This document shows, in pieces, positions 1-64,000 of a stretch of 64,000 nt of DNA. The position numbers were made by a program, and so were the translations under genes. The DNA is taken from assembly GCA_023954375.1 (NCBI GenBank), contig JAMLIC010000001.1:434001-498000 (forward strand), in the 5' to 3' direction. How positions within the stretch are numbered: position 1 is the first letter of the stretch; every line of letters starts with the position of its first letter. Under the pieces are notes generated by a model, which made no database searches, was not told the origin of the DNA, and saw only the letters and a list, made by a program, of their open reading frames with translations. The stretch comes from Planctomycetota bacterium (GTDB lineage: Bacteria > Planctomycetota > J058).

Positions 1-924
1 CGCGACGAAGGGGAGGGCGTCGAGCGCGGCCGCCACGCCCCGCCACCACACCCCGGCGGGGATCTCGGTCGAGCGCGCCGCCCCGACCGCGACGGGGTCG
101 GGCGGCGGCGGCGCGGGGTCCGCGAGGAGCGGCGCGAGGTCGTCCAGCAGGTGCTCGGCGCTCGGGCAGCGCGAGGCCTGGCGGGCGCACAGGTGGCGGT
201 AGAGGCGGTCGAGGCGCCCGTCGAGGCCGGGGACGACGTCGGACGGCACCTCGGCCCCGCCGGGCGCCTCCCCGGTGAGCATCTCGAAGAGCACGACCCC
301 GAGCGCCCACAGGTCGGCGCGCCCGTCGACCTCGCCCTCGGGGTCGCGCTGCTCGGGCGCCATGTAGCGGAGCGTGCCCACGAGCGCGTGGCCGGCCGCC
401 GAGCGCAGGCTGCCGCTCTCGAGGAGCGCGCGCGCGTCGGCCGCCGACACGAGGCCCAGCCCCAGGTCGGCCACGTAGGCCCGGCCGGCCCCGTCGACGA
501 GGATGTTCTCCGGCTTGAGGTCGCGGTGCACGACGCCGGCCGCGTGCGCGTCGCGCAGGCCCTCGGCCACGTCGCGCGTGATCCGCGCCGCCTCGCGCGG
601 GTCGAGCGGCCCCGCCGCCAGCACCTCCCGCAAGGACCGCCCCTCGACCAGGTCCATGACCAGGTAGGGCGGGTCGTGCTCCGGGTCGAGGCCCTGCACG
701 GCGACGACGTGGCGGCCCGAGACGCGCTGCAGGAGCGCCCCCTCGGCGTGCAGGCGCGCCGCCCACGCGGGGTCGTGCGGGACCTTCACGGCGGCCGCGC
801 GGTCGGTCAGGGCGTTGTGCCGCGCGCGCCACACCTGCGCGTACGCCCCGCGGCCGAGGGGCGCCTCGAGGACCCACTCGCCGAGGCGCTGGCCCGGGGC
901 GAGGGCGGGGGAGGAGTCGGTCAA
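1..924 (-). CDS. Ser/Thr protein kinase, partial (C-terminus beyond window)
   Basis: Reading the minus strand from a TTG at 924 gives a Hanks-type kinase domain. It has a glycine loop (LGRGAYAQVW), an AVKV lysine, a catalytic loop HRDLKPEN, a DLG in place of DFG, and an MAPEQ activation-segment end, followed by the ADLWALGVVLFE helix. The catalytic Asp and Lys are present, so it is probably active. It is the last gene of the operon that carries the Vps4-like ATPases, 31 nt downstream of the membrane protein. Being encoded there, it may phosphorylate operon products, but that is inference. The gene runs off the left edge. The start is uncertain: TTG at 924 is the best-placed codon, and no ATG or GTG is obvious nearby. 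Confidence 0.85.
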   Translation of the reverse strand, partial: MTDSSPALAPGQRLGEWVLEAPLGRGAYAQVWRARHNALTDRAAAVKVPHDPAWAARLHAEGALLQRVSGRHVVAVQGLDPEHDPPYLVMDLVEGRSLREVLAAGPLDPREAARITRDVAEGLRDAHAAGVVHRDLKPENILVDGAGRAYVADLGLGLVSAADARALLESGSLRSAAGHALVGTLRYMAPEQRDPEGEVDGRADLWALGVVLFEMLTGEAPGGAEVPSDVVPGLDGRLDRLYRHLCARQASRCPSAEHLLDDLAPLLADPAPPPPDPVAVGAARSTEIPAGVWWRGVAAALDALPFVA

Positions 925-955
925 GGGAGCACCACGCCGGGCCTGGGACGCAGAC

Positions 956-1861
956 CTACAGCAACCGCCGGCCGATGTAGTCCATCGCGTCGTAGTTGTA
1001 GTAGCCCATGAGCCCGGCCGTCACCAGCAGGCCGAAGAGGCTCGCGCCCGTCGTCCCGAGCGCCAGGACCACCACCCAGAAGAGCAGCAGGTCGGCGGCG
1101 GTGAACCCGGCCAGCAGCAGGCCGTTCATCTCGTTCCTCCGCAGCTTCGCCACGCGCCGGACGACGCCGATCGCGGCCCAGGGCAGGCCCGCCGCCAGGA
1201 CGAAGAAGAGGAGGAAGCGGCCGATCAGCGACTGCTGCGAGATCCGGTAGGAGACGTAGCGCGGGTCGAGGGCGCTCTCCACCCCCTCCGAGACCTTCGG
1301 CCCGTCGGCGACGACCTTCTTCTCCTTCAGGCTGTAGAGCTGCCCCTTGAGGGCGATCCGCGCCCCGAGGCCGTCCTTGTCGGGGCCCTCGGTGAACTCG
1401 GTCACGTCGACGAACAGGATCCCGTCGATGTTGACGTTCGCCGTCTCCAGGTGGGCGACGGCCTTGATCGCGCGCTCCAGGTCGTTCGGCGCCTGGCCCG
1501 GCGCCAGGCCGGTCTTCTTGAGGAACTCGCCGGGCAACGACCCGCCGAGCTGGCGGTAGACCTCGTCCCACGTCGTCAGGCGGTACTTCGCCGTCGCCTC
1601 GACGGCGTGCGTGAGCATCTCCTGGAACTGCTGCTCCTCGTCGCGCGGGCCGCGCCCGGCGACCAGGAACAGCGCCGTGTTCACGTCGCGCGAGCGCGGC
1701 AGCTCGCGGGCGAACTCCTGGGTCGCCTGGCGGGCGATCCCGTGCATGAGCGGGGTCATCGTGCGCCGCTTCTCGCGCGTCGCGAAGTACGCGACGAGCC
1801 CGATCAGGGCCGCCACGACCGCCACGGACACGACGATCTTCCAGAGCTTGTCGAAGATCAT
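956..1861 (-). CDS. Multi-pass membrane protein of unknown function
   Basis: 301 aa, not recognised as a named family. There is one strong transmembrane helix at residues 7-27, then a soluble segment of about 180 residues with predicted mixed alpha/beta character. About three hydrophobic helices follow in the last 100 residues (LIGRFLLFFVLAAGLPW, a helix near LLLAGFTAADLLLFWVV, and one near GLLVTAGLMGYY). It lies 49 nt downstream of the SPFH/beta-propeller gene and 31 nt upstream of the kinase, on the same strand as the Vps4/Snf7-like genes. It could be the membrane partner of that system, but nothing in its sequence shows an activity. Confidence 0.85.
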   Translation of the reverse strand: MIFDKLWKIVVSVAVVAALIGLVAYFATREKRRTMTPLMHGIARQATQEFARELPRSRDVNTALFLVAGRGPRDEEQQFQEMLTHAVEATAKYRLTTWDEVYRQLGGSLPGEFLKKTGLAPGQAPNDLERAIKAVAHLETANVNIDGILFVDVTEFTEGPDKDGLGARIALKGQLYSLKEKKVVADGPKVSEGVESALDPRYVSYRISQQSLIGRFLLFFVLAAGLPWAAIGVVRRVAKLRRNEMNGLLLAGFTAADLLLFWVVVLALGTTGASLFGLLVTAGLMGYYNYDAMDYIGRRLL

Positions 1862-1910
1862 CCTCAGCCTCGCGGGCGCGGCCCGCAGTACCCCCGGTGC
1901 TCCCTCGGAC

Positions 1911-3812
1911 TCACGCCGTCGCCGGCATCATCTTGGACACGAACAGGTCCTGGACCTTGTCGGCGACCCGGATCGTCAGCCGCGGCTCGGTCTGGTGGTG
2001 CGCGTCCCAGGCGAAGACCTTGTAGCCGCTGCGCGAGACCCCGACGACGTAGTCGGCCGCCGCGTCCACCCAGCGCACCTCCTCGCGCGCCTGGTACTCG
2101 CGGTAGACGTCGCGCCGCGGCTCGGCCGCGGTGATCGTGAAGTCCTTGCTCCCGATCACGTAGAAGCCGTGCCCCGCGATCTTCGCGTGGCGCAGCATGT
2201 AGATCGGGTTCTTCTTCAGCACGCTGAACGCCTGCGGCGACGTCGGGTCGTCGAGGTGCCAGCGGTAGATCTTGCCGGCGCGGTTGCCCGCCACGAGCTC
2301 GTCGCCCTGCACGACGAACGCGGTCACCGAGTCGTCGCTGCCCTTGTAGCGGGTGGGCTTGTCGCTCCCAGTCGCCAGGTCGACCGAGAAGACGTCGGCC
2401 CCGGCCGAGAAGTACAGCCGCCCGTCGACGACCAGCGCCCCCCGCGTGGCGCTGTGCCCGCGCGTGACCTCCTCGCAGATCGCCCGCCCCGGCCCCCCCT
2501 CGACGGGCCACTCGTAGAGGCCCATCTCCGAGTGCGTCGCGTAGACGCGCCCGTCGAAGTAGGCCACCGCGTTGGCGCCGCCCTTGCCCTCGGGCTCCTT
2601 CGGGAACGGGTACTCCACGCGCGCGTCGGCCGTGAGGCGGTAGACGCCGCGCTGGGCGCCGGCGAGCACGTAGTCGGTGCGGTCGATCCGGTCGGTCCTC
2701 ACCGACCGCAGGTAGCCGAGCGCCCCGCCCTCGGTGTCGTAGACCTCCTTGGGCACCTCGGGGTGCAGGTTGGTCTTCGGGTCGAACGAGAGCACGCGCT
2801 TGCCCACGACGCAGAGGATCCGCCGCGTGATCGGGTCCTGCCCGGTCGCCTCGAGGCCGCCGCCGACGAGCTGGGCCATCCGCTGCTGGAGCTCGCGCAG
2901 CCGCCCCTCGACGCGCGACTCCATCTCGCCCAGCTGCACGTGGGCGCGCTGGTCGGGCGTGAGGTCCTTGTCGATCAGCTCCTTGATGAGCCGCGCGCGC
3001 TGCTGGTCGTCGTCCAGCATCATGACGAGCGCCTTGACGTCGTCGTCGCCCATGCGGGCGCGCAGGTCCTCGTACTGCCGCAGCCGGCGCTCCTTGCGGG
3101 CGCGGTCGGCCTCGTCGCGCAGCTCGATCCCGGCCAGCAGCGCCTGCCGGTCGAGCCCCTTCTGCAGCTCGAGCAGCTCGCCCTCGCGAGCGAGCGCCGC
3201 CGCCTTCGCCTCGGCCTCGGCGGCCGCCCGGCGGCGGGCCTCGTGCTCGCCCGAGGCGAACGCGGGGTGGACGACGTCGGTGAGGGTGCAGCCGAGCTCG
3301 AACAGCGGCTTCTTCAGCTCCTCCTGCAGGTGGACCTCGACCGCGGCGCGCAGGTCCTTCGTCGCCAGCTCGTCGGCCGCCCGCTGCGAGACGAAGAAGC
3401 GCAGGGCCTCGCGCACGTAGGGCTCGATGAACGCGCGGACGTCGGCCCGGCCGAGGCGCGGCCGGTCGCGCAGGAGCGCGCGCTCGAGCTGCTGCAGGTC
3501 GATCACGGCCGCCCGCGGGCGGAGCGTCAGCCCGAGCGACGCGGTGAAGGCCAGGTCGTCCTGGCTGCGCCCCGCCTCGAGGCCGTCGAGCTGCAGGCGG
3601 CACGACTCCTTGACGACGAAGCCCTCGCGGACGTCGTCGGTCCCGGCGCCCCCGGCCACGACGCTCGTGGCGCCGCCGTCGCCCCTGACGAGGGCCACGG
3701 TCCCCGGGGGCACGTCCAGCCGCTTGCGGATGAGCCCCGGCAGCTCCTCGCGCCGGAAGCGCAGGGCGAACTCCTCCTCGGCCGCCGCGAACCTCCCGAA
3801 GTCGACGCTCAT
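1911..3812 (-). CDS. SPFH (band 7)-like protein fused to a C-terminal beta-propeller
   Basis: 633 aa. The start is the ATG at 3812, which overlaps the stop of the upstream AAA gene (ATGA). Residues about 1-180 look like a band-7/SPFH module: a beta-rich start, then a segment with paired EPYVREALRFF and LFELGCTLTDV elements. A long charged helix follows (residues about 190-300, rich in A/E/K/R). The last 320 residues are repeated short beta-strand units (such as VYATHSEMGLYEW, LYFSAGADVFSVDL, ELVAGNRAGKIYRWHL) typical of a WD/PQQ-like propeller. There is no signal peptide or membrane helix, so it is probably cytoplasmic or peripheral. SPFH proteins organise membrane domains, and the propeller suggests a protein-interaction scaffold for the neighbouring ATPase. 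The fold assignments are inference from sequence pattern. Confidence 0.75.
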   Translation of the reverse strand: MSVDFGRFAAAEEEFALRFRREELPGLIRKRLDVPPGTVALVRGDGGATSVVAGGAGTDDVREGFVVKESCRLQLDGLEAGRSQDDLAFTASLGLTLRPRAAVIDLQQLERALLRDRPRLGRADVRAFIEPYVREALRFFVSQRAADELATKDLRAAVEVHLQEELKKPLFELGCTLTDVVHPAFASGEHEARRRAAAEAEAKAAALAREGELLELQKGLDRQALLAGIELRDEADRARKERRLRQYEDLRARMGDDDVKALVMMLDDDQQRARLIKELIDKDLTPDQRAHVQLGEMESRVEGRLRELQQRMAQLVGGGLEATGQDPITRRILCVVGKRVLSFDPKTNLHPEVPKEVYDTEGGALGYLRSVRTDRIDRTDYVLAGAQRGVYRLTADARVEYPFPKEPEGKGGANAVAYFDGRVYATHSEMGLYEWPVEGGPGRAICEEVTRGHSATRGALVVDGRLYFSAGADVFSVDLATGSDKPTRYKGSDDSVTAFVVQGDELVAGNRAGKIYRWHLDDPTSPQAFSVLKKNPIYMLRHAKIAGHGFYVIGSKDFTITAAEPRRDVYREYQAREEVRWVDAAADYVVGVSRSGYKVFAWDAHHQTEPRLTIRVADKVQDLFVSKMMPATA

Positions 3813-5026
3813 GGTGCTGACTCTGCTCCTTCGCCGGCCGGCCGGGCGGCGCCGCCCTGCCCGTAGCGCTCGAACCGCACCAGGTCGGACCTGGAGACGG
3901 AGGGGCGGTTCTGCGCCAGCGCCGCGCGCAGGTCGCCGAGGGCGATCGGCAGGTGCTCGTCCGGCCCGCCGCCGTTCTTCACCGCCCGCAGGAACACGTC
4001 GGCGGCGGCCTGCTCGCAGATGTTCTTCAGGTCCGCGCCCGAGTAGCCCTCGGTCGCCTCGGCCAGCAGGTCGAGGTCGACGTCGGGCGCGAGCGGGCGC
4101 CCGGCGAGGTTCAGCTCGAGGATCTTGCGCCGCGCCGGCGGGTCGGGCAGGCCCACGTAGACCTTCTCGTCGAACCGCCCCGGCCGCAGGACGGCCGGGT
4201 CGAGCGACCAGGGCTCGTTGGTCGCGCCGATGAACAGGAGCGGGTTCTTGCTCGCCGTGTCGAAGCCCTCGAGCTCGGCCAGGATCTGCGGGACGAGCCG
4301 CGACATGACGGCCGACTGGTTGTCGCGCCGCGCCGGCACCATGGCCTCGATCTCGTCGATGAAGATGATCGAGCGCTCGTGCTCGCGGGCCGTCTTGAAC
4401 AGCCGGTCGATGTTCTGCTCCGAGTCGCCGACCCACTTGGACATGATCTCGGACGGCTTCACCGTGAAGAACGCCGCCTCGATCTCCCCCGCCACGGCGC
4501 GGGCCAGCATGGTCTTGCCCGTCCCCGGCGGCCCCCAGAGGAGGATCCCGCCGCCCCGGCGGATGCGGTAGCGCGCCGCCGCCTCGGGGTGGGTGAACGG
4601 GTAGATCATCTTCAGCCGGATGCTCTCCTTCACGTCCTCGAGCCCGGCGAGGTCCTGGAAGCGGAGCGAGGGCTTCTCGACCGGGATGAACGCCTTCGCG
4701 TCGTCGTCCTGGTCGGCGGCCTTGCGCTTGCCCCCGGCCGGCGCGCGGCCGCCGCCGCCCTCGCCGCGCCGCTTGAGCCCGTCGGCGTCGGACGGCAGGT
4801 TCTCGTGCCAGTCGAGGAGCTTCTCCAGCGCCTCCTCGCGCGAGGCGCGGATCGCGGGCGAGGAGGCGCACTCGGCGTAGCGGATCCACGCCTCGATCGC
4901 GCTCTCGAGGTTGCGGCGCAGCGCCGGCAGGTCGCCGCGCGCCTCGGCCTGGTCGACGAGGTCGAGGTAGCGGTCGAAGCTCTGCTTGTACGACTCCGCG
5001 CGCGACTCGACCGTCTTGCGGCTCAC
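3809..5026 (-). CDS. Vps4-like AAA ATPase (second of two)
   Basis: 405 aa. Residues about 10-75 form a helical bundle resembling a MIT domain. A charged linker (80-115) precedes a single AAA module of the Vps4/katanin/spastin (meiotic) type. It has Walker A GPPGTGKT (165-172), a pore loop MSKWVG (195-200), Walker B IIFIDEIE (220-227), sensor ATNEPWSLDP, and arginine fingers in RPGRF (281-285). After the AAA lid there is a C-terminal stretch LPIALGDLRAALAQNRPSVS, like the Vps4 C-terminal helix region. In archaea and eukaryotes such ATPases disassemble ESCRT-III polymers. It follows the CHMP2-like gene by 61 nt and its stop overlaps the start of the SPFH/propeller gene, so co-translation is likely. 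FtsH and proteasomal AAA are excluded because no protease or OB domain is present. Confidence 0.85.
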   Translation of the reverse strand: MSRKTVESRAESYKQSFDRYLDLVDQAEARGDLPALRRNLESAIEAWIRYAECASSPAIRASREEALEKLLDWHENLPSDADGLKRRGEGGGGRAPAGGKRKAADQDDDAKAFIPVEKPSLRFQDLAGLEDVKESIRLKMIYPFTHPEAAARYRIRRGGGILLWGPPGTGKTMLARAVAGEIEAAFFTVKPSEIMSKWVGDSEQNIDRLFKTAREHERSIIFIDEIEAMVPARRDNQSAVMSRLVPQILAELEGFDTASKNPLLFIGATNEPWSLDPAVLRPGRFDEKVYVGLPDPPARRKILELNLAGRPLAPDVDLDLLAEATEGYSGADLKNICEQAAADVFLRAVKNGGGPDEHLPIALGDLRAALAQNRPSVSRSDLVRFERYGQGGAARPAGEGAESAP

Positions 5027-5087
5027 TCGACCCCCTCGCTCCGTCTCCCCAGGGTAGCGGGCGCCCGCGCGCCCGTCCCGGCCCGCG

Positions 5088-5696
5088 CTACGCCTTCTGC
5101 CGGTTCTTCTCGAACCGCTCGCGCAGCGAGTCGAGCCTGCTCGAGACCTTGTCCTCCATCTCCTCCGTCTCCTCGGCGACCACGGCCTCGTCGATCAGGC
5201 GGTCGATCTCCTCGTCGGAGACGAGGTCGTCGGACTGCGCCCCCTCCATGTGCGAGACCGACTCGTTGGTCTGCTCGATCATGAGCTCCATCATCTGCTG
5301 CATGGACTCGGACTGCGACACGGCCCGCTCGCAGTTCTTGTGCACCTGCGCCAGGTTGACCGACCCGTAGGACTCGGCGATCGCCTCCGAGACCGTCTCC
5401 AGCGCCCGCGCGAAGTCGGCCTGCGCCTCGGCCTGGCCCTTGAGCTGCTTGAACACCTCGAGGTTGAGCAGCTGCCGCTCCATGAGGCGCCGCGTGTAGG
5501 CGGTGCGCTTCAGGTTGGCCTTGATCACCTTGAGCTGCGTGCCGTCACCCAGCTGCCTGGCGCGCTTCGCCTTCTTGATGAACTCGCGCTCCTCGCGCTC
5601 CTGGTCGCGGATCTGCTTCTTGATGCGCGAGAGGCCCTTGCGGATCTCCATCTCGCGCTCGAGGCGCCGCTCCTCGCTGGACTTGAACAGGGCCAT
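5088..5696 (-). CDS. ESCRT-III (Vps2/CHMP2)-like coiled-coil protein
   Basis: 202 aa, close to the usual length of ESCRT-III subunits (about 200-220). It begins MALFK, an amphipathic start as in CHMP and PspA proteins. The first 110 residues are long, strongly basic helices, including a KANLKRTAYTRRLM segment that resembles the CHMP2 segment AKDLVRTRRYVRKF. The last 60 residues are acidic (SDEEIDRLIDEAVVAEE), giving the basic-N/acidic-C polarity of the family. Near the C-terminus, EDKVSSRLDSLR fits the MIM1 consensus (D/E)xxLxxRLxxL(K/R), with Val at the first Leu. This is the motif by which Vps2/CHMP1 bind the Vps4 MIT domain. It sits between the two Vps4-like ATPase genes. PspA/Vipp1 is the alternative family, but those proteins lack a MIM1. 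The start is ATG 5696. Confidence 0.82.
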   Translation of the reverse strand: MALFKSSEERRLEREMEIRKGLSRIKKQIRDQEREEREFIKKAKRARQLGDGTQLKVIKANLKRTAYTRRLMERQLLNLEVFKQLKGQAEAQADFARALETVSEAIAESYGSVNLAQVHKNCERAVSQSESMQQMMELMIEQTNESVSHMEGAQSDDLVSDEEIDRLIDEAVVAEETEEMEDKVSSRLDSLRERFEKNRQKA

Positions 5697-5745
5697 GGGC
5701 TGTCTCTCCGGGGGTCATCCTAGCGGGTCGTCGACGTTTCGTCCG

Positions 5746-7014
5746 TCACGCCTCCGCCGCGTCGCGCCAGTCGACGTAGCGCTGCACCTGCTCGGGGGTG
5801 GTCACGGGGTGGACGAGCTTCCTGGCCCGCTCGAAGTCGGCGAGCCCCAGCGGCCGCACGGTGATCGCGTGCTCCTTGACCGCCTCGAGCCCGCGGTCGA
5901 CGAGGTCCGGGATGGCCCGGTTCTCCTCGGCGACCATGCGGTTCGTGACCTCCTTGGCCAGGCTCTCGATCTCGCGCCCCGAGAGCCCCTCCGTCAGGTC
6001 GACCAGCTCGTCGAGCTCGCACGTGAGCGTGAAGCCCTTCTTGCTCAGGTGGATGTCGAGGATGGCGCGCCGCGTCTCGGGGTCGGGCAGCGGGATGAGG
6101 ATCTTCTTGTCGAACCGCGAGAGGACCGCCGGGTCGAGGTCCCAGGGGCGGTTCGTGGCCGCGATCGTGAGCACGTAGATGTCCTCGCGCCCCTTCTCGG
6201 CCAGCCCGTCGAGCTCCGAGAGGATCGTCGAGAGGATGCGCCGCTCCGTGCCCGTGTCGCCCTCGTTGCGCGAGCCGCAGAGCGACTCGAACTCGTCGAG
6301 GAAGATCACCGCCGGCGACATGTCGCGCGCCGTCCCGTAGAGCTCCGAGATGATCTTCGTCGACTCGCCGAAGTACTTCGACATGATCGACGAGACCTTC
6401 ACGTTGAAGAACACCGCCTGCTCGCGGTCGGTCGTCTTGAGCGCCCGCGACGTGGCCGCGGCCAGCAGCGTCTTGCCCGTCCCGGGCGGCCCGTAGAAGA
6501 GCACGTTGCGCCAGGTCGCCAGCTGCAGCCCCGGCGGCTTCTTCGCCAGCGACACCCCGAGCGCGTACTTGACCTCGCGCTTGGTCTCGTCGAGGCCGCC
6601 GATCTTGTCCCAGGTGATGCTCGAGTGGTGCAGGAGGCCGGTGACCGCCTGGTGGACCTCGTCCTCCGCCTTGCCGCCGGCCTTGCCGCGCCCGCGCGGG
6701 CCGCGGCCCTTGCCGTCCTCGAGGGCGCCCCCGGCCGTGGGCGTCGTCACCTCGCCGGTCGCCGTCGCCTCGGGCTTGGGGATGTCGCCCGACCGCAGCG
6801 CCGTGGCGTACTCGCGGAACTTGGCCGCGCGGGCCTTGCGCGCCGCCTCGATCTTGCGCCCGGCCGCCGCCTCGGCGTGCCGGAGCAGCAGCTGCGCCGC
6901 CCGCTCGTAGAGCTCGGCGGCCTCGGCGTCGTTGCCGGCGTCGTAGGCGGCCTTGGCCTTCGCCTCGAGGCTCCTGATGGCCTCGTCGCGCTGGCGGCTC
7001 AGGTTGACGGCCAT
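5746..7014 (-). CDS. Vps4-like MIT-AAA ATPase (first of two)
   Basis: 422 aa. Residues 5-75 match the MIT three-helix pattern well: an AxxxAxxAxxAYDAGN turn, then AAELYERAAQLLLRHAE, then a basic helix ending AKFREYATALR. This is the same arrangement as the Vps4 N-terminus. A Gly/Lys-rich linker (77-120) leads to one AAA domain with Walker A GPPGTGKT (175-182), pore loop MSKYFGES (211-218), Walker B VIFLDEFE (236-243), sensor ATNRPWDLDP and SRFDKK. The tail ADFERARKLVHPVTTPEQVQ resembles the Vps4 C-terminal helix. It is expected to bind MIM-bearing filament subunits and remodel them at the membrane. Of the two ATPases in the operon this has the clearer MIT domain. It is flanked by two filament-like coiled-coil genes at gaps of 34 and 49 nt. 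Confidence 0.87.
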   Translation of the reverse strand: MAVNLSRQRDEAIRSLEAKAKAAYDAGNDAEAAELYERAAQLLLRHAEAAAGRKIEAARKARAAKFREYATALRSGDIPKPEATATGEVTTPTAGGALEDGKGRGPRGRGKAGGKAEDEVHQAVTGLLHHSSITWDKIGGLDETKREVKYALGVSLAKKPPGLQLATWRNVLFYGPPGTGKTLLAAATSRALKTTDREQAVFFNVKVSSIMSKYFGESTKIISELYGTARDMSPAVIFLDEFESLCGSRNEGDTGTERRILSTILSELDGLAEKGREDIYVLTIAATNRPWDLDPAVLSRFDKKILIPLPDPETRRAILDIHLSKKGFTLTCELDELVDLTEGLSGREIESLAKEVTNRMVAEENRAIPDLVDRGLEAVKEHAITVRPLGLADFERARKLVHPVTTPEQVQRYVDWRDAAEA

Positions 7015-7048
7015 GCGTCCTCGGCCCTCCTGCTCCCCCTGTGGTGGT

Positions 7049-7687
7049 TCACGACCCCTCCGCCTCGCCCGTGGCCTCGCGGTCGAGCTTCTCGCGCAGC
7101 GCGTGCTCGCGCTCCTCGGCCGTCTCGACGTCGCCGCCCTCCTCGGCCGCGATGATCTCGTCCAGCTCGGAGAGGAGCTTGTCCTTGTCGGGGTCCTTCT
7201 CGTCCGAGATCTCCGTGTCCTCGAGCTCGAGGTTGAGGTCCTCGAGCGTCGCGCCCAGCGCGTCGAGGTAGGCCTCCTCGTCGACCGCCGTGCCGCGGAG
7301 CTTCTCGTCGAGCCCGCTCATCTGGACCTTCTGCATGAGCTCGCGCACGCGCATCTTGTTCGAGGTCTTCTCCAGGCGCTCGAGCCCGCGCAGGTAGCGC
7401 TTGAGGCCGACCGTCTCGAGGTTCAGCACCTGGCTCTCCCGGCGGGCGAGCGCCTGGTCGAGCTTGATCTGCTGCAGGTCCTCGTAGAGGAAGTCGACCT
7501 CCTCCTTGTTGTTCTCCTTGCGCGCCCCCTTGAGGCGCGCGAGCGTCTCGTTGCGCTTCTGCACCAGGCGGCGGATCTCCATCTGCTTCTTGCGGCGCTC
7601 CCGCTCCACGCCCTTGAGCGCAATCTTGAGGTCGCGCGAGGTGACCTCGCGGTCCTCGCGGTTGAACAGCCTGTCGAAGATCCCCAC
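7049..7687 (-). CDS. Snf7/PspA-like coiled-coil protein
   Basis: 212 aa from the GTG at 7687. A longer reading from 7732 adds only a low-complexity Arg/Gly leader. The protein then begins MGIFDRLFNRED, the short amphipathic start shared with PspA, Vipp1 and CHMP proteins. Residues about 15-130 are almost entirely heptad-like charged helix (KQMEIRRLVQKRNETLARL and following). The C-terminal third is acidic (LNLELEDTEISDEKDPDKDK, then SELDEIIAAEE), reproducing the basic-to-acidic polarity of ESCRT-III subunits. No enzymatic motif is present. It lies between a second filament-like gene and the MIT-AAA gene, suggesting co-assembly. A clear MIM1 or MIM2 motif is not visible, so family membership rests on architecture and context. 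Confidence 0.7.
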   Translation of the reverse strand: MGIFDRLFNREDREVTSRDLKIALKGVERERRKKQMEIRRLVQKRNETLARLKGARKENNKEEVDFLYEDLQQIKLDQALARRESQVLNLETVGLKRYLRGLERLEKTSNKMRVRELMQKVQMSGLDEKLRGTAVDEEAYLDALGATLEDLNLELEDTEISDEKDPDKDKLLSELDEIIAAEEGGDVETAEEREHALREKLDREATGEAEGS

Positions 7688-7744
7688 CAGCGCCTCCTCG
7701 CGGCGCGGGCCGCGCCCGCGCCCGCCGCTCACGCGGCGCGTGTG

Positions 7745-8575
7745 TTACTCGACCGTGGCCTCGCGGCCCTCGTCCTCGTCGTCCTCGGGCTCCTGCGCGT
7801 CGAGCTCGGCCAGCTCCTCCTCGATCGAGCGCCGCCGCGGCCGCTCGGGCGCGGCCGGCTCCTTCGGCGCGGCCTCGACCTTCCGCGGCTCGGGCGCCTT
7901 GACCGGCTGCGCCCGCGCCGCTGCCCGCGCCGCCATGACCTCGCGCTCGATCGCCTCGAGCTCGCGGTCGACCTCCTCCTCGTCGGGCTCCTCGACGGGG
8001 GTGGTCTCGACCTCGTCGGCGCGCGCCTCGGCCAGGATCTCGCGCTCGAGGTCGGCCAGCGCCCGGCGCTCGGCGGAGTCCTCCATGACCGAGTCCATGC
8101 CGTGGGCCACCTTGGCCGCGTTCATGATGTCGCGGTGCTTCTCGAGCTTCTCCTCGTAGTCGACCGCGATCTCCTCGATCTGGCCCTGGTTGACCCGCTT
8201 GAGCTCCATGGCCTGCATCTCGGTGATGCGGTCGAAGAGCCCCAGGTGCAGGTCGATGTTGTCCTGGTGGATGCGGTGGCGCTTCTCCAGCGAGTCCATG
8301 CGCCGGCGCAGGCGCCGGATCTCGCGCAGGGCCGACATCTTCTCCCGCTCCGACAGGCCGCCGCCGAGCACGCGCTCCTTGTGGGCCGCCTCCATGCGGC
8401 CGAGCTTCTCGATGTCGCGCTCGATCTCGCGCGCCTCGACCTCGTTCTGCGTGGCGATCTGGTCGAGGCCGGCCCGCAGCTCCTCCACGTCCTTGACGTT
8501 GGTGAGCAGGAGCCGCGTCTCCTCGGGGAGCGACGCGCGGCTGAACAGCGCCTTGACCTTGTCGAACAGGCTCAT
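7745..8575 (-). CDS. Snf7/PspA-like coiled-coil protein with Pro-rich, acidic tail
   Basis: 276 aa. It starts MSLFDKVKALFSRAS, a probable amphipathic membrane-binding helix. Residues 20-180 are continuous coiled coil (TQNEVEAREIERDIEKLGRM; REIRRLRRRMDSLEKRHRIH). They end in MDSVMEDSAERRALADLEREI, which resembles the helix 4/5 region of CHMP proteins. A Pro/Ala/Glu-rich linker (about 205-250) precedes SIEEELAELDAQE and an acidic end. It is the first filament-like gene after the MerR/winged-helix gene (10-nt gap) and lies 57 nt upstream of the next one. It may be the membrane-nucleating subunit of the set, but this is inference. A generic PspA/IM30 protein is the alternative; the long C-terminal extension is unlike typical PspA. 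Confidence 0.7.
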   Translation of the reverse strand: MSLFDKVKALFSRASLPEETRLLLTNVKDVEELRAGLDQIATQNEVEAREIERDIEKLGRMEAAHKERVLGGGLSEREKMSALREIRRLRRRMDSLEKRHRIHQDNIDLHLGLFDRITEMQAMELKRVNQGQIEEIAVDYEEKLEKHRDIMNAAKVAHGMDSVMEDSAERRALADLEREILAEARADEVETTPVEEPDEEEVDRELEAIEREVMAARAAARAQPVKAPEPRKVEAAPKEPAAPERPRRRSIEEELAELDAQEPEDDEDEGREATVE

Positions 8576-8585
8576 CGCGCGCCCC

Positions 8586-10097
8586 CTACAGCCGCCGCCG
8601 CTTGACGATCTCGCGCCCGCCCGAGACCTGCACCTGCAGCTCCCCGTCCTCCGCCAGGAGCTCGTCGAGCGCGGCGCGGATGCACTCGGGGGGCAGGTCG
8701 AGGTCCTCGACCAGGTTGTTCAGGATCAGGAACTCGCCCTTGGGCTTGAGGTGCTCGCGCATGGCGTCCCGCGCGCGGTCGACCTTCTCGCGGTCGGTCT
8801 CGGGGTCGAACACCCGCTCGACGCCGCCCCAGCGCGGGTCCGCGACGAGGTGCCGCCGCCAGGCCGAGCTGCCCGCGCTCTCCACCAGGCAGACGAGCAG
8901 GTTGCGGCGGACCGGGACGCGCGCGCGCGCGTCCCGGCTCCAGCCCACCGTCGACAGCATGCCGACGTAGTGGAAGACGTCGTCGCGCAGCGGCAGGGCG
9001 TCGAGCGCCCGCTCCACCTCGAGGGGGCCGAGCGGGTCGTCGGCCCAGCGCTGCCTGACGAACGCCTCGAGCGGCGAGAGCGAGAGCGCCGAGACGACGA
9101 CCTTCAGGTCGCCGCGCCCGAACAGCCCGCGCTGGAAGACCTGGAACTCGCGCGTCTCGTCGAGCGGGATCAGGTCGAGGAGCGCCCGGTCGAAGACGCG
9201 GTGCCGCTTCATGACGTCGACGATCTCGCCGGCGCGGTCGCGCTTGAGGAGCGACCGCTCGCGCGGCCCCGACTTGTAGCCCTTGCCGTCGAGCGGGCAG
9301 TGGACGCGGCCCAGCCGCTCGAAGCCCTGCTCGAAGCGGCCGATGAACATCTCCTCGAGGGCGCGGGCCCGCTCGACGCTGACCGCGCCCTCGGGCGCCG
9401 GCGGCGGGGCCTCGCGCGCGACGACCGGCCGGGCGACGATCACCGGCGCCTGGAGCGGCGGCTGGAGCGCGGTCGGGCGCGGCGGGGGGGCCGGGCTCGC
9501 CGGCTCGGGCCCTGGTGCGGAGACGCTCACCTGCTGCTCTCCTCCGTCCTGCGCCTGGCTGGCCAGGATCGCCGCGCGGGGCGGGGGCGACCAGGCCTCA
9601 CCGTCCCAGCGCCCCTTGGTGCGGATCGCGTCGACCAGGTCGCACAGGCGCACCTGGCTCGGCTGCGGCGTGACCCCCAGCCGGCCGGTGAGCAGGTCGA
9701 AGAACGCGTCGATCAGCGCCTGGCGCTCGATCGGCTTGAGCGCCCCGTCCTTGCTGCACTCCTCGTAGAGGACGGAGAGCTTGTCGGCGAGGTGGGCGGG
9801 GTCCTCCTGGAGGAGGCCCAGCACCGCGCGGATGTCCGTGAGGGCGCGCGCGAAGCGCGTCTTCATCAGGTGGATCGCCAGGAGGACGTTGAGGATCCAC
9901 TCCTCCTCGTAGACCGGGGTCTTGCCCACCTTCTTGGGCGGGGGCAGGATCCCCTCGTCGACGTAGAAGCGGAGGGTCCGCACCGTCATGCCGAAGCCGA
10001 GGTCCCGGCTCTTCTTCTCGATCTCGGGGTAGCCGATGAACCTGGCCTCCTCCTCCTTCAGGATGCGGCCGATCGTCCGCAACTTGTTCTGGGTCAT
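8586..10097 (-). CDS. MerR-type DNA-binding protein with C-terminal winged-helix-like domain
   Basis: 503 aa. Residues about 15-90 are a MerR-type helix-turn-helix (IEKKSRDLGFGMTVRTLRFYVDEGI, then a beta wing and YEEEWILNVLLAIHLMK). A helical segment (95-160) and a Pro/Ala-rich linker (about 180-240) separate it from a C-terminal region of about 250 residues. The last 60 residues read as a winged helix (LILNNLVEDLDLPPECIRAALDELLAE). It is the promoter-proximal gene of the Vps4/Snf7-like operon and 10 nt upstream of the first filament-like gene, so it may control the operon. Winged-helix domains are also structural parts of archaeal and eukaryotic ESCRT-II and CdvA-type proteins, so a direct structural role is possible. 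ATG 10097 is the start. Confidence 0.75.
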   Translation of the reverse strand: MTQNKLRTIGRILKEEEARFIGYPEIEKKSRDLGFGMTVRTLRFYVDEGILPPPKKVGKTPVYEEEWILNVLLAIHLMKTRFARALTDIRAVLGLLQEDPAHLADKLSVLYEECSKDGALKPIERQALIDAFFDLLTGRLGVTPQPSQVRLCDLVDAIRTKGRWDGEAWSPPPRAAILASQAQDGGEQQVSVSAPGPEPASPAPPPRPTALQPPLQAPVIVARPVVAREAPPPAPEGAVSVERARALEEMFIGRFEQGFERLGRVHCPLDGKGYKSGPRERSLLKRDRAGEIVDVMKRHRVFDRALLDLIPLDETREFQVFQRGLFGRGDLKVVVSALSLSPLEAFVRQRWADDPLGPLEVERALDALPLRDDVFHYVGMLSTVGWSRDARARVPVRRNLLVCLVESAGSSAWRRHLVADPRWGGVERVFDPETDREKVDRARDAMREHLKPKGEFLILNNLVEDLDLPPECIRAALDELLAEDGELQVQVSGGREIVKRRRL

Positions 10098-10178
10098 GGA
10101 CCGCGCCCCGCGCCCCGGCCGCTCGTGGCCGGCGCACTTAACAGTTCTGACAGTCCTGCCAGTGACGCCTCACGCTGG

Positions 10179-10207
10179 ACAGTAGCGCCGGGAAGGTCGG
10201 GTGTCAA
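10179..10207 (-). promoter_or_regulatory. Sigma-70-type promoter for the Vps4/Snf7-like operon
   Basis: On the minus strand a perfect -35 TTGACA (10202-10207) is followed after 17 bp by TACTGT (10179-10184). Transcription would start near 10172, leaving a leader of about 75 nt to the ATG at 10097. That leader holds repeated CTGnCAG half-palindromes (10147-10162), possible operator or RNA-structure elements. No other promoter-like site of this quality was seen within the operon. Confidence 0.6.
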
Positions 10208-10239
10208 TCCGAAGAAGACGTCGTCATCTGCTGCTGATT

Positions 10240-10330
10240 GGACACGAAGGCAACGAAGGTGCACGGAGGTCACGGAGGCCCCAGGAGAGAACCTCCGTGA
10301 CCTCCGTGGACCTTCGTTGCCTCCGTGTCC
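10240..10330. repeat. Long inverted repeat, 'cacggagg' family, copy 1
   Basis: Two 39-bp arms (10240-10278 and 10292-10330) are inverted copies matching at 37 of 39 positions, separated by 13 bp. The arms are built from repeated ACGGAGG/ACGAAGG units. The element lies in the 415-bp gap between the divergent operon promoter and the giant regulator gene. Two related elements occur at 41674-41742 and 56171-56262. It could act as a terminator, a structured RNA or a palindromic mobile (REP-like) element. Confidence 0.85.
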
Positions 10331-10512
10331 CATTCCTCTGCCCGAGCGGCCGCCCATGTCCTCGGACGCCGGTTGCACGGACCGATGGCCCCGGGTACGC
10401 TGCGTTTTCCAAAATTGGGTACGCGGGCTCGCGCTGGTCTTACTCCCGGGCCCGTCGGTGCTCGCGGCTAAAGTGACGTCGGCACGTCGCGTCTCGGGGG
10501 GCGCTCTTCCGG

Positions 10513-17194
<6,682 letters not shown>

Positions 17195-17336
17195 GCCTCG
17201 TCTTCCCTCCTCCCGCCGCGCTCCACGCGCTCGCGTGCGCGCCCGGGGCGCGGGCGCGTGGGACCAAGCGTCCGCAGCCCCTCAGACCCGGCGGGCCTGA
17301 TCCTAAGTCATTTTGTGGTAGGTCACCAAGCTGGGC

Positions 17337-17367
17337 TTGACAGTGTCATGCGACAGTGTCATATTTA
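17337..17367 (+). promoter_or_regulatory. MerR-type promoter with 19-bp spacer and tandem dyad operators
   Basis: A perfect TTGACA (17337-17342) and TATTTA (17362-17367) are separated by 19 bp, the over-long spacing typical of promoters twisted by MerR-family activators. The spacer region holds two near-identical dyads, TGACAGTGTCA (17338-17348 region) and CGACAGTGTCA (17351-17361). The MerR-type gene begins only about 6-9 bp after the -10 element, so the transcript may be leaderless and the protein probably autoregulates. Confidence 0.7.
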
Positions 17368-17372
17368 GCCTC

Positions 17373-18032
17373 GTGGTGATCGAGGCGACATGGACGCTGG
17401 AAGAGCTGGGCGCCCGCGTGAAGGACGCGCTGGCGACGGGCTACGTCCCGCCGGGCAGCGCGCGGGTGCGGGCGGTGCCCGACCCGCGCACGATCCGCTA
17501 CTACACGACGCTGGGCCTGATCGACCGGCCGGCGCTGCAGGGGCGCACGGCGCTCTACGGCGAGCGGCACCTCCTGCAGCTCGTCGCGATCAAGCGCCTG
17601 CAGGCCGACGGCCTCTCGCTCACGCAGGTGCAGGAGCGCCTGGCCGGCCTGCCCGAGCACGAGCTGCGCGCGCTGGCGCGGGTGTCGGCCACCGCCCCGT
17701 CGCCCGCGCGCGCGGCGGCCCCCTCGCCGCAGCCGACCGCGCGCCGCGACTTCTGGCGCGACGTGCCCGAGGCGGCGCCCGAGCCGACCTCCGACCTCGC
17801 GCGCGAGCCGGCCGCCGACCACCCTGCGGGGTCGGCGCGGCGGCTCGTCGGGCTGGAGCTCGGACCGGGCGTGACGCTCCTGCTGACGGAGCGTCGCACG
17901 CCGGACGACGACGACGTGCAGGCGCTCCGCGCGGCCGCCGGGCCGCTGCTGCGGGCGCTCGAGGACCGCGGGCTCCTGCCGGGGCCGAACGACGAAGGAG
18001 TGGACGATGACGACGCTGACGCTGCTCGATGA
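17373..18032 (+). CDS. MerR-family transcriptional regulator
   Basis: 219 aa from GTG 17373. The in-frame TTG at 17337 would begin inside the promoter -35 box and is rejected. Residues about 5-75 form a MerR winged helix: WTLEELGARV, then DPRTIRYYTTLGLIDRP, a wing, and YGERHLLQLVAIKRLQADG. The C-terminal half is Pro/Ala-rich, then has a short strand-rich segment (LELGPGVTLLLTE) and an acidic end. There is no cysteine cluster of the metal-binding MerR type. Its 3' end overlaps the VIT-VWA gene start by 26 bp, so the two are translated from one message. It probably controls that gene and itself through the tandem dyads upstream. Confidence 0.8.
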   Translation: MVIEATWTLEELGARVKDALATGYVPPGSARVRAVPDPRTIRYYTTLGLIDRPALQGRTALYGERHLLQLVAIKRLQADGLSLTQVQERLAGLPEHELRALARVSATAPSPARAAAPSPQPTARRDFWRDVPEAAPEPTSDLAREPAADHPAGSARRLVGLELGPGVTLLLTERRTPDDDDVQALRAAAGPLLRALEDRGLLPGPNDEGVDDDDADAAR

Positions 18033-20772
18033 GGCGGAGTGGAGGGGCTGCTGCCCCGTGGCCGACGAGCCCGGCGTGGGCGCGCTCTCCACGCCCCGGG
18101 GGAACCTGCCGCTCCGGCTGCTCGACGTGCACGCCCGGGTGACGGGCCTGTTCGCCGAGACGACCGTGCGGCAGACCTTCGTCAACACGCTCGGGGTGCC
18201 GCTCGAGGCGACCTACATCTTCCCGCTGCCCGACCGCGCCGCGGCCACGCGCTTCCGCCTCGAGGTGGGCGAGCGCGTCGTCGAGGGCGAGCTGCAGGAG
18301 CGCGGCAAGGCGCGCGCCACCTACGACCAGGCCCTCCGCACCGGCCACCGGGCGGCCATCGCCGAGGAGGAGCGGCCCGGCGTGTTCACGATGCGCGTCG
18401 GCAACCTGATGCCCGGCGACGAGGCCACGGTCTGGCTGACGCTCACGGGCCCCGTGCCGTTCGCGGACGGCGAGGCCACCTTCCAGTTCCCGCTCGTCGT
18501 CGCCCCGCGCTACATCCCCGGCGCCGCGCTCGGCGGCGAGCAGGCGGGCGACGGCGTGGCGCAGGACACCGACGCCGTCCCCGACGCCTCGCGGATCTCG
18601 CCGCCGGTCCTGCTCCCCGGCTTCCCGAACCCGGTGCGCCTCTCGATCACCGTCGACCTCGACCCGGCCGGGCAGGCGCTCGGCCGGGTGCGCTCGAGCC
18701 TGCACGCCGTGTCGACCGACCCGACGGGCGAGGGCCGGGTGCAGGTGCGGCTGGTCCCGGGCGAGCGCCTCGACCGCGACTTCGTCCTCCGCTACGCCCT
18801 CGTCGCCGACGACCTGCGACCGTCGCTCGTCCTGGCGCCGGACGAGGGTGATGCGGCGACCGGCACCTTCTGCCTGACGATCGTCCCGCCGGCCGAGGCG
18901 GCGCGCGAGCGCCGGCCGAAGGACGTGGTCCTCCTCCTCGACCGCTCGGGGAGCATGGAGGGCTGGAAGATGGTCGCCGCCCGCCGGGCGACGGCGCGGC
19001 TCGTCGACTCGCTCGGCCCGCAGGACCGCTTCGCCGTCTACGCCTTCGACGACCAGCTCGGGGCGCCGGCGACCCTCGGCGCCGACCTGGTGCTCGCCCA
19101 GGACCGCAATCGCTACCGCGCCGTCGAGTGGCTGGCGAAGCTCGAGGCGCGCGGCGGGACCGAGCTGGCGCACCCGCTCCGCAAGGCCGCCCGGACCCTG
19201 CTCTCGGCCACGAGCGTCGGCGAGGTGCGCGACCGCGTGGTCGTGCTCGTGACGGACGGGCAGGTGGGCAACGAGGACCAGATCCTGCGCACGCTGGGCG
19301 ACGACCTGGGGCGCCTGCGCGTCTTCACGCTCGGGATCGACCAGGCGGTCAACGCCGCCTTCCTGCGCCGCCTGGCGGCGCTCGGCGGCGGCGCCTGCGA
19401 GCTGGTCGAGAGCGAGGACCGCCTCGACGAGGTTATGGACAAGGTCCACGCCCGCATCGACGCGCCCGTGCTCTCCGACCTGCGCCTCGAGGCCGCGGGC
19501 GGGCTCGAGCTCCTGGCCGACTCGGTCGTCCCCGCGCGCCTCCCGGACCTGTTCGCCGGCGCGCCGGTGACGGTCCTCGGCCGCTGCCGCGGTCGCGCCG
19601 GGACGCTCACGGTGCGCGGCGTCGACCAGGCCGGGCTGCGCTTCGAGCAGACGCTCGCGGCGGTCCCGGCCGCCCGGGCCGGCGCCCTCGCGGCCGCCTG
19701 GGCCCGCGGGCAGGTCCGCCAGCTCGAGGACCGCTACCTCGTGGCCCCTGGCCACGAGCGCGCGGCGCTCGAGCGACGGCTGGTCGAGGTGTCGCTGCGC
19801 TGGAGCGTCCTCTGCCGCTTCACCGCCTTCGTGGCCGTCGACCGCGCCGAGGTCGTCAACGAGGGCGGCGGCGTCCACCGCGTGACCCAGGCGGTCGAGC
19901 AGCCGGCGGGCTGGGGCGAGCAGGCCGACGGCCGCGCCCGCCACGCCAACAAGCACTTCGCGCCGCCGCGCCGCCCCGCCCCGCGGCCGGCCTTCGACGA
20001 CGACGAGGGCGCGTTCGGCGGCGGCGCCTCGTTCTCGGTGGTCTCCTTCTCCGGCGCGCCGTCGGCCCCCGCGGCCGGGCGGGCCTTCGCGCCTCCGGGC
20101 GGGGCGGCGTTCGGCCCGGCGCAGTCGGCCGACCCCTTCGCCGCAGACGGCGACTCGCTCGAGCTGGAGGGCGAGACGTTCGAGTGCGCCATGCCCCCGT
20201 TCGGCGCGGACGTGGCGCGGGGCGAGGCGGCCATGGACCCGTTCGCCGCGCCCCCCGGCGACCCGTTCGCCGCGCCCCCGGGCGACCCCTTCGCGGGCGA
20301 CCCGTTCGGTGACCCGGGCGCGCCGCCGGCGCCGCGCGCCCGGCTCGGGGCTCCCATCCCGCTCCGGTCCATGCGGCAGGCGGACTCGGCGCCGCCGGCC
20401 GAGGGCGCGGACCTGCCGCTCGACGGCTACCGCCGGCGGGCCGAGGACCTCGTGACGCTCCTGGCCGGGCGGATCTCGTCGAGCATCGAGCGCCAGCGCG
20501 AGCTGGGCCGGCTCGTCGTCCTGCTGCGCCGGCTGCTCGAGGACCTGCGCTCGGTCGGCGCGCCGGCGCACCTCGTGCGCCCGCTCGACGACCTCGCCCG
20601 GGAGCTCGAGGTGATCCAGCGCCACGCCGCCGGGCAGCTCGACGACCGCGAGCTCGAGCGCCTGTGGGAGCGGGCCGGCGAGGTGCTGCGCGCCTACGTG
20701 CGCGGCGGGGGCGGCGCGTCGCCGCCCCCGCCGCCGGCGACAGGCGGCGGCCGGCGCGCCTTCTGGAAGTGA
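18007..20772 (+). CDS. VIT-VWA domain protein
   Basis: 921 aa, start ATG 18007 after the ribosome site GGAG. Residues about 25-150 are a VIT (inter-alpha-trypsin inhibitor) domain with the ATYIFPLPDRAA and ERGKARATYDQAL signatures. Residues about 305-480 are a von Willebrand A domain with an intact MIDAS (D312-R-S314-G-S316) and VTDGQVGNED. The C-terminal 250 residues are low complexity, with repeats of DPFAAPPG and a final helical segment. No signal peptide or membrane helix is seen, so a cytoplasmic, metal-dependent adhesion or scaffold role is likely. It is co-transcribed with the overlapping MerR regulator. A second VIT-VWA gene of different length lies at 60138-62357. Its substrate is unknown. 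Confidence 0.85.
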   Translation: MTTLTLLDEAEWRGCCPVADEPGVGALSTPRGNLPLRLLDVHARVTGLFAETTVRQTFVNTLGVPLEATYIFPLPDRAAATRFRLEVGERVVEGELQERGKARATYDQALRTGHRAAIAEEERPGVFTMRVGNLMPGDEATVWLTLTGPVPFADGEATFQFPLVVAPRYIPGAALGGEQAGDGVAQDTDAVPDASRISPPVLLPGFPNPVRLSITVDLDPAGQALGRVRSSLHAVSTDPTGEGRVQVRLVPGERLDRDFVLRYALVADDLRPSLVLAPDEGDAATGTFCLTIVPPAEAARERRPKDVVLLLDRSGSMEGWKMVAARRATARLVDSLGPQDRFAVYAFDDQLGAPATLGADLVLAQDRNRYRAVEWLAKLEARGGTELAHPLRKAARTLLSATSVGEVRDRVVVLVTDGQVGNEDQILRTLGDDLGRLRVFTLGIDQAVNAAFLRRLAALGGGACELVESEDRLDEVMDKVHARIDAPVLSDLRLEAAGGLELLADSVVPARLPDLFAGAPVTVLGRCRGRAGTLTVRGVDQAGLRFEQTLAAVPAARAGALAAAWARGQVRQLEDRYLVAPGHERAALERRLVEVSLRWSVLCRFTAFVAVDRAEVVNEGGGVHRVTQAVEQPAGWGEQADGRARHANKHFAPPRRPAPRPAFDDDEGAFGGGASFSVVSFSGAPSAPAAGRAFAPPGGAAFGPAQSADPFAADGDSLELEGETFECAMPPFGADVARGEAAMDPFAAPPGDPFAAPPGDPFAGDPFGDPGAPPAPRARLGAPIPLRSMRQADSAPPAEGADLPLDGYRRRAEDLVTLLAGRISSSIERQRELGRLVVLLRRLLEDLRSVGAPAHLVRPLDDLARELEVIQRHAAGQLDDRELERLWERAGEVLRAYVRGGGGASPPPPPATGGGRRAFWK

Positions 20773-20824
20773 GCCGGGCCGGGGGGGCAGGGTCGGCGGG
20801 CCGACGGGCGCAGGAGCCACGCGC

Positions 20825-21013
20825 GTGACGGACGAGCGAGACGACGACGACCTCCCGGCGACCGCGCGGGGCGACGACCTGCGGCGCCTGCTGCGCGACG
20901 GGGCGACCCCCCGGCCGCCCCGCCCCGACGAGCTGGCGCGCTTCCTCGCCACCGCCCTCGCGCCGTCGCCGGCGGCGGGCGAGGGCCCCGGGGAGGCGCG
21001 CCGGGGGGCCTGA
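20825..21013 (+). CDS. Small hypothetical protein
   Basis: 62 aa from a GTG, 52 nt after the VIT-VWA stop. The acidic N-terminus (TDERDDDDLPA) and a DDLRRLLRDG helix are followed by PRPDELARFLATALAP. The family is not recognised. Its position mirrors the 73-aa gene at 62923, which also follows a VIT-VWA locus. It ends immediately before a strong inverted repeat. Confidence 0.45.
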   Translation: MTDERDDDDLPATARGDDLRRLLRDGATPRPPRPDELARFLATALAPSPAAGEGPGEARRGA

Positions 21014-21019
21014 CCGTGA

Positions 21020-21103
21020 GGCGAGGGCGCGCGCGCGCCCCTGCACCCCTCGAGGGGCCCGCTGGGTGCGCGGGCCTCGCCGGGGCGCGCGCGCGCCCTC
21101 GCC
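21020..21103. repeat. Perfect 22-bp inverted repeat (terminator or cruciform candidate)
   Basis: Arms 21020-21041 and 21082-21103 are exact inverse complements over 22 bp. The 40-bp loop itself contains the palindrome CCCCTCGAGGGG. It sits between the small gene stop (21013) and the ATG at 21135. It has no T-run, so it is not a classical intrinsic terminator, but it would form a very stable RNA hairpin. Confidence 0.8.
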
Positions 21104-21134
21104 CCCCCCGGGCCGGGGCGACTACGCCTCCTGC

Positions 21135-21938
21135 ATGCGCTGGGCGCTCTTCGCCGCGGTCCTGCTCCTCTCGGTCGCCGGCTTCGCGCTGGGCGCGTGG
21201 CTGGGGGGCAAGAGCAAGCGGGTGGCCACGACGACCGTGGCGCTCGGGCTGCTCGCGCTCTTCGCGCGCACGGCGACCCGTTACCTGCCCCATCTCGAGT
21301 ACCACCTCCTGCCCTTCGACTGGTACGCCGTCGTCCACCCGTGGTGGGTCATCCCGGCCGCCTTCCTCACGCTGGGCGTCGGGACGCGGCAGATGAGCAC
21401 GCGCAACGGGCGCGTCCTGGTCGGCGTCTTCGCCGGCGCGCTGTTCCTCGTGTGCCTGCAGCGCCTCTGGATCACGGCGCGCTTCGACCCGGCGACCGTC
21501 CACGGGCGCCTGAACCGCGAGGGACTCTGCATCCAGTCGACGGACTACTCCTGCGGGGCCGCGTCGGCCGTCATGCTCCTGCACCAGGTGGGCGTCGCGT
21601 CGACCGAGCGCGAGATGGCCGAGCTGTGCTGGACCAACGGGCTCACCGGCACCGACGAGTTCGGCGTGTGCATGGGCCTGCGCCGCAAGCTCGCCGGCTC
21701 GGGTCAGCGGCCGGCGCTCGTCCGCTCGGACTGGGACGACCTCGTGCGCCGCGGCGGGCCGGCCATGGCGACGATCTACTACGCCTTCATGATCGACCAC
21801 TGGGTGCTCGTGCTCGAGGCGCGCCCCGAGGAGGTCGTCCTGCTCGACCCGCTCGCCGGGCGGCGGGTGCTCCCGAAGGACGAGTTCCTGGCGATCTGGC
21901 GCCGAGGGCTCGTGGTCGTGGAGCGCCAGGGTTCGTAG
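21135..21938 (+). CDS. Membrane-anchored C39-like cysteine peptidase
   Basis: 267 aa from ATG 21135. The longer frame from 21066 runs through the inverted repeat and is rejected. Three to four hydrophobic helices occupy residues 1-110 (ALFAAVLLLSVAGFALGAWL first). Then comes a papain-fold C39 domain: Q in CIQSTDYSC, catalytic Cys140 in SCGAAS, His222 in DHWVLVLE and Asp238 in LLDPLAG. This domain normally cleaves double-Gly leader peptides as part of ABC exporters. Here it is alone and membrane-anchored, with no transporter or peptide gene nearby, so the substrate is unknown. All catalytic residues are present. Confidence 0.85.
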   Translation: MRWALFAAVLLLSVAGFALGAWLGGKSKRVATTTVALGLLALFARTATRYLPHLEYHLLPFDWYAVVHPWWVIPAAFLTLGVGTRQMSTRNGRVLVGVFAGALFLVCLQRLWITARFDPATVHGRLNREGLCIQSTDYSCGAASAVMLLHQVGVASTEREMAELCWTNGLTGTDEFGVCMGLRRKLAGSGQRPALVRSDWDDLVRRGGPAMATIYYAFMIDHWVLVLEARPEEVVLLDPLAGRRVLPKDEFLAIWRRGLVVVERQGS

Positions 21939-22066
21939 CCCGCTTCCGCCCCGTTCGTAAAGCCCCGCTGCCTCGTCCGCCGCCGAACCGGGCGAATCGC
22001 CCGACCGGCGCGGCGCAAGTCGAGCCATCGCCGCTCCGGAACGGCGCCTGCTTCACTCCCCCACGA

Positions 22067-22720
22067 ATGACCCTCCGCATCGACGTCTCGCTGCGTGACG
22101 CGCTCCTCTCGTCGCACACCTTCGCGGACCGGGAGCGGATCACGATCGGGCGCCACCCCTCGTGCGACGTGGTGATCGACAACCTGGCCCTCTCCCGCGA
22201 GCACGCCGCGATCACCTGGGACCACGGCGAGTGGGTCGTGCGCGACCTCGGGAGCCGCAACGGCGTCTACGTCAACGGGACGCGCAAGCCGGTGCACGCC
22301 CTTGCCTCGGGCGACGTGATCGGCCTGGGCAAGTACGCGCTCGCGGTCTCGCTCACCGGCGGCCACGCTCCGGAGCGCCGCGCGGCGTGGACGGACCCGG
22401 GCGCCGCCGCCGGCGCGCACCTCGTCGTCAAGGGCGGCGGGGCCGGCGGCGTCTTCTCGCTCGCGCGCGACGTGTTCAGCATCGGCGGCCACAAGAGCTG
22501 CGAGCTGCGCCTGCCGGGCGCGCTCGCGCCGCGCCGTCTGGCGCTGATCCTGCGCGGGCTGGGCGGCTACAGCCTGGTGAACGTCTCGGCGCGCGCCGAG
22601 GCGGTGTGGAAGAACGGCAAGCCGGTCGCCGACCGGTGCTGGCTCGAGGACGGCGACCGCCTCGAGCTCCTCGACGTGCTCTGCAGGTTCGCGACGGGCC
22701 CGGCCGGGCAGGCGGGGTGA
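22067..22720 (+). CDS. FHA-domain protein with tandem FHA-like modules
   Basis: 217 aa, start ATG 22067. Residues 15-100 are a canonical FHA domain (ITIGRHPSCDVVI, LSREHAAI, DLGSRNGVYVNG), a phosphothreonine-binding fold. The second half (residues about 120-215) repeats a weaker version (FSIGGHKSCELRLPG, LEDGDRLELLDV), lacking the SxxH and NG motifs. It precedes another FHA gene by only a few nucleotides, so both probably act as readers of Ser/Thr kinase signalling. No membrane segment is seen. Confidence 0.88.
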   Translation: MTLRIDVSLRDALLSSHTFADRERITIGRHPSCDVVIDNLALSREHAAITWDHGEWVVRDLGSRNGVYVNGTRKPVHALASGDVIGLGKYALAVSLTGGHAPERRAAWTDPGAAAGAHLVVKGGGAGGVFSLARDVFSIGGHKSCELRLPGALAPRRLALILRGLGGYSLVNVSARAEAVWKNGKPVADRCWLEDGDRLELLDVLCRFATGPAGQAG

Positions 22721-22724
22721 GGTG

Positions 22725-23953
22725 ATGATGCAGCCTCCCGGTGCCTCGAAGCTGTCCGGGCCCGCCCGCCGCCTCGCGCCCCCCGGCGGCGCCCGCGGGC
22801 GCCCCGCGCCCGCGAGCGCCCCGCGCCCGCTGGACGCCACGATCTCCGAGCGCCCGGCGGCGAGCGCCCTCCCGGGCTGGAGCGCCGCCTTCCAGCTCGT
22901 GCGCCTGGTCGACGGCTTCCCGCTGAGGCGTCACGTGTTCGGCCACGGGATCGTGCGCGTCGGCCGCGGCGAGGACTGCGACCTGCGCCTCGACGACCCG
23001 CTCGTGTCCCGCTACCACGCGCTGATCGAGCGGCAGCCGGGCGACCGCTTCGTGGTGCACGACCAGCTGAGCAGCAACGGCATCCAGGTCAACGGCGAGC
23101 GCATCGACCGCGCGCGCCCCCTGCGCGACGGCGATGTGCTGCTCCTCGGCAGCACGCGCCTCGTGTTCCAGGCGCCCCTGACCCCCCTCCCGCCGGCGGG
23201 CGACGACCCCGAGGCCACGGTCGGGGTCGAGGACGCCTCGCCCTTCCCCGCGCTCACCCCCCCGTCCGGCGCCGCCGGCCCCGCGCGGGCCGGGGGGGCG
23301 GTCGGCCCGGGGTCGGCTCCGGGGCGCGCGCCGGACGGACGACCGGCCGCGCCCCCCCCGGCCCCCGCCGCCACGCCCGCCCCCCGGCCCCCGGACCGCC
23401 GCCAGCGGGGCCCCCGCCGACCGCGCGGCAGCGCCGCGCGGCGGAGCTGTTCGCGCTCGTCACGGAGGAGGGGCCCTCGAGCGAGGACGGCGGCGACCCG
23501 CTCCCGCCCGCGGCGGAGGAGGAGGCCATCGACCCCGCGGCGCTCGGGCGCACGCTCGTGCTCGCCCCGCGGCGCGTGAAGGAGGACCAGCGCGAGGCCG
23601 GCGTCGCCGTGCGGGGCTGCCTGCGCGAGCGGGCCGAGACCGGGCGGTGGAGCGCCTCCCAGGCTGCCCCGGCCGGCGCCGAGCACGTGATCACCCGCGA
23701 CGCCTTCGTCATCGGGGGCGGCGAGGACGTCGACCTGCGCCTGGAAGGGCGCCTCCTTCCCCGCGTGGTGGCCGTGATCGTGCGCGGGCTCGACGGGTTC
23801 TCGATCGCCCAGGTGGCGGGCTGGCCCTGGACCACCCGCGTCGAGGGCCGCGTCATCGCGGACCACGCCTGGCTCGAGGACGGCGACGTGGTGGTCGTCG
23901 CCGGGCGGCGGTTCACCTTCCACGTGAGTGCGGCGGGCGCACCGTCGAGGTGA
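22725..23953 (+). CDS. FHA-domain protein, interrupted by a frameshift in a poly-C tract
   Basis: The first frame starts at ATG 22725, just after the upstream stop. It gives a leader and a canonical FHA domain (VRVGRGEDCDLRL, VSRYHALIE, SSNGIQVNGE) at residues about 65-145, then a Pro/Ala-rich linker. Near 23.35-23.40 kb, in a C8 run, the frame must shift by -1 to continue. The correct frame reads ELFALVTEEGPSSED and later a second, degenerate FHA-like module (FVIGGGEDVDLRLEG, LEDGDVVVVAGRRFTF). It stops at 23953. The total is about 409 aa when corrected. A missing C in the homopolymer is the simplest explanation. The paired full plus degenerate FHA layout is the same as in the upstream gene. 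Confidence 0.75.
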
Positions 23954-23967
23954 CGCGTCGCGTGCGC

Positions 23968-23985
23968 GGGACGACGGGTCGTCCC
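23968..23985. terminator. Perfect short hairpin after the FHA gene
   Basis: Eight-bp arms GGGACGAC and GTCGTCCC around a GG loop, 14 nt after the FHA stop. It is followed by GC-rich sequence without a T-run, so termination is plausible but unproven. Confidence 0.35.
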
Positions 23986-24074
23986 GGGGCGGGGGATCGT
24001 CCCTCCGACGGGACGGCATTCTCCTGTGCCACAACGACTTGACGCGCGGCACAACGGCTGCTTCGTCGACGGCC

Positions 24075-24797
24075 ATGAACCCGTCCTCCGTCGTCTCCGT
24101 GGTGCTCGTCCTCGGCGCCGGCCTGGCGCTCGCCGGGTGCGGCCCGTCCTCTCGCGCCGCCGCCGCCGTCCCCGGGGGGCCGGGCGCCGCGGCCGCCGCC
24201 CTCGTCGGGCCCCACGTCCACCGCGCCCTGCGCGTGGAGGTCGACTACGTCGAGGGGCGCCGGCCCGGCGACGACGCCCTCGAGCGCCTCCGCCAGCGCC
24301 TGCTCGAGCGCACCGATCACCCGGGCGGCGTGGAGGTCGTCCTCGACGACGTCCTCGCGCCCACCGGCCGCGAGCGCCACACGCTCGACGACGTGCGCGC
24401 CCTCGCGCGCCTCCACCGCGACCCCGAGGCGGGCGACGCCGGCGTGATCCACGTGCTCGTCCTCGACGGCGAGGCCGACCCGGCGCTCGGCCACCACCTG
24501 CTCGGCGCCGCCTTCGGGCCGACGTCGGTCGTCGTCTTCCCGGACGCCGTCCTGCGCGCGGTCGGCGGGTCGACGACGCGCGCGGCCGACCTGCTCCGGT
24601 GGACGCTCATCCACGAGGCGGGTCACCTGCTGGGCCTCGTCAACCTCGGCGCCCCGCAGGCGGTCCCGCACGAGGACCTCGCCAAGCGCGGCCACTGCGA
24701 CCAGCCCGGCTGCGTCATGCGCTGGAGCGGCGACGAGCGGGTCACCGACTTCTGCCCACGCTGCAAGGACGACCTGCGGGCGCTCGGCGGGCGCTGA
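24075..24797 (+). CDS. Archaemetzincin-like zinc metalloprotease, lipoprotein
   Basis: 240 aa from ATG 24075. An N-terminal lipoprotein signal (VVLVLGAGLALAGC) predicts membrane anchoring outside the cytoplasm. The zinc motif HEAGH (from residue 180) is followed by LLGLVN. The C-terminus carries HCDQPGCVM and later CPRC. In archaemetzincins (M54) the pattern is HExxHxxGxxHCx4CxM...CxxC. Here the same elements occur, but the third His with its HC comes about 18 residues late, after an insertion, and Asn stands at the usual position. It may therefore be a variant or use another ligand. It is a stand-alone gene between the FHA and DUF1444-like genes. Confidence 0.72.
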   Translation: MNPSSVVSVVLVLGAGLALAGCGPSSRAAAAVPGGPGAAAAALVGPHVHRALRVEVDYVEGRRPGDDALERLRQRLLERTDHPGGVEVVLDDVLAPTGRERHTLDDVRALARLHRDPEAGDAGVIHVLVLDGEADPALGHHLLGAAFGPTSVVVFPDAVLRAVGGSTTRAADLLRWTLIHEAGHLLGLVNLGAPQAVPHEDLAKRGHCDQPGCVMRWSGDERVTDFCPRCKDDLRALGGR

Positions 24798-24873
24798 CCG
24801 CCGCGAGCCGCCGCGGGCCACGACGACGAGCGCGCGCCGCGAGGGGCTGCCATGCTCCGGGGCGGAGGCGGCC

Positions 24874-25704
24874 GTGACGGACGAGATCGAGCCGGGGCTG
24901 ACGCTCGAGGCGTTCGCCGAGCGGGTCGCGGCGGCGGCGCGCGCGAGCCGTCCGGGCGTCGAGGTGAGCTTCGTGCCGGGCGACGCCCTCGCCCTGGCGA
25001 TCACCGGGGCCGAGGGCGAGGTCCACCGGGCCAACCTCGACAACCTCTGGCGCAGCTACAAGCTGGCGTCCGCCCGCGGCGAGGGCTTCGACGCCCAGGT
25101 GCAGGCGTTCCTCCGCGCCCTCGACCCGGCCGAGGAGGAGCCCGGCGTCGAGCAGCTCGTGGTGACCGTGCGCAACGTCGGCCTCCTCGAGGAGCTGCGC
25201 GCCCTCACCGGCGACGAGGCGCCGCTCGACGCCCGCACGCCCGTGAGCTGGCCCTTCGTCGCCGACCTGGCGCTCGTGCTGGCGTTCGACCTGCCGCACG
25301 GGATCCAGCTGGCCATGCGCGCCGACCTCCCGCGCCTGGGCCTCTCGGCCGAGGCGGCGAGGGAGCGCGGGGTGAAGAACCTCCTCTCGACGCTCCAGGT
25401 CGAGCGGCGCGGCGACGGCCCCGTGTACATGCTCCTCGCCGGCGGCTGCTACGAGGCGAGCCTGCTCCTCGCCCGGGGCCTCTGGCGCGACCTCGCCGCC
25501 GCGGTCGCCGGACCGCTCGTCGCCAGCGTCCCCTGCCGCGACGTCGTCTACTACACGGGCGAGGACGAGCCCGGCGGCCTCGAGGCCCTGGCGCACCTCA
25601 CGGCGCGCATGGTGCGCACGGGCGACCACCCCGTCTCCGCGGTGCTCCTGCGCTTCGCGGAGGACGGCTGGTCGCCCCTGGGGGTGGCTGAGGGGACCGA
25701 TTAG
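24874..25704 (+). CDS. DUF1444 (YtpQ)-like protein
   Basis: 276 aa, GTG start. It is soluble with no signal. The middle section PFVADLALVLAFDLPHGIQL, then DLPRLGLSAEAARERGVKNL and a VYMLLAGGCYEASLLL strand-helix, resembles the DUF1444/YtpQ family, whose function is unknown. The assignment is by pattern only. Its stop codon (25702-25704) abuts the start of a dispersed repeat element that has been split by a group II intron. Nothing else around it suggests a pathway. Confidence 0.6.
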   Translation: MTDEIEPGLTLEAFAERVAAAARASRPGVEVSFVPGDALALAITGAEGEVHRANLDNLWRSYKLASARGEGFDAQVQAFLRALDPAEEEPGVEQLVVTVRNVGLLEELRALTGDEAPLDARTPVSWPFVADLALVLAFDLPHGIQLAMRADLPRLGLSAEAARERGVKNLLSTLQVERRGDGPVYMLLAGGCYEASLLLARGLWRDLAAAVAGPLVASVPCRDVVYYTGEDEPGGLEALAHLTARMVRTGDHPVSAVLLRFAEDGWSPLGVAEGTD

Positions 25705-25718
25705 TGTGATCGCGGCTG
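25704..25718 (-). repeat. Dispersed element copy A, 15-bp part upstream of the intron
   Basis: This 15-bp block, read on the minus strand, matches the end of the intact element copy at 47814-48008 (a GCGATCACAC core). The group II intron separates it from the rest of copy A at 27783-27954. Joining the two parts recreates the copy B order without a gap, which fixes the intron boundaries. Confidence 0.75.
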
Positions 25719-26358
25719 GTGCGCCAGGCGAAGCCTGGAGGGGGAGGACGCCATGACCGGGTAGGGTCACGCTGAAACCCCCTGTCGGAACCCAGTGGGC
25801 AGACCCCGAAGCTAGAAGGCCCGGGCGACCACCCGGCAAAGATGGCGACCGCCGGAACCGAGTCTTGCGCAGCTACCGGCGACGGGACGCTGCGAGGCGT
25901 AGACAGGGAGTGCGTAGGCCGCGTATTGAGCCCCGAAAGATCCAACCCGAGGCCGACGCTTTCAGCTGAGCGGAAGGCAGCACCCACGTGACGGATGCCA
26001 GGCACGTGGGCTCGGCGGGGTCGTAGACCGCGGCATGTGCACGAGGGTTCCCCAGGAACCTGGGAGGCTCTGCTCGTCTCCTGCCTCACGGACCGGTGGG
26101 GACCGGTCTATCAACACCCAGGCCCGCGGGGGTCCGCAGCCCGTGCCCGCGGGAGCGAACACAGGGCAGCAGGGCAAGTACCCCCCGAGCGAAGGCGACC
26201 GAGCGAGGGGGGAAGGAGAGCAGAGGTCAGAGCGCCCCATAGTAGCGAGGAGGCGGGGTAACCCTCCCCGAGGGGAGCCCGCGGAGCGAAGGGGGCGCCG
26301 GGAAGAAGCCGGCCGACTGGCCGGCCTCACGCACCGTCGGAAGGAAAGAAGGCAGGGG

Positions 26359-27702
26359 ATGCAGGGCCCCGCAACCGTCTCCACGAAACTTCGACGGATC
26401 GCGGAACTGGCGAGGAACGCCCCGGACATGGCGTTCACCTCGCTCTCGCACCATATCGACTTCGACTTCCTCCACGAGGCCTATCGGCGCACTCGCAAGG
26501 ACGGGGCTCCTGGGGTGGATGGCCAGACGGCGGCCCAGTATGCAAAGGGTCTGGAGGGCAACCTCCGGAACCTGCTGGAACGCTTCAAGGCTGGCACCTA
26601 CAGGGCCCCTCCGGTGAGGCGTGTACACATTCCCAAAGGGGACGGCACAGAAACCCGACCCATAGGGATCCCGACCATCGAGGACAAGATCCTCCAGAGG
26701 GCGGTGACCATGGCGCTGGAGGCCGTCTACGAGCAGGACTTCCTGGACTGTTCGTACGGCTTTCGGCCCAAGCGGTCAGAACACCAGGCGCTCCAGACCC
26801 TCTGGAAAGGAGCGATGGACATGGACGGGGGCTGGGTGCTCGAGGTGGACATCAGGAAGTTCTTCGACTCCCTGGACCACGCCCATCTCCGAGCGATCCT
26901 CGACCAGCGGGTGCGTGACGGCGTGCTGCGCCGCACGATCGACAAGTGGCTCAAGGCAGGTGTGCTCGAAGAGGGGACGCTCGAGATCCCCGACGAAGGC
27001 ACTCCTCAAGGTGGAGTGATCTCGCCTCTCCTCGCCAACGTCTACCTCCACACGGTCGTGGACACGTGGTTCGAGAGCGAGATCCGACCCAGTCTGGAAG
27101 GCAAGGCCTTCCTGGTCCGCTACGCGGACGACCTGGTGATCGTCTTCGCTTCGGTGAACGACGCGCGCCGGGTCAAGGCCGCCCTCCCCGAGCGATTCGG
27201 GGTGTACGGCCTCACGCTCCACCCCGAGAAGACCCGCCTGGTCCCATTCAGGCGGCCGACGTACCGGTCCACCGGAAAGGGCGAAGACCCCTTCGGCACT
27301 CAACCGCAGGACTTCGACTTCCTCGGCTTTCGCCACTTCTGGGCGCGGACGAGGAAGGGCGGGTGGGTCGTCAAGCAGAACACGGCCGCGAGCCGTTTCC
27401 GCCGTGCCTTGAAGGCCGTCGACGACTGGTGTCGCCGGCACCGCCACTGGTCGCTCAAGGAGCAGCAACAGGCCCTGGCGCAGAAGCTCCGGGGGCACTT
27501 CGCGTTCTACGGGATCACCGGGAACTCGACCGCCCTCTCCCGCTTCCGCTTCTGGGTTCTGGGCAGCTGGAGGCGGTGGCTGGACCGCCGCTCCCAGCGC
27601 GCTCGGATGGGGTGGGCCAAGTTCAACGCCATGCTGGAGCGCTATCCGCTCCCGCCAGCGAGAGCGACCCGCTCCGTCCTCCGCCACGCAGCGAAGGCGT
27701 GA
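26359..27702 (+). CDS. Group II intron reverse transcriptase/maturase
   Basis: 447 aa from ATG 26359. The frame is open further upstream, but that part is intron RNA, not protein. Reverse transcriptase blocks in order: GAPGVDGQT (RT0), the basic block VHIPKGDGTETRPIGIPTIE (RT1), CSYGFRPKRSEHQAL (RT2), VLEVDIRKFFDSLDH (RT3), GTPQGGVISPLLANVYL (RT4), RYADDLVIV with the catalytic YADD at residues 255-258 (RT5), HPEKTRLVPF (RT6) and FDFLGFRHFW (RT7). A maturase (X) domain follows (about 350-447, including RGHFAFYGITGN). There is no HNH endonuclease, so mobility would rely on nicked or single-stranded target sites. The protein should splice and retrotranspose its host intron. Confidence 0.95.
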   Translation: MQGPATVSTKLRRIAELARNAPDMAFTSLSHHIDFDFLHEAYRRTRKDGAPGVDGQTAAQYAKGLEGNLRNLLERFKAGTYRAPPVRRVHIPKGDGTETRPIGIPTIEDKILQRAVTMALEAVYEQDFLDCSYGFRPKRSEHQALQTLWKGAMDMDGGWVLEVDIRKFFDSLDHAHLRAILDQRVRDGVLRRTIDKWLKAGVLEEGTLEIPDEGTPQGGVISPLLANVYLHTVVDTWFESEIRPSLEGKAFLVRYADDLVIVFASVNDARRVKAALPERFGVYGLTLHPEKTRLVPFRRPTYRSTGKGEDPFGTQPQDFDFLGFRHFWARTRKGGWVVKQNTAASRFRRALKAVDDWCRRHRHWSLKEQQQALAQKLRGHFAFYGITGNSTALSRFRFWVLGSWRRWLDRRSQRARMGWAKFNAMLERYPLPPARATRSVLRHAAKA

Positions 27703-27707
27703 CCCGA

Positions 27708-27743
27708 GGAGCCGGATGCCCGAATCGGGCACGTCCGGATCTG
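27708..27743 (+). ncRNA. Group II intron domain V (catalytic hairpin)
   Basis: The pattern GAGCCGGATGCCC, tip GAAT, CGGGCACGTCCGG matches the domain V consensus, including the paired AGC/CGG face and the two-nucleotide bulge. It lies 5 nt after the reverse transcriptase stop. Confidence 0.88.
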
Positions 27744-27782
27744 TGGGGGGCCTGGGGGGGCAACCCCCCGGCCTACCCCGAT

Positions 27783-27954
27783 CGGCCGAGGATGGCGGGC
27801 GCTGCGGTGCGTCGGGGCCGACTTCGGCGGCCCCGACCGCTCAGGCTCGGTCGGCGGCCAGCAGGCCGCCTTCCCTCGCCTTCGCGCCGCATCGCCTCGC
27901 CCTCCTCGCCCTCGCCTGAGGCTCCTGCTGCGAAGGCGCGGTGAGGTGTGCTCG
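27783..27954 (-). repeat. Dispersed element copy A, main part downstream of the intron
   Basis: Read on the minus strand, this block aligns along its whole length with 47814-47993 on the plus strand, with an estimated identity of about 85%. Shared features are a GGCGGCC/GGCCGCC hairpin and a second hairpin with 10-bp perfect arms (GTCGGGGCCG and CGGCCCCGAC). In the other copy a different stem occupies that place. The 215 bp between the intron end and the PepSY-like gene holds only this element and a short unassigned tail. Confidence 0.8.
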
Positions 27955-27997
27955 GAGGCGGCTCGGCCGTCTGCCAAGACGGGTTCGAGGACAGGCC

Positions 27998-28297
27998 CTA
28001 GTCCTCGCGGTCCACGTCGACGACGACGCCGTCCTCGGTGACCTCCACCTCGTAGAGGGCGCCCTCGCTCTTGACCTTCACCTCGTAGAGCAGGCGGCCG
28101 TCGTCGTGCTCGCGCTCCGCCGCGAGCAGCTGGGCGCCCGGGAAGCGCTGCTCGATCGCCTCGACGACCGCCACCGGGAGCTCCTCGAGCGGGATCGGCT
28201 CCCCGGCGAAGACGGCGAGGCCCGAGCCGGCCCAGAGGGCCAGGGCCGCGCCGAGGAGCCGGACACCACGGACGCGACGTCGGGGGCGTGACGACAT
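27998..28297 (-). CDS. Small secreted PepSY-like protein
   Basis: 99 aa, ATG 28297. An Arg-rich N-terminus and a hydrophobic segment (LLGAALALWAGSGLAVFAG) make a signal peptide. The mature part has LPVAVVEAIEQRFPGAQL, then paired beta strands (LLYEVKVKSEGALYEVEV, VVVDVDRED), the pattern of PepSY-like domains, which often inhibit proteases or bind in the periplasm. It is separate from the pentapeptide-repeat gene upstream by about 95 nt. The in-frame readthrough from 32587 is an artefact. Confidence 0.75.
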   Translation of the reverse strand: MSSRPRRRVRGVRLLGAALALWAGSGLAVFAGEPIPLEELPVAVVEAIEQRFPGAQLLAAEREHDDGRLLYEVKVKSEGALYEVEVTEDGVVVDVDRED

Positions 28298-28392
28298 GAC
28301 GTGCTCCTCCCCCCGGAGCTCGGTCGCCGCAAGGCGCGCTCCGCCGGGCGCCGCGTCGGCGTCACGGAGTCGCGTGGGACAGGCGGGTCGCC

Positions 28393-30483
28393 TCAGGGGT
28401 CGAGGAGGGCCCCCTGCTCCCGCGCCTGCTCGCGCAGGCCGGGCTCCAGGCGCGCGCCGCGCAGGTCGACGCGGAACAGGTTCGTGCTCCTGAACCGCGC
28501 CCCGCGCAGGTCGGCGTCGACGAAGCTCGCCTGCCGGAGCGCCTCCGGCGGGGTCCAGGCCTCGTCGGTCGTCCCCTCGGCGTAGTAGCCGGTCATGCTC
28601 CCCTCGAGCGCCGGCTTGCCCACGAGCAGCCCGGCGCGCGACGAGCCGGCCTGGAAGCTCACCTGGTCGAAGAGCGACCCCCGGAGGTCGGCGCCGTCGA
28701 AGCGCGCGCCGTGGGCGTGGCAGCGCTCGAAGCGGGCGTCGACGAGGGACGCGCCGGCGAGCGAGAGGTCCGTCAGGTCGCACCACAGCCATCGGGCGCG
28801 GAGCGCCTCGACGTCCGAGAGGTCCAGGCCCACGAGCAGGCAGCGCGTGAGGCGGGCATCGGCCAGGCTGACCGGGCGCAGGGCGAGGACGCGACCGAGG
28901 TCGAGGTCGGTGAGGGCGGCGAAGGCCAGGTCGACCGAGTCGAGGTCGGCGCCGGCGAGCGCCGCGTCCACGACCTCGGCCCGGCGCAGGGTGGCGCGCC
29001 GCAGGCTCGCGCCCTCGAGCCGGCAGGCGTCGATCGCCGCGCCCGAGAGGTCGGCCCCGTCGAGGGCGGCGCGGCGCAGGTCGCACTCGCCGAGGGTCAC
29101 GAGGCCGGCGCGGACCCCCTGGAGGGTCGCGCCGACGAGCGACGAGCGCTTCAGCACGACGCGCGAGAGGTCGGCGCCGTCGAGCGCCGCGCCGTCGAGG
29201 TCCACGTCGACGAGGCACGCGCCCGGGAGGCGCGCCCCCGCGAGGCGCGCGCCCGCGAGCCGCGTGCGGGCGAGGTAGACGCCCCCGAGGTCGGCGCCCG
29301 GGAGGTCGACGCCCTCGAGCCAGGCGCCGTAGAGGGCCAGGCGCCGCCGCGTTGCGTCGAGCGGCGGCGTCTCCCCCGTCGCCCACAGGAGGGTCGCGGC
29401 CTGGGCGTCGCCGGTCCCCTCGAGCGCGGGGTCCGTGAGCCACGCGCGCAGCCGGGCGCGCAGCGGCTCGGTCATCAGCTCGCGCAGGAACGGGAACCAC
29501 GCGGGCGCGATCGTCCGGGGCGGGTCGTCGCGCGCGACGCGCGCGAGGCAGTCGCCGGCCTGGAGGAGGTCGTGGAGGCCGGGGAGGGCCAGGCGGGCGG
29601 CCGGGCGCTCGGCGCTCGCCCACCCGGCGTGCGCCCGCACGACCGCGGCGCGCCCGAGCTCCCCCGAGTGGAGCACCTCGGCGAGGGCGGGCGTGAGCTC
29701 GAACAGCGCGCTCACCTCCTCCGCGTCGAGCGCCTGGCCGCGGAGAGCCTCGAGCGCGTCGGCCAGCGACGTCGCCGTCCAGGCGCCCGGCGGGTGTCGG
29801 CGCAGGAGGTCGAGCGTGGCCGGCCCGAGGCCGTCGAGGACGTTCGCGTAGAGCCGCCCCAGCGTGACCGGCTCCTCGGGGTCGAGCGCCAGCGCGGCGT
29901 CGACCAGCCACGCGGCCGTCCGGGGGCGGGCGATCAGGCCCGCCGCGCCGGGCAGGGCGCGCAGGGCGGCGAGGAGCTGGCCGCGGCGGCCGCCGTAGCG
30001 GGGCGCGGCCAGGAGCTCGACCACGTCGTCCCAGGTCCAGGGCGCCAGCCGCACCGACGGCGCCGGCCCGGCCAGGACGACGCTCGACGGGAGCGCGGCC
30101 ACGGCGCGCCAGCGCCGCGCCGACGCGTCGGCGAGGAGGCGGCGCGCGTTCTCCCAGGCGTCCGGGTCGAGCCGCCCGGGCGAGAGGTCGAGCAGGAGCA
30201 CGGCCTCGCCCCGGTCGAGGGCCAGGCAGGCCTGGAGGCCGGGGGCGTCGATCCTCCCCGGGCCGAAGACCCGGGCGTGGCCGCCGGCGGCGACCTGTTG
30301 GGCGAGCCAGCGCGCGGTCGTGGTGAGCCCGCTCCCTCTCGGCCCCTGGACGACGAGGCGGCCGCGGCGCCCGGGGTGCAGCACGCGCTCGAGGACGAGG
30401 TCGAGGAGCGGCAGGGGCTCCTCGAGCGTCCCGTCGTCGTAGCGCGGCCGAACGAAGCCGCCGGTGGCGAGCGCCTCGAGCAT
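28393..30483 (-). CDS. Predicted P-loop NTPase fused to pentapeptide repeats
   Basis: 696 aa from ATG 30483. Residues about 40-370 resemble a STAND/NACHT-like module: the P-loop GPRGSGLTT (47-55) lacks the usual Lys, AVLLLDLS is a possible Walker B, and a helical region follows. From about residue 385 to the end the chain is A(D/N)LxxA-type pentapeptide repeats (for example DLPGADLGGVYLARTRLAGA), forming a right-handed beta helix. Fusions of signal-transducing NTPases with repeat domains are known in conflict and sensing systems. With the P-loop Lys missing, nucleotide hydrolysis is doubtful. The start lies only 20 nt from the start of the divergent RING-like gene. Confidence 0.78.
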   Translation of the reverse strand: MLEALATGGFVRPRYDDGTLEEPLPLLDLVLERVLHPGRRGRLVVQGPRGSGLTTTARWLAQQVAAGGHARVFGPGRIDAPGLQACLALDRGEAVLLLDLSPGRLDPDAWENARRLLADASARRWRAVAALPSSVVLAGPAPSVRLAPWTWDDVVELLAAPRYGGRRGQLLAALRALPGAAGLIARPRTAAWLVDAALALDPEEPVTLGRLYANVLDGLGPATLDLLRRHPPGAWTATSLADALEALRGQALDAEEVSALFELTPALAEVLHSGELGRAAVVRAHAGWASAERPAARLALPGLHDLLQAGDCLARVARDDPPRTIAPAWFPFLRELMTEPLRARLRAWLTDPALEGTGDAQAATLLWATGETPPLDATRRRLALYGAWLEGVDLPGADLGGVYLARTRLAGARLAGARLPGACLVDVDLDGAALDGADLSRVVLKRSSLVGATLQGVRAGLVTLGECDLRRAALDGADLSGAAIDACRLEGASLRRATLRRAEVVDAALAGADLDSVDLAFAALTDLDLGRVLALRPVSLADARLTRCLLVGLDLSDVEALRARWLWCDLTDLSLAGASLVDARFERCHAHGARFDGADLRGSLFDQVSFQAGSSRAGLLVGKPALEGSMTGYYAEGTTDEAWTPPEALRQASFVDADLRGARFRSTNLFRVDLRGARLEPGLREQAREQGALLDP

Positions 30484-30502
30484 GCGAGCCCCTCCGGGGA
30501 CG

Positions 30503-31216
30503 ATGGCGCGCCTCCCGGGCGGCCTCAAGGTGACGACCCGGGTCGCGCGAGGGCGTCACGCGGTGCGCTACAACGTGAGGGTGGTCGCGGAGCGGGTCGT
30601 CGTGCAGGCGCGGGAGGGGAGGGGGGCGTGCCCCTACTGCCGCGGAGACCTCGGGCCCGACGAGCGCCTCCTCGTGTGCGAGGGGTGCCGCGCGACCTTC
30701 CACGCCGACTGCCTGCGCGGCCTGGGGCGGTGCGCGACCCTGGGCTGCGGCGGGACGCGCGCCGTGCCGGTGGCGAGCCGCGTGGGCCCGCTCGAGGCGG
30801 CCGTCCCACCGGTCGAGGCGACCGCCGCGCCGGCGGACGCGCCCGCGTCGCCCTGGGCGCGCCACCTGGTCCTGATGGAGGCCTCCGTCATCGCCGGGCT
30901 GGGGGTCGGCGTCGGCGCCCACGCGCTCGGCCTCCCGTCGCCCACGGCGGCGGCCCTGGGGGTCGTGGTCGCGTTCACCGCCCTCGTCCTCGCGTTCATC
31001 GTCGAGGTCCGGGCCGCGCCTCCCGCCCCGCCGCGCCCTCCCGACCGGCCCGCCTGCCCCGCCTGCGACCGCCCAACCGCGTCCGGGGAGCGGGTGCTGC
31101 GCTGCGAGGGCTGCGAGGCCGAGTACCACTCCGCCTGCCTGCGGGCGGCCGGGCGCTGCGGCCGCGAGGGGTGCGCCGGTCGCCGCGCCGTGCCGGTGCG
31201 GGCTCGCCGGGGCTGA
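30503..31216 (+). CDS. Membrane protein with two Prok-RING-like zinc fingers
   Basis: 237 aa from ATG 30503. After a beta-rich N-terminus, a first cross-brace-like finger (residues about 43-85) has the order C-C-C-C-H-C-C-C: CPYC, CEGC, FHADC, RC and GC. Two hydrophobic helices follow (near LMEASVIAGLGVGVGAHALG and LGVVVAFTALVLAFIVEV). A second, very similar finger then sits at about 190-230 (CPAC, CEGC, YHSAC, RC, GC). The ligand spacing is that of RING/PHD-type fingers described as Prok-RING in bacteria. The function is unknown. RING fingers often mediate ubiquitin-like transfer, but no E1 or E2 gene is in the window. It starts 20 nt from the divergent pentapeptide-repeat gene. Confidence 0.78.
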   Translation: MARLPGGLKVTTRVARGRHAVRYNVRVVAERVVVQAREGRGACPYCRGDLGPDERLLVCEGCRATFHADCLRGLGRCATLGCGGTRAVPVASRVGPLEAAVPPVEATAAPADAPASPWARHLVLMEASVIAGLGVGVGAHALGLPSPTAAALGVVVAFTALVLAFIVEVRAAPPAPPRPPDRPACPACDRPTASGERVLRCEGCEAEYHSACLRAAGRCGREGCAGRRAVPVRARRG

Positions 31217-31258
31217 GCGCTGGCGTATCCTCTGGGGTCCGCCCGCTGGAGGCCGCCC

Positions 31259-31948
31259 ATGCGCCACGCCCGCCCTGCCCTCGCCGCCGCGGTCGCCGTG
31301 ATCGCGGCGCTCGCCGCCCCCGCCCCGGCGAACGACCCGCCGGCCAGCGCCGCGCCCGAGGGCTCGCTGAACCCCTGGGTGCTCGAGGTCCTCCGCGAGT
31401 ACCCGGTCGACGGGTCGTTCGGCTACCACTGGCCCAAGCAGGGCGGCTGGGAGGGGGCCACGCAGGACGTCGTGTGGGGCGGCCGCGTGCTCGCGAAGGG
31501 CGACGCGCAGCGCCGCTCCTACTGCTGCGGGCTGACGTTCGAGGTCTACGTGCGGGCGCTCCAGCGCGCGCAGGGGGGCGACGTCCCCGGCCTCGACGCC
31601 GACACGCTCCACGAGGCGCGCCTGCGCTTCTTCGGCGACTCCCGCCGCGAGCGCGAGCGCAAGCGCCTGGTGCAGTTCGCGCTCGAGTCGCTCCGGCTCG
31701 GCGAGAGCGTGCCGCACGCGCAGGCGCGCGCCGGCGACTTCGTGCAGCTGTGGCGCACGGACGAGTCGGGCCACCAGGCGGTGTTCATCAACTGGCTGTG
31801 GAAGAAGGACGAGATCGTCGGCCTGACCTACTGGTCGACGCAGCCGTCGACCCGCGGGATCGGCTACCGGAGCGAGCTCGTCGGCCAGAGCGGCGTGGAC
31901 CTGACGCAGGTGCACGTCGGCCGCGCCGCCTGGCCGCTCCGCCGCTGA
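31259..31948 (+). CDS. Secreted protein with CHAP/NlpC-like cysteine hydrolase features
   Basis: 229 aa. A clear Sec signal peptide (ALAAAVAVIAALAAPAPA, cut near ANDPP) opens the protein. The mature region has RRSYCCGLTFEVYVRAL, a Cys-containing helix, and later GDFVQLWRTDESGHQAVFIN, the His strand typical of CHAP or NlpC/P60 amidase/peptidase folds. It probably acts on cell-wall peptides, but the assignment is by pattern only. It lies 42 nt after the RING-like gene on the same strand. Confidence 0.65.
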   Translation: MRHARPALAAAVAVIAALAAPAPANDPPASAAPEGSLNPWVLEVLREYPVDGSFGYHWPKQGGWEGATQDVVWGGRVLAKGDAQRRSYCCGLTFEVYVRALQRAQGGDVPGLDADTLHEARLRFFGDSRRERERKRLVQFALESLRLGESVPHAQARAGDFVQLWRTDESGHQAVFINWLWKKDEIVGLTYWSTQPSTRGIGYRSELVGQSGVDLTQVHVGRAAWPLRR

Positions 31949-31980
31949 CCGCCTACTCCACGCGCTTCGGCGCCGGTCCG

Positions 31981-32055
31981 GCGGGCGGCGCGTCGGCGGG
32001 CGGCGCGTCGGCGGGCGGCGCGTCGGCGGGCGGCGCGTCGGCGGGCGGCGCGTCC
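31981..32055. repeat. Five tandem 15-bp repeats (DAPPA units)
   Basis: The unit GCGGGCGGCGCGTCG is repeated five times, the last partly diverged. It encodes DAPPA on the minus strand in the lipoprotein tail. Confidence 0.9.
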
Positions 32056-32200
32056 GGGGCCGGGGCGTCGTTCGCCGGCGGCTGAGCGGGCGCCGGGGCC
32101 TGCGGCGCCGGCTCGTCGGGCCCACGGACCGGCGTGGGCGCCGGGCGCGGCGCCGGGGTGGTGGATCCGCCGGGCGAGGTGGGTGACGACGGGGCGCCCG

Positions 32201-32525
32201 GGACGACGGGGCGCTCGGCGCGGACGGCCCGGACGGGGCGCTCGGCGCGGACGGCCCGGAAGGGGCGCTCGGCGCGGACGGCGCGGACGGCGTGGACGGC
32301 GCGCTCGGCCCGGACGGGGCGCTCGGCGCGCTCGGCCCGGACGGGGCGCTCGGCGCGGACGGCGCGGACGGCGTGGACGGCGCGCTCGGCCCGGACGGGG
32401 CGCTCGGCCCGGACGGCGCGCTCGGCGCGCTCGGCCCGGACGGGGCGCTCGGCGCGCTCGGCCCGGACGGGGCGCTCGGGGCGCTCGGCCCGGACGGCGC
32501 GCTCGGCGCGCTCGGCGCGCTCGGC
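32201..32525. repeat. 9-bp-based tandem repeat tract (APS/GPS units)
   Basis: About 325 bp of GGCGCTCGG/CGCGGACGG-type units, coding Ala-Pro-Ser and Gly-Pro-Ser on the minus strand. It is the probable site of the slippage that disrupts the lipoprotein frame. Confidence 0.9.
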
Positions 32526-32600
32526 GCCGAGCAGGCGGCCAGGACCAGGGCCAGCGACGCAGGACCGAGCAGCCAGCGCTTCATCACATCTCCTCGGGGG

Positions 32601-34730
32601 TCAGGCGTCGGCCGAGACCGACACGGCGACGGCCGCGCCGTCGCCTGGCGCGGGCGGGTCGACCCAGCGGCCGCGCTCGCGGATCAGGTCCACGAGCCGG
32701 TCGGGGGCCTCGTCGTCGTCCACGTCGCGGACGACGCACTCCTTGCCCACGTACAGGTTCACCTTGCCGGGCTTCCAGCCGACGTAGCCGAAGTCGGCGT
32801 CGGCCATCTCGCCGGGCCCGTTCACCACGCACCCCATGATGGCGATCTTCACGCCCTTGAGGTGGCCGGTGCGCGCCTTGATCTTCGCCGTGACCGGCTC
32901 GAGCTCGAAGAGCGTCCGCCCGCAGCCGGGGCAGGAGATGAACTCCGTCTTCGTCGTCCTGCGCCGCGCGCCCTGCAGGACCCCGTAGGCCAGCTCGAGC
33001 GCCTTGCGGGCGTCCGTCGGCCCCTCGACGCGCAGGGCGTCGCCGAGGCCGTCCACGAGGAGGCCGCCGGCGTCGGTCGCCGCGTCGAGCAGCCCCTGCG
33101 GCCCGCGCGCCTGCGCCGCGAGCACGACCGGGGCGTCGAGCCCGCGCGCGTCGAGCGCGGCCACGAGCGCGCGCGCGCGCGCCGTCATCGGGGCCGGCCG
33201 CTCCCCCGCCGGCGCGGGGCGCTGGCGGGCGACGACCGCCACGTGCGGCGCGCCGGCCGCGCGCGCGGCGGCGACGAGCTCCGCCGCCCCGTCGACGGAG
33301 GTCACGTCGGTCGTGGGCCCCAGCTCCACCTCGATCGCCAGCGTGCGCTCGTCCGCCTCGGGCGCCGCGGCCAGGTCGGCCGCGACCGCCGCGACGTCGG
33401 CCGCCGCGAGGTCGAGCGGCGTCAGCCGCTCGACCACGCGCACGAGCCGCGCCCGGAGGGCGGCGTCCCGCCAGACGGCCGGTCGGGCGCGCCCCACGAC
33501 GGCCACCGGCGGCTCGAGCGCCTCGAGCCCGCCGCGCGCGGCCTCGAGCGCCGCGAGGTCGGCGGCGTCGCCCACCTCCAGCGACAGGACCTCGAGGCGA
33601 CGGTCGCCGGCGCCGCCGAGCGCCCGGGCCACCTCCAGGAGGCGCGGCGCGCCGAGGAGGCCTGGCCGGCCGAGCGACAGCTCGACCCGCAGCGGCTGGT
33701 CGCCGCCCATGGCGCCGGCCGCGCCGCCCTGCTCCACGCGCCGCGCCGGGCGGCGCTGGAACGAGTAGGGGCTGGCGCCCGGCTCGGCGCGCGGGGCGTC
33801 GGCGGGCGCCGCGGCCGCGGGCAGCCCCGGGCCTGCGCGGCGGGCGAGGTCGAAGCCGACCGGGACCTCGTGGACCGGGTCCTCGGTGAGCGACACACGG
33901 ATCGTGTCGCCGATCCCGTCCTGGAGGAGCCCGCCGATCCCCACGGCGCTCTTGATCCGCGCGTCCTCCCCGTCGCCGGCCTCGGTCACGCCGAGGTGGA
34001 ACGGGTAGTCCATGCCGAGCTCGTCCATGCGCGCCGCGAGCAGGCGGTAGGCCTCGAGCATGACGCGCGTGTTGGACGCCTTCATCGAGATGATCAGGTC
34101 GCGGTAGTCGAGCCGCTCGGCGATCCGCACGAACTCGAGCGCGCTCTCGACCATCCCCTCGGGCGAGTCGCCGTAGCGGTTCACGATCCGGTCCGAGAGC
34201 GAGCCGTGGTTCGTGCCGATGCGCATGGCGATCCCGCGCTGCTTGCAGCGCTGGACCAGCGGCGTGAAGCGCTCCTCGATCCGCCGCAGCTCCTCGCGGT
34301 ACTCCTCGTCCGAGTAGGACTGCACGGCGAAGAACTTCTGCCCGTCGACGAAGTTGCCCGGGTTGATGCGGACCTTGTCCACGACCTCGGCCGCGAGCAT
34401 GGCCATCTTCGGAGAGAAGTGGATGTCGGCCACCAGCGGCATGCGGATGCCGCGGGCCTTCATCCCCGCCTTGATCCCGGGCAGGGCGTCGGCGTCGCGC
34501 TGCGACGGCACGGTCACGCGCACGATCTCGCAGCCGGCCGCCTGCAGGCGCTCCATCTGCGCGAGCGTCCCCTCGACGTCCCAGGTGGACGTCGTCGTCA
34601 TCGACTGGACGCGGATCGGCTCGGCGCCGCCCACGGCCACGTCGCCCACGCGCACGACCCGGGTCGTGCGGCGGACGGGCCAGAGGCGGCTGGAGACGTA
34701 GAGCGGCGGCGGGGTCGGGGGCGTGATCAC
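32601..34730 (-). CDS. ispG: 4-hydroxy-3-methylbut-2-enyl diphosphate synthase, long type
   Basis: 709 aa from GTG 34730. GTG 34763 is also possible and adds 11 residues. The N-terminal TIM-barrel half has [16 protein letters not shown] and [11 protein letters not shown]. The C-terminal [4Fe-4S] half has SCPGCGRT and GCVVNGPGE, with the third Cys in the latter. Between them is an insertion of about 250 residues, typical of the long IspG of plants, chlamydiae and some other bacteria. It converts MEcPP to HMBPP in the MEP isoprenoid pathway using electrons from ferredoxin or flavodoxin. It is a single gene here, with no other MEP gene in the window. Confidence 0.95.
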
Positions 34731-34836
34731 GGCGGTCGTCCTGGCGCAGGCGCCTGTAGGCACGACAGGTTACCGCGACGCGAGCCGGAATCGAGCCCCG
34801 CCCCGGCCGGCGGGGACTCCGGGGGACGCCCCCGCG

Positions 34837-36273
34837 TCACCCCCGCCGACGCTTCGCCTTCGCGGCGGGCTTCTTCTTCGCGGCCGACCTCTTCTTCGCC
34901 GCAATCGGCTTCTTCTTCGCGGCCGACTTCTTCTTCGCCGCGGCGGGCTTCCTCTTGGCCGCGGCGGGCCTCTTCTTCGCGGCGGGCTTCCTCTTGGCCG
35001 CGGCGGGCTTCTTCTTCGCGGCGGGCTTCTTCTTGGCCGCGGCGGGCTTCTTCTTGGCGGCGGGCTTCTTCTTCGCCGCGGCCGACCTCTCCTTCGCCGC
35101 GGCGGGCTTCTTCTTCGCGTCCGGCCTCTGCGCGGCCCGGGGCGCCGGCGCGTGCTCGGCCGTCCAGACCTGCAGCTGGAGCGCGCGCTCGACCCGGCGC
35201 AGCTCCGGGTGCTCGGACCCGGCCTCGCGGGCGTCCGCCGCCGCCTCTCGCGCCTCCTGGAGCCGCCCCAGGATCAGGAGCGCGCGGGCGCGTCCGACGA
35301 GGTAGTCGGGGTCGTACGGCTCGGCCTCGTGCCCCTGGTCGAAGTGCCAGAGCGCGGTCTCGGCCGCGCCGGAGGCGGTCTCCGGGTCGGCCCCACGCGC
35401 CTGCTCGAGGTACAGGAGCCCGAGGTTGTGGTGGGCCTGCGGCGAGGGCGGGAAGCGCTGCACGACCGCCTCGTACGCCGCGCGCGCGCCCTCGACGTCG
35501 CCGGCGAGATGCAGGAGGTTGCCCCGCAGGAGGTGGGCCTGCTCGCAGTCGCCGCCGGGCATCGCGAGCGCCCGGTCGAGGAGCGCCTGCGCCGCATCGA
35601 GCGCCGTCGCCCCCTCGAGCTCGGCCTCGACCGCGAGGAGCGCGAGCTCGACGCGCCACAGCGTCGGCAGCGGGTCGTCGGGGGCGCGGGAGACGAGGTC
35701 GTCGAGGAGCCGGTACGAGGCCTCGAGCCCGTCGGCGCCCTGCTCGACGAGGTTGGGCAGGAGCTGCAGCAGCGCGCGCTCGCGCGGCCAGCGGCGCAGG
35801 GCCGCGCCCAGCTCCGCCGCGAGGTCGCCGGGCCGCGTGCTCGCCATGACGCTGAGCGCGCGCGCGACCTCGACGCACAGGAGCGCGTCCACCTGCTCGG
35901 GGTCGAGCCGCGCCGGCTCCTCGCCGCGGGCGTCCCACCACAGCCGCTCGACCGCGTCGTCCGCCGCGCTCCAGCGCAGGACCAGGTCGCGCCCGGCCGT
36001 GGGGTGGAACGCGTGCACCCACACGCGCTCGAGCGCGGCCGGCGCCCGGCAGGTCGGGCACTCCGGGACGTGCGCCGCCTCGCGGGCGCGCGCCACGGAG
36101 CGCTCGAGGTCGTCGAGCCCCTGCGGCGGCTCGGTGTGGATCATGAGGACGCTCTGGTCGTCGACCTCGGCGCGGCACCCCGGGCACACGAAGTCGAAGA
36201 ACGCCTCGTCGAACGCGGCGGCGCCCATCTCGGCCGTGATCCGCGCCCGGCCCTCGCGCAGCGTCCTGCTCAC
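34837..36273 (-). CDS. Zinc-ribbon/TPR protein with a histone H1-like Lys-Ala-Pro tail
   Basis: 478 aa from GTG 36273, preceded by a GGGGAG ribosome site. Residues about 25-75 have CPGC and CPTC, a probable zinc ribbon. Residues about 120-380 contain TPR-like helical repeats ([31 protein letters not shown]). The last 95 residues are [17 protein letters not shown] repeats closely like histone H1-like and AlgP tails, strongly basic. Such tails bind DNA or RNA or compact nucleoids. The combination with TPR and a zinc ribbon is unusual. It may tether a protein complex to nucleic acid; this is inference. Confidence 0.75.
34845..35120. repeat. Tandem repeat tract encoding KPAAKK units
   Basis: Repeats of TTCTTCTTCGCGGC/GGGCTTC-type units encode the Lys-Ala-Pro tail of the overlapping gene. 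Unit spacing varies between 9 and 15 bp, so copy number may change by slippage. Confidence 0.8.
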
Positions 36274-36351
36274 CGGCTCGTGCTCCCCCCGTGACCCGCC
36301 GAGGATCTTCCCGGCGCCGCCGACCCGTGTCAACGCGGATAGCATCTGGCC

Positions 36352-37101
36352 ATGGCCGGCCTGCGCTTCGTCCCGCTGGGCGTCGGGGACGCCTTCTCCG
36401 CCCGCTGGTACTCGTCGTGCCTCGCGCTCGAGGCCGGGGGCGCCTGGCTCCTCGTCGACTGCCCGCACCCGATCCGCAAGATGATGCGCGAGGCGAGCGC
36501 GACGGCGGGCGTCGCGCTCGACGTCGATCGGCTGGCCGGCGTGGTCGTCACGCACCTGCACGCCGACCACGCCTCCGGCCTCGAGGGCCTGGGCTACTTC
36601 TCGCGCTTCGCCCTGCGCCGCCCGGCCGCGCTCCTCGCGCACCCCGAGGTCGTCCGGCGCCTGTGGGACGGGCACCTGGCCGCGGGGATGGAGCAGCTCC
36701 TCCCCGCCGTCGGCGCGCCGCCGCGCGCCATGCGCCTCGACGATTACTTCGCCTGGACGCCCCTCGACCAGGACCGCCCGGTCGACCTCGGGCCGTTCAC
36801 GATCGAGTGCCGGCCGACGATCCACCACATCCCCACGACCGCCCTGCGCATCCGCGCCGGCGGGCGCTCCCTGGGCTACAGCGCCGACACGGCGTTCGAC
36901 GCGGGCCTGATCGAGTGGCTCGCGGCGGCCGACCTCGTGGTCCACGAGACGAACCTGGGCGTCCACACGCCCTACGCCAGCCTGGCCGCCCTCCCGGCGC
37001 CGCTGCGCGCGAAGATGCGCCTGATCCACTTCCCCGACGACTTCGACCTGGCCGGGAGCGTCATCGAGCCGCTCGAGCAGGGGCGGCGCTACGAGGTGTG
37101 A
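36352..37101 (+). CDS. Metallo-beta-lactamase-fold hydrolase
   Basis: 249 aa, ATG start. The signature HLHADH at residues 68-73 and later metal ligands (TIHHIP, DTAFD, HETNLG, IHFPDD) fit a two-metal MBL hydrolase of the RNase Z-like type. The N-terminal strand RFVPLGVGDAF is typical. It has no signal peptide. It lies 78 bp from the divergent start of the zinc-ribbon/TPR gene and runs convergently into the synthase-like gene. The substrate is unknown. Confidence 0.85.
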   Translation: MAGLRFVPLGVGDAFSARWYSSCLALEAGGAWLLVDCPHPIRKMMREASATAGVALDVDRLAGVVVTHLHADHASGLEGLGYFSRFALRRPAALLAHPEVVRRLWDGHLAAGMEQLLPAVGAPPRAMRLDDYFAWTPLDQDRPVDLGPFTIECRPTIHHIPTTALRIRAGGRSLGYSADTAFDAGLIEWLAAADLVVHETNLGVHTPYASLAALPAPLRAKMRLIHFPDDFDLAGSVIEPLEQGRRYEV

Positions 37102-37108
37102 CAGCGAG

Positions 37109-39316
37109 TCACTCGCCGAGCGGGCGGAGCGTCCGGAGCAGGTTGGCGTAGTCGTCGGTCCAGGGGGTCACGCCCGCGCCGAGGCCGGCCGGGGCGGCGA
37201 GCCAGCCGCGGCGGACGAGCGGCTCGAGCCCCTCGGCGCTCGCCGCGAGCGCCACGTAGGTCGACGGGTCCTCGAGCATCCCCAGCGACAGCGCGTCGCC
37301 GCGCTCGCGCAGCGCGGCGGGGAGGCCGGCGGCCCTGGCCGTGGCCACGAGCGCGCCCTGGAGCTCGTAGTAGCGGTTGGAGACGTGGAACACGATGAGC
37401 CCGCCCGGCGCGAGCCGCCGCGTGAACACCTCGAGCGCCTCGCGGGTGAGCAGGTGCAGCGGGATCGCGTCGCTCGAGAACGCGTCGATCAGGAGCACCT
37501 CGTACCCGCCCGGCGGCGCGGCGTCGTCGTCGAGCGAGAGCCGCAGCCGCGCGTCGCCGACGATCATGCGAGGCGGGGCGCCGGTCAGCGCCTCGCACTC
37601 GTCGAGGTACCGGAAGTGATCTCGCGCGAGCGCGACCACGTCCGGGTCGAGCTCGTAGAAGGTCACCCGGTCGCCCGGGCGGTCGAAGTAGGCGGCGGTG
37701 GTGCCCGCCCCCAGCCCCACGACGCCGCCCACGAGCGGGCGGTCGCCCAGCCGCTCGCGCGTGGCCGCCATCGCGTCGCCGAGCGGCCCCTGGCGGTGGT
37801 AGTAGCTGATCGGCCAGCGTCCGGCCCGCGGATGGAGGACCTGCGACCCGTGGACGGTCGTCCCGTGCAGGAGCTTGCGCACGATCAGCCGCCCCTCGAC
37901 GTGCCCGAGCTCGGCCGCGAGGCCCGGCAGGAAGTCGAGGTCCAGCGGGCGGTCGACGACGCGGTAGATCCCGTAGGCGTTGCGGCGCACGTGGACCGGC
38001 ACCTCACGGGGCGTGAGGAGGAGGGTGTGGGCGGTGCGGCCGAGCACGATCAGGCAGAGCCCCGCCGAGCAGGCCAGCACGAGGCGCGACTCCGCCCGCA
38101 CCCACCCCGGGAGCTGGCGGCGATGGCGCAGGAGGAAGGTCACGCCGAGGAGCGCGATGGCGATCAGGTACTCGGCGAGCGACGTGAACAGGCGCGGGGC
38201 GAGGAGCGTCGCGAACGCGCCGCCCAGCCAGCCCCCGAGCGCCAGCACCAGGTAGAAGGCGGTGAGGTGGCGCGGCGCCGGGCGGGCCCGGTGCAGCTCG
38301 CCGTGCCCCACGAGGCACACCACGAACAGGGACGCCAGGTGGATGCCCGCCATCCAGCGGCTGAGGCTCTGCTCGCCCTCGAGCACGAACATGAACGCGC
38401 CGACGAGGCAGATCTCCGGCCAGAAGCGGCGCAGGAGGTCCGGGTAGAAGGGGCGCCGCCCGAAGACCAGCACGAAGGAGAGGAGGTAGAGCGCGAGCGG
38501 CACGACCCACACGAGCGGCAAGGAGCCGATGTCGATCGAGATCACGTTCGTGACGGCGACGAGGAACATGGAGGGCGCGGCGCTCAGCCCGAGCCAGGTC
38601 GCCACGTCGGACCGGGTCGGCGGCGGCGCATCGTCGGGCGGCGGCGCGGGCGGCGCGTCCGCGGCGGGGCGCCGGGGGGCCGCGAGGGCCAGGACGGCGA
38701 GGTAGCCGAGGAACAGCGCGCTCCACGTCAGGCGCTGGGCGCGCAGGCTCACGAACGGCTCGACCAGGAGCGGGTAGCCCAGGAGCGCGACGAGCGAGCC
38801 GACGTTCGAGGCGGCGTAGAGCGGGTAGGGGTCGTCGCGGCCCGGGAGGTCCGAGCGGGCCAGCCAGGCCTGCGCGACGACCCCGGTGGTGGCGAGCGCG
38901 CCGAAGGGCAGGCCGACGCCGAGGGCGAGCGCGCGCAGGATCGACAGCACCGGGGCCTGCGAGTCCGGGTCGGCCAGCCCCAGGCCCGCCGCCGACAGGG
39001 CGCCCAGGAGCGGCGCCGCGGGGGTGTGCTCCGGCAGGACGGCGAGCGGGAGGACGAGGAGCGGGAGGCCGGCGACGAGCAGGTGCCAGCGGCCGAGGCG
39101 GGGGGCGAGCAGGTGGCAGTAGAGGTAGGCGAGGAGCAGCGTCCCCTGGAAGAACGTGAGGCAGGTGGCCCACACGTGGAAGCCGCCGCCGCAGGCCGGC
39201 AGGAGGAGGCGAGCGACGAGCGGCTCGACCCCGAAGAGCAGGAGCGCCCCGAGGAAGGTGAGCAGCGTGAGGAGTCGCAGCCGGGCGGCGGGGCCCATGG
39301 GGGCGCGATCGTACAT
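37109..39316 (-). CDS. Membrane-fused spermidine synthase-like protein
   Basis: 735 aa from ATG 39316. The first 400 residues contain many membrane helices (LRLLTLLTFLGALLLFGVEP first). Residues about 480-735 form a Rossmann methyltransferase-like domain of the spermidine/spermine synthase type, with GVVGLGAGTTAAYF, VTFYELDPDVVALA and LLIDAFSSDAIPLHL. Such fused proteins are widespread in Gram-negative bacteria and are often annotated as fused MFS/spermidine synthase. Real polyamine activity has rarely been shown for them. The DAFSSD motif is kept. No other polyamine gene is nearby. Confidence 0.85.
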   Translation of the reverse strand: MYDRAPMGPAARLRLLTLLTFLGALLLFGVEPLVARLLLPACGGGFHVWATCLTFFQGTLLLAYLYCHLLAPRLGRWHLLVAGLPLLVLPLAVLPEHTPAAPLLGALSAAGLGLADPDSQAPVLSILRALALGVGLPFGALATTGVVAQAWLARSDLPGRDDPYPLYAASNVGSLVALLGYPLLVEPFVSLRAQRLTWSALFLGYLAVLALAAPRRPAADAPPAPPPDDAPPPTRSDVATWLGLSAAPSMFLVAVTNVISIDIGSLPLVWVVPLALYLLSFVLVFGRRPFYPDLLRRFWPEICLVGAFMFVLEGEQSLSRWMAGIHLASLFVVCLVGHGELHRARPAPRHLTAFYLVLALGGWLGGAFATLLAPRLFTSLAEYLIAIALLGVTFLLRHRRQLPGWVRAESRLVLACSAGLCLIVLGRTAHTLLLTPREVPVHVRRNAYGIYRVVDRPLDLDFLPGLAAELGHVEGRLIVRKLLHGTTVHGSQVLHPRAGRWPISYYHRQGPLGDAMAATRERLGDRPLVGGVVGLGAGTTAAYFDRPGDRVTFYELDPDVVALARDHFRYLDECEALTGAPPRMIVGDARLRLSLDDDAAPPGGYEVLLIDAFSSDAIPLHLLTREALEVFTRRLAPGGLIVFHVSNRYYELQGALVATARAAGLPAALRERGDALSLGMLEDPSTYVALAASAEGLEPLVRRGWLAAPAGLGAGVTPWTDDYANLLRTLRPLGE

Positions 39317-39531
39317 GGCGTGGGGAGGGGCGCCATGGTGAGAGGACGTCGAACCTCTCCCGGGCGGTGCGAACGGACCGTCGTCCAGTCCCTGGTGGTC
39401 GTGGTCGTGCTCGGCGCGGCCCGGTCGCTCCACCGGGGTGCGTGGGCGCGGGGAGCTGGGAGGCGCGCGGACGAGGGCTGGGGCGGCGGGGCGGTGGCTG
39501 GAGGCGGGAGGCGCCTGCTACGATCCCGGGC

Positions 39532-40044
39532 GTGAAGCGGATCGACGACTACCTGCAGCGCCTCTCCGCGCGGGGCGAGGCGGAGTTCATGCGCGGCCTC
39601 CCCGACCTGCTCCTCGTCGAGATCGAGGGCACCGAGGGGGGCAAGGACAACGACCCGGTCGTCACGGCGCAGCTGAACACCAACGCGCTCCGGTCCCAGT
39701 CGCTCGCCACCCGCGAGGCGCGCGTGTTCCCGCTCGGCGGCGACGACGGTGTGGCCCTGCCGACGACGGTCGGGCGGGCCGCCCCCAGCGGGGTGCTGGT
39801 CGAGCACTCGAGCGTGTCGAAGCAGCACGCCCGGCTCGAGCGCGGCGGCGAGGGCGGGCTCGTGGTCGAGGACCTGGGCTCGACCAACGGCACGTTCGTC
39901 AACGGTCAGAAGGTGCCGGTCGGGGTGAAGCACCCCGTGCGGCCCGACGACGTGGTCCGCTTCGGGCGCGCGTCGATGTACCACCTCCTCGACCCGTCCG
40001 GCTTCCGCGCCTACCTCGACCTGCTGCAGCGCTTCGGGCTGTGA
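39532..40044 (+). CDS. FHA-domain protein
   Basis: 170 aa from GTG 39532. The last 100 residues are an FHA domain with VGRAAPSGVLVEHSSVSKQH and DLGSTNGTFVNGQ, so phosphothreonine binding is likely. The first 60 residues are helical and charged. The stop overlaps the start of the next gene (GTGA), so the two are probably translationally coupled. It may report kinase signalling to the DUF4392-like enzyme. Confidence 0.85.
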   Translation: MKRIDDYLQRLSARGEAEFMRGLPDLLLVEIEGTEGGKDNDPVVTAQLNTNALRSQSLATREARVFPLGGDDGVALPTTVGRAAPSGVLVEHSSVSKQHARLERGGEGGLVVEDLGSTNGTFVNGQKVPVGVKHPVRPDDVVRFGRASMYHLLDPSGFRAYLDLLQRFGL

Positions 40045-40934
40045 CCGACCGGACCGCCGAGGCGCTGCGGGCCCTCGACGCGCTCCTGGCCGAGGACCCG
40101 GGCGCGCGGGGGATCGCCCGCTTCCGCCCGAGGGACGCCCTCGGCGGGGCGGCGCGCGCGCTGCTCGAGGCGGGCGGCGCGGCGATCACGACCGGCTTCC
40201 CGCGCGGCGACGTGGGCGAGACCGACGGGCCGCCGGGGGCCTTCGCGCTGGGGGCGGCGCTGGCGGCGCTCGGCGCGCGCGTCGTCCACCTGACCGACGC
40301 GCGCTGCGCGCCGCTGCTCGTGGCGCTCGGCGCCGCGCCGCTGGAGGTCGCCGACCCCGCGCCGGGCGACCGCGCGGCCGCCGAGGCGCTGCTCGCGCGG
40401 CTCGACGTCACCCACCTCGTCTCGATCGAGCGGCCGGGGCGCGCGGCCGACGGCACCTACCGCAACATGCGCGGGCTCGACATCTCGACGCGCACGGCGG
40501 CCCTCGACGAGGTGTTCCTCCTCGCGCTCGAGCCGGGGCCGTGGCGGCGCACGACGGTGTGCGTGGGCGACGGCGGCAACGAGGTCGGCATGGGCAACGT
40601 GCGCGCGGGCGTCATCGACGCCGTGGCGCACGGCGAGGCGATCGCGTCGGTCGTCGGGGCCGACCACCTGGTCGTGGCCGGGGTGTCCAACTGGGGCGCC
40701 TACGGGCTCGTCGCGGCGCTCTCGCTCCTCGCCGGGCGCGACCTCCTGCCCACCCCGGACGAGGCCCGCGCGCACGTGGGCGCGATCGTCGCCGCCGGGG
40801 CGGTCGACGGCGTGACCGGCCTCACGGCGCCGACGGTCGACGGCCTGCCGCTCGAGCGCACGCTCGACCTGCTCGCGGCCCTGCGGCGCGTCCTGCGGGC
40901 TACCAGCGGTGGTAGGCGGGGTGCCCGGGCTTGA
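40041..40934 (+). CDS. DUF4392 (D-glutamate cyclase-like) protein
   Basis: 297 aa from GTG 40041, overlapping the FHA stop by 4 nt. Residues about 125-215 have IERPGRAADGTYRNMRGLDIS and CVGDGGNEVGMGNV, the signature of the DUF4392/D-glutamate cyclase family. It probably acts on a small metabolite. The mitochondrial homologue converts D-glutamate to 5-oxo-D-proline. The 3' end overlaps the convergent thioesterase gene by 35 bp. Confidence 0.85.
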   Translation: MTDRTAEALRALDALLAEDPGARGIARFRPRDALGGAARALLEAGGAAITTGFPRGDVGETDGPPGAFALGAALAALGARVVHLTDARCAPLLVALGAAPLEVADPAPGDRAAAEALLARLDVTHLVSIERPGRAADGTYRNMRGLDISTRTAALDEVFLLALEPGPWRRTTVCVGDGGNEVGMGNVRAGVIDAVAHGEAIASVVGADHLVVAGVSNWGAYGLVAALSLLAGRDLLPTPDEARAHVGAIVAAGAVDGVTGLTAPTVDGLPLERTLDLLAALRRVLRATSGGRRGARA

Positions 40935-41364
40935 CGGCGACGAACGTCCCCCGGCACGTCGCGCACACCTTGCCGTCCGACTCGAGCGTGGCCTCGACGA
41001 CGGCGCGGTCGTCGGTCGCCTCGACCACGCGCGCCCGGAGCCGCACCGGCCGCGTCGACGGCGTCGGCCTTCGCAGCTTGACCGCGTAGTCGGCCGTGAC
41101 CGTGCAGGGGGGCGTCGGCGTCCCCTGCGCCTTCATCAGGTGCCACGTCGCCGCCCAGTTGCAGTGGCAGTCGAGCAGGGCGCCGATGATCCCGCCGTTG
41201 AGCATCCCGGGGAACGCCTCGTGGTGCGGCTCGGCCGTCCAGTCGCAGACGACCTCGTCGCCCTCGACGCGGCTCTTGATCCTGAGGCCCTTCGGGTTGG
41301 CCGGGCCGCAGCCGAAGCAGGCGTTGTGGGGGGCGAAGCGGTCCTGCAGGCTCTCGTCGCTCAT
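40900..41364 (-). CDS. PaaI-like hotdog thioesterase
   Basis: 154 aa from ATG 41364; ATG 41373 is an alternative. The hotdog fold is suggested by AEPHHEAFPGMLNGGIIGALLDCHCNWA (central helix), then TVTADYAVKLRRPTP and VVEATLESDGKVCATCRGTF. An N-terminal CFGCG is common in this family. It probably hydrolyses an acyl-CoA. The 3' end overlaps the convergent DUF4392 gene. It stands alone on the minus strand. Confidence 0.82.
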   Translation of the reverse strand: MSDESLQDRFAPHNACFGCGPANPKGLRIKSRVEGDEVVCDWTAEPHHEAFPGMLNGGIIGALLDCHCNWAATWHLMKAQGTPTPPCTVTADYAVKLRRPTPSTRPVRLRARVVEATDDRAVVEATLESDGKVCATCRGTFVAVKPGHPAYHRW

Positions 41365-41482
41365 GACCCGCATCTAACACCACGGGCCGGACGGCTGCGC
41401 ACGCGGTGCGCAGGCCTCGTCACAACCCCAGGCGCCGCCGGATGGACCGGGAGTTGTTCTGTCCCCGGCGGAGGGCACGCCC

Positions 41483-41656
41483 ATGTTCGGTCTCGGCACC
41501 TGGGAGCTCCTGGTCATCCTCGTCGTCGCGCTGCTCGTCTTCGGCAAGCGCCTGCCCGAGGTCATGCGCGGCCTCGGCCGCAGCCTGAACGAGTTCAAGC
41601 GCGGGATGCACGACGTCGGGGAGGCGGTGGTGGCGGAGGAGCGGGCGAAGAGCTGA
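41483..41656 (+). CDS. tatA: Sec-independent translocase TatA
   Basis: 57 aa. The short N-terminal transmembrane helix FGLGTWELLVILVVALLVFG is followed by the FGKRLPEVMRGLGRSLNEFK amphipathic helix that defines TatA/TatE. It forms the pore-like part of the twin-arginine translocase in the inner membrane. tatB and tatC are not in this window. The start is ATG 41483. It ends immediately before an inverted repeat. Confidence 0.93.
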   Translation: MFGLGTWELLVILVVALLVFGKRLPEVMRGLGRSLNEFKRGMHDVGEAVVAEERAKS

Positions 41657-41673
41657 AGACTCACCATGGAGTG

Positions 41674-41742
41674 CACGGAGGACACGGAGGGAGGAGGACA
41701 CGAGCCTCGCTCGACCCTCGTCTTCCCTCCGTGTCCTCCGTG
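41674..41742. repeat. 'cacggagg' inverted repeat, copy 2
   Basis: Nineteen-bp arms at 41674-41692 and 41724-41742 are inverse complements. It lies between the convergent tatA and SPFH genes, so it may be a bidirectional terminator. It shares its core CACGGAGGACACGGAGG with copies 1 and 3. Confidence 0.8.
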
Positions 41743-41749
41743 GTCGTCC

Positions 41750-43492
41750 TCAACGCCCCGCCGGCGCGGCCGCCGGGGCCTTGCGCTGCTGCTGGTCCAG
41801 CAGCGCCCCCGTCGGCGGCGTGAGCCCCGTCGACCGGTCGAGGTCGGTCCAGAACGTGCCCTGGCCGGTCTGGACGAGGCGCACCTGCAGGTCGTCGGCG
41901 AGGTCCTCGGCGAAGGTGTAGCGGGCGAACGCGTCGGCGTCGCCCTTGAACGCCCCGACCTTGAGCCGGAACAGCCCCGCGCGGGCCTCGCCGAGCAGGC
42001 GGGCCACGCCGGCCTGGGCCTCGCCCAGGAGCTTGGTCCGCTGCGCATCGAGGACGGCGATCTCCTGCTGCTTCTCGGCGACGAGGCGCCGCGTGGTCGC
42101 CTCGATCTCGGCCACCTGCCGGTTGGCCTCGGCGCGCAGGCGCTGCACGAGCGCCTCGGTCTCGGCGTGGACCTCCTGCTTGCGCTGCACGATCAGCGAC
42201 CGCTCGCGCTGGAGCGCCGCCGCGCTCTTGCGGGTCTCCTCCTGCACCTTGGCCGTGCGCTCGATCTCCTGCGCCACGAACGACTCGCGGATCGGCGCCA
42301 GGAGGTTGTCGGGGATGCTGATGTGCCGGATGTAGGCCGAGTGCACGGTGACGTGCTTCTCGCGGCACTTCTCCCACAGCCGCGAGGTGAAGGCCTCCTG
42401 GATCTGGCGGCGGCCCTCGCCCAGGAGGAAGTCCTTGGCCCCGTACTTCGACCCCTCGAGGCGGCCGATCGAGCGCGACTGGGCGACGAGGACCTTGTCC
42501 TCGATCTCCTTGCGCGCGCCGAACTCGGCCATGACGAGGGCGACGTTGCGCGGGTGCAGCTCCCACTCGACCGTGGCGTCGAGGCGGATGTCGAACGCGT
42601 CGGACGAGGGGAAGGCGATCTGGTCGTGGCCGAGGAAGGAGATCTGGTTGATCCCCACCTCGACCTCGCGCACCGCCTGCGCGTAGGGGTTCAGGTAGTA
42701 GAGCCCGGGCTGGAGCACGTCGTGCCACACGCCCTTCTCGCCCGGACCGGCGAAGGGGCCGAGGAGGTCGGCCACGCCGGGCGTCTTGCGCAGGGCGTCG
42801 ACCTGGCCGCGGTCGAGCGTCCCCCAGGCGCGCCCGTGCGCGGCGAGGTCGGCCTCGTCCAGGGCGCCCCCGGCCGCCGTCACCGCGGCGCGGGCGCGCG
42901 CGGCGACCTGCGGGTCGACCGTGGCCGAGCCCACGTGCGCCGTGCCCGCGTAGGCGCCCTCGAGGACGACGAGCCACCGCGTGGGCGGCGCGCCGACGAG
43001 CGAGGTGACGAAGCCCACGTAGCCGGGCCGGATGACCGTGGCCGGCTTGACCTCGACCTTGTAGCCGTAGGGGTTCAGGCGGTGCCGCCCCGGCGGGAGG
43101 ACGGCGCGCTGGATGCCCTTCTGCCCGGGCGCGGCCAGGATCTCGCCCGGGGGCAGGTCCGTGCCCACGCGCGCGGTGACGACGCCCACCTGCCCGGGCG
43201 GGACGTCGACGACCGGATGGAGCTCGACCTCGTAGAACACCGGCACGACGAAGTGGCGCCCCTCGCCGAGGACCTGGCGCTGCGGGCCCTTCTGCCCGTC
43301 GCCGGCGAGGAGCTCGCCCGGCGGCAGGTCCTTGCCGCTCTTGCTCACGACGACGAGCATCTGCCCGGGGCCGACGTAGTGGAACACGCTGTTCCAGGCG
43401 CCGACGAGGAGGAACAGGGCGAAGGCGCCCAGGACGACGATGCCCGTGATCACGCGCTGGACGCGGGCCTTGAGCTCGGCGAGGTCGGTCAC
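41750..43492 (-). CDS. SPFH/band 7 membrane protein (second of a tandem pair)
   Basis: 580 aa from GTG 43492, which overlaps the upstream stop (GTGA). One membrane helix (ITGIVVLGAFALFLLVGAW) is near the N-terminus. Beta-rich repeats of a PGQ/PGRHRLNPYGYKVE type follow, then a band-7 domain with FDIRLDATVEWELHP and IPDNLLAPIRESFVAQEIE. A long coiled coil follows (about 440-530; RSLIVQRKQEVHAETEALVQ). It is probably an oligomeric ring or vault at the membrane, like flotillin or HflK. It is co-translated with the upstream paralogue. Confidence 0.86.
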   Translation of the reverse strand: MTDLAELKARVQRVITGIVVLGAFALFLLVGAWNSVFHYVGPGQMLVVVSKSGKDLPPGELLAGDGQKGPQRQVLGEGRHFVVPVFYEVELHPVVDVPPGQVGVVTARVGTDLPPGEILAAPGQKGIQRAVLPPGRHRLNPYGYKVEVKPATVIRPGYVGFVTSLVGAPPTRWLVVLEGAYAGTAHVGSATVDPQVAARARAAVTAAGGALDEADLAAHGRAWGTLDRGQVDALRKTPGVADLLGPFAGPGEKGVWHDVLQPGLYYLNPYAQAVREVEVGINQISFLGHDQIAFPSSDAFDIRLDATVEWELHPRNVALVMAEFGARKEIEDKVLVAQSRSIGRLEGSKYGAKDFLLGEGRRQIQEAFTSRLWEKCREKHVTVHSAYIRHISIPDNLLAPIRESFVAQEIERTAKVQEETRKSAAALQRERSLIVQRKQEVHAETEALVQRLRAEANRQVAEIEATTRRLVAEKQQEIAVLDAQRTKLLGEAQAGVARLLGEARAGLFRLKVGAFKGDADAFARYTFAEDLADDLQVRLVQTGQGTFWTDLDRSTGLTPPTGALLDQQQRKAPAAAPAGR

Positions 43493-45063
43493 CGGCGCTC
43501 CTCCTTCTTCGTCGGCTGCAGGAGCTCCTTGAAGATCGCGCCGAACGGCCCATCGGGGTCGGCGAACACGGTGCGCACGCGGGGGGCGACCTTGCGGGCG
43601 AAGGTGTAGGCGGCGAAGCCCGACGGGGTCGCGAACGCCTCGACGCTCGCCCGGAGCGCCTCCGCCTCGGCGATGTTCTGCGCGGCGACGACGTCGGCCT
43701 CGGCCTTGCCGCGGGCGAGGATCGCCCCGGCCTGCAGCTCGGCCGCCGTCAGGTCGGCCTGCGCCACGGCCAGGAGCTGCTCCTGCTCGATCACCGCCAC
43801 GCGCTGGGCGCCCGCGGCGGCGATGCGCCGCTTCTCCTTCTCGGTCTCCGACTCGACCTTCACCTGCTCCTGCTGCACGAGCTCGGTCTCGCGGGCGAGG
43901 CTCTGCTCGGCGCGGGCCTGCTGCAGCTGGACGTTGTTGCGCGCCAGCTCCTCGCGCGCGACCTCGCGGTCGCGGATCGGGCGGGCGATCTGCTGGGGCG
44001 GGACGATGTCGTTGACGAGCACGCTGCGGATGACGATCCCCTGGTCCTCGCAGGCGGCCTTGAGCGACTGGAAGATCGAGCTCTGGAAGACCGTGCGCGA
44101 CTCGCCGGCGATGTAGTTCGCCGCCGGGTACTTCGACCCGCCGATGCGCGCGTTGCCGCGCAGGGCCGGGATGAGCGTCTTGTGGAGGATCTCGGCCATG
44201 GGGCTCTCGCCCTGGCCGACGCCGATGCGCACGAGGACCTCGGGGGCGCGCGCCTCGTCGATCGACCACTCGACGGTCAGCTTCACCTCGATCTCGAAGC
44301 CGTCGCTCGAGGGGAAGACGAGGGCGTTCCTCCGCTCGTCGTCGGCGGTCTGCGAGTCCTCGGGCTTGGCGTGCGGGTCGGCCGAGAGCTCGAGGCGCTG
44401 CGAGCGCACGTCGACCGGGTAGACCTGCACCGCGTAGGGGTTCAGGTAGTAGGTGCCCGGCTTGAGGACGTCGCGCTGCACGCCCCGCTCGCCCGGGGCG
44501 ACGAGGTAGGCGTTCTTCTCCGTCGGCTCGGGGCCGACGAGGTTGCACACGACGCCGACGAAGCCGGCCTGGATCGTGACGGCGTCGTGGAGCTCGACCT
44601 GGTAGGCCCACGGGTTGATCCGGTCGTGGGAGCCGGGCGCCAGGATCTCGGCCACGATCCCCTTGCGCGGGGCGCCCTCGAGCGGGACGAGGAGCCCCTC
44701 GGTCGTCGTGGTGTCGGGGTCCTGGCCGAACAGGCGCGTGAGGACCCCGACCTTCCCCGGCGGGACCTCGACGATCGGCACGACCTCCGTCTCCCACAGG
44801 AGCGGGTTGAGGAAGTGGCGCCCGGGCCGGAGCGTCTCCAGCTGGATCCCCTTCTGCCCCTCGCGGGTCGCCATGATCTCGCCGTCGCTCAGGTCCTCGC
44901 CCGTCTTGGCGATCAGGACCGCGAGGTGCCCGGGCGGGACCTCGAGCCGGCAGAAGAACCACTGGAAGACCCCGTAGCCCGGGAGACCCAGGAGAAGCAG
45001 GGCGATCACCAGGGGCGCCCAGCTCCCCCCGCGCCCGCCGCCGCTCGGACCGGTCTCGGACAT
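43489..45063 (-). CDS. SPFH/band 7 membrane protein (first of a tandem pair)
   Basis: 524 aa, ATG 45063, after a strong GGAGGG ribosome site. It has a single membrane helix at residues 15-37. A chain of beta modules (PPGHLAVLI, RPGRHFLNPLLWETE, PGSHDRINPWAYQVE, PGTYYLNPYAVQVYP) leads to a band-7 domain and an alanine/glutamate-rich coiled coil (about 400-480). It shares the layout and motifs of the following gene and is probably a duplication product. The pair probably form a hetero-oligomeric membrane scaffold. It stands in the same window as the SPFH/propeller protein of the Vps4-like operon. Confidence 0.87.
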   Translation of the reverse strand: MSETGPSGGGRGGSWAPLVIALLLLGLPGYGVFQWFFCRLEVPPGHLAVLIAKTGEDLSDGEIMATREGQKGIQLETLRPGRHFLNPLLWETEVVPIVEVPPGKVGVLTRLFGQDPDTTTTEGLLVPLEGAPRKGIVAEILAPGSHDRINPWAYQVELHDAVTIQAGFVGVVCNLVGPEPTEKNAYLVAPGERGVQRDVLKPGTYYLNPYAVQVYPVDVRSQRLELSADPHAKPEDSQTADDERRNALVFPSSDGFEIEVKLTVEWSIDEARAPEVLVRIGVGQGESPMAEILHKTLIPALRGNARIGGSKYPAANYIAGESRTVFQSSIFQSLKAACEDQGIVIRSVLVNDIVPPQQIARPIRDREVAREELARNNVQLQQARAEQSLARETELVQQEQVKVESETEKEKRRIAAAGAQRVAVIEQEQLLAVAQADLTAAELQAGAILARGKAEADVVAAQNIAEAEALRASVEAFATPSGFAAYTFARKVAPRVRTVFADPDGPFGAIFKELLQPTKKEERR

Positions 45064-45183
45064 GACCCCTCCCTCCGCGAGTGGCGTGACGTTAAGGGCG
45101 CGGCGCGGCGAGCGCAACCGCGCGCGTGGCGCTCGCGTCAGGCCAGGCGGCACCCGCAGCCCTGGCGCTGCGCCGACGTGTCG

Positions 45184-47607
45184 CTACTTGCCCCGGAGCC
45201 GCCGCTGGAGCGCCCGGACCTCCTCGAGCCGGCGGCCGTGCAGGGGGCGCGCCTCGTCCTCGAAGAGCGCCCGGTAGAGGCGGCGCGCCTCGCGCAGGTC
45301 GCCGCGCGCCTCCTCGTCGTGGCCGCCGGCCGCCAGCCAGGCGCGCGCCCGCAGGAGCAGGGCCAGGGGGAGGTGCTGCTGGGCCTCGTAGCGGCCCTCG
45401 CCGCCGCCGTCGACGAGCTCGCGCGACAGGTCGACCGCCCGGGTGAACTCGTCGGCGGCGAGGAGCGGGTGGCCGATCTCCAGCAGGGCCTCGCCGCGGA
45501 GCCGGAAGAGCTGCGTGCGCACGACCGAGCTCGCGGCGACCTCCTCGTCGTCGGCCTCGTCGGCGCCGTCGTCGTCGTCGTCGTCGTCGTCCTGCGCGAG
45601 GAGGCCGTCGGCGCGCTGGATCTCGCCGAGCGCCTGGCGCGGCTCGCCCACCCGCGTGAGGCTGGCGGCCAGGTTCAGGAGCGCCTGGGCCAGCTCGCCC
45701 TGGTGGTCGTCCTCGTCGTCCTCGGCGTCCTCGGCGCCCCCGGCGCCCCCGGCGCCCTCGGTGCCCTGGGGGCCCTCGGCGTCCTCGCCATCCGTGGGCG
45801 CCGCGCCGTTCGTCGAGAAGAGCGCCACGCAGGTGCGCAGGAGGGGGAGCGACTCCGACGGCCGGCCGCGCTCCGTGAGCATCGCCGCCTTGGCGCCGAG
45901 GATCGACGCGCGCACGTGGGGGTTGTCGGGGAGCAGCTCGCACAGCCCGAGCGCCTGGTCGTAGCAGGTGGCGGCCTCGTCCACGTCGTCGAGGTGGTCG
46001 ACCAGCACCTCGCCGGCGAGCACGCAGGCGTTCATCACCAGCTCGATGAGCGCGCGCCCCGCCTCGCTCTCGCGCTCCTCGCGCAGGGCCACCTCGAGCA
46101 GCCGGCTGACGTCGGCGCGCAGGCGCGCCACGCCGCCCTCGGGGTCGCCGGCGTTGACGTGGGCGATCGCCCGGAACAGGAACAGCTCGCCCGTGCGGGC
46201 CAGCGACGGCGCCGTGGGGTGGCGCAGGGCCGCCTCGACGGCCTCGTCGGCGCGGCGCCGCGAGGCCAGCCACAGGTCGCAGGCTGCCAGCGCGTGCGCG
46301 TGCGCGTTGAGCGCCAGCGGCAGGAGCCCGAGCACGGCCGGGTGGTCGGGGGCCTCGAGGCCCATGAGGTCGTCGACGGCGCAGGCGTAGGAGCGGCGGG
46401 CCACGTGCGGCTGGCCGAGCCGCAGGAGGACGTCCCCGTCCTGGAGGTAGGTGCGCACGAGCTCGACGCGGTCGACCTCGGCGCCGAGGTCGCGCGCGAG
46501 GTCCTCGAGGATGTGCGCGCGCCGGCGCAGGACCTCGTGGGCCTCCGGCGGCTCGAGGCAGCTCGCCTGGACCTCGAGCAGGTGGCAGAGGAGGCGGAGC
46601 GAGCGCGCCGGGAGGCGCGCGAACTCCTCGAGGAGGAGCACCCCGCGGGTCGCCAGCTGCCCCCGCTCCTCCTCGGAGTCGGCGCGGTGCGCCTGCGAGA
46701 GGAGCGCGTCGGCGAGGTCGTGGCACGCGTCCGGGTCGCGCGGGTCGAGCCGCTCCTGCAGCCGCTCGACCAGGCGCGCGCCGAGGTCGCTCGCCTCCTG
46801 CGCGCGGCCGGCCATCTCCAGCGTGGCGGCGCGCTGCATGAGCGCCCAGTCCTCGTCGGGCGGCCGCCCCTCGAGCAGCGCCAAGGCGTCCTCGAAGCGG
46901 CCCGCGTTGGCGAGCACCTCCGCCCGGGTGGAGACGAGCATCTGCACCTCGGTCGCGGGCAAGGCGTCCGCCGGCGCCTGGTCCTGGCCCAGCAGGGCCT
47001 CGGCGCGGTCGAGCTCGGCGAGCCCCTCCTCCGGCGAGGCCTGGGCGAGGGCCACGGCCAGCTCGCGTCGCGCGCGGACCTCGAACAGCCGCCGGGCGGC
47101 GGGGTCCGGGAGGGCCGCGGCGCGCGCCGCCGCGCGCGCGAGCGGCTCGCGCGCCCCTTCCGCCTCGCCGGCGAGGTTCATGAGCCGCCCGCGCAGGACG
47201 AGCAGCTCGACCTGCTGCTGCGCCAGGTCCGGGTCGAGCCCGGCCTCCCCCGCCGAGTCCTCGGCCTCGGCGAGGAGGGCGAGCGCGCGCCCCGCGTCCT
47301 CCTGCGCCGCCGGGTGCCGCTCCTCGTGCCGGAGCGCGAGGCGCGCGCGCCGGGCCAGCGCGCGCACGAGCGCGGCGCGCACGCTCGCCGGGTCCAGCGC
47401 GACCTCGTCGCCCTCGAGCAGGTCGACGAGCTCGTCGAGCTGCGCGAAGGCCTCGTCGTCCTCGGCGAGGTCCACCAGCGCCTCGGCCCGGGCCCCGTAT
47501 GCCCGGACCAGCTCCGCGCCGGGCGGGCCCTGCCGCTCGAGGCGGGCGATCCTGCGCTCGATGCGCCGGAGGCGCTGGTCTGGCCGGAGGGGACGGCGGA
47601 GGGACAC
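45184..47607 (-). CDS. Large TPR-repeat protein
   Basis: 807 aa from GTG 47607. The longer frame to 47820 would encode the GGGAGC microsatellite as an Ala-Pro run and is rejected. The chain is almost all alpha-helical TPR-like pairs (ARAEALVDLAEDDEAFAQLDE; SYACAVDDLMGL; ALLLRARAWLAAGGHDEEA). A poly-Asp tract (LAQDDDDDDDDG) and acidic linkers interrupt it near residue 650-690. There is no signal, kinase or enzymatic motif. TPR arrays scaffold protein complexes; the partner is unknown. It lies about 120 bp downstream of the SPFH pair's start region. Confidence 0.75.
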   Translation of the reverse strand: MSLRRPLRPDQRLRRIERRIARLERQGPPGAELVRAYGARAEALVDLAEDDEAFAQLDELVDLLEGDEVALDPASVRAALVRALARRARLALRHEERHPAAQEDAGRALALLAEAEDSAGEAGLDPDLAQQQVELLVLRGRLMNLAGEAEGAREPLARAAARAAALPDPAARRLFEVRARRELAVALAQASPEEGLAELDRAEALLGQDQAPADALPATEVQMLVSTRAEVLANAGRFEDALALLEGRPPDEDWALMQRAATLEMAGRAQEASDLGARLVERLQERLDPRDPDACHDLADALLSQAHRADSEEERGQLATRGVLLLEEFARLPARSLRLLCHLLEVQASCLEPPEAHEVLRRRAHILEDLARDLGAEVDRVELVRTYLQDGDVLLRLGQPHVARRSYACAVDDLMGLEAPDHPAVLGLLPLALNAHAHALAACDLWLASRRRADEAVEAALRHPTAPSLARTGELFLFRAIAHVNAGDPEGGVARLRADVSRLLEVALREERESEAGRALIELVMNACVLAGEVLVDHLDDVDEAATCYDQALGLCELLPDNPHVRASILGAKAAMLTERGRPSESLPLLRTCVALFSTNGAAPTDGEDAEGPQGTEGAGGAGGAEDAEDDEDDHQGELAQALLNLAASLTRVGEPRQALGEIQRADGLLAQDDDDDDDDGADEADDEEVAASSVVRTQLFRLRGEALLEIGHPLLAADEFTRAVDLSRELVDGGGEGRYEAQQHLPLALLLRARAWLAAGGHDEEARGDLREARRLYRALFEDEARPLHGRRLEEVRALQRRLRGK

Positions 47608-47707
47608 GCTCGAGGGGCTCGCCTTGCTGGGGGTCCGGAGGGCCAGCAAGGTCGCATATCGGCGGCCGAGGGCAACCCCCGCCGGGTCGGGGTCGCCGGG
47701 GTGGGTG

Positions 47708-47770
47708 GCGGGAGCGGGAGCGGGAGCGGGAGCGGGAGCGGGAGCGGGAGCGGGAGCGGGAGCGGGAGCG
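47708..47770. repeat. (GGGAGC)n microsatellite, about 10 units
   Basis: Uninterrupted hexamer repeats upstream of the TPR gene, in the 430-bp non-coding gap 47608-48037. They may affect expression by length change. Confidence 0.9.
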
Positions 47771-47813
47771 GCCGACGCGCTCAGCACCCCGACGCGGCCC
47801 GCCGGACTGCGCG

Positions 47814-48008
47814 CGAGCACACCGCACCGGGCGTTCGCAGCCAGAGCCTCAGCCGAGGCGAACGAGGCCGAGGCGATGCCGCGCGAAGGCGAGGGAAGGC
47901 GGCCTCCTGGCCGCCGACCGAGCCTGAGCGGTCAGGGTGTCGCGCGCAGCGCGACACCCTGACGGACGGCAGCGCCCGGCATCGTTCGCCGCAGGCGCGA
48001 TCACACCG
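47814..48008 (+). repeat. Dispersed element copy B, intact (no intron)
   Basis: About 195 bp. It contains a GGCGGCC-TCCT-GGCCGCC hairpin and, 15 bp later, a perfect 13-bp-arm hairpin (TCAGGGTGTCGCG and its complement with loop CGCAG). It ends in GCGATCACACCG, and further copies of that 12-mer lie at 48011-48022 and 48033-48044. The orientation is opposite to copy A, which is broken by the group II intron. The element runs into the stop codon of the pcp gene, as copy A runs into the stop of the DUF1444-like gene. Confidence 0.82.
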
Positions 48009-48037
48009 GCGCGATCACACCGGCGCCGCAGGCGCGA

Positions 48038-48628
48038 TCACACCGTGGTGGCTTCGACGCGCTGCGCCACGAGCCTGCGCGCGGTGACCTCGGCGGCCAG
48101 GCGCGCGGCCTTCAGCACGTCCTCGAGCCGGGCGGCGGCGGGGACGTGCACGAAACCCGCGGGCGAGACGCGGCGGGCGGTCCAGTAGGCGACGGCGTTG
48201 CACAGGTACCGGCCGGCGTCCTCGGACAGCTCGACGGGAAGGCCGGCCTGCTCGAAGGCCTGCTTGATCGCCGCGACGGGGAGCGACGAGAAGACCATCG
48301 CGGGCGCGCCGTCCTCGACCGCAGCGTCCTGCACCAGCTGCCCGTCGACGTCGGGGAGCGCGTAGTGGCGCTCGTTCTTCGCCGAGAGCTCGAGCCTGAA
48401 GCCGGCCTCGTCGTGGATCCCGAGCGAGATCACCGCCAGCGGGCGCTCGGACTCGAGCGCCTCCTCGAGCGCCGCGACCGCGCGCTCGAACTGCACCGGC
48501 AGGCACAGCGCCCGGAGCGCGAAGCCCTCGACCTCCGCGCCGTCGAGGCGTCGAACGGCCTCCTCGGACACGTTGCGCTCATGGCGGCCGAACGGCCCGA
48601 ACCCGGTGAGGAGGATGGTCTCGAGCAT
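48038..48628 (-). CDS. pcp: Pyroglutamyl peptidase I
   Basis: 196 aa, ATG 48628. LLTGFGPFGRHERN is the N-terminal signature of peptidase family C15. The catalytic Cys lies in GRYLCNAVAYW and the catalytic His in GFVHVP. The Glu-containing LGIHDEAGFRLE and AKNERHYALPD complete the site. It removes N-terminal pyroglutamate from peptides in the cytoplasm. The stop codon lies inside a copy of the GTGTGATCGC motif of the dispersed element. Confidence 0.88.
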   Translation of the reverse strand: MLETILLTGFGPFGRHERNVSEEAVRRLDGAEVEGFALRALCLPVQFERAVAALEEALESERPLAVISLGIHDEAGFRLELSAKNERHYALPDVDGQLVQDAAVEDGAPAMVFSSLPVAAIKQAFEQAGLPVELSEDAGRYLCNAVAYWTARRVSPAGFVHVPAAARLEDVLKAARLAAEVTARRLVAQRVEATTV

Positions 48629-48865
48629 GGCTCCTCCGCTCGCTCTGGCGGGGGCGCGCGCCGGACCGGCGGTGCACCCCTCGGTCGCTGCCCGGCCGTT
48701 CGCGCGCGGCCGCGGCGCCCGCCAACACGTGGCCCCCTCGACGGGCAGCACATCATAACGCGACCCGGGTCCGCCCGCGAGAACCTCTCGCCGTGGTGGA
48801 GCCCGGGCCACGCCACCGGATGACGCGCCGCGTCCCACGGACGCGGCGCGCAGCCGCAAAAGCTT

Positions 48866-49324
48866 CTAGCGCTTCGAGTACTGGTAGGACCGGCGCGCGC
48901 CCGCCTGGCCGGGCTTCTTGCGCTCGACCTCGCGCGCGTCGCGCGTCAGGTAGCCGGCGTCCTTGAGCGCCTGGTAGTGCTGCGGCTCGGCCTTGGCCAG
49001 CGCGCGGGCCACGCCCAGGCGGATGGCGCCGGCCTGGCCGGCCTGGCCGCCGCCCGACACGTTCACCAGCAGGTCGTACTTCTGGCGGGTCCCGGTGAGG
49101 CGCAGGGGCGAGATCGAGTGGATCTGGTCCTGCTCACGGCCGAAGTGCTCCTCGAGCGAGCGCTTCTTGTTGATGATCACCTGGCCGTTGCCCGGCTTGA
49201 GGCGCACGCGGGCCACGGCGGCCTTGCGCCGGCCGGTGCCCCAGTGGGCGCCGTGGATCGGCTTCGCGGGGGCGGGCGCCTCGACGGCGGCGGGGGTCGG
49301 GGTCGTCTCGGGGGTCTCGGTCAC
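48866..49324 (-). CDS. rpsI: 30S ribosomal protein S9
   Basis: 152 aa from GTG 49324, 5 nt after the L13 stop. It has [20 protein letters not shown] and the C-terminal [11 protein letters not shown] that reaches the P site. The N-terminal 25 residues are an Ala/Pro/Thr extension. It is co-transcribed with rplM in the usual bacterial order. Confidence 0.96.
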
Positions 49325-49329
49325 GGCTC

Positions 49330-49791
49330 TCAGCCTCGGCTCTTCGCCAGCTCGACGGTCTTCGGCTGCTGGGCCTGGTGGGGGTGCTCCGCCCCCTTGT
49401 AGGCCTTCAGCTTGCCGATCAGCTGCTTGCCCAGGATCCCCTTGGGGAGCATGCGCTGGACGGCGAGCTTCACGATCCTGGCCGGGTCGCGCTGCACGAG
49501 CTCCCTGAACGTCAGGGTCTTCAGGCCGCTGCGATAGCCAGTGTAGTACTGGTAGTCCTTCTGCTCCGCCTTGCGCCCGGTGACCCGGATCTTGTCGGCG
49601 TTGAGGACGATGACGAAGTCGCCCGTGTCCAGGTGGGGCGTGTAGCCCGGCTTGTGCTTGCCCTGGATGATGCGGGCCACCTGGGCGGCGAGGCGGCCGA
49701 GCACCTGGTCGGTGGCGTCGACGACGACCCACTCACGACCCGCCTGGGCGTCGGCCTGCTTCGCCATGTAGGACTTCATGGCCTTCTTCAT
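49330..49791 (-). CDS. rplM: 50S ribosomal protein L13
   Basis: 153 aa from ATG 49791. It has [17 protein letters not shown], then [16 protein letters not shown] and the C-terminal [12 protein letters not shown] block. All are typical of L13. It is the first gene of the rplM-rpsI operon. A promoter with consensus spacing lies about 50-80 bp upstream. Confidence 0.96.
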
Positions 49792-49842
49792 GTGATCGCG
49801 CTCGAACGTGTTGGTGGCGTCGCCGGGGCGACGAAGCGCCAG

Positions 49843-49871
49843 AATGTAATGTCGGTCGTGGATGGAGTCAA
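49843..49871 (-). promoter_or_regulatory. Promoter of rplM-rpsI
   Basis: On the minus strand, -35 TTGACT (49866-49871) and -10 TACATT (49843-49848) are separated by 17 bp. Transcription would start near 49836, leaving a leader of about 45 nt to the rplM ATG. Confidence 0.7.
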
Positions 49872-49981
49872 GCGATCCGTGCGCCGCGGGCGACGCGCCG
49901 GCCGGGTCGACGGCCGGCGCCCCGGGAGGCGCCGGCCTCCGGCGGGCGGCGAACCGCCCGCCGGCTCGAAGCCCTCCCGGG

Positions 49982-51814
49982 TTAGCTGGGGTCCTCGAGC
50001 AGCCCCGCGGCGAAGTCGTCGGGGATGGTCGGGGCGGGGGCGGCGCGGCGCGGGGCCGCCTCGCGCCGCTCGGCGCGCTCGGCGCGCTCGGCGCGCTCGG
50101 GCCGGCGCTCCCCGCGCGGGTGCGGCGCCGCCTCGGCGCGCGCGGCCTCGCGGGAGGGCGGCTCGTCCTCGTCGATGCCGGCGCCGAAGTCGTCGTCGCG
50201 CTCGTCACGCGCGGGCGGCGGCAGGTCCGGCTCCTCGCGCGCCTCGCGCTCGTCGTCGATGGGCCCGTCCTCGCCCTCGGCGCCCTCGGCGCCCTCGGCG
50301 CCCTCGGCGCCCTCGGCGCCCTCGGCGCCACGTCCGCGCCCGCCGCGACGGCGGCGGCGGCGGCGGCCGCGACGCTCGCCGGCCTCGGCATCGCTCGACG
50401 GCGGGCCGTCGAGCGCCGCGTCGGCCTCCTCCTCCGGATCGTGCTCGTCCCCGCCGTTCACCGGCGAGTCGAAGTACTGCAGCGGGTCGCCGCGCTCGGC
50501 GCGCGGGCCCTTGCCCCCGCGGCGGCGGCGCTGCCCGCCGCCCGAGACCACCTTGAGCGAGCCCTGGATGATCTCCGTCATGCTCTCGATGTCGCGGTGC
50601 TCGTCGGCGTTGAAGGCGTAGCTCTCGCCGCTCTCCTCCGCCTCGTCGACGGCGGCGGCGGCCCGCCGCGGCTCGCGGCGTTCGCCACGCTCCTCGCCGC
50701 GCTCGCCGCGCTCGCCGCGCTCGCGGCCACCGCTGCGACCGCGGCGGCGACGGCGCCCGCGCCGGCCGCGCCGGTCGTCGCCGTCGTCGCCCTCCTCGTC
50801 GTCGCGGCCCTCGTCCAGCTCGTCCTCGTCCCGACGGCGCCGGCCGTGCCGGTCGCCGCGCTCGCCTCGCTCGCCGCGGTCGCGCTCCCGGTCGCCGCGC
50901 TCGCCGCGCTCACCGCGCTCACCGCGCTCGCCGCGCTCACCGCGCTCACCGCGCTCGCCGCGCTCGCCGCGCTCGCCGCGCTCGCCGTCGCCGGCGCCGA
51001 TCTTCCGCAGCTCGCCCATCTCCTCGGCGGCGTCGTCGATCAGCTTGGCGTTGACCTGCTCCTTCTTCTCGATCATGCCCATGAGCAGGGCCAGGTCGCA
51101 CACCCGGTTCAGCAGGCGCGGGGTGCCCTCCGACAGCAGGGCGGCGCGGTCGATCGCGCCCTCGTCGAACAGGCTCTCGGGCGCGCCCGCGACGTGGAGC
51201 CGGTGGAGCATGTAGGCGCGGGCCTCCTCGGGCTCGAGCCGCACCAGGTCGTAGCCCACCTCGAGGCGCTGGACGAGGCTGTGGCGCCGCTTGAGCGTGC
51301 CGCGCACCCGCGGGTGACCGGACAGGACGATCGTCATGTGCGGCGCGCCATCGGGGCCCGCCGCCATGTCGAGCAGCGTGCGCAGCTCGTCGAAGCCGCG
51401 GCCCTCGCCCATGCACTCGACGTTGTCGACGATGAGGACGGTGTGCGCGCCCTTCTCGCTCCGCTGCCGGAGCGCGGCCGCGAGCTGGGCCAGCGCCTCG
51501 GCGCGGCCGGCGCCCACGTCCTTGATCCCGACCGCCACGGCGGCGGTGCGGACGAGGTCGGCCTGGTCCAGGCCCGCCGCGCTCACCCAGGCGACCGGGT
51601 AGTTTCGCTTCTCCAGCTGCGCCGCGGCCGAGCGGCAGACCATGGTCTTGCCGACGCCGCTCTCGCCGATGAGCAGCGCGAGCGGCTTCTTCTGCTCGGC
51701 TGCGTAGAGGATCCGGACCTGCGCCTCTCGGTGGTGCTTGCCCTCGTAGAAGAAGGCGACGTTCAGGTCGTTCTCGAACGGCTTCCTGTCGAGGTTCCAG
51801 TGGGACTCGTACAT
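49982..51814 (-). CDS. ExeA/GspA-like AAA ATPase with Arg/Glu/Gly-rich tail
   Basis: 610 aa, ATG 51814. Residues about 5-270 are an AAA ATPase of the ExeA type: MYESHWNLDRKPFENDL (N-terminal signature), Walker A GESGVGKT, Walker B LIVDNVE, LSGHPRVRGTLKRR. From about 275 the chain is ERGERGERGDR-type repeats, then [16 protein letters not shown], acidic blocks, and a final GDRRGRRG-like part. Such tails resemble those of RNase E/RNA-binding proteins. ExeA proteins help assemble secretin or type II secretion. No secretin gene is in the window. The ExeA part is well supported; the role of the tail is inference. Confidence 0.82.
   Translation of the reverse strand: MYESHWNLDRKPFENDLNVAFFYEGKHHREAQVRILYAAEQKKPLALLIGESGVGKTMVCRSAAAQLEKRNYPVAWVSAAGLDQADLVRTAAVAVGIKDVGAGRAEALAQLAAALRQRSEKGAHTVLIVDNVECMGEGRGFDELRTLLDMAAGPDGAPHMTIVLSGHPRVRGTLKRRHSLVQRLEVGYDLVRLEPEEARAYMLHRLHVAGAPESLFDEGAIDRAALLSEGTPRLLNRVCDLALLMGMIEKKEQVNAKLIDDAAEEMGELRKIGAGDGERGERGERGERGERGERGERGERGERGERGDRERDRGERGERGDRHGRRRRDEDELDEGRDDEEGDDGDDRRGRRGRRRRRGRSGGRERGERGERGEERGERREPRRAAAAVDEAEESGESYAFNADEHRDIESMTEIIQGSLKVVSGGGQRRRRGGKGPRAERGDPLQYFDSPVNGGDEHDPEEEADAALDGPPSSDAEAGERRGRRRRRRRGGRGRGAEGAEGAEGAEGAEGAEGEDGPIDDEREAREEPDLPPPARDERDDDFGAGIDEDEPPSREAARAEAAPHPRGERRPERAERAERAERREAAPRRAAPAPTIPDDFAAGLLEDPS
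50895..50990. repeat. Tandem repeats coding GERGERGER
   Basis: Runs of CGCTCGCCG/CGCTCACCG code for Gly-Glu-Arg on the minus strand within the ExeA-like tail. Similar repeats occur at 50055-50100 and 50275-50335. Confidence 0.8.
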
Positions 51815-52342
51815 GCAAAGGCTCCCGGCGGCGCCGGCGCCTGGCCTCCCCGTGTCCCCGCGCGGGCCCGGGCGCGCGCGGTGGGCGATGAAGCCACGAC
51901 GCGCGCGCGAGGCGCTGAGGGGGTTGTGGGACGCTCATCGAGGGCGAGAGAGGATGAGGATCGCTCGATCGCGCTGTCTGGGCTGAGGCTGGCGCTCGGT
52001 CGCCGCATTCGACGTGGTTTCTGGCCCGGCTGGGGGCCAACGTGGTTTCCTGTGGCCCGCCAGCGGGCCACGGGTCAGGACGGCGCTGCGAGTGCCACGC
52101 CAGGGGCAGGAGTTCTGCGCGGCACCTGGCGTTGTCGGAGGCTGGGGCCTTCCGGAGACACTAGCGGGGGCGATTGTACGGGAACCTGGCAGGACTCGTC
52201 AATGGATGATGCCCCCGGGGTCGCCGCCCCGGGGTCTTGCGCCGGAGGGCCCGTCCGATCCGGCCCGAGCGCCGGGGGCTGCCTACGCTGGAACCGCTGT
52301 CCCTGCAAGGGGCAGCGCCCGAGATTGCGGGGCGCCTCGCGC

Positions 52343-52372
52343 TTGACACGCGCGACCGGGCGGTGCTATGAC
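52343..52372 (+). promoter_or_regulatory. Promoter of the TPR-Roadblock/GTPase operon
   Basis: TTGACA (52343-52348) and TATGAC (52367-52372) with an 18-bp spacer. The leader to ATG 52588 is about 210 nt and carries the tandem hairpins. Confidence 0.6.
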
Positions 52373-52425
52373 GAGCCAGCGCGGAAGTTACGGCGGTAGC
52401 AGGGCCTGCAAGCGCCCTGAGAACG

Positions 52426-52477
52426 GTGTGCCGCGTGGGCGGCACACGCGGACAGGTGTGCCGCGTAGGCGGCACAC
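52426..52477 (+). repeat. Two tandem perfect hairpins in the operon leader
   Basis: Units 52426-52447 and 52456-52477, each GTGTGCCGC, loop GTGG or GTAG, GCGGCACAC. The period is 30 bp. They lie in the 5' leader of the GTPase-module operon and may bind a protein or attenuate transcription. Confidence 0.75.
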
Positions 52478-52587
52478 ACGACGATCGGTGGGCCGTCGCA
52501 GGGCGGGACGCACGATCGGCGTTGCCTCCTGGTGCGTTCGTTCGTCCCCGGTCCGGGACGGACCTGGAGAGGGGTCGAGCCCGTCTC

Positions 52588-53682
52588 ATGGGCTGGTGGT
52601 CAGACTTCAAGACCGGGCGGGAGCTGGAGAGCGCGCGCCGCGACGTGGCGCGCGCCCGCTCTCCGTACTCGATCTCCCAGTTCATCGACCGCTGCATCGA
52701 CCTGCAGAAGCTCGACGTGGCGCTCGAGGAGGCCGAGAAGGGGCTGCAGGAGTTCCCGCACTCCGAGTCGCTGACCGAGGCCTTCAAGAAGATGATCCGG
52801 GCGAAGTGCGCCGACGACCTCAAGGCGTTCCGCGACGAGGTGCGCAAGACGCCGGGGCCCAAGGCCTACTACAAGCTCGCCTGCCTCTACAAGGAGATGC
52901 GCGACCTCGACCAGGCGGTCGAGCTGGCGCGCAAGGGCGCGGAGCTCTACCCCACGTTCGAGGGCAACTACATCGTCCTGGCCGACATCCGCTACGAGCG
53001 GTTCCAGCGCGACCTGCGCGCCTCGGACGGCCTGCAGGCGGTGCAGCTGTTCGAGAAGGCGGTCGACCTCAACCGGGAGAACTACCGGCTGCTCTTCCAG
53101 CTGGCCGAGATCTACCAGGCGATCGGCGCGCGCGACCACGCGCTCGAGAAGGTGAAGATGATCCTCGCCTTCGCGCCCGACGACCGCCGCGCCCTCAAGC
53201 TGCTCGAGGAGCTCGAGGCCCAGAAGGCGGGCAAGGCGACCGACCTCAAGGAGATCCTGCAGGACTTCGAGCGGCGCGCCGCCGCGGGGACGGTGCGCAA
53301 GATGGGACCGCTGGTGCAGCGCTACCTGAAGGCGCCCGACCAGCTGGCGCGTAAGCTCGTCTTCCTGGAGAAGATCCCGGGGTTCCAGCGGTGCATCGTC
53401 CTCGGGCCGAGCGGCGAGCTGCTCGCCGGCTACCCGGGCGGCCCCGAAGAGAACCGCAGGGTCGGCGAGGTCCTCAAGCGGATCTTCGCCGCCGGCATCG
53501 AGTGCTCGCTCCGGATGGACATCTCGACCTTCGAGAAGGGTCTGTTCGAGGGGAAGGAGAGCTACACCTGCCTCGTCATGGCCGACCGGCTCCAGATCGC
53601 GGTGCTGTGCTCGGCCAAGGCGAAGCGGGAGAAGATCCTGGAAGAGGTGCACAGGTTCGTCGAGCACGAGCTCTACATCTGA
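52588..53682 (+). CDS. TPR protein with C-terminal Roadblock/LC7-like domain
   Basis: 364 aa from ATG 52588. Residues about 35-240 are TPR-like repeats (YYKLACLYKEMRDLDQAVEL; LLFQLAEIYQAIGARDHALE). The last 90 residues resemble Roadblock/LC7: FQRCIVLGPSGELLAGYPGG, then VGEVLKRIFAAGIECSLRM and YTCLVMADRLQIAVLCSA. Roadblock proteins act as scaffolds or GAPs for MglA-type GTPases. It is the first gene of a co-directional cluster with two more Roadblock genes and the GTPase. Confidence 0.82.
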   Translation: MGWWSDFKTGRELESARRDVARARSPYSISQFIDRCIDLQKLDVALEEAEKGLQEFPHSESLTEAFKKMIRAKCADDLKAFRDEVRKTPGPKAYYKLACLYKEMRDLDQAVELARKGAELYPTFEGNYIVLADIRYERFQRDLRASDGLQAVQLFEKAVDLNRENYRLLFQLAEIYQAIGARDHALEKVKMILAFAPDDRRALKLLEELEAQKAGKATDLKEILQDFERRAAAGTVRKMGPLVQRYLKAPDQLARKLVFLEKIPGFQRCIVLGPSGELLAGYPGGPEENRRVGEVLKRIFAAGIECSLRMDISTFEKGLFEGKESYTCLVMADRLQIAVLCSAKAKREKILEEVHRFVEHELYI

Positions 53683-53744
53683 TTCGGGACGGTGGACGAG
53701 ACACGTCGACCGGGTGAACGTCGCGCGAGCGCCAGGCCACGGTG

Positions 53745-54095
53745 ATGGAAAAGATCCTCGAAGAGCTGAACCAGGTTGCCGGGGTCAAAGGCAGCATGGT
53801 CGTCACCAAGGACGGCGTCGTCGTGGCCGAGGCCCTCGGCCCCGACCTCCAGAAGGACGTCGTGGCGGCGGTCTCGTCGCACATGATCCAGATGTCCGAG
53901 CGCGGGCTCGAGGAGCTCGGCCGAGGTATGTTCGAGAGGTTCGTCCTCACCTCGGCGCATGGTCGGATGGTGTTCGTGAACTTGGACGTGGGCTACCTGG
54001 TCGTGATCATCAAGATGGAGATGAGGCTCGGCCAGGTCCTCATCGAGGTGGAGTCGGCGGCGCGTAAGATCCGGGGGCTCAACCGGAGGATCTGA
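53745..54095 (+). CDS. Roadblock/LC7-domain protein
   Basis: 116 aa from ATG 53745; a GTG at 53742 adds one residue. It has a typical Roadblock layout: MEKILEELNQVAGVKGSMVV (helix), TKDGVVVAEALG, then a strand and VFVNLDVGYLVVIIKME. It is likely a partner of the neighbouring MglA-like GTPase. It lies 62 nt after the TPR-Roadblock gene. Confidence 0.85.
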   Translation: MEKILEELNQVAGVKGSMVVTKDGVVVAEALGPDLQKDVVAAVSSHMIQMSERGLEELGRGMFERFVLTSAHGRMVFVNLDVGYLVVIIKMEMRLGQVLIEVESAARKIRGLNRRI

Positions 54096-54148
54096 CGGGT
54101 CCGGGGTCCGGGGTGCCGCCGAAGCGGCGATGCGGGAGTGGAGCGTTC

Positions 54149-55216
54149 ATGGTCCAGATCAACTTCGCCAAGCGAGAGATCAACTGCAAGCTGGTCTATT
54201 ACGGACCGGGGCTCTCGGGCAAGACGACCAACCTCGAGGTGGTGCACAAGAAGGCCCCCGCGAGCAAGAAGGGCGAGCTCACCTCGATCGCGACCGAGGG
54301 CGACCGCACGCTGTTCTTCGACTACATGCCGCTCGAGCTGGGCAAGGTCGGCGGCATGAACACGAAGTTCCAGCTGTACACGGTCCCGGGCCAGGTCTAC
54401 TACAACGCCACGCGCAAGCTGGTGCTCCAGGGCGCCGACGGCGTGGTGTTCGTGGCCGACTCGCAGCCCGACAAGATGGACGAGAACCTGGAGTCGTTCC
54501 AGAACCTGGAGGAGAACCTGCGCGAGCAGGGGCTCGACCCGAAGACCATCCCCATGGTCCTCCAGTGGAACAAGCGCGACCTCCCCAACGTCCTCAGCCC
54601 CGAAGAGCTCGACGCCAAGATGAACAAGTACGGCGCGCCCACCTTCGAGGCGGTGGCCGTGACCGGCGACGGCGTCTTCCCGACGCTGAAGAAGCTGGCC
54701 CAGATCGTCCTCGAGAAGCTCAACCGCGAGTACGGCCTGCAGAACGACGGGCCCGGCGGCGGCGGGGCCGCTGCGGCCAAGGAGCCGGCCAAGGAGCCCG
54801 CGAAGGCGGCGCCCGCCGCGGCGAGCGCGCCGCCCAAGAAGGACAAGCCCGTCGAGGCCCCCAAGCCGGCGCCCGAGCCGGCGCGGCCGAAGGCGGACGA
54901 CCGGGCGGCGGAGCGGGAGAAGGAGCGGGAGCGCGCCGAGCGCGAGCGGGAGCGCGCCGAGCGCGATCGAGAGCGGGAGCGCGCGGAGAAGGAGCGCGAG
55001 TCGCGGCCGAAGCCGCGCGACTTCAACGTCTCGGCGCCCACGCCGGAGCCGGCGAAGTCGGGCGGCGGCAAGGGCTTCCTCGTGCTCGTGCTGCTGCTCG
55101 TGCTGATCGGCGGGGCGGTCGGCGCGGGCTACATGGGCAAGCTCGGGCCGCTCCAGATGCACTACGACCAGCACCTGCGGCAGCATCTGGGCGGCGGCAC
55201 GCCGGCGGGCCAGTAG
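54149..55216 (+). CDS. MglA-like small GTPase with C-terminal membrane anchor
   Basis: 355 aa from ATG 54149. Residues 5-200 are an MglA-type Ras-like GTPase: G1 GPGLSGKTT (19-27), the MglA-specific TVPGQVYYN switch-2 region, and NKRD base recognition. From about 205 an Ala/Pro/Lys-rich linker and an RERERAERER-type coiled stretch lead to one hydrophobic helix (LVLVLLLVLIGGAVGAGYMG) near residue 305-325. This tail is absent from ordinary MglA. It should anchor the GTPase to a membrane. MglA controls cell polarity and motility with MglB, and this operon supplies Roadblock partners on both sides. Confidence 0.88.
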   Translation: MVQINFAKREINCKLVYYGPGLSGKTTNLEVVHKKAPASKKGELTSIATEGDRTLFFDYMPLELGKVGGMNTKFQLYTVPGQVYYNATRKLVLQGADGVVFVADSQPDKMDENLESFQNLEENLREQGLDPKTIPMVLQWNKRDLPNVLSPEELDAKMNKYGAPTFEAVAVTGDGVFPTLKKLAQIVLEKLNREYGLQNDGPGGGGAAAAKEPAKEPAKAAPAAASAPPKKDKPVEAPKPAPEPARPKADDRAAEREKERERAERERERAERDRERERAEKERESRPKPRDFNVSAPTPEPAKSGGGKGFLVLVLLLVLIGGAVGAGYMGKLGPLQMHYDQHLRQHLGGGTPAGQ

Positions 55217-55228
55217 GAGACGCGCGCC

Positions 55229-55753
55229 ATGGCCATGAAGCCGAGCGAGACCGACCAGAAGCTCCGCAAGCAGCGGCTGATCTTCTACGAGGACGACATC
55301 GGGCGCATCAACAAGGCGCTCGAGAACTACCAGAACCTCTCGAAGTCGCGCTGCAACATGCTGATCGACGTCGAGGGCCACCCCGTCACGCAGGTGGGCT
55401 CGACCGAGGGCATCAACCTCGAGACGATCGCCGCCCTCGTCGCGGCGTCGTTCGCGGCCACCAAGGAGGTGGCCAAGATCCTGGGCGAGACCGAGTTCTC
55501 GAGCCTCACGCACCAGGGCAAGAACGAGAGCATCCAGCTGTCGATCGTCGGCGACCGGACGATCCTGGCCACGATCTTCGACTCGCAGGACACGACCGTG
55601 GGCATGGTCATGTTCTACACGAAGGAGCTGGTCGAGAAGCTGAACGCGATCTTCAACGAGATCAAGGGCCGCAAGGACGCCGGGCCGAAGCTGTTCAACG
55701 ACGACTTCAAGGACATGAGCGGCGTCCTCGACGACATGTTCGGCGACGTCTAG
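55229..55753 (+). CDS. Roadblock/LC7-like protein (MglB-type)
   Basis: 174 aa, ATG 55229 after AGGAG. CNMLIDVEGHPVTQVGST, then IAALVAASFAATKEVAKIL and a VGMVMFYTKELVEKL strand-helix fit the Roadblock fold. Extra helices are added at both ends, making it longer than simple MglB (about 150 aa). It starts 12 nt after the GTPase stop, so translational coupling is likely. The probable role is GAP or scaffold for the anchored GTPase. Confidence 0.83.
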   Translation: MAMKPSETDQKLRKQRLIFYEDDIGRINKALENYQNLSKSRCNMLIDVEGHPVTQVGSTEGINLETIAALVAASFAATKEVAKILGETEFSSLTHQGKNESIQLSIVGDRTILATIFDSQDTTVGMVMFYTKELVEKLNAIFNEIKGRKDAGPKLFNDDFKDMSGVLDDMFGDV

Positions 55754-55755
55754 AC

Positions 55756-56166
55756 GTGAGCCGACGCGCCTCTCACGACCGTCCGGGGCCCGCGGCGACC
55801 TTCGCCGCGGGCCTCGTCGCGTGTGCGGCCCTCGCCGGGTGCGGCGGCGGGCCGCCCCGTCGGCCCGAGCCGCCGCCGGAGCGCGGCGCCGTCTCGCCGC
55901 AGGACGGGGTCCCGCCCCGCGGCGACGCGGCGCGGGAGGTGTTCGCGGTGCGCGGCGCGCGCGACACGTGGGACGAGCCCCTGCCGATCCTGCACGCCCT
56001 GAAGCAGCTGGGCGGGGTCAAGGACGCCTGGGTCGACGAGGCCACGGGAAAGTACGTCGTCCTCTACGACCCGCGGCGGACGACCCGCGAGCAGCTCGAC
56101 CGGTGCGTGCGCGAGACGGGGCGGGAGGTCGGGCGGGAGTACGAGCCGCTGTTCGACTCGCGGTGA
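55756..56166 (+). CDS. Small lipoprotein with HMA-like fold
   Basis: 136 aa from GTG 55756, 2 nt after the Roadblock stop. The lipoprotein signal has GLVACAALAGC. The mature C-terminus (ILHALKQLGGVKDAWVDEAT, then KYVVLYDPRRTTREQLDRCV) has the beta-alpha-beta pattern of HMA domains, but without the CxxC metal site. It ends directly before the third 'cacggagg' repeat. Confidence 0.7.
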   Translation: MSRRASHDRPGPAATFAAGLVACAALAGCGGGPPRRPEPPPERGAVSPQDGVPPRGDAAREVFAVRGARDTWDEPLPILHALKQLGGVKDAWVDEATGKYVVLYDPRRTTREQLDRCVRETGREVGREYEPLFDSR

Positions 56167-56170
56167 CGAC

Positions 56171-56262
56171 GGTCAACCACGGAGGACACGGAGGGAAAGA
56201 GAGGCAGGGAAGCCGACTTCTTGCTCCGCCTCCGTCCGTGTCCTCCGTGCCTCCGTGGTGAA
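56171..56262. repeat. 'cacggagg' inverted repeat, copy 3
   Basis: Inverted arms around 56177-56194 and 56231-56260 share the core CACGGAGGACACGGAGG. It lies between two convergent genes (lipoprotein and PHP protein), like copy 2. Confidence 0.78.
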
Positions 56263-56265
56263 CTC

Positions 56266-57702
56266 TCACTCCGCCCAGATCGGCGACGTGATCGCCCCCC
56301 GCGCGTAGCCCCAGTTCAGCCGGTCGAAGTTGAGGATCGTGTCGATCTCGTGCGGGAGGCGGATCGTCGGCAGGCGGGTGCCGATCGACACCTGGAAGCC
56401 TGCCGGCAGGCCGAGCGTCGCCAGGGCCTGGAGGCCGGTCTGGCCGAACACCTGCCCGCTGAGCGCGAGCACCTGCCAGCCGGTGTTCTGGAAGCTCGTG
56501 TCGACGCGCTCGAACACGTCGAGCCGCGTCCACGTGCGCGCGGTGGCCGTGTCGGTCCACTCGAACGTGTCGTCGTTCGAGATGAGCGCGAACTGGAGGT
56601 GCGTCTGCCCGTTGCGGATGACGTCCACGCGCCCGCCCTGGGCGTTCTGCACGCGGACGCGGTAGCGGACCTGCCGGTTGAGGGGCACCGAGTCGCCGAT
56701 GATCGCCTCGAAGACGCCGTCGCCGTCGGCGTCGGCCGTGAACTCCACCTCGGGGCCGCCCCAGCTGCCGACCCAGGTGCGCGCCTCGCGGATCCCCTGC
56801 AGGATGTCGGCCCGCGCCTGCGTCGGCGCGAAGACGCGCGTCGTCGGCAGGCCGGGGAACACGAGCATGTGGCGGTCGCCGCCGCCGACCGCCGCCTTCT
56901 TGCGGCCGCGGTTGAGGTGCGCCTCCCAGAGCTTCAGCGCCTGGTAGTTGCCGCCGCCGCCGCGATGCCGGACGGCCTCGCGCAGCTCCGGCGTGCAGTC
57001 CTCGCCGAGCTGCGCCAGGCCCTCGGCGCGCAGCTTGTCGTCGACGTGCTGGTCGCTGGTGTCGAAGAAGCCGCGCGGCAGCGCCAGGCCCCAGTAGGAG
57101 TTCCACACCTCGACGGCGTCGAAGCTCCGCGACAGGTAGATGCTCTCGCTGCCCTGCTGGCAGGGGTGGTTGAGGATGACGATCCCCCCCTGGCGGTGGA
57201 CCTCGTCGAACGCGGCCTGCACCTGCGCGTTGTAGGTCGAGGCGCCGCGCGAGCGGTCGACCTCGGGCACGACCCGCGTGAGGCCCACCATGCCGACGTG
57301 GACGCTGCCGCCCCACTCCTCGCCGTCGAGGATCGTGAGCGTGTTGGCGCGGTAGCTCGGGTCGTTGACCTGGTCGAGCGTGCGGTGGTCGGTCATCGCC
57401 AGGTAGTCGAGCCCGGCCATCTCGGCCAGGAGGAAGCACATCCCCGGCGGGTCACCTCCCTGGCGGTCGGCGTCCTGGGAGTAAGGCGCCGAGTGGCTGT
57501 GGAGGTCGCCCTTCCACCAGCGGCCCTGCGGGGGCCCCGGAGGGGTCGGGGCGGTGGTCCCGCCGCCGCCGCCGCCGGGCGGGGCCGACGTGATCGGAGC
57601 GGCGGTCGACGCGCTCCCGCCGCCGCCGCCGCCGCCGCCACAGCCGGCGGCGCCGAGGAACAGGCCGGAGGTCACGAGGAAGATGGCGATCCGGTGCTGC
57701 AC
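56266..57702 (-). CDS. PHP-domain metal-dependent phosphoesterase, lipoprotein
   Basis: 478 aa from GTG 57702. A lipoprotein signal (IAIFLVTSGLFLGAAGC) is followed by a Gly/Ser/Pro linker. Residues about 65-300 are a PHP domain: KGDLHSHSAPYSQDA, LAMTDHRTLD, ILNHPCQQ and GGGDRHM. These are the metal-binding His/Asp motifs. The C-terminal 150 residues are beta-rich (VEFTADADGDGVFEAII; YRVRVQNAQGG). Secreted PHP proteins often cleave phosphoesters. The substrate is unknown. It stands alone, convergent with the GTPase operon. Confidence 0.82.
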   Translation of the reverse strand: MQHRIAIFLVTSGLFLGAAGCGGGGGGGGSASTAAPITSAPPGGGGGGTTAPTPPGPPQGRWWKGDLHSHSAPYSQDADRQGGDPPGMCFLLAEMAGLDYLAMTDHRTLDQVNDPSYRANTLTILDGEEWGGSVHVGMVGLTRVVPEVDRSRGASTYNAQVQAAFDEVHRQGGIVILNHPCQQGSESIYLSRSFDAVEVWNSYWGLALPRGFFDTSDQHVDDKLRAEGLAQLGEDCTPELREAVRHRGGGGNYQALKLWEAHLNRGRKKAAVGGGDRHMLVFPGLPTTRVFAPTQARADILQGIREARTWVGSWGGPEVEFTADADGDGVFEAIIGDSVPLNRQVRYRVRVQNAQGGRVDVIRNGQTHLQFALISNDDTFEWTDTATARTWTRLDVFERVDTSFQNTGWQVLALSGQVFGQTGLQALATLGLPAGFQVSIGTRLPTIRLPHEIDTILNFDRLNWGYARGAITSPIWAE

Positions 57703-57834
57703 GGGGGCGTCCCCTCTCGAGGGGGAGCGTGCGGGCAAAGCACGGGCCGTCGTAACTCGTTGTCTGGAGGAGGGCGCGGGCCGCACGCCCTTCCAGCTTC
57801 GGAAACGGGGAACCGCCGCGTTGCAGCCCCCGGA

Positions 57835-58209
57835 TCAGACCAGGACGGTGCTGTCCATGATCTGGCGGACCCGGGCCAGCGCCTCGTCCAGCGAGCGATG
57901 GACGCGGAGCCCGCGCCGGCCGAGCGAGCGGGAGGCGAAGAACTCGTCGAAGGCGAACGCGGGCCGCACCACGAGGTGGATCCGGATCCCCCGGTCGAGC
58001 CCCTCCTCGAGCGCGAACGTGCCCAGGCTGTCGAGCGACGTCAGCGTCCTGAGGTCGAGCACCACGCGCGCGTAGCCCTCGTCCGCGAGGGCGGCGAGGC
58101 GCTCGCCGAGCTGCCGGGCGCGGCTGCCGCGGAGCTTGCCGGCCACGCTGAGGAGCACGGCCCGATCGGAGACCGTCGACACCGGGAAGTCGTCTTCCAC
58201 GCCCGACAC
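57835..58209 (-). CDS. STAS-domain protein (anti-sigma factor antagonist-like)
   Basis: 124 aa from GTG 58209; GTG 58200 is also possible. The STAS fold is suggested by VSDRAVLLSVAGKLRGSRAR, RVVLDLRTLTSLDSLGTFAL and IHLVVRPAFAFDEFF. The conserved phospho-Ser region is SLDSLG. Such proteins usually respond to a kinase/phosphatase pair and release a sigma factor. No cognate partner is next to it. The frame upstream to 58410 is not supported. Confidence 0.72.
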   Translation of the reverse strand: MSGVEDDFPVSTVSDRAVLLSVAGKLRGSRARQLGERLAALADEGYARVVLDLRTLTSLDSLGTFALEEGLDRGIRIHLVVRPAFAFDEFFASRSLGRRGLRVHRSLDEALARVRQIMDSTVLV

Positions 58210-58429
58210 TGCCCACCCACCCTGCCGGCTCGCCTTCGCGCGCCCGGACCCTTCCCAGTCCGGACGCGACACCCCTCGAGCCTGCGCTCGCACCCTCTGC
58301 AACTGCGAGCCCAGCCGGCCTGTCCGCACAACCGGCGCGGCGACAAAGACTTGCCTGGCCAGTGCGGCAGTCGCCGCCGGGGATTTCCCGAAACTGGCCC
58401 TGTCGGTCACCGGAGTGTGCGGCGGGTGC

Positions 58430-59926
58430 TCAGGCGGCCGGGGGCTTGATCCGGCCGTCCGAAGCCACGGCGCCAGGCAGGGTCAGACCTCGGGCCAGCT
58501 CCTCGACGGCGTCGTGGAGCGTCGCGCGCTCCCGGCGCAGCCGCTCGACCGCCACGTCGCGCGAGCGCCGCGTGAGGCGCACGCGCAGGGCCCTGAGCGT
58601 CTCCCGGGACAGGCGCCGGTAGCGCACGGCCACGGCGCCGCCCGCCGCCGAGAGGGCGGCCACGAGCAGCCCCGCCAGGAGCGGGTGGTCGGGGACGTTG
58701 GGGAAGTGGGCGTGCACCGCCTGGTGGCCCAGGGCGCCGACGAGGCCGGCGGCCAGCCACGTGAGCGGGAAGAGGAGGGCGCCGACGAGGATCTTCACCG
58801 TCGCCTCGTCCTTGCGCTTCCGCGCCGCGAGGCGGGCGACCGCCCACAGGAGCGCCGCCGCGGGCAGGTTGACGGCGAAGCCGACGACGAGGATCGGCGG
58901 GAGGAGCAGGAACACGAGCAGGAACTGCAAGAGGATGATCGCGCCCAGCCAGCGCGAGAGGAGCCGCGGGTCGCGGTCGAGCTCGTGGTCCTCGAGCCCG
59001 AGCGAGCGCAGGTCCTCGTCGTACCACTCGACGCGGCGCCGCAGCTCGGCCGTGCGCTCGGGGTCGGTCCGGCGCCGCTCGAGGTAGGCCTGACGGGCGC
59101 GGGCGAAGCCGAGCGACAGCTCCACGATGTCGGCCGGCCCGGGCGCGCGCCCCGCGCGGGCGGCGCGCTCGGCGCGCATGAGCGCGCGTCCCCGGTGGAG
59201 CATGCGGTGGAGCGGCCAGTCCTCGGTGGCGAGGACGACGACGTGCAAGACGCGCTCGACCTCGGCCGTGAGGGCCCGCCCGCGCTCGCGCGCCGCCTCG
59301 GGCGCCTCGTCGGGCGCGGGCGGCGCGAGGAGCGCCGGCGGCAGCTCGAGGGGCGGATGGAAGGTCACCAGCGCGCTCGAGCGGAAGGCGTCCTTCGCGT
59401 CGTAGTGCAGCCCGACCGGCACGATCACGGGCGGCGGCGCGCCCGGGGGCAGGAGCTCGAGCGCGCGGTAGAACAGCCGCGCCGCCCCCGTCTTCAGCTC
59501 GACCGGATGCGGCGCGTCGTGGCTCTCACCCTCGGGGAAGAGCGACGAGAAGCTGCCCTGCGCCACGCGGCCCGCCAGGGCGTCGAGGCTGCGCGCGTTG
59601 GCCTCGCGGCGCGCCGCCTCGTCGGCGCCCTGGTCGACGGCCCGGTAGATCGGCACCGTGCCCACGCGGCGCAGGAGCCAGCCGAGCCCGGGCCACGCGA
59701 ACAGCCCGTGCCGCGCGCCGAAGACCACCTGGCGCGGGCAGCGGCCGATGATGAGCGCCGGGTCGACCAGCCCGTTGGGGTGCCACGAGACGAGGATCCC
59801 CCCGCCGGTCGCCGGGACGTGCTCGAGGCCGGTCACCTCGATCCGCCGGAAGAAGAGGAGGAGCACGACCCGCAGGGCGCCGCGGATCAGGCGGTAGGCG
59901 AGCGGCAACTCCGGCGAAGACGGCAC
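58430..59926 (-). CDS. 1-acyl-glycerol-phosphate acyltransferase-like membrane protein
   Basis: 498 aa from GTG 59926. Residues about 35-230 contain the PlsC-like motifs SWHPNGLVDP and FPEGESHD, as in GPAT/LPLAT relatives. The C-terminal half has membrane helices (AIILLQFLLVFLLLPPILVV and following) and a charged end. It probably acylates a glycerol-phosphate or related lipid. It is separated by 211 bp from the divergent VIT-VWA gene. Confidence 0.83.
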   Translation of the reverse strand: MPSSPELPLAYRLIRGALRVVLLLFFRRIEVTGLEHVPATGGGILVSWHPNGLVDPALIIGRCPRQVVFGARHGLFAWPGLGWLLRRVGTVPIYRAVDQGADEAARREANARSLDALAGRVAQGSFSSLFPEGESHDAPHPVELKTGAARLFYRALELLPPGAPPPVIVPVGLHYDAKDAFRSSALVTFHPPLELPPALLAPPAPDEAPEAARERGRALTAEVERVLHVVVLATEDWPLHRMLHRGRALMRAERAARAGRAPGPADIVELSLGFARARQAYLERRRTDPERTAELRRRVEWYDEDLRSLGLEDHELDRDPRLLSRWLGAIILLQFLLVFLLLPPILVVGFAVNLPAAALLWAVARLAARKRKDEATVKILVGALLFPLTWLAAGLVGALGHQAVHAHFPNVPDHPLLAGLLVAALSAAGGAVAVRYRRLSRETLRALRVRLTRRSRDVAVERLRRERATLHDAVEELARGLTLPGAVASDGRIKPPAA

Positions 59927-60137
59927 GGCTGGAGTGTAGCGGGACGTTCGGGGCGCGGGCAGCGAGGCGCTGGAGACCGAGGAGGGTCGAGTGGGCGCTC
60001 GAGGAGCTGGGAGCTGGGAGCTGCCCGACCGACACCGCCTCCTCGCCGTCGTAAACCATTCGCCCCGAACGCACGATTCTCCTCTGTCACCGCCGGCCGC
60101 CCTCCTCCGTTGACCCGGCGACCCCAGGAGGACGACC

Positions 60138-62357
60138 ATGCCGACGCTCGCGATGACCGCTTCGCCCGCCGCCCATCCCCGCCCACCCCTCACCGGCGGC
60201 CGCCTCGTCGCGAGCGACGGGCGCGCCCTGCCGCTCGAGGGGGTGCACCTCGCCGCGGAGGCCGGCGGCGGGGTGGCGCGGGTGGTGCTGACCCAGCGCT
60301 TCAGGAACGACGCCGCGCACCCGCTGGAGGTGCGCTACCTCCTGCCGCTGCCCGCCGACGGCGCCGTGAGCGGGTTCTCGTTCGTGCTCGGCGACGAGCG
60401 CGTCGTGGGCGAGGTCGCCGGGCGCGAGGCGGCGCGCGAGCGCTACGAGCAGGCGCTGGTCGAGGGGCGCACGGCGGCCCTGCTCGACCAGGAGCGGTCG
60501 AGCACGTTCACGCAGCGTTTGGGCAACGTGCCGCCGGGCGCGACGATCGTGGCCGAGGTGACGATCGACCAGCCGCTCCGCTGGCTCGAGGAGGGCGCCT
60601 GGGAGTGGCGCTTCCCGACCGTCGTCTGCCCGCGCTACCACGGCGCGCCCGGCGTCGTGCCCGATGCCGCCGCGCTCGACGTCCCGGTAGCCGAGGGCGG
60701 CCTCGACGCGCGGGCCACGCTGACGCTCGCGATCGCGGACCGGCTCACGGGGCCCGTCGACTCGGTGACCCACCGGATCGTCGTCGACGACGGGCGCGTC
60801 CGCCTCGACCGCGGCGCGCGCCTCGACCGCGACGTCGTCGTCACCTGGCCGGTGGCCCTGCCCGACGTCAGCGCGGGCGTCCTCGCGGCGCGCCCCGCGA
60901 CGGCGGCCCACGATGGCGACGCGTTCGCGCTCCTGACCGTGGCCCCGCCGACGGGCGGCTGGACGCCGGTGCCGCGCGACCTGACCTTCCTGCTCGACAC
61001 GAGCGGCTCCATGAGCGGGCAGCCGCTCGAGCAGGCGCGGCGCGTGGCCGCGGCGATGATCGCGACGCTCGGCGTGAACGACCGCCTCGAGCTGATCGCC
61101 TTCGGCTCGCGGCCGACGCGCTGGAAGGACGACCCGACCCCGGCCACCGAGTCGAGCAGGCGCGCGGCGCTCGCCTGGCTCGACGGGCTCCGCGCCAGCG
61201 GCGGCACCGAGATGCACGGCGCCCTGCTCGAGGCCCTTCGCCCCTTGCGGCCCGGCTCGCAGCGGCAGGTCGTGCTCGTGACCGACGGCCAGATCGGCTT
61301 CGAGCAGGAGATCGTGCGCGCCTGCCTCGAGCGCCTGCCGGCGGGGGCGCGGCTGCACACGGTCGGCGTCGGCGGCGCCGTGAACCGCTCGCTGACCCGC
61401 GCCGCCGCCCGCGCCGGGCGCGGCGTCGAGCTGATCGTCGGCCTGGGCGAGGACGCCTCGAAGGTCGCCGAGCGCCTCGTGGCCCGCACGGCCGCGCCGC
61501 TGGTCACGGACCTCGAGGTCACGGGCGACGCCGTCGTGCAGGTCGCGCCCGCGACGCTCCCGGACCTGTTCGCCGAGGCCCCGGCGCTGATCGCGCTGCG
61601 CGTGCGCGGGGGCGGCGGCGAGGTGGTGCTGCGCGGGACGACCGCCGACGGGCCGATCGAGCGGCGGCTCGCCCTCCCGGCGCTGGCGCGCGGCGAGGGG
61701 CCGACCGGCGTGGCGGCGCTCTTCGCCCGCGAGCGCGTCGAGGACCTCGAGACGGCGCTCGCCGCCGGCGGCGACCCCGCCGAGCTCGACCGCGCGGTCG
61801 AGGCCACGGGGCTCGAGTTCCAGGTGGCCACGCGCCTGACCTCCTGGGTGGCCGTGAGCGCGCGGGTCACCGTCGAGCCCGGCGCGCCGCGGGTCACGGT
61901 CGAGCAGCCGCACGAGCTGCCCCACGGCGTCAGCGCGGAGGGGCTGGGGCTGCGCGGGGCGCTGCTCCGGGGCGCCTTCACGGGGAAGGTCCTGGACGGC
62001 TCGAGCGTCCTGCTGGCGGGGCTCGAGGCCGACTCGATCGTCCGGCGCATGACGACCAAGCGGCTGATCCCGCCGCCGGGGGAGGGGCCCTCGCTGACCA
62101 AGGCGGGCTTCTTCGACCCTGGCGCGATGAACCTGACCCGCGACGGCGCCATGATCGGGCCCGAGGCGCGCGCCGCGTGGGAGGCCGAGCGCGCGCAGCG
62201 CGAGCGCGAGGCCCCGCGCCACGGTCGCTCGCGCCGGGGCTGGCTCGGCCTCGTGGTGGCGCTCCTGGCGGTCCTCCTGGCCCTGCTCGCCCTGTGGCGC
62301 GCGGGGGCCTTCGCCGCGCCGACGAACCAGGCACCGGAGGGGGTTGGGCCCCGGTGA
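60138..62357 (+). CDS. VIT-VWA domain protein with C-terminal membrane helix
   Basis: 739 aa, ATG 60138 after AGGAGG. Residues about 35-150 are the VIT domain (LEVRYLLPLPADGAVSG; REAARERYEQALVEG). Residues about 282-440 are the VWA domain with an intact MIDAS (D287-T-S-G-S) and VTDGQIGFEQ. A helix at the C-terminus (LGLVVALLAVLLALLALWRAGAF) anchors it. The stop overlaps the ECF sigma start (GTGA), so the two are co-translated. It may sense a ligand and feed the sigma factor, but that is inference. Confidence 0.85.
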   Translation: MPTLAMTASPAAHPRPPLTGGRLVASDGRALPLEGVHLAAEAGGGVARVVLTQRFRNDAAHPLEVRYLLPLPADGAVSGFSFVLGDERVVGEVAGREAARERYEQALVEGRTAALLDQERSSTFTQRLGNVPPGATIVAEVTIDQPLRWLEEGAWEWRFPTVVCPRYHGAPGVVPDAAALDVPVAEGGLDARATLTLAIADRLTGPVDSVTHRIVVDDGRVRLDRGARLDRDVVVTWPVALPDVSAGVLAARPATAAHDGDAFALLTVAPPTGGWTPVPRDLTFLLDTSGSMSGQPLEQARRVAAAMIATLGVNDRLELIAFGSRPTRWKDDPTPATESSRRAALAWLDGLRASGGTEMHGALLEALRPLRPGSQRQVVLVTDGQIGFEQEIVRACLERLPAGARLHTVGVGGAVNRSLTRAAARAGRGVELIVGLGEDASKVAERLVARTAAPLVTDLEVTGDAVVQVAPATLPDLFAEAPALIALRVRGGGGEVVLRGTTADGPIERRLALPALARGEGPTGVAALFARERVEDLETALAAGGDPAELDRAVEATGLEFQVATRLTSWVAVSARVTVEPGAPRVTVEQPHELPHGVSAEGLGLRGALLRGAFTGKVLDGSSVLLAGLEADSIVRRMTTKRLIPPPGEGPSLTKAGFFDPGAMNLTRDGAMIGPEARAAWEAERAQREREAPRHGRSRRGWLGLVVALLAVLLALLALWRAGAFAAPTNQAPEGVGPR

Positions 62358-62926
62358 CCGCGGACCTCGACGTCCACCTGTCCGGGGTCCAGGCCGGCGA
62401 CGCGCAGGCGTTCGCCGCCTGGATGGTCGGCGCGGAGCCCTCGCTCCGGCGGGGGCTCCGCGCCTTCGCCCGGCAGGTGGACGTCGAGGCCGTCCTGCAG
62501 GAGGCGCTCCTGCGCGCCTGGCAGGTCGCGCCCCGGCTGGTGCCCGACGGGCGGCCGAACGCCTTCCTCCGCTTCACGCAGCGGATCGCCTGGAACCTCT
62601 CGGTCGACGAGGTGCGCCGCCAGGCCCGCAGCACCCCGGTCGACCCCGAGGTCCTCGCGGCCGGCGTCGACGAGGCCCAGCAGCTGGACGACCGCCCGCC
62701 CGACCCGCTCCTGCGCGAGGCGATCGGGCGCTGCCGCGAGAAGCTCCCGCCTCGCCCGGCGCAGGCGCTCGCGGCGCGCCTCGACGGCGGGCTGCCCGAC
62801 GCCACGCTGGCGGAGCGGCTCGGCATGACGAAGAACACCTTCCTGCAGAACGTCACCCGCGCGCGCAAGCTGCTCCTCGAGTGCCTCGCGCGCGCCGGGA
62901 TCGACCTGGCCTCGGAGCTGGGATGA
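62354..62926 (+). CDS. ECF-like sigma factor
   Basis: 190 aa from GTG 62354. Region 2 (QVDVEAVLQEALLRAWQVAPRL and FLRFTQRIAWNLSVDEVRRQ) and region 4 (LPDATLAERLGMTKNTFLQN, then ARKLLLECL) are recognisable. It overlaps the VIT-VWA stop and the next small gene's start. The VIT-VWA protein or the small protein may control it, as anti-sigma factors usually lie adjacent. Confidence 0.82.
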   Translation: MTADLDVHLSGVQAGDAQAFAAWMVGAEPSLRRGLRAFARQVDVEAVLQEALLRAWQVAPRLVPDGRPNAFLRFTQRIAWNLSVDEVRRQARSTPVDPEVLAAGVDEAQQLDDRPPDPLLREAIGRCREKLPPRPAQALAARLDGGLPDATLAERLGMTKNTFLQNVTRARKLLLECLARAGIDLASELG

Positions 62927-63144
62927 CCGCCCGCGACGACGAGGCCGAGCTGATCGAGGAGGCGGCCGGCGCCTACAGGCCGCCGCGCCTGGGGACGTCG
63001 CCCGCCTGGCACGACCTCTCGCCCGAGGGGCGCGAGGCGGCCTACCGCCTCTCGGTCCAGATGCGCGCGCTCGAGGCGGCGCTCGACCCGCGGGGGCGCT
63101 CGGGCACGGTGCAGGCCGTGCTGCGACGCCTGGGCGCGCGGTGA
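62923..63144 (+). CDS. Small protein coupled to the ECF sigma factor
   Basis: 73 aa, ATG 62923 overlapping the sigma stop (ATGA). It is a charged helical protein (EAELIEEAAGAYRPP; EAAYRLSVQMRALEAALD). It has no zinc or membrane motif. Its position suggests an anti-sigma or accessory role; the sequence does not show it. Compare the small gene at 20825 after the other VIT-VWA gene. Confidence 0.6.
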   Translation: MTARDDEAELIEEAAGAYRPPRLGTSPAWHDLSPEGREAAYRLSVQMRALEAALDPRGRSGTVQAVLRRLGAR

Positions 63145-63304
63145 GCCCGCCGTCGAGGACCACGGTCAAGGCGCAACCCTCGTCGCCGACCCGCCCGGGC
63201 CACCGGCGGCATGGAGCAACGTCGATCACACCGGTGCGGAAACCGCTCGCCCTCCGGTGCCCCCCGCGGTAGGGTGTCTCCCCGGGTTGGACGAGGGAGG
63301 GTCC

Positions 63305-64000
63305 GTGGTCGAGCGGCGCGAGTTCCGCAGGCACCGGGTCGGCGGCAACGTCGAGTTCACCTCCGTGCACGGCTCGGGGTCGGTCCCGGGCGAGCGGGCG
63401 ACGGTCCTCGACTGCAGCCTCGGCGGCGCGCGGCTTCGCGTGCGCAGCCCGCGGCGGCGCCTGTTCAAGGCGGTCCCCCCCTGCCTCGCGCCGCACGACT
63501 CGGTCACGTGCGTCCTGCGCCTGGCCCCGGACTACCAGGACATCGAGATCTTCGCCGAGGTGGTGCGCGTCGCGCGCCGCGAGGACGAGCCCGACGACCT
63601 CGACGTCGGCCTGCGCTTCTTCCACGACGTCGCCCGGCGCAGCCACGCCGAGCGGCCCATGGCCCGCCTGGCGCGGATCATCGAGCCCGACTGGTCGGCC
63701 GAGGAGCGCGCGGCGGCGCTCCTGGCCGCCGAGTCGCGGTCGAGCGGGCGCGCCACGGACGACGAGGCCGCGCCGGCGCCGGCCGAGCCCGCGCGGGCGA
63801 GCCGGCGCGCGCCGGTGGCTGACGCCGACGCGGCCGACGCGCCGCGCGCGCCCGAGCGCAGCGGCCGCCTCGGGCAGCGCCTCTCGCGCCAGGGCGAAGC
63901 GCTCCCGACCCCCGACCCGCGCAAGAGCCAGCGCGCCGCGCGCGCGGCCAGCCAGCGCCTCGAGCGCCCGGCGGCCGAGCCCCGCGCCACGAGCCAGCGC
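63305..64000 (+). CDS. PilZ-domain protein, partial (C-terminus beyond window)
   Basis: GTG 63305, open to the window end. RREFRRHRVGGNVEF carries the PilZ RxxxR motif, DCSLGGARLRV the D/NxSxxG motif and VGLRFF the final strand. It should bind cyclic di-GMP. After about 130 residues the chain becomes a Ala/Arg/Asp-rich, low-complexity tail. It is the only c-di-GMP receptor in the window, whereas the giant regulator has a GGDEF-like domain. Confidence 0.85.
   Translation, partial: MVERREFRRHRVGGNVEFTSVHGSGSVPGERATVLDCSLGGARLRVRSPRRRLFKAVPPCLAPHDSVTCVLRLAPDYQDIEIFAEVVRVARREDEPDDLDVGLRFFHDVARRSHAERPMARLARIIEPDWSAEERAAALLAAESRSSGRATDDEAAPAPAEPARASRRAPVADADAADAPRAPERSGRLGQRLSRQGEALPTPDPRKSQRAARAASQRLERPAAEPRATSQR

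What the first reader, a model, noticed from the sequence alone, without database searches (positions are those of the whole stretch)
956..10207. Bacterial operon with the parts list of an ESCRT-III/Vps4 machine
One promoter and one strand carry three filament-type coiled-coil genes (7745-8575, 7049-7687, 5088-5696), two Vps4-like AAA ATPases (5746-7014, 3809-5026), an SPFH/beta-propeller protein, a membrane protein, a kinase and a MerR/winged-helix protein. Seen: gene order, short gaps, a 4-bp overlap, and shared amphipathic starts (MALFK, MGIFDRLF, MSLFDKV). Known: MIT-AAA ATPases paired with MIM-bearing ESCRT-III proteins are described from archaea and eukaryotes; the usual bacterial relatives are PspA and Vipp1. 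Inferred: this is a complete membrane-remodelling system in a bacterium.
Basis: partly seen in the sequence, partly recalled or inferred. Interest (0 to 1): 0.95.

Follow-up and report, generated by a model that had tools for sequence, protein, structure and literature searches.

The report
Bacterial ESCRT-III/Vps4 membrane-remodelling operon
A gene cluster found in many planctomycete bacteria encodes relatives of the ESCRT-III filament protein and of the Vps4-type motor that archaea and eukaryotes use to cut and mend membranes, a pairing that a published survey describes as confined to those two domains, and it is predicted to reshape or repair the bacterial cell membrane.

Summary
The genes are real, co-directional, tightly packed and conserved in Planctomycetota. 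E (5088-5696) is an ESCRT-III homologue: Snf7 matches 16 of 18 family members, the 8 PDB sequences its larger profile hits (E<=5) are all ESCRT-III, and it aligns with the CHMP1/2/3 type, not PspA. D (5746-7014) groups with archaeal CdvC and eukaryotic Vps4/katanin/spastin (95/90 and 97/92 in two trees) and shares their two-residue SRH deletion. F (3809-5026) falls outside that clade. B and C are likely divergent ESCRT-III-like paralogues. Of 392 sampled genomes of the phylum E is in 55, D in 44, both in 42 (39 on one contig). A smaller version sits on a Chloroflexota plasmid. Makarova 2024 confines ESCRT-III plus Vps4 to archaea and eukaryotes; Ravi 2024 already notes bacterial Snf7-clade proteins next to other AAA+ ATPases. 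Membrane remodelling or repair is inferred; division in this FtsZ-less phylum is a rival. Function needs experiments.

The parts
8586..10097 (-). A: MerR-type HTH at the N-terminus plus a conserved ~270-residue C-terminal domain without a Pfam family; first gene of the set
   Evidence: Pfam MerR_1 3.7e-06; MerR_1 in 11 of 29 members, no family for the C-terminal part; A in 67 of 80 loci
7745..8575 (-). B: likely ESCRT-III-like filament protein (predicted helices 3-12, 30-71, 76-125, 130-157, 167-189, then a loose tail)
   Evidence: model pLDDT 78.8, pTM 0.52; Foldseek ranks 1-4 Vipp1, rank 7 PspA, none at E<=0.001; B vs C profiles E 1.6e-4, Prob 51; no Pfam family at E<=1
7049..7687 (-). C: likely ESCRT-III-like filament protein, GTG start MGIFDRLF
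   Evidence: C vs E profiles E 4e-4, Prob 35; C vs B; vs CHMP4B/CHMP6 Prob 31, coiled-coil control Prob 8; no Pfam family at E<=1
5746..7014 (-). D: Vps4/meiotic-clade AAA ATPase with a helical N-domain (MIT- or TPR-like) and a Vps4_C-type C-terminus
   Evidence: AAA 1.2e-34; best single-domain PDB row shown is VPS4B, 172.7 bits over 15-359; trees; SRH deletion; Vps4_C in 15 of 16 members at E<=1
5088..5696 (-). E: ESCRT-III protein, closest to the CHMP1/2/3 (A) type
   Evidence: Snf7 1.1e-3, 16 of 18 members, best 1.6e-5; PDB profile hits all ESCRT-III; A-type Prob 96, E 4.6e-9; model and Foldseek
3809..5026 (-). F: second AAA ATPase, near but outside the Vps4/meiotic clade, Cdc48-type SRH
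   Evidence: AAA 2.5e-41, Vps4_C 22.5 bits over cut-off 21.3; trees; SRH
1911..3812 (-). G: SPFH/Band 7 domain followed by a likely beta-propeller; overlaps F by 4 bases
   Evidence: Band_7 24.9 bits over cut-off 23.6; PQQ_2 0.052 below cut-off; sequence
956..1861 (-). H: likely membrane protein (hydrophobic segments near both ends, read by eye), no known family
   Evidence: ORF and sequence; no Pfam family over cut-off; H in 34 of 80 loci
1..924 (-). Ser/Thr protein kinase (406 residues from a TTG start, continues beyond the window edge), conserved partner of H
   Evidence: full reading from L031; a kinase ORF starts within 300 bases of H's end, or overlaps it, on the same strand in 27 of 34 loci with H

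Best explanation
The operon encodes a bacterial counterpart of the ESCRT-III/Vps4 machine (a clear ESCRT-III protein E, a Vps4-clade AAA ATPase D, a related ATPase F, and two likely ESCRT-III-like proteins B and C) that would remodel or repair the cytoplasmic membrane by ATP-driven turnover of membrane-bound filaments. Shown by calls: homology of E to ESCRT-III, placement of D with CdvC/Vps4/katanin, Walker motifs of D, conserved operon. Predicted: the ESCRT-III-type helix order of E and B, the ESCRT-III nature of C. [quoted passage not shown] the SPFH protein G and membrane protein H mark or anchor the site; D (and perhaps F), as hexamers, grip the C-terminal tails of B, C and E through their helical N-domains and pull subunits out, constricting or clearing the filament; the kinase and the MerR-type protein A set when this happens. 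The membrane served is most likely the invaginated inner membrane of planctomycetes.
For: D: with CdvC and eukaryotic Vps4/katanin/spastin 95/90 and 97/92 after adding Chloroflexota relatives and four other plasmid AAA proteins, which fall outside; AU rejects D with FtsH (0.0128), Cdc48 D1 (0.006), PAN (0.0154); the xPGRF insert is absent in 36 of 37 D and 120 of 120 CdvC and present in 37 of 37 F. Co-occurrence: E in 55, D in 44, both in 42 of 392 sampled genomes; 39 of 42 on one contig. Of 49 loci with enough flank 47 carry at least one more filament-like gene and 43 carry D or F. Chlorohelix plasmid: C-like (7.5e-22), coiled coil, D-like, kinase.
Against: Weak Snf7 matches are not specific alone: the family also rings below cut-off (E<=0.1) in 6 of 14 control genomes, E. 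coli and B. subtilis among them, and the window's E is itself below cut-off. The 18-member E profile put FtsA (0.14) level with SNF7 (0.15). MIT: Pfam shows weak TPR_2 (7 of 32) and no MIT among the 25 of 49 families shown; the profile match to CdvC MIT (Prob 83, E 9.1e-6) has no profile-level TPR control, and single sequences barely separate D (18.2) from TPR pieces (up to 17.7). Strict MIM1 0 of 54 E tails. B and C have no PDB sequence hit to ESCRT-III. E's model is moderate (pLDDT 72, pTM 0.48), no Foldseek hit reaches E<=0.001, and by VIA-align bMERB and SNX chains rank above or level with ESCRT-III. AU does not reject D with F (0.21) nor F with CdvC+meiotic without D (0.199) and is borderline for D with Cdc48 D2 (0.05). 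13 of 55 genomes with E lack D, 6 of 49 loci have neither ATPase nearby. The window's own D scores 13.1 bits to Vps4_C, below cut-off.
Confidence: 0.78

Rival explanations
1. A cytokinesis machine: in the FtsZ-less planctomycetes the operon constricts or severs the division neck, as CdvB/CdvC do in Sulfolobus.
For: No FtsZ over the curated cut-off in 392 sampled genomes of the phylum, 13 of 14 control genomes ring; FtsZ-less division is stated for the phylum (PMC6952346, passages); closest ATPase kin include CdvC.
Against: E is in only 55 of 392 genomes and 38 of 267 genera, so it cannot be the phylum's general divisome; FtsZ over cut-off is missing with or without it. Division genes were not searched for in the neighbourhood.
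Confidence: 0.2
2. An envelope-stress system of the PspA/Vipp1 kind that gained an ATPase: the filament proteins are PspA-like and the AAA proteins act as in Psp-type neighbourhoods.
For: B's Foldseek ranks 1-4 are Vipp1 and rank 7 PspA; an SPFH protein (YdjI) accompanies PspA, per PMC10936438 (passage); Ravi et al. 2024 report bacterial PspA and Snf7-clade proteins next to AAA+ ATPases (PMC11237479, passages).
Against: E matches A-type ESCRT-III and not E. coli PspA; no PspA_IM30 match for the window's B, C or E at E<=1; the genome has separate PspA genes, two over cut-off; D groups with Vps4.
Confidence: 0.12
3. A kinase/AAA/SPFH signalling or conflict device in which the coiled-coil proteins are scaffolds and the ESCRT likeness is partly convergent.
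For: Kinases flank both the planctomycete and the Chlorohelix loci; helical hairpins match many folds; B and C lack sequence matches.
Against: Specific, near full-length E match to ESCRT-III and D's place in the Vps4/meiotic clade on separate evidence.
Confidence: 0.08
4. Archaeal or eukaryotic contamination or a recent transfer limited to this genome.
For: The assembly is listed with 5.93% contamination.
Against: E is found in many genomes at graded identity that follows kinship (98% same genus, 81-88% family, 56-60% order), with the same gene order; GC of 0.71-0.74 like the rest of the window; 596-kb contig; two chromosome records, CP070718.1 and CP054190.1, hold E.
Confidence: 0.01

Closest known systems
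Archaeal Cdv system (CdvB ESCRT-III, CdvC Vps4)
   Same: ESCRT-III plus Vps4-clade ATPase in one gene neighbourhood; D and CdvC share a clade, the short SRH and the NxPW motif
   Different: A bacterium; A-type-like E; extra ATPase F, SPFH protein, kinase, MerR protein; MIT not shown; CdvA was not searched for
Asgard/eukaryotic ESCRT-III A- and B-types with Vps4
   Same: E aligns over 166 columns with CHMP1/2/3; several filament-like genes per locus; A/B split as described in PMC11804906 (passages)
   Different: B and C only weakly similar, C nearer the B-type (Prob 31); no ESCRT-I/II or ubiquitin family among the Pfam matches of the operon
Bacterial PspA/Vipp1
   Same: ESCRT-III superfamily; SPFH partner; B's model resembles Vipp1
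   Different: No PspA_IM30 match; several paralogues with a Vps4-clade ATPase beside them; PspA is separate in this genome
Bacterial Vps4-like transfers and PspA/Snf7-AAA+ neighbourhoods of Ravi et al. 2024 (PMC11237479; passages seen, supplement not read)
   Same: It already reports bacterial PspA and Snf7-clade proteins next to AAA+ ATPases and suggests ATP-dependent membrane remodelling
   Different: There the Vps4-like transfers lack Snf7 (replaced by a TPR/6TM protein), and the AAA+ beside PspA has two domains, the first inactive; planctomycetes are not mentioned in the main text (0 occurrences). Whether any of its loci is this system could not be checked

Membership tests
ESCRT-III (Snf7 family) | Sequence match to the Snf7 profile | tested here: met
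   E: 16 of 18 members, best 1.6e-5; window E 19.1 bits, below the 27.3 cut-off; PF03357 is listed as precomputed for several relatives. B, C: no Snf7 match (one search shows 25 of 49 families)
ESCRT-III (Snf7 family) | Helix alpha1/alpha2 hairpin, alpha4, alpha5 | tested here: met
   Predicted for E (helices 7-49, 52-109, 115-150, 161-201) and B; Snf7 core rmsd 1.7 over 102 residues of E. C not modelled. Hairpins are common, so this alone is weak
ESCRT-III (Snf7 family) | C-terminal MIM motif that binds Vps4 MIT | tested here: inconclusive
   Strict MIM1 0 of 54; relaxed core 7 of 54 (shuffle mean 0.05), looser form 18 of 54 (0.67); related tails are not independent; other MIM types not tested
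ESCRT-III (Snf7 family) | Polymerises on and deforms membranes | not testable with these tools
   Needs biochemistry
Vps4 / meiotic-clade AAA ATPase (D) | AAA domain inside the Vps4/meiotic clade | tested here: met
   95/90, 97/92; AU rejects FtsH, Cdc48 D1, PAN; Cdc48 D2 borderline; a D+F clade is not rejected; no Asgard Vps4 in the tree
Vps4 / meiotic-clade AAA ATPase (D) | Short SRH without the xPGR insert | tested here: met
   36 of 37 D, 119 of 120 relatives of the Chlorohelix ATPase and 120 of 120 CdvC lack it
Vps4 / meiotic-clade AAA ATPase (D) | N-terminal MIT domain | tested here: inconclusive
   hhalign to CdvC MIT Prob 83, E 9.1e-6; Pfam lists weak TPR, no MIT among the families shown; controls barely separate at single-sequence level
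Vps4 / meiotic-clade AAA ATPase (D) | Vps4_C C-terminal helix | tested here: met
   15 of 16 members at E<=1, best 5.3e-6; window D itself 0.1, below cut-off
Vps4 / meiotic-clade AAA ATPase (F) | AAA domain inside the clade, short SRH | tested here: not met
   37 of 37 F keep the xPGRF insert; sister to the clade together with one own paralogue or unresolved outside it
PspA/Vipp1 | PspA_IM30 profile match | tested here: not met
   None for the window's B, C, E at E<=1
SPFH/Band 7 (G) | Band_7 domain over cut-off | tested here: met
   24.9 bits, cut-off 23.6

The most novel reading that the evidence does not exclude
Bacteria have a true ESCRT-III/Vps4 machine of their own: a lineage of Vps4-clade ATPases spanning Planctomycetota and Chloroflexota, as deep as archaeal CdvC and the eukaryotic Vps4/katanin/spastin group, working with A-type-like ESCRT-III and divergent paralogues as composite filaments. 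ESCRT-III with Vps4 would then not be an archaeal-eukaryotic invention but either date back before the split of the domains or have crossed between them early.
Probability: 0.55. Interest if true: 0.95.

Novelty: new variant of a known kind. Interest (0 to 1): 0.87.

Why it matters
Makarova et al. [quoted passage not shown] This operon speaks against both for part of a large bacterial phylum and touches a second; Ravi et al. 2024 had noted bacterial Snf7-clade proteins next to AAA+ ATPases of other build. It bears on the age and origin of ESCRT, on the elaborate membranes of planctomycetes and on life without FtsZ, and D relatives in Chloroflexota such as Levilinea saccharolytica (name as given by a source; recalled as cultivated) may make it testable.

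Tried and rejected
Best PDB match of D by total bits is a Cdc48-type protein (255.7): rejected as a sum of two domains (112.7 + 142.3); the best single-domain row among the 60 shown is VPS4B (172.7). MIT identity by Pfam: not obtained. Strict MIM1: none. C and B by PDB sequence: nothing ESCRT-III. A's C-terminal domain as ESCRT-II-like winged helix: no Pfam support, not modelled (the two fold jobs went to E and B). The H family: only weak LpoB/CsgG-type hits among 20 mixed H and G rows. E to B by profile directly: E 0.07, no link. E-like gene in the eight Chlorohelix genes tested: none. FtsZ absence as proof of a division role: rejected, it is absent over cut-off with or without E. VIA-align rows for B are mostly common hairpins. 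Promoter scan empty. Literature: the listings of searches (9 of 10 allowed; one search showed 25 of 170 papers) held no paper on a planctomycete or Chloroflexota ESCRT-III/Vps4 system; the library holds open-licence PMC papers only, so absence from print is not proven. Papers were seen as listings, abstracts or passages; none was read whole, supplements not at all.

Rows dropped: tree 2 leaves out 13 rows of tree 1 (two long own AAA rows, ATAD1, three CdvC, three D, four F) and adds 8. L025 was left out of D, and L015, L023, L024, L028, L030 out of F, because their best hit was the other ATPase. The C iteration drew from 762 ORFs upstream of E only and may drift among coiled coils. L047 is not among the 79 loci counted for E because no E label was assigned there. 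L073 holds withheld bases, so its count of filament genes may be low. The AU and tree tests use typed references.
Full report
WHAT IS THERE. The window is part of a 596-kb contig of a 10.1-Mb assembly. Its same-genus relative G001 carries the locus on a contig of the same length (27,617 bases) as the named record JAHBXY010000124.1, Planctomycetota isolate ACE_PLA31, so the window is planctomycete. On the minus strand eight genes follow each other, here called A to H, then a kinase: gaps of 10 to 61 bases and one 4-base overlap. The set is conserved: in loci fetched from 17 other genomes A to H appear in the same order, complete in several of the nearest and with gaps and losses in the far ones or at contig ends. 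In the GTDB collection 107 stretches encode a relative of E and 80 were kept; 73 of the 80 titles name planctomycete groups (group membership of names such as Kuenenia and Humisphaera recalled), 4 name no group, and one each names Sumerlaeota, Hydrogenedentes and Proteobacteria. In these 80 loci the profiles (E<=1e-4) find A in 67, F in 39, B in 38, D in 37, G in 36, H in 34 and C in 33. An iterated search of 762 ORFs upstream of E finds 111 C/B-like ORFs in 70 loci. Of 49 loci with at least 5 kb upstream and 4 kb downstream, 47 have one to three filament-like genes besides E and 43 have D, F or both; 6 have neither ATPase nearby.

B AND C ARE LIKELY PARALOGUES OF THE SAME FOLD. The window's B and C have no Pfam family at E<=1; scattered weak hits among their relatives do not include Snf7 (one search shows 25 of 49 families). 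Neither has an ESCRT-III hit among PDB sequences. C aligns with E (pairwise E 4e-4, Prob 35) and with B (1.6e-4, Prob 51); E and B do not align directly. C leans to CHMP4B/CHMP6 (Prob 31; CHMP1-3 16) and B to CHMP1-3 (22) or CHMP4B/6 (12), while a coiled-coil control reached 8 with C. B's model (pLDDT 78.8, pTM 0.52) shows a short N-terminal helix, a 30-71/76-125 hairpin, 130-157, 167-189 and a loose tail; Foldseek gives Vipp1 at ranks 1-4 and PspA at 7, none at E 0.001, and VIA-align gives many common hairpins. I call them likely ESCRT-III-like, not shown.

D IS A VPS4-CLADE ATPASE, F IS NOT. D's best single-domain PDB row among the 60 shown is VPS4B, 172.7 bits over residues 15-359. In a 52-row tree D (13 rows, 100/100) joins CdvC and eukaryotic Vps4, katanin, spastin, fidgetin-like and ATAD1 with 95/90; F, with one own paralogue, is sister to that clade (97/92). 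In a 47-row tree with four Chloroflexota relatives and plasmid AAA proteins of Streptomyces, Microvirga, Haloplanus and Vibrio, D plus Chloroflexota (100/100) again joins CdvC and the eukaryotes (97/92), the others and F stay outside; two of the added rows are very long. AU rejects D with FtsH, Cdc48 D1 and PAN (0.0128, 0.006, 0.0154), is borderline for Cdc48 D2 (0.05), and does not reject D with F (0.21) or F with CdvC and eukaryotes without D (0.199). Apart from the tree, the SRH of D reads TNRPWDLDPAVLSRFDKK, two residues shorter than the xPGRF form; 36 of 37 D, 119 of 120 relatives of the Chlorohelix ATPase, 120 of 120 CdvC and all six eukaryotic rows lack the insert, while 37 of 37 F and the Cdc48, FtsH, NSF and PAN rows match the insert pattern. 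NxPW is in 37 of 37 D, 36 of 37 F, 120 of 120 CdvC and 3 of the 6 eukaryotic rows, and also in one own AAA protein outside the operon. That these two features mark clades is my reading of this alignment and recall. Walker A is intact in 37 of 37 D and 36 of 37 F; the Walker B pattern used fits 36 of 37 D and 27 of 37 F. Vps4_C matches 15 of 16 D members at E<=1, best 5.3e-6; the window's own D only weakly, F over cut-off.

WHAT IS NOT SHOWN. MIT: the helical N-domains of D and F resemble each other (Prob 96.5) and CdvC's MIT (Prob 83 and 71), but Pfam offers weak TPR hits and no MIT among the 25 of 49 families shown, and single-sequence TPR pieces score nearly as well as single D. MIM: the strict MIM1 pattern is in 0 of 54 E tails; a relaxed core in 7 (shuffle mean 0.05, maximum 2) and a looser form in 18 (0.67, maximum 4), among related sequences. 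Polymerisation, membrane binding and the D-E contact are untested.

ACCESSORY GENES. G has a Band_7 domain over cut-off and a likely propeller. A has a MerR-type match in 11 of 29 members; its conserved C-terminal part has no family. H has no family. A kinase starts near or within H's end in 27 of 34 loci with H. On the plasmid of Candidatus Chlorohelix allophototropha (Chloroflexota) a C-like gene (E 7.5e-22 to the iterated C profile), a coiled-coil gene and a D homologue (48% over residues 118-422) are followed by a kinase with WD40 repeats, and more kinases lie upstream. Further relatives of that ATPase carry names of Anaerolineae, Anaerolineales and Levilinea saccharolytica; their neighbourhoods could not be read.

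SPREAD. E is in 18 of 39 genomes of the nearest set, own included, and in 55 of 392 sampled genomes of the phylum, 38 of 267 genera; D (E<=1e-80) in 44 of 392. Both are in 42, E alone in 13, D alone in 2; in 39 of the 42 they share a contig, 38 within 2.5 kb, and in 3 they lie on different contigs of fragmented assemblies. Fisher's p of 2e-42 ignores kinship. No genome of 392 has FtsZ over the cut-off; 10 have weak matches, none of them with E or D.

HOW IT LIKELY WORKS. Filaments of B, C and E form on the inner membrane face, G and H mark or anchor the place, D and perhaps F extract subunits by their tails with ATP, the kinase and A regulate. Only homology and gene order are shown; the rest follows from what is established for ESCRT-III and Vps4 and is inference. 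A role in general membrane remodelling or repair fits the patchy spread, the SPFH partner and the regulators better than a divisome role, which remains a rival.

AGAINST WHAT IS KNOWN. Makarova et al. [quoted passage not shown] A 2023 review says bacteria lack a clear Vps4 homologue and tend to have a single PspA-type protein (PMC7615534, passages). Ravi et al. 2024 are the nearest prior report: Vps4-like transfers to bacteria without Snf7, and bacterial PspA and Snf7-clade proteins next to AAA+ ATPases, with a two-domain AAA+ beside PspA and a suggested ATP-dependent membrane remodelling (PMC11237479, passages; supplement not read, so overlap with this system cannot be excluded). PMC11804906 describes A- and B-type ESCRT-III in Asgard archaea and eukaryotes (passages). 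The listings of nine literature searches showed no account of this system. It is a new variant of a known kind: same core, new domain of life, new partners.

Noticed in passing
window 10237-10333: A palindrome with 42-base arms (93% complementary) lies upstream of the operon; 80 matches on both strands (about 40 places, since it is palindromic) occur in the same genome, and further copies of a 16-base piece of its arm lie paired at 41674-41742 and 56178-56249.
   Followed up: partly
window 10513-17194: The divergent neighbour starts as a kinase in one frame (from 10513) and continues as TPR-GGDEF-GAF-sigma54-activator-HTH in another (12593-17194); the change of frame falls near 12.6-12.8 kb, an apparent frameshift or assembly error.
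   Followed up: partly
L130 1-4655 (Chlorohelix plasmid): A minimal version of the system in Chloroflexota: C-like gene, coiled-coil gene, D-type ATPase, WD40 kinase.
   Followed up: yes
L110 10001-10585 (CP054190.1): In this chromosome record E stands with none of the other seven families recognised in the 20-kb stretch.
   Followed up: no
L115 (G000:C23): A further AAA protein of the same genome resembles F (NxPW plus xPGRF) outside the operon.
   Followed up: no
G021, G051, G088, G104, G105, G120, G149, G160, G209, G260: Ten genomes of the phylum hold weak FtsZ-model matches below cut-off, in a phylum described as FtsZ-less.
   Followed up: no
G255, G281: Two genomes have a D-type ATPase but no E at the thresholds used.
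   Followed up: no
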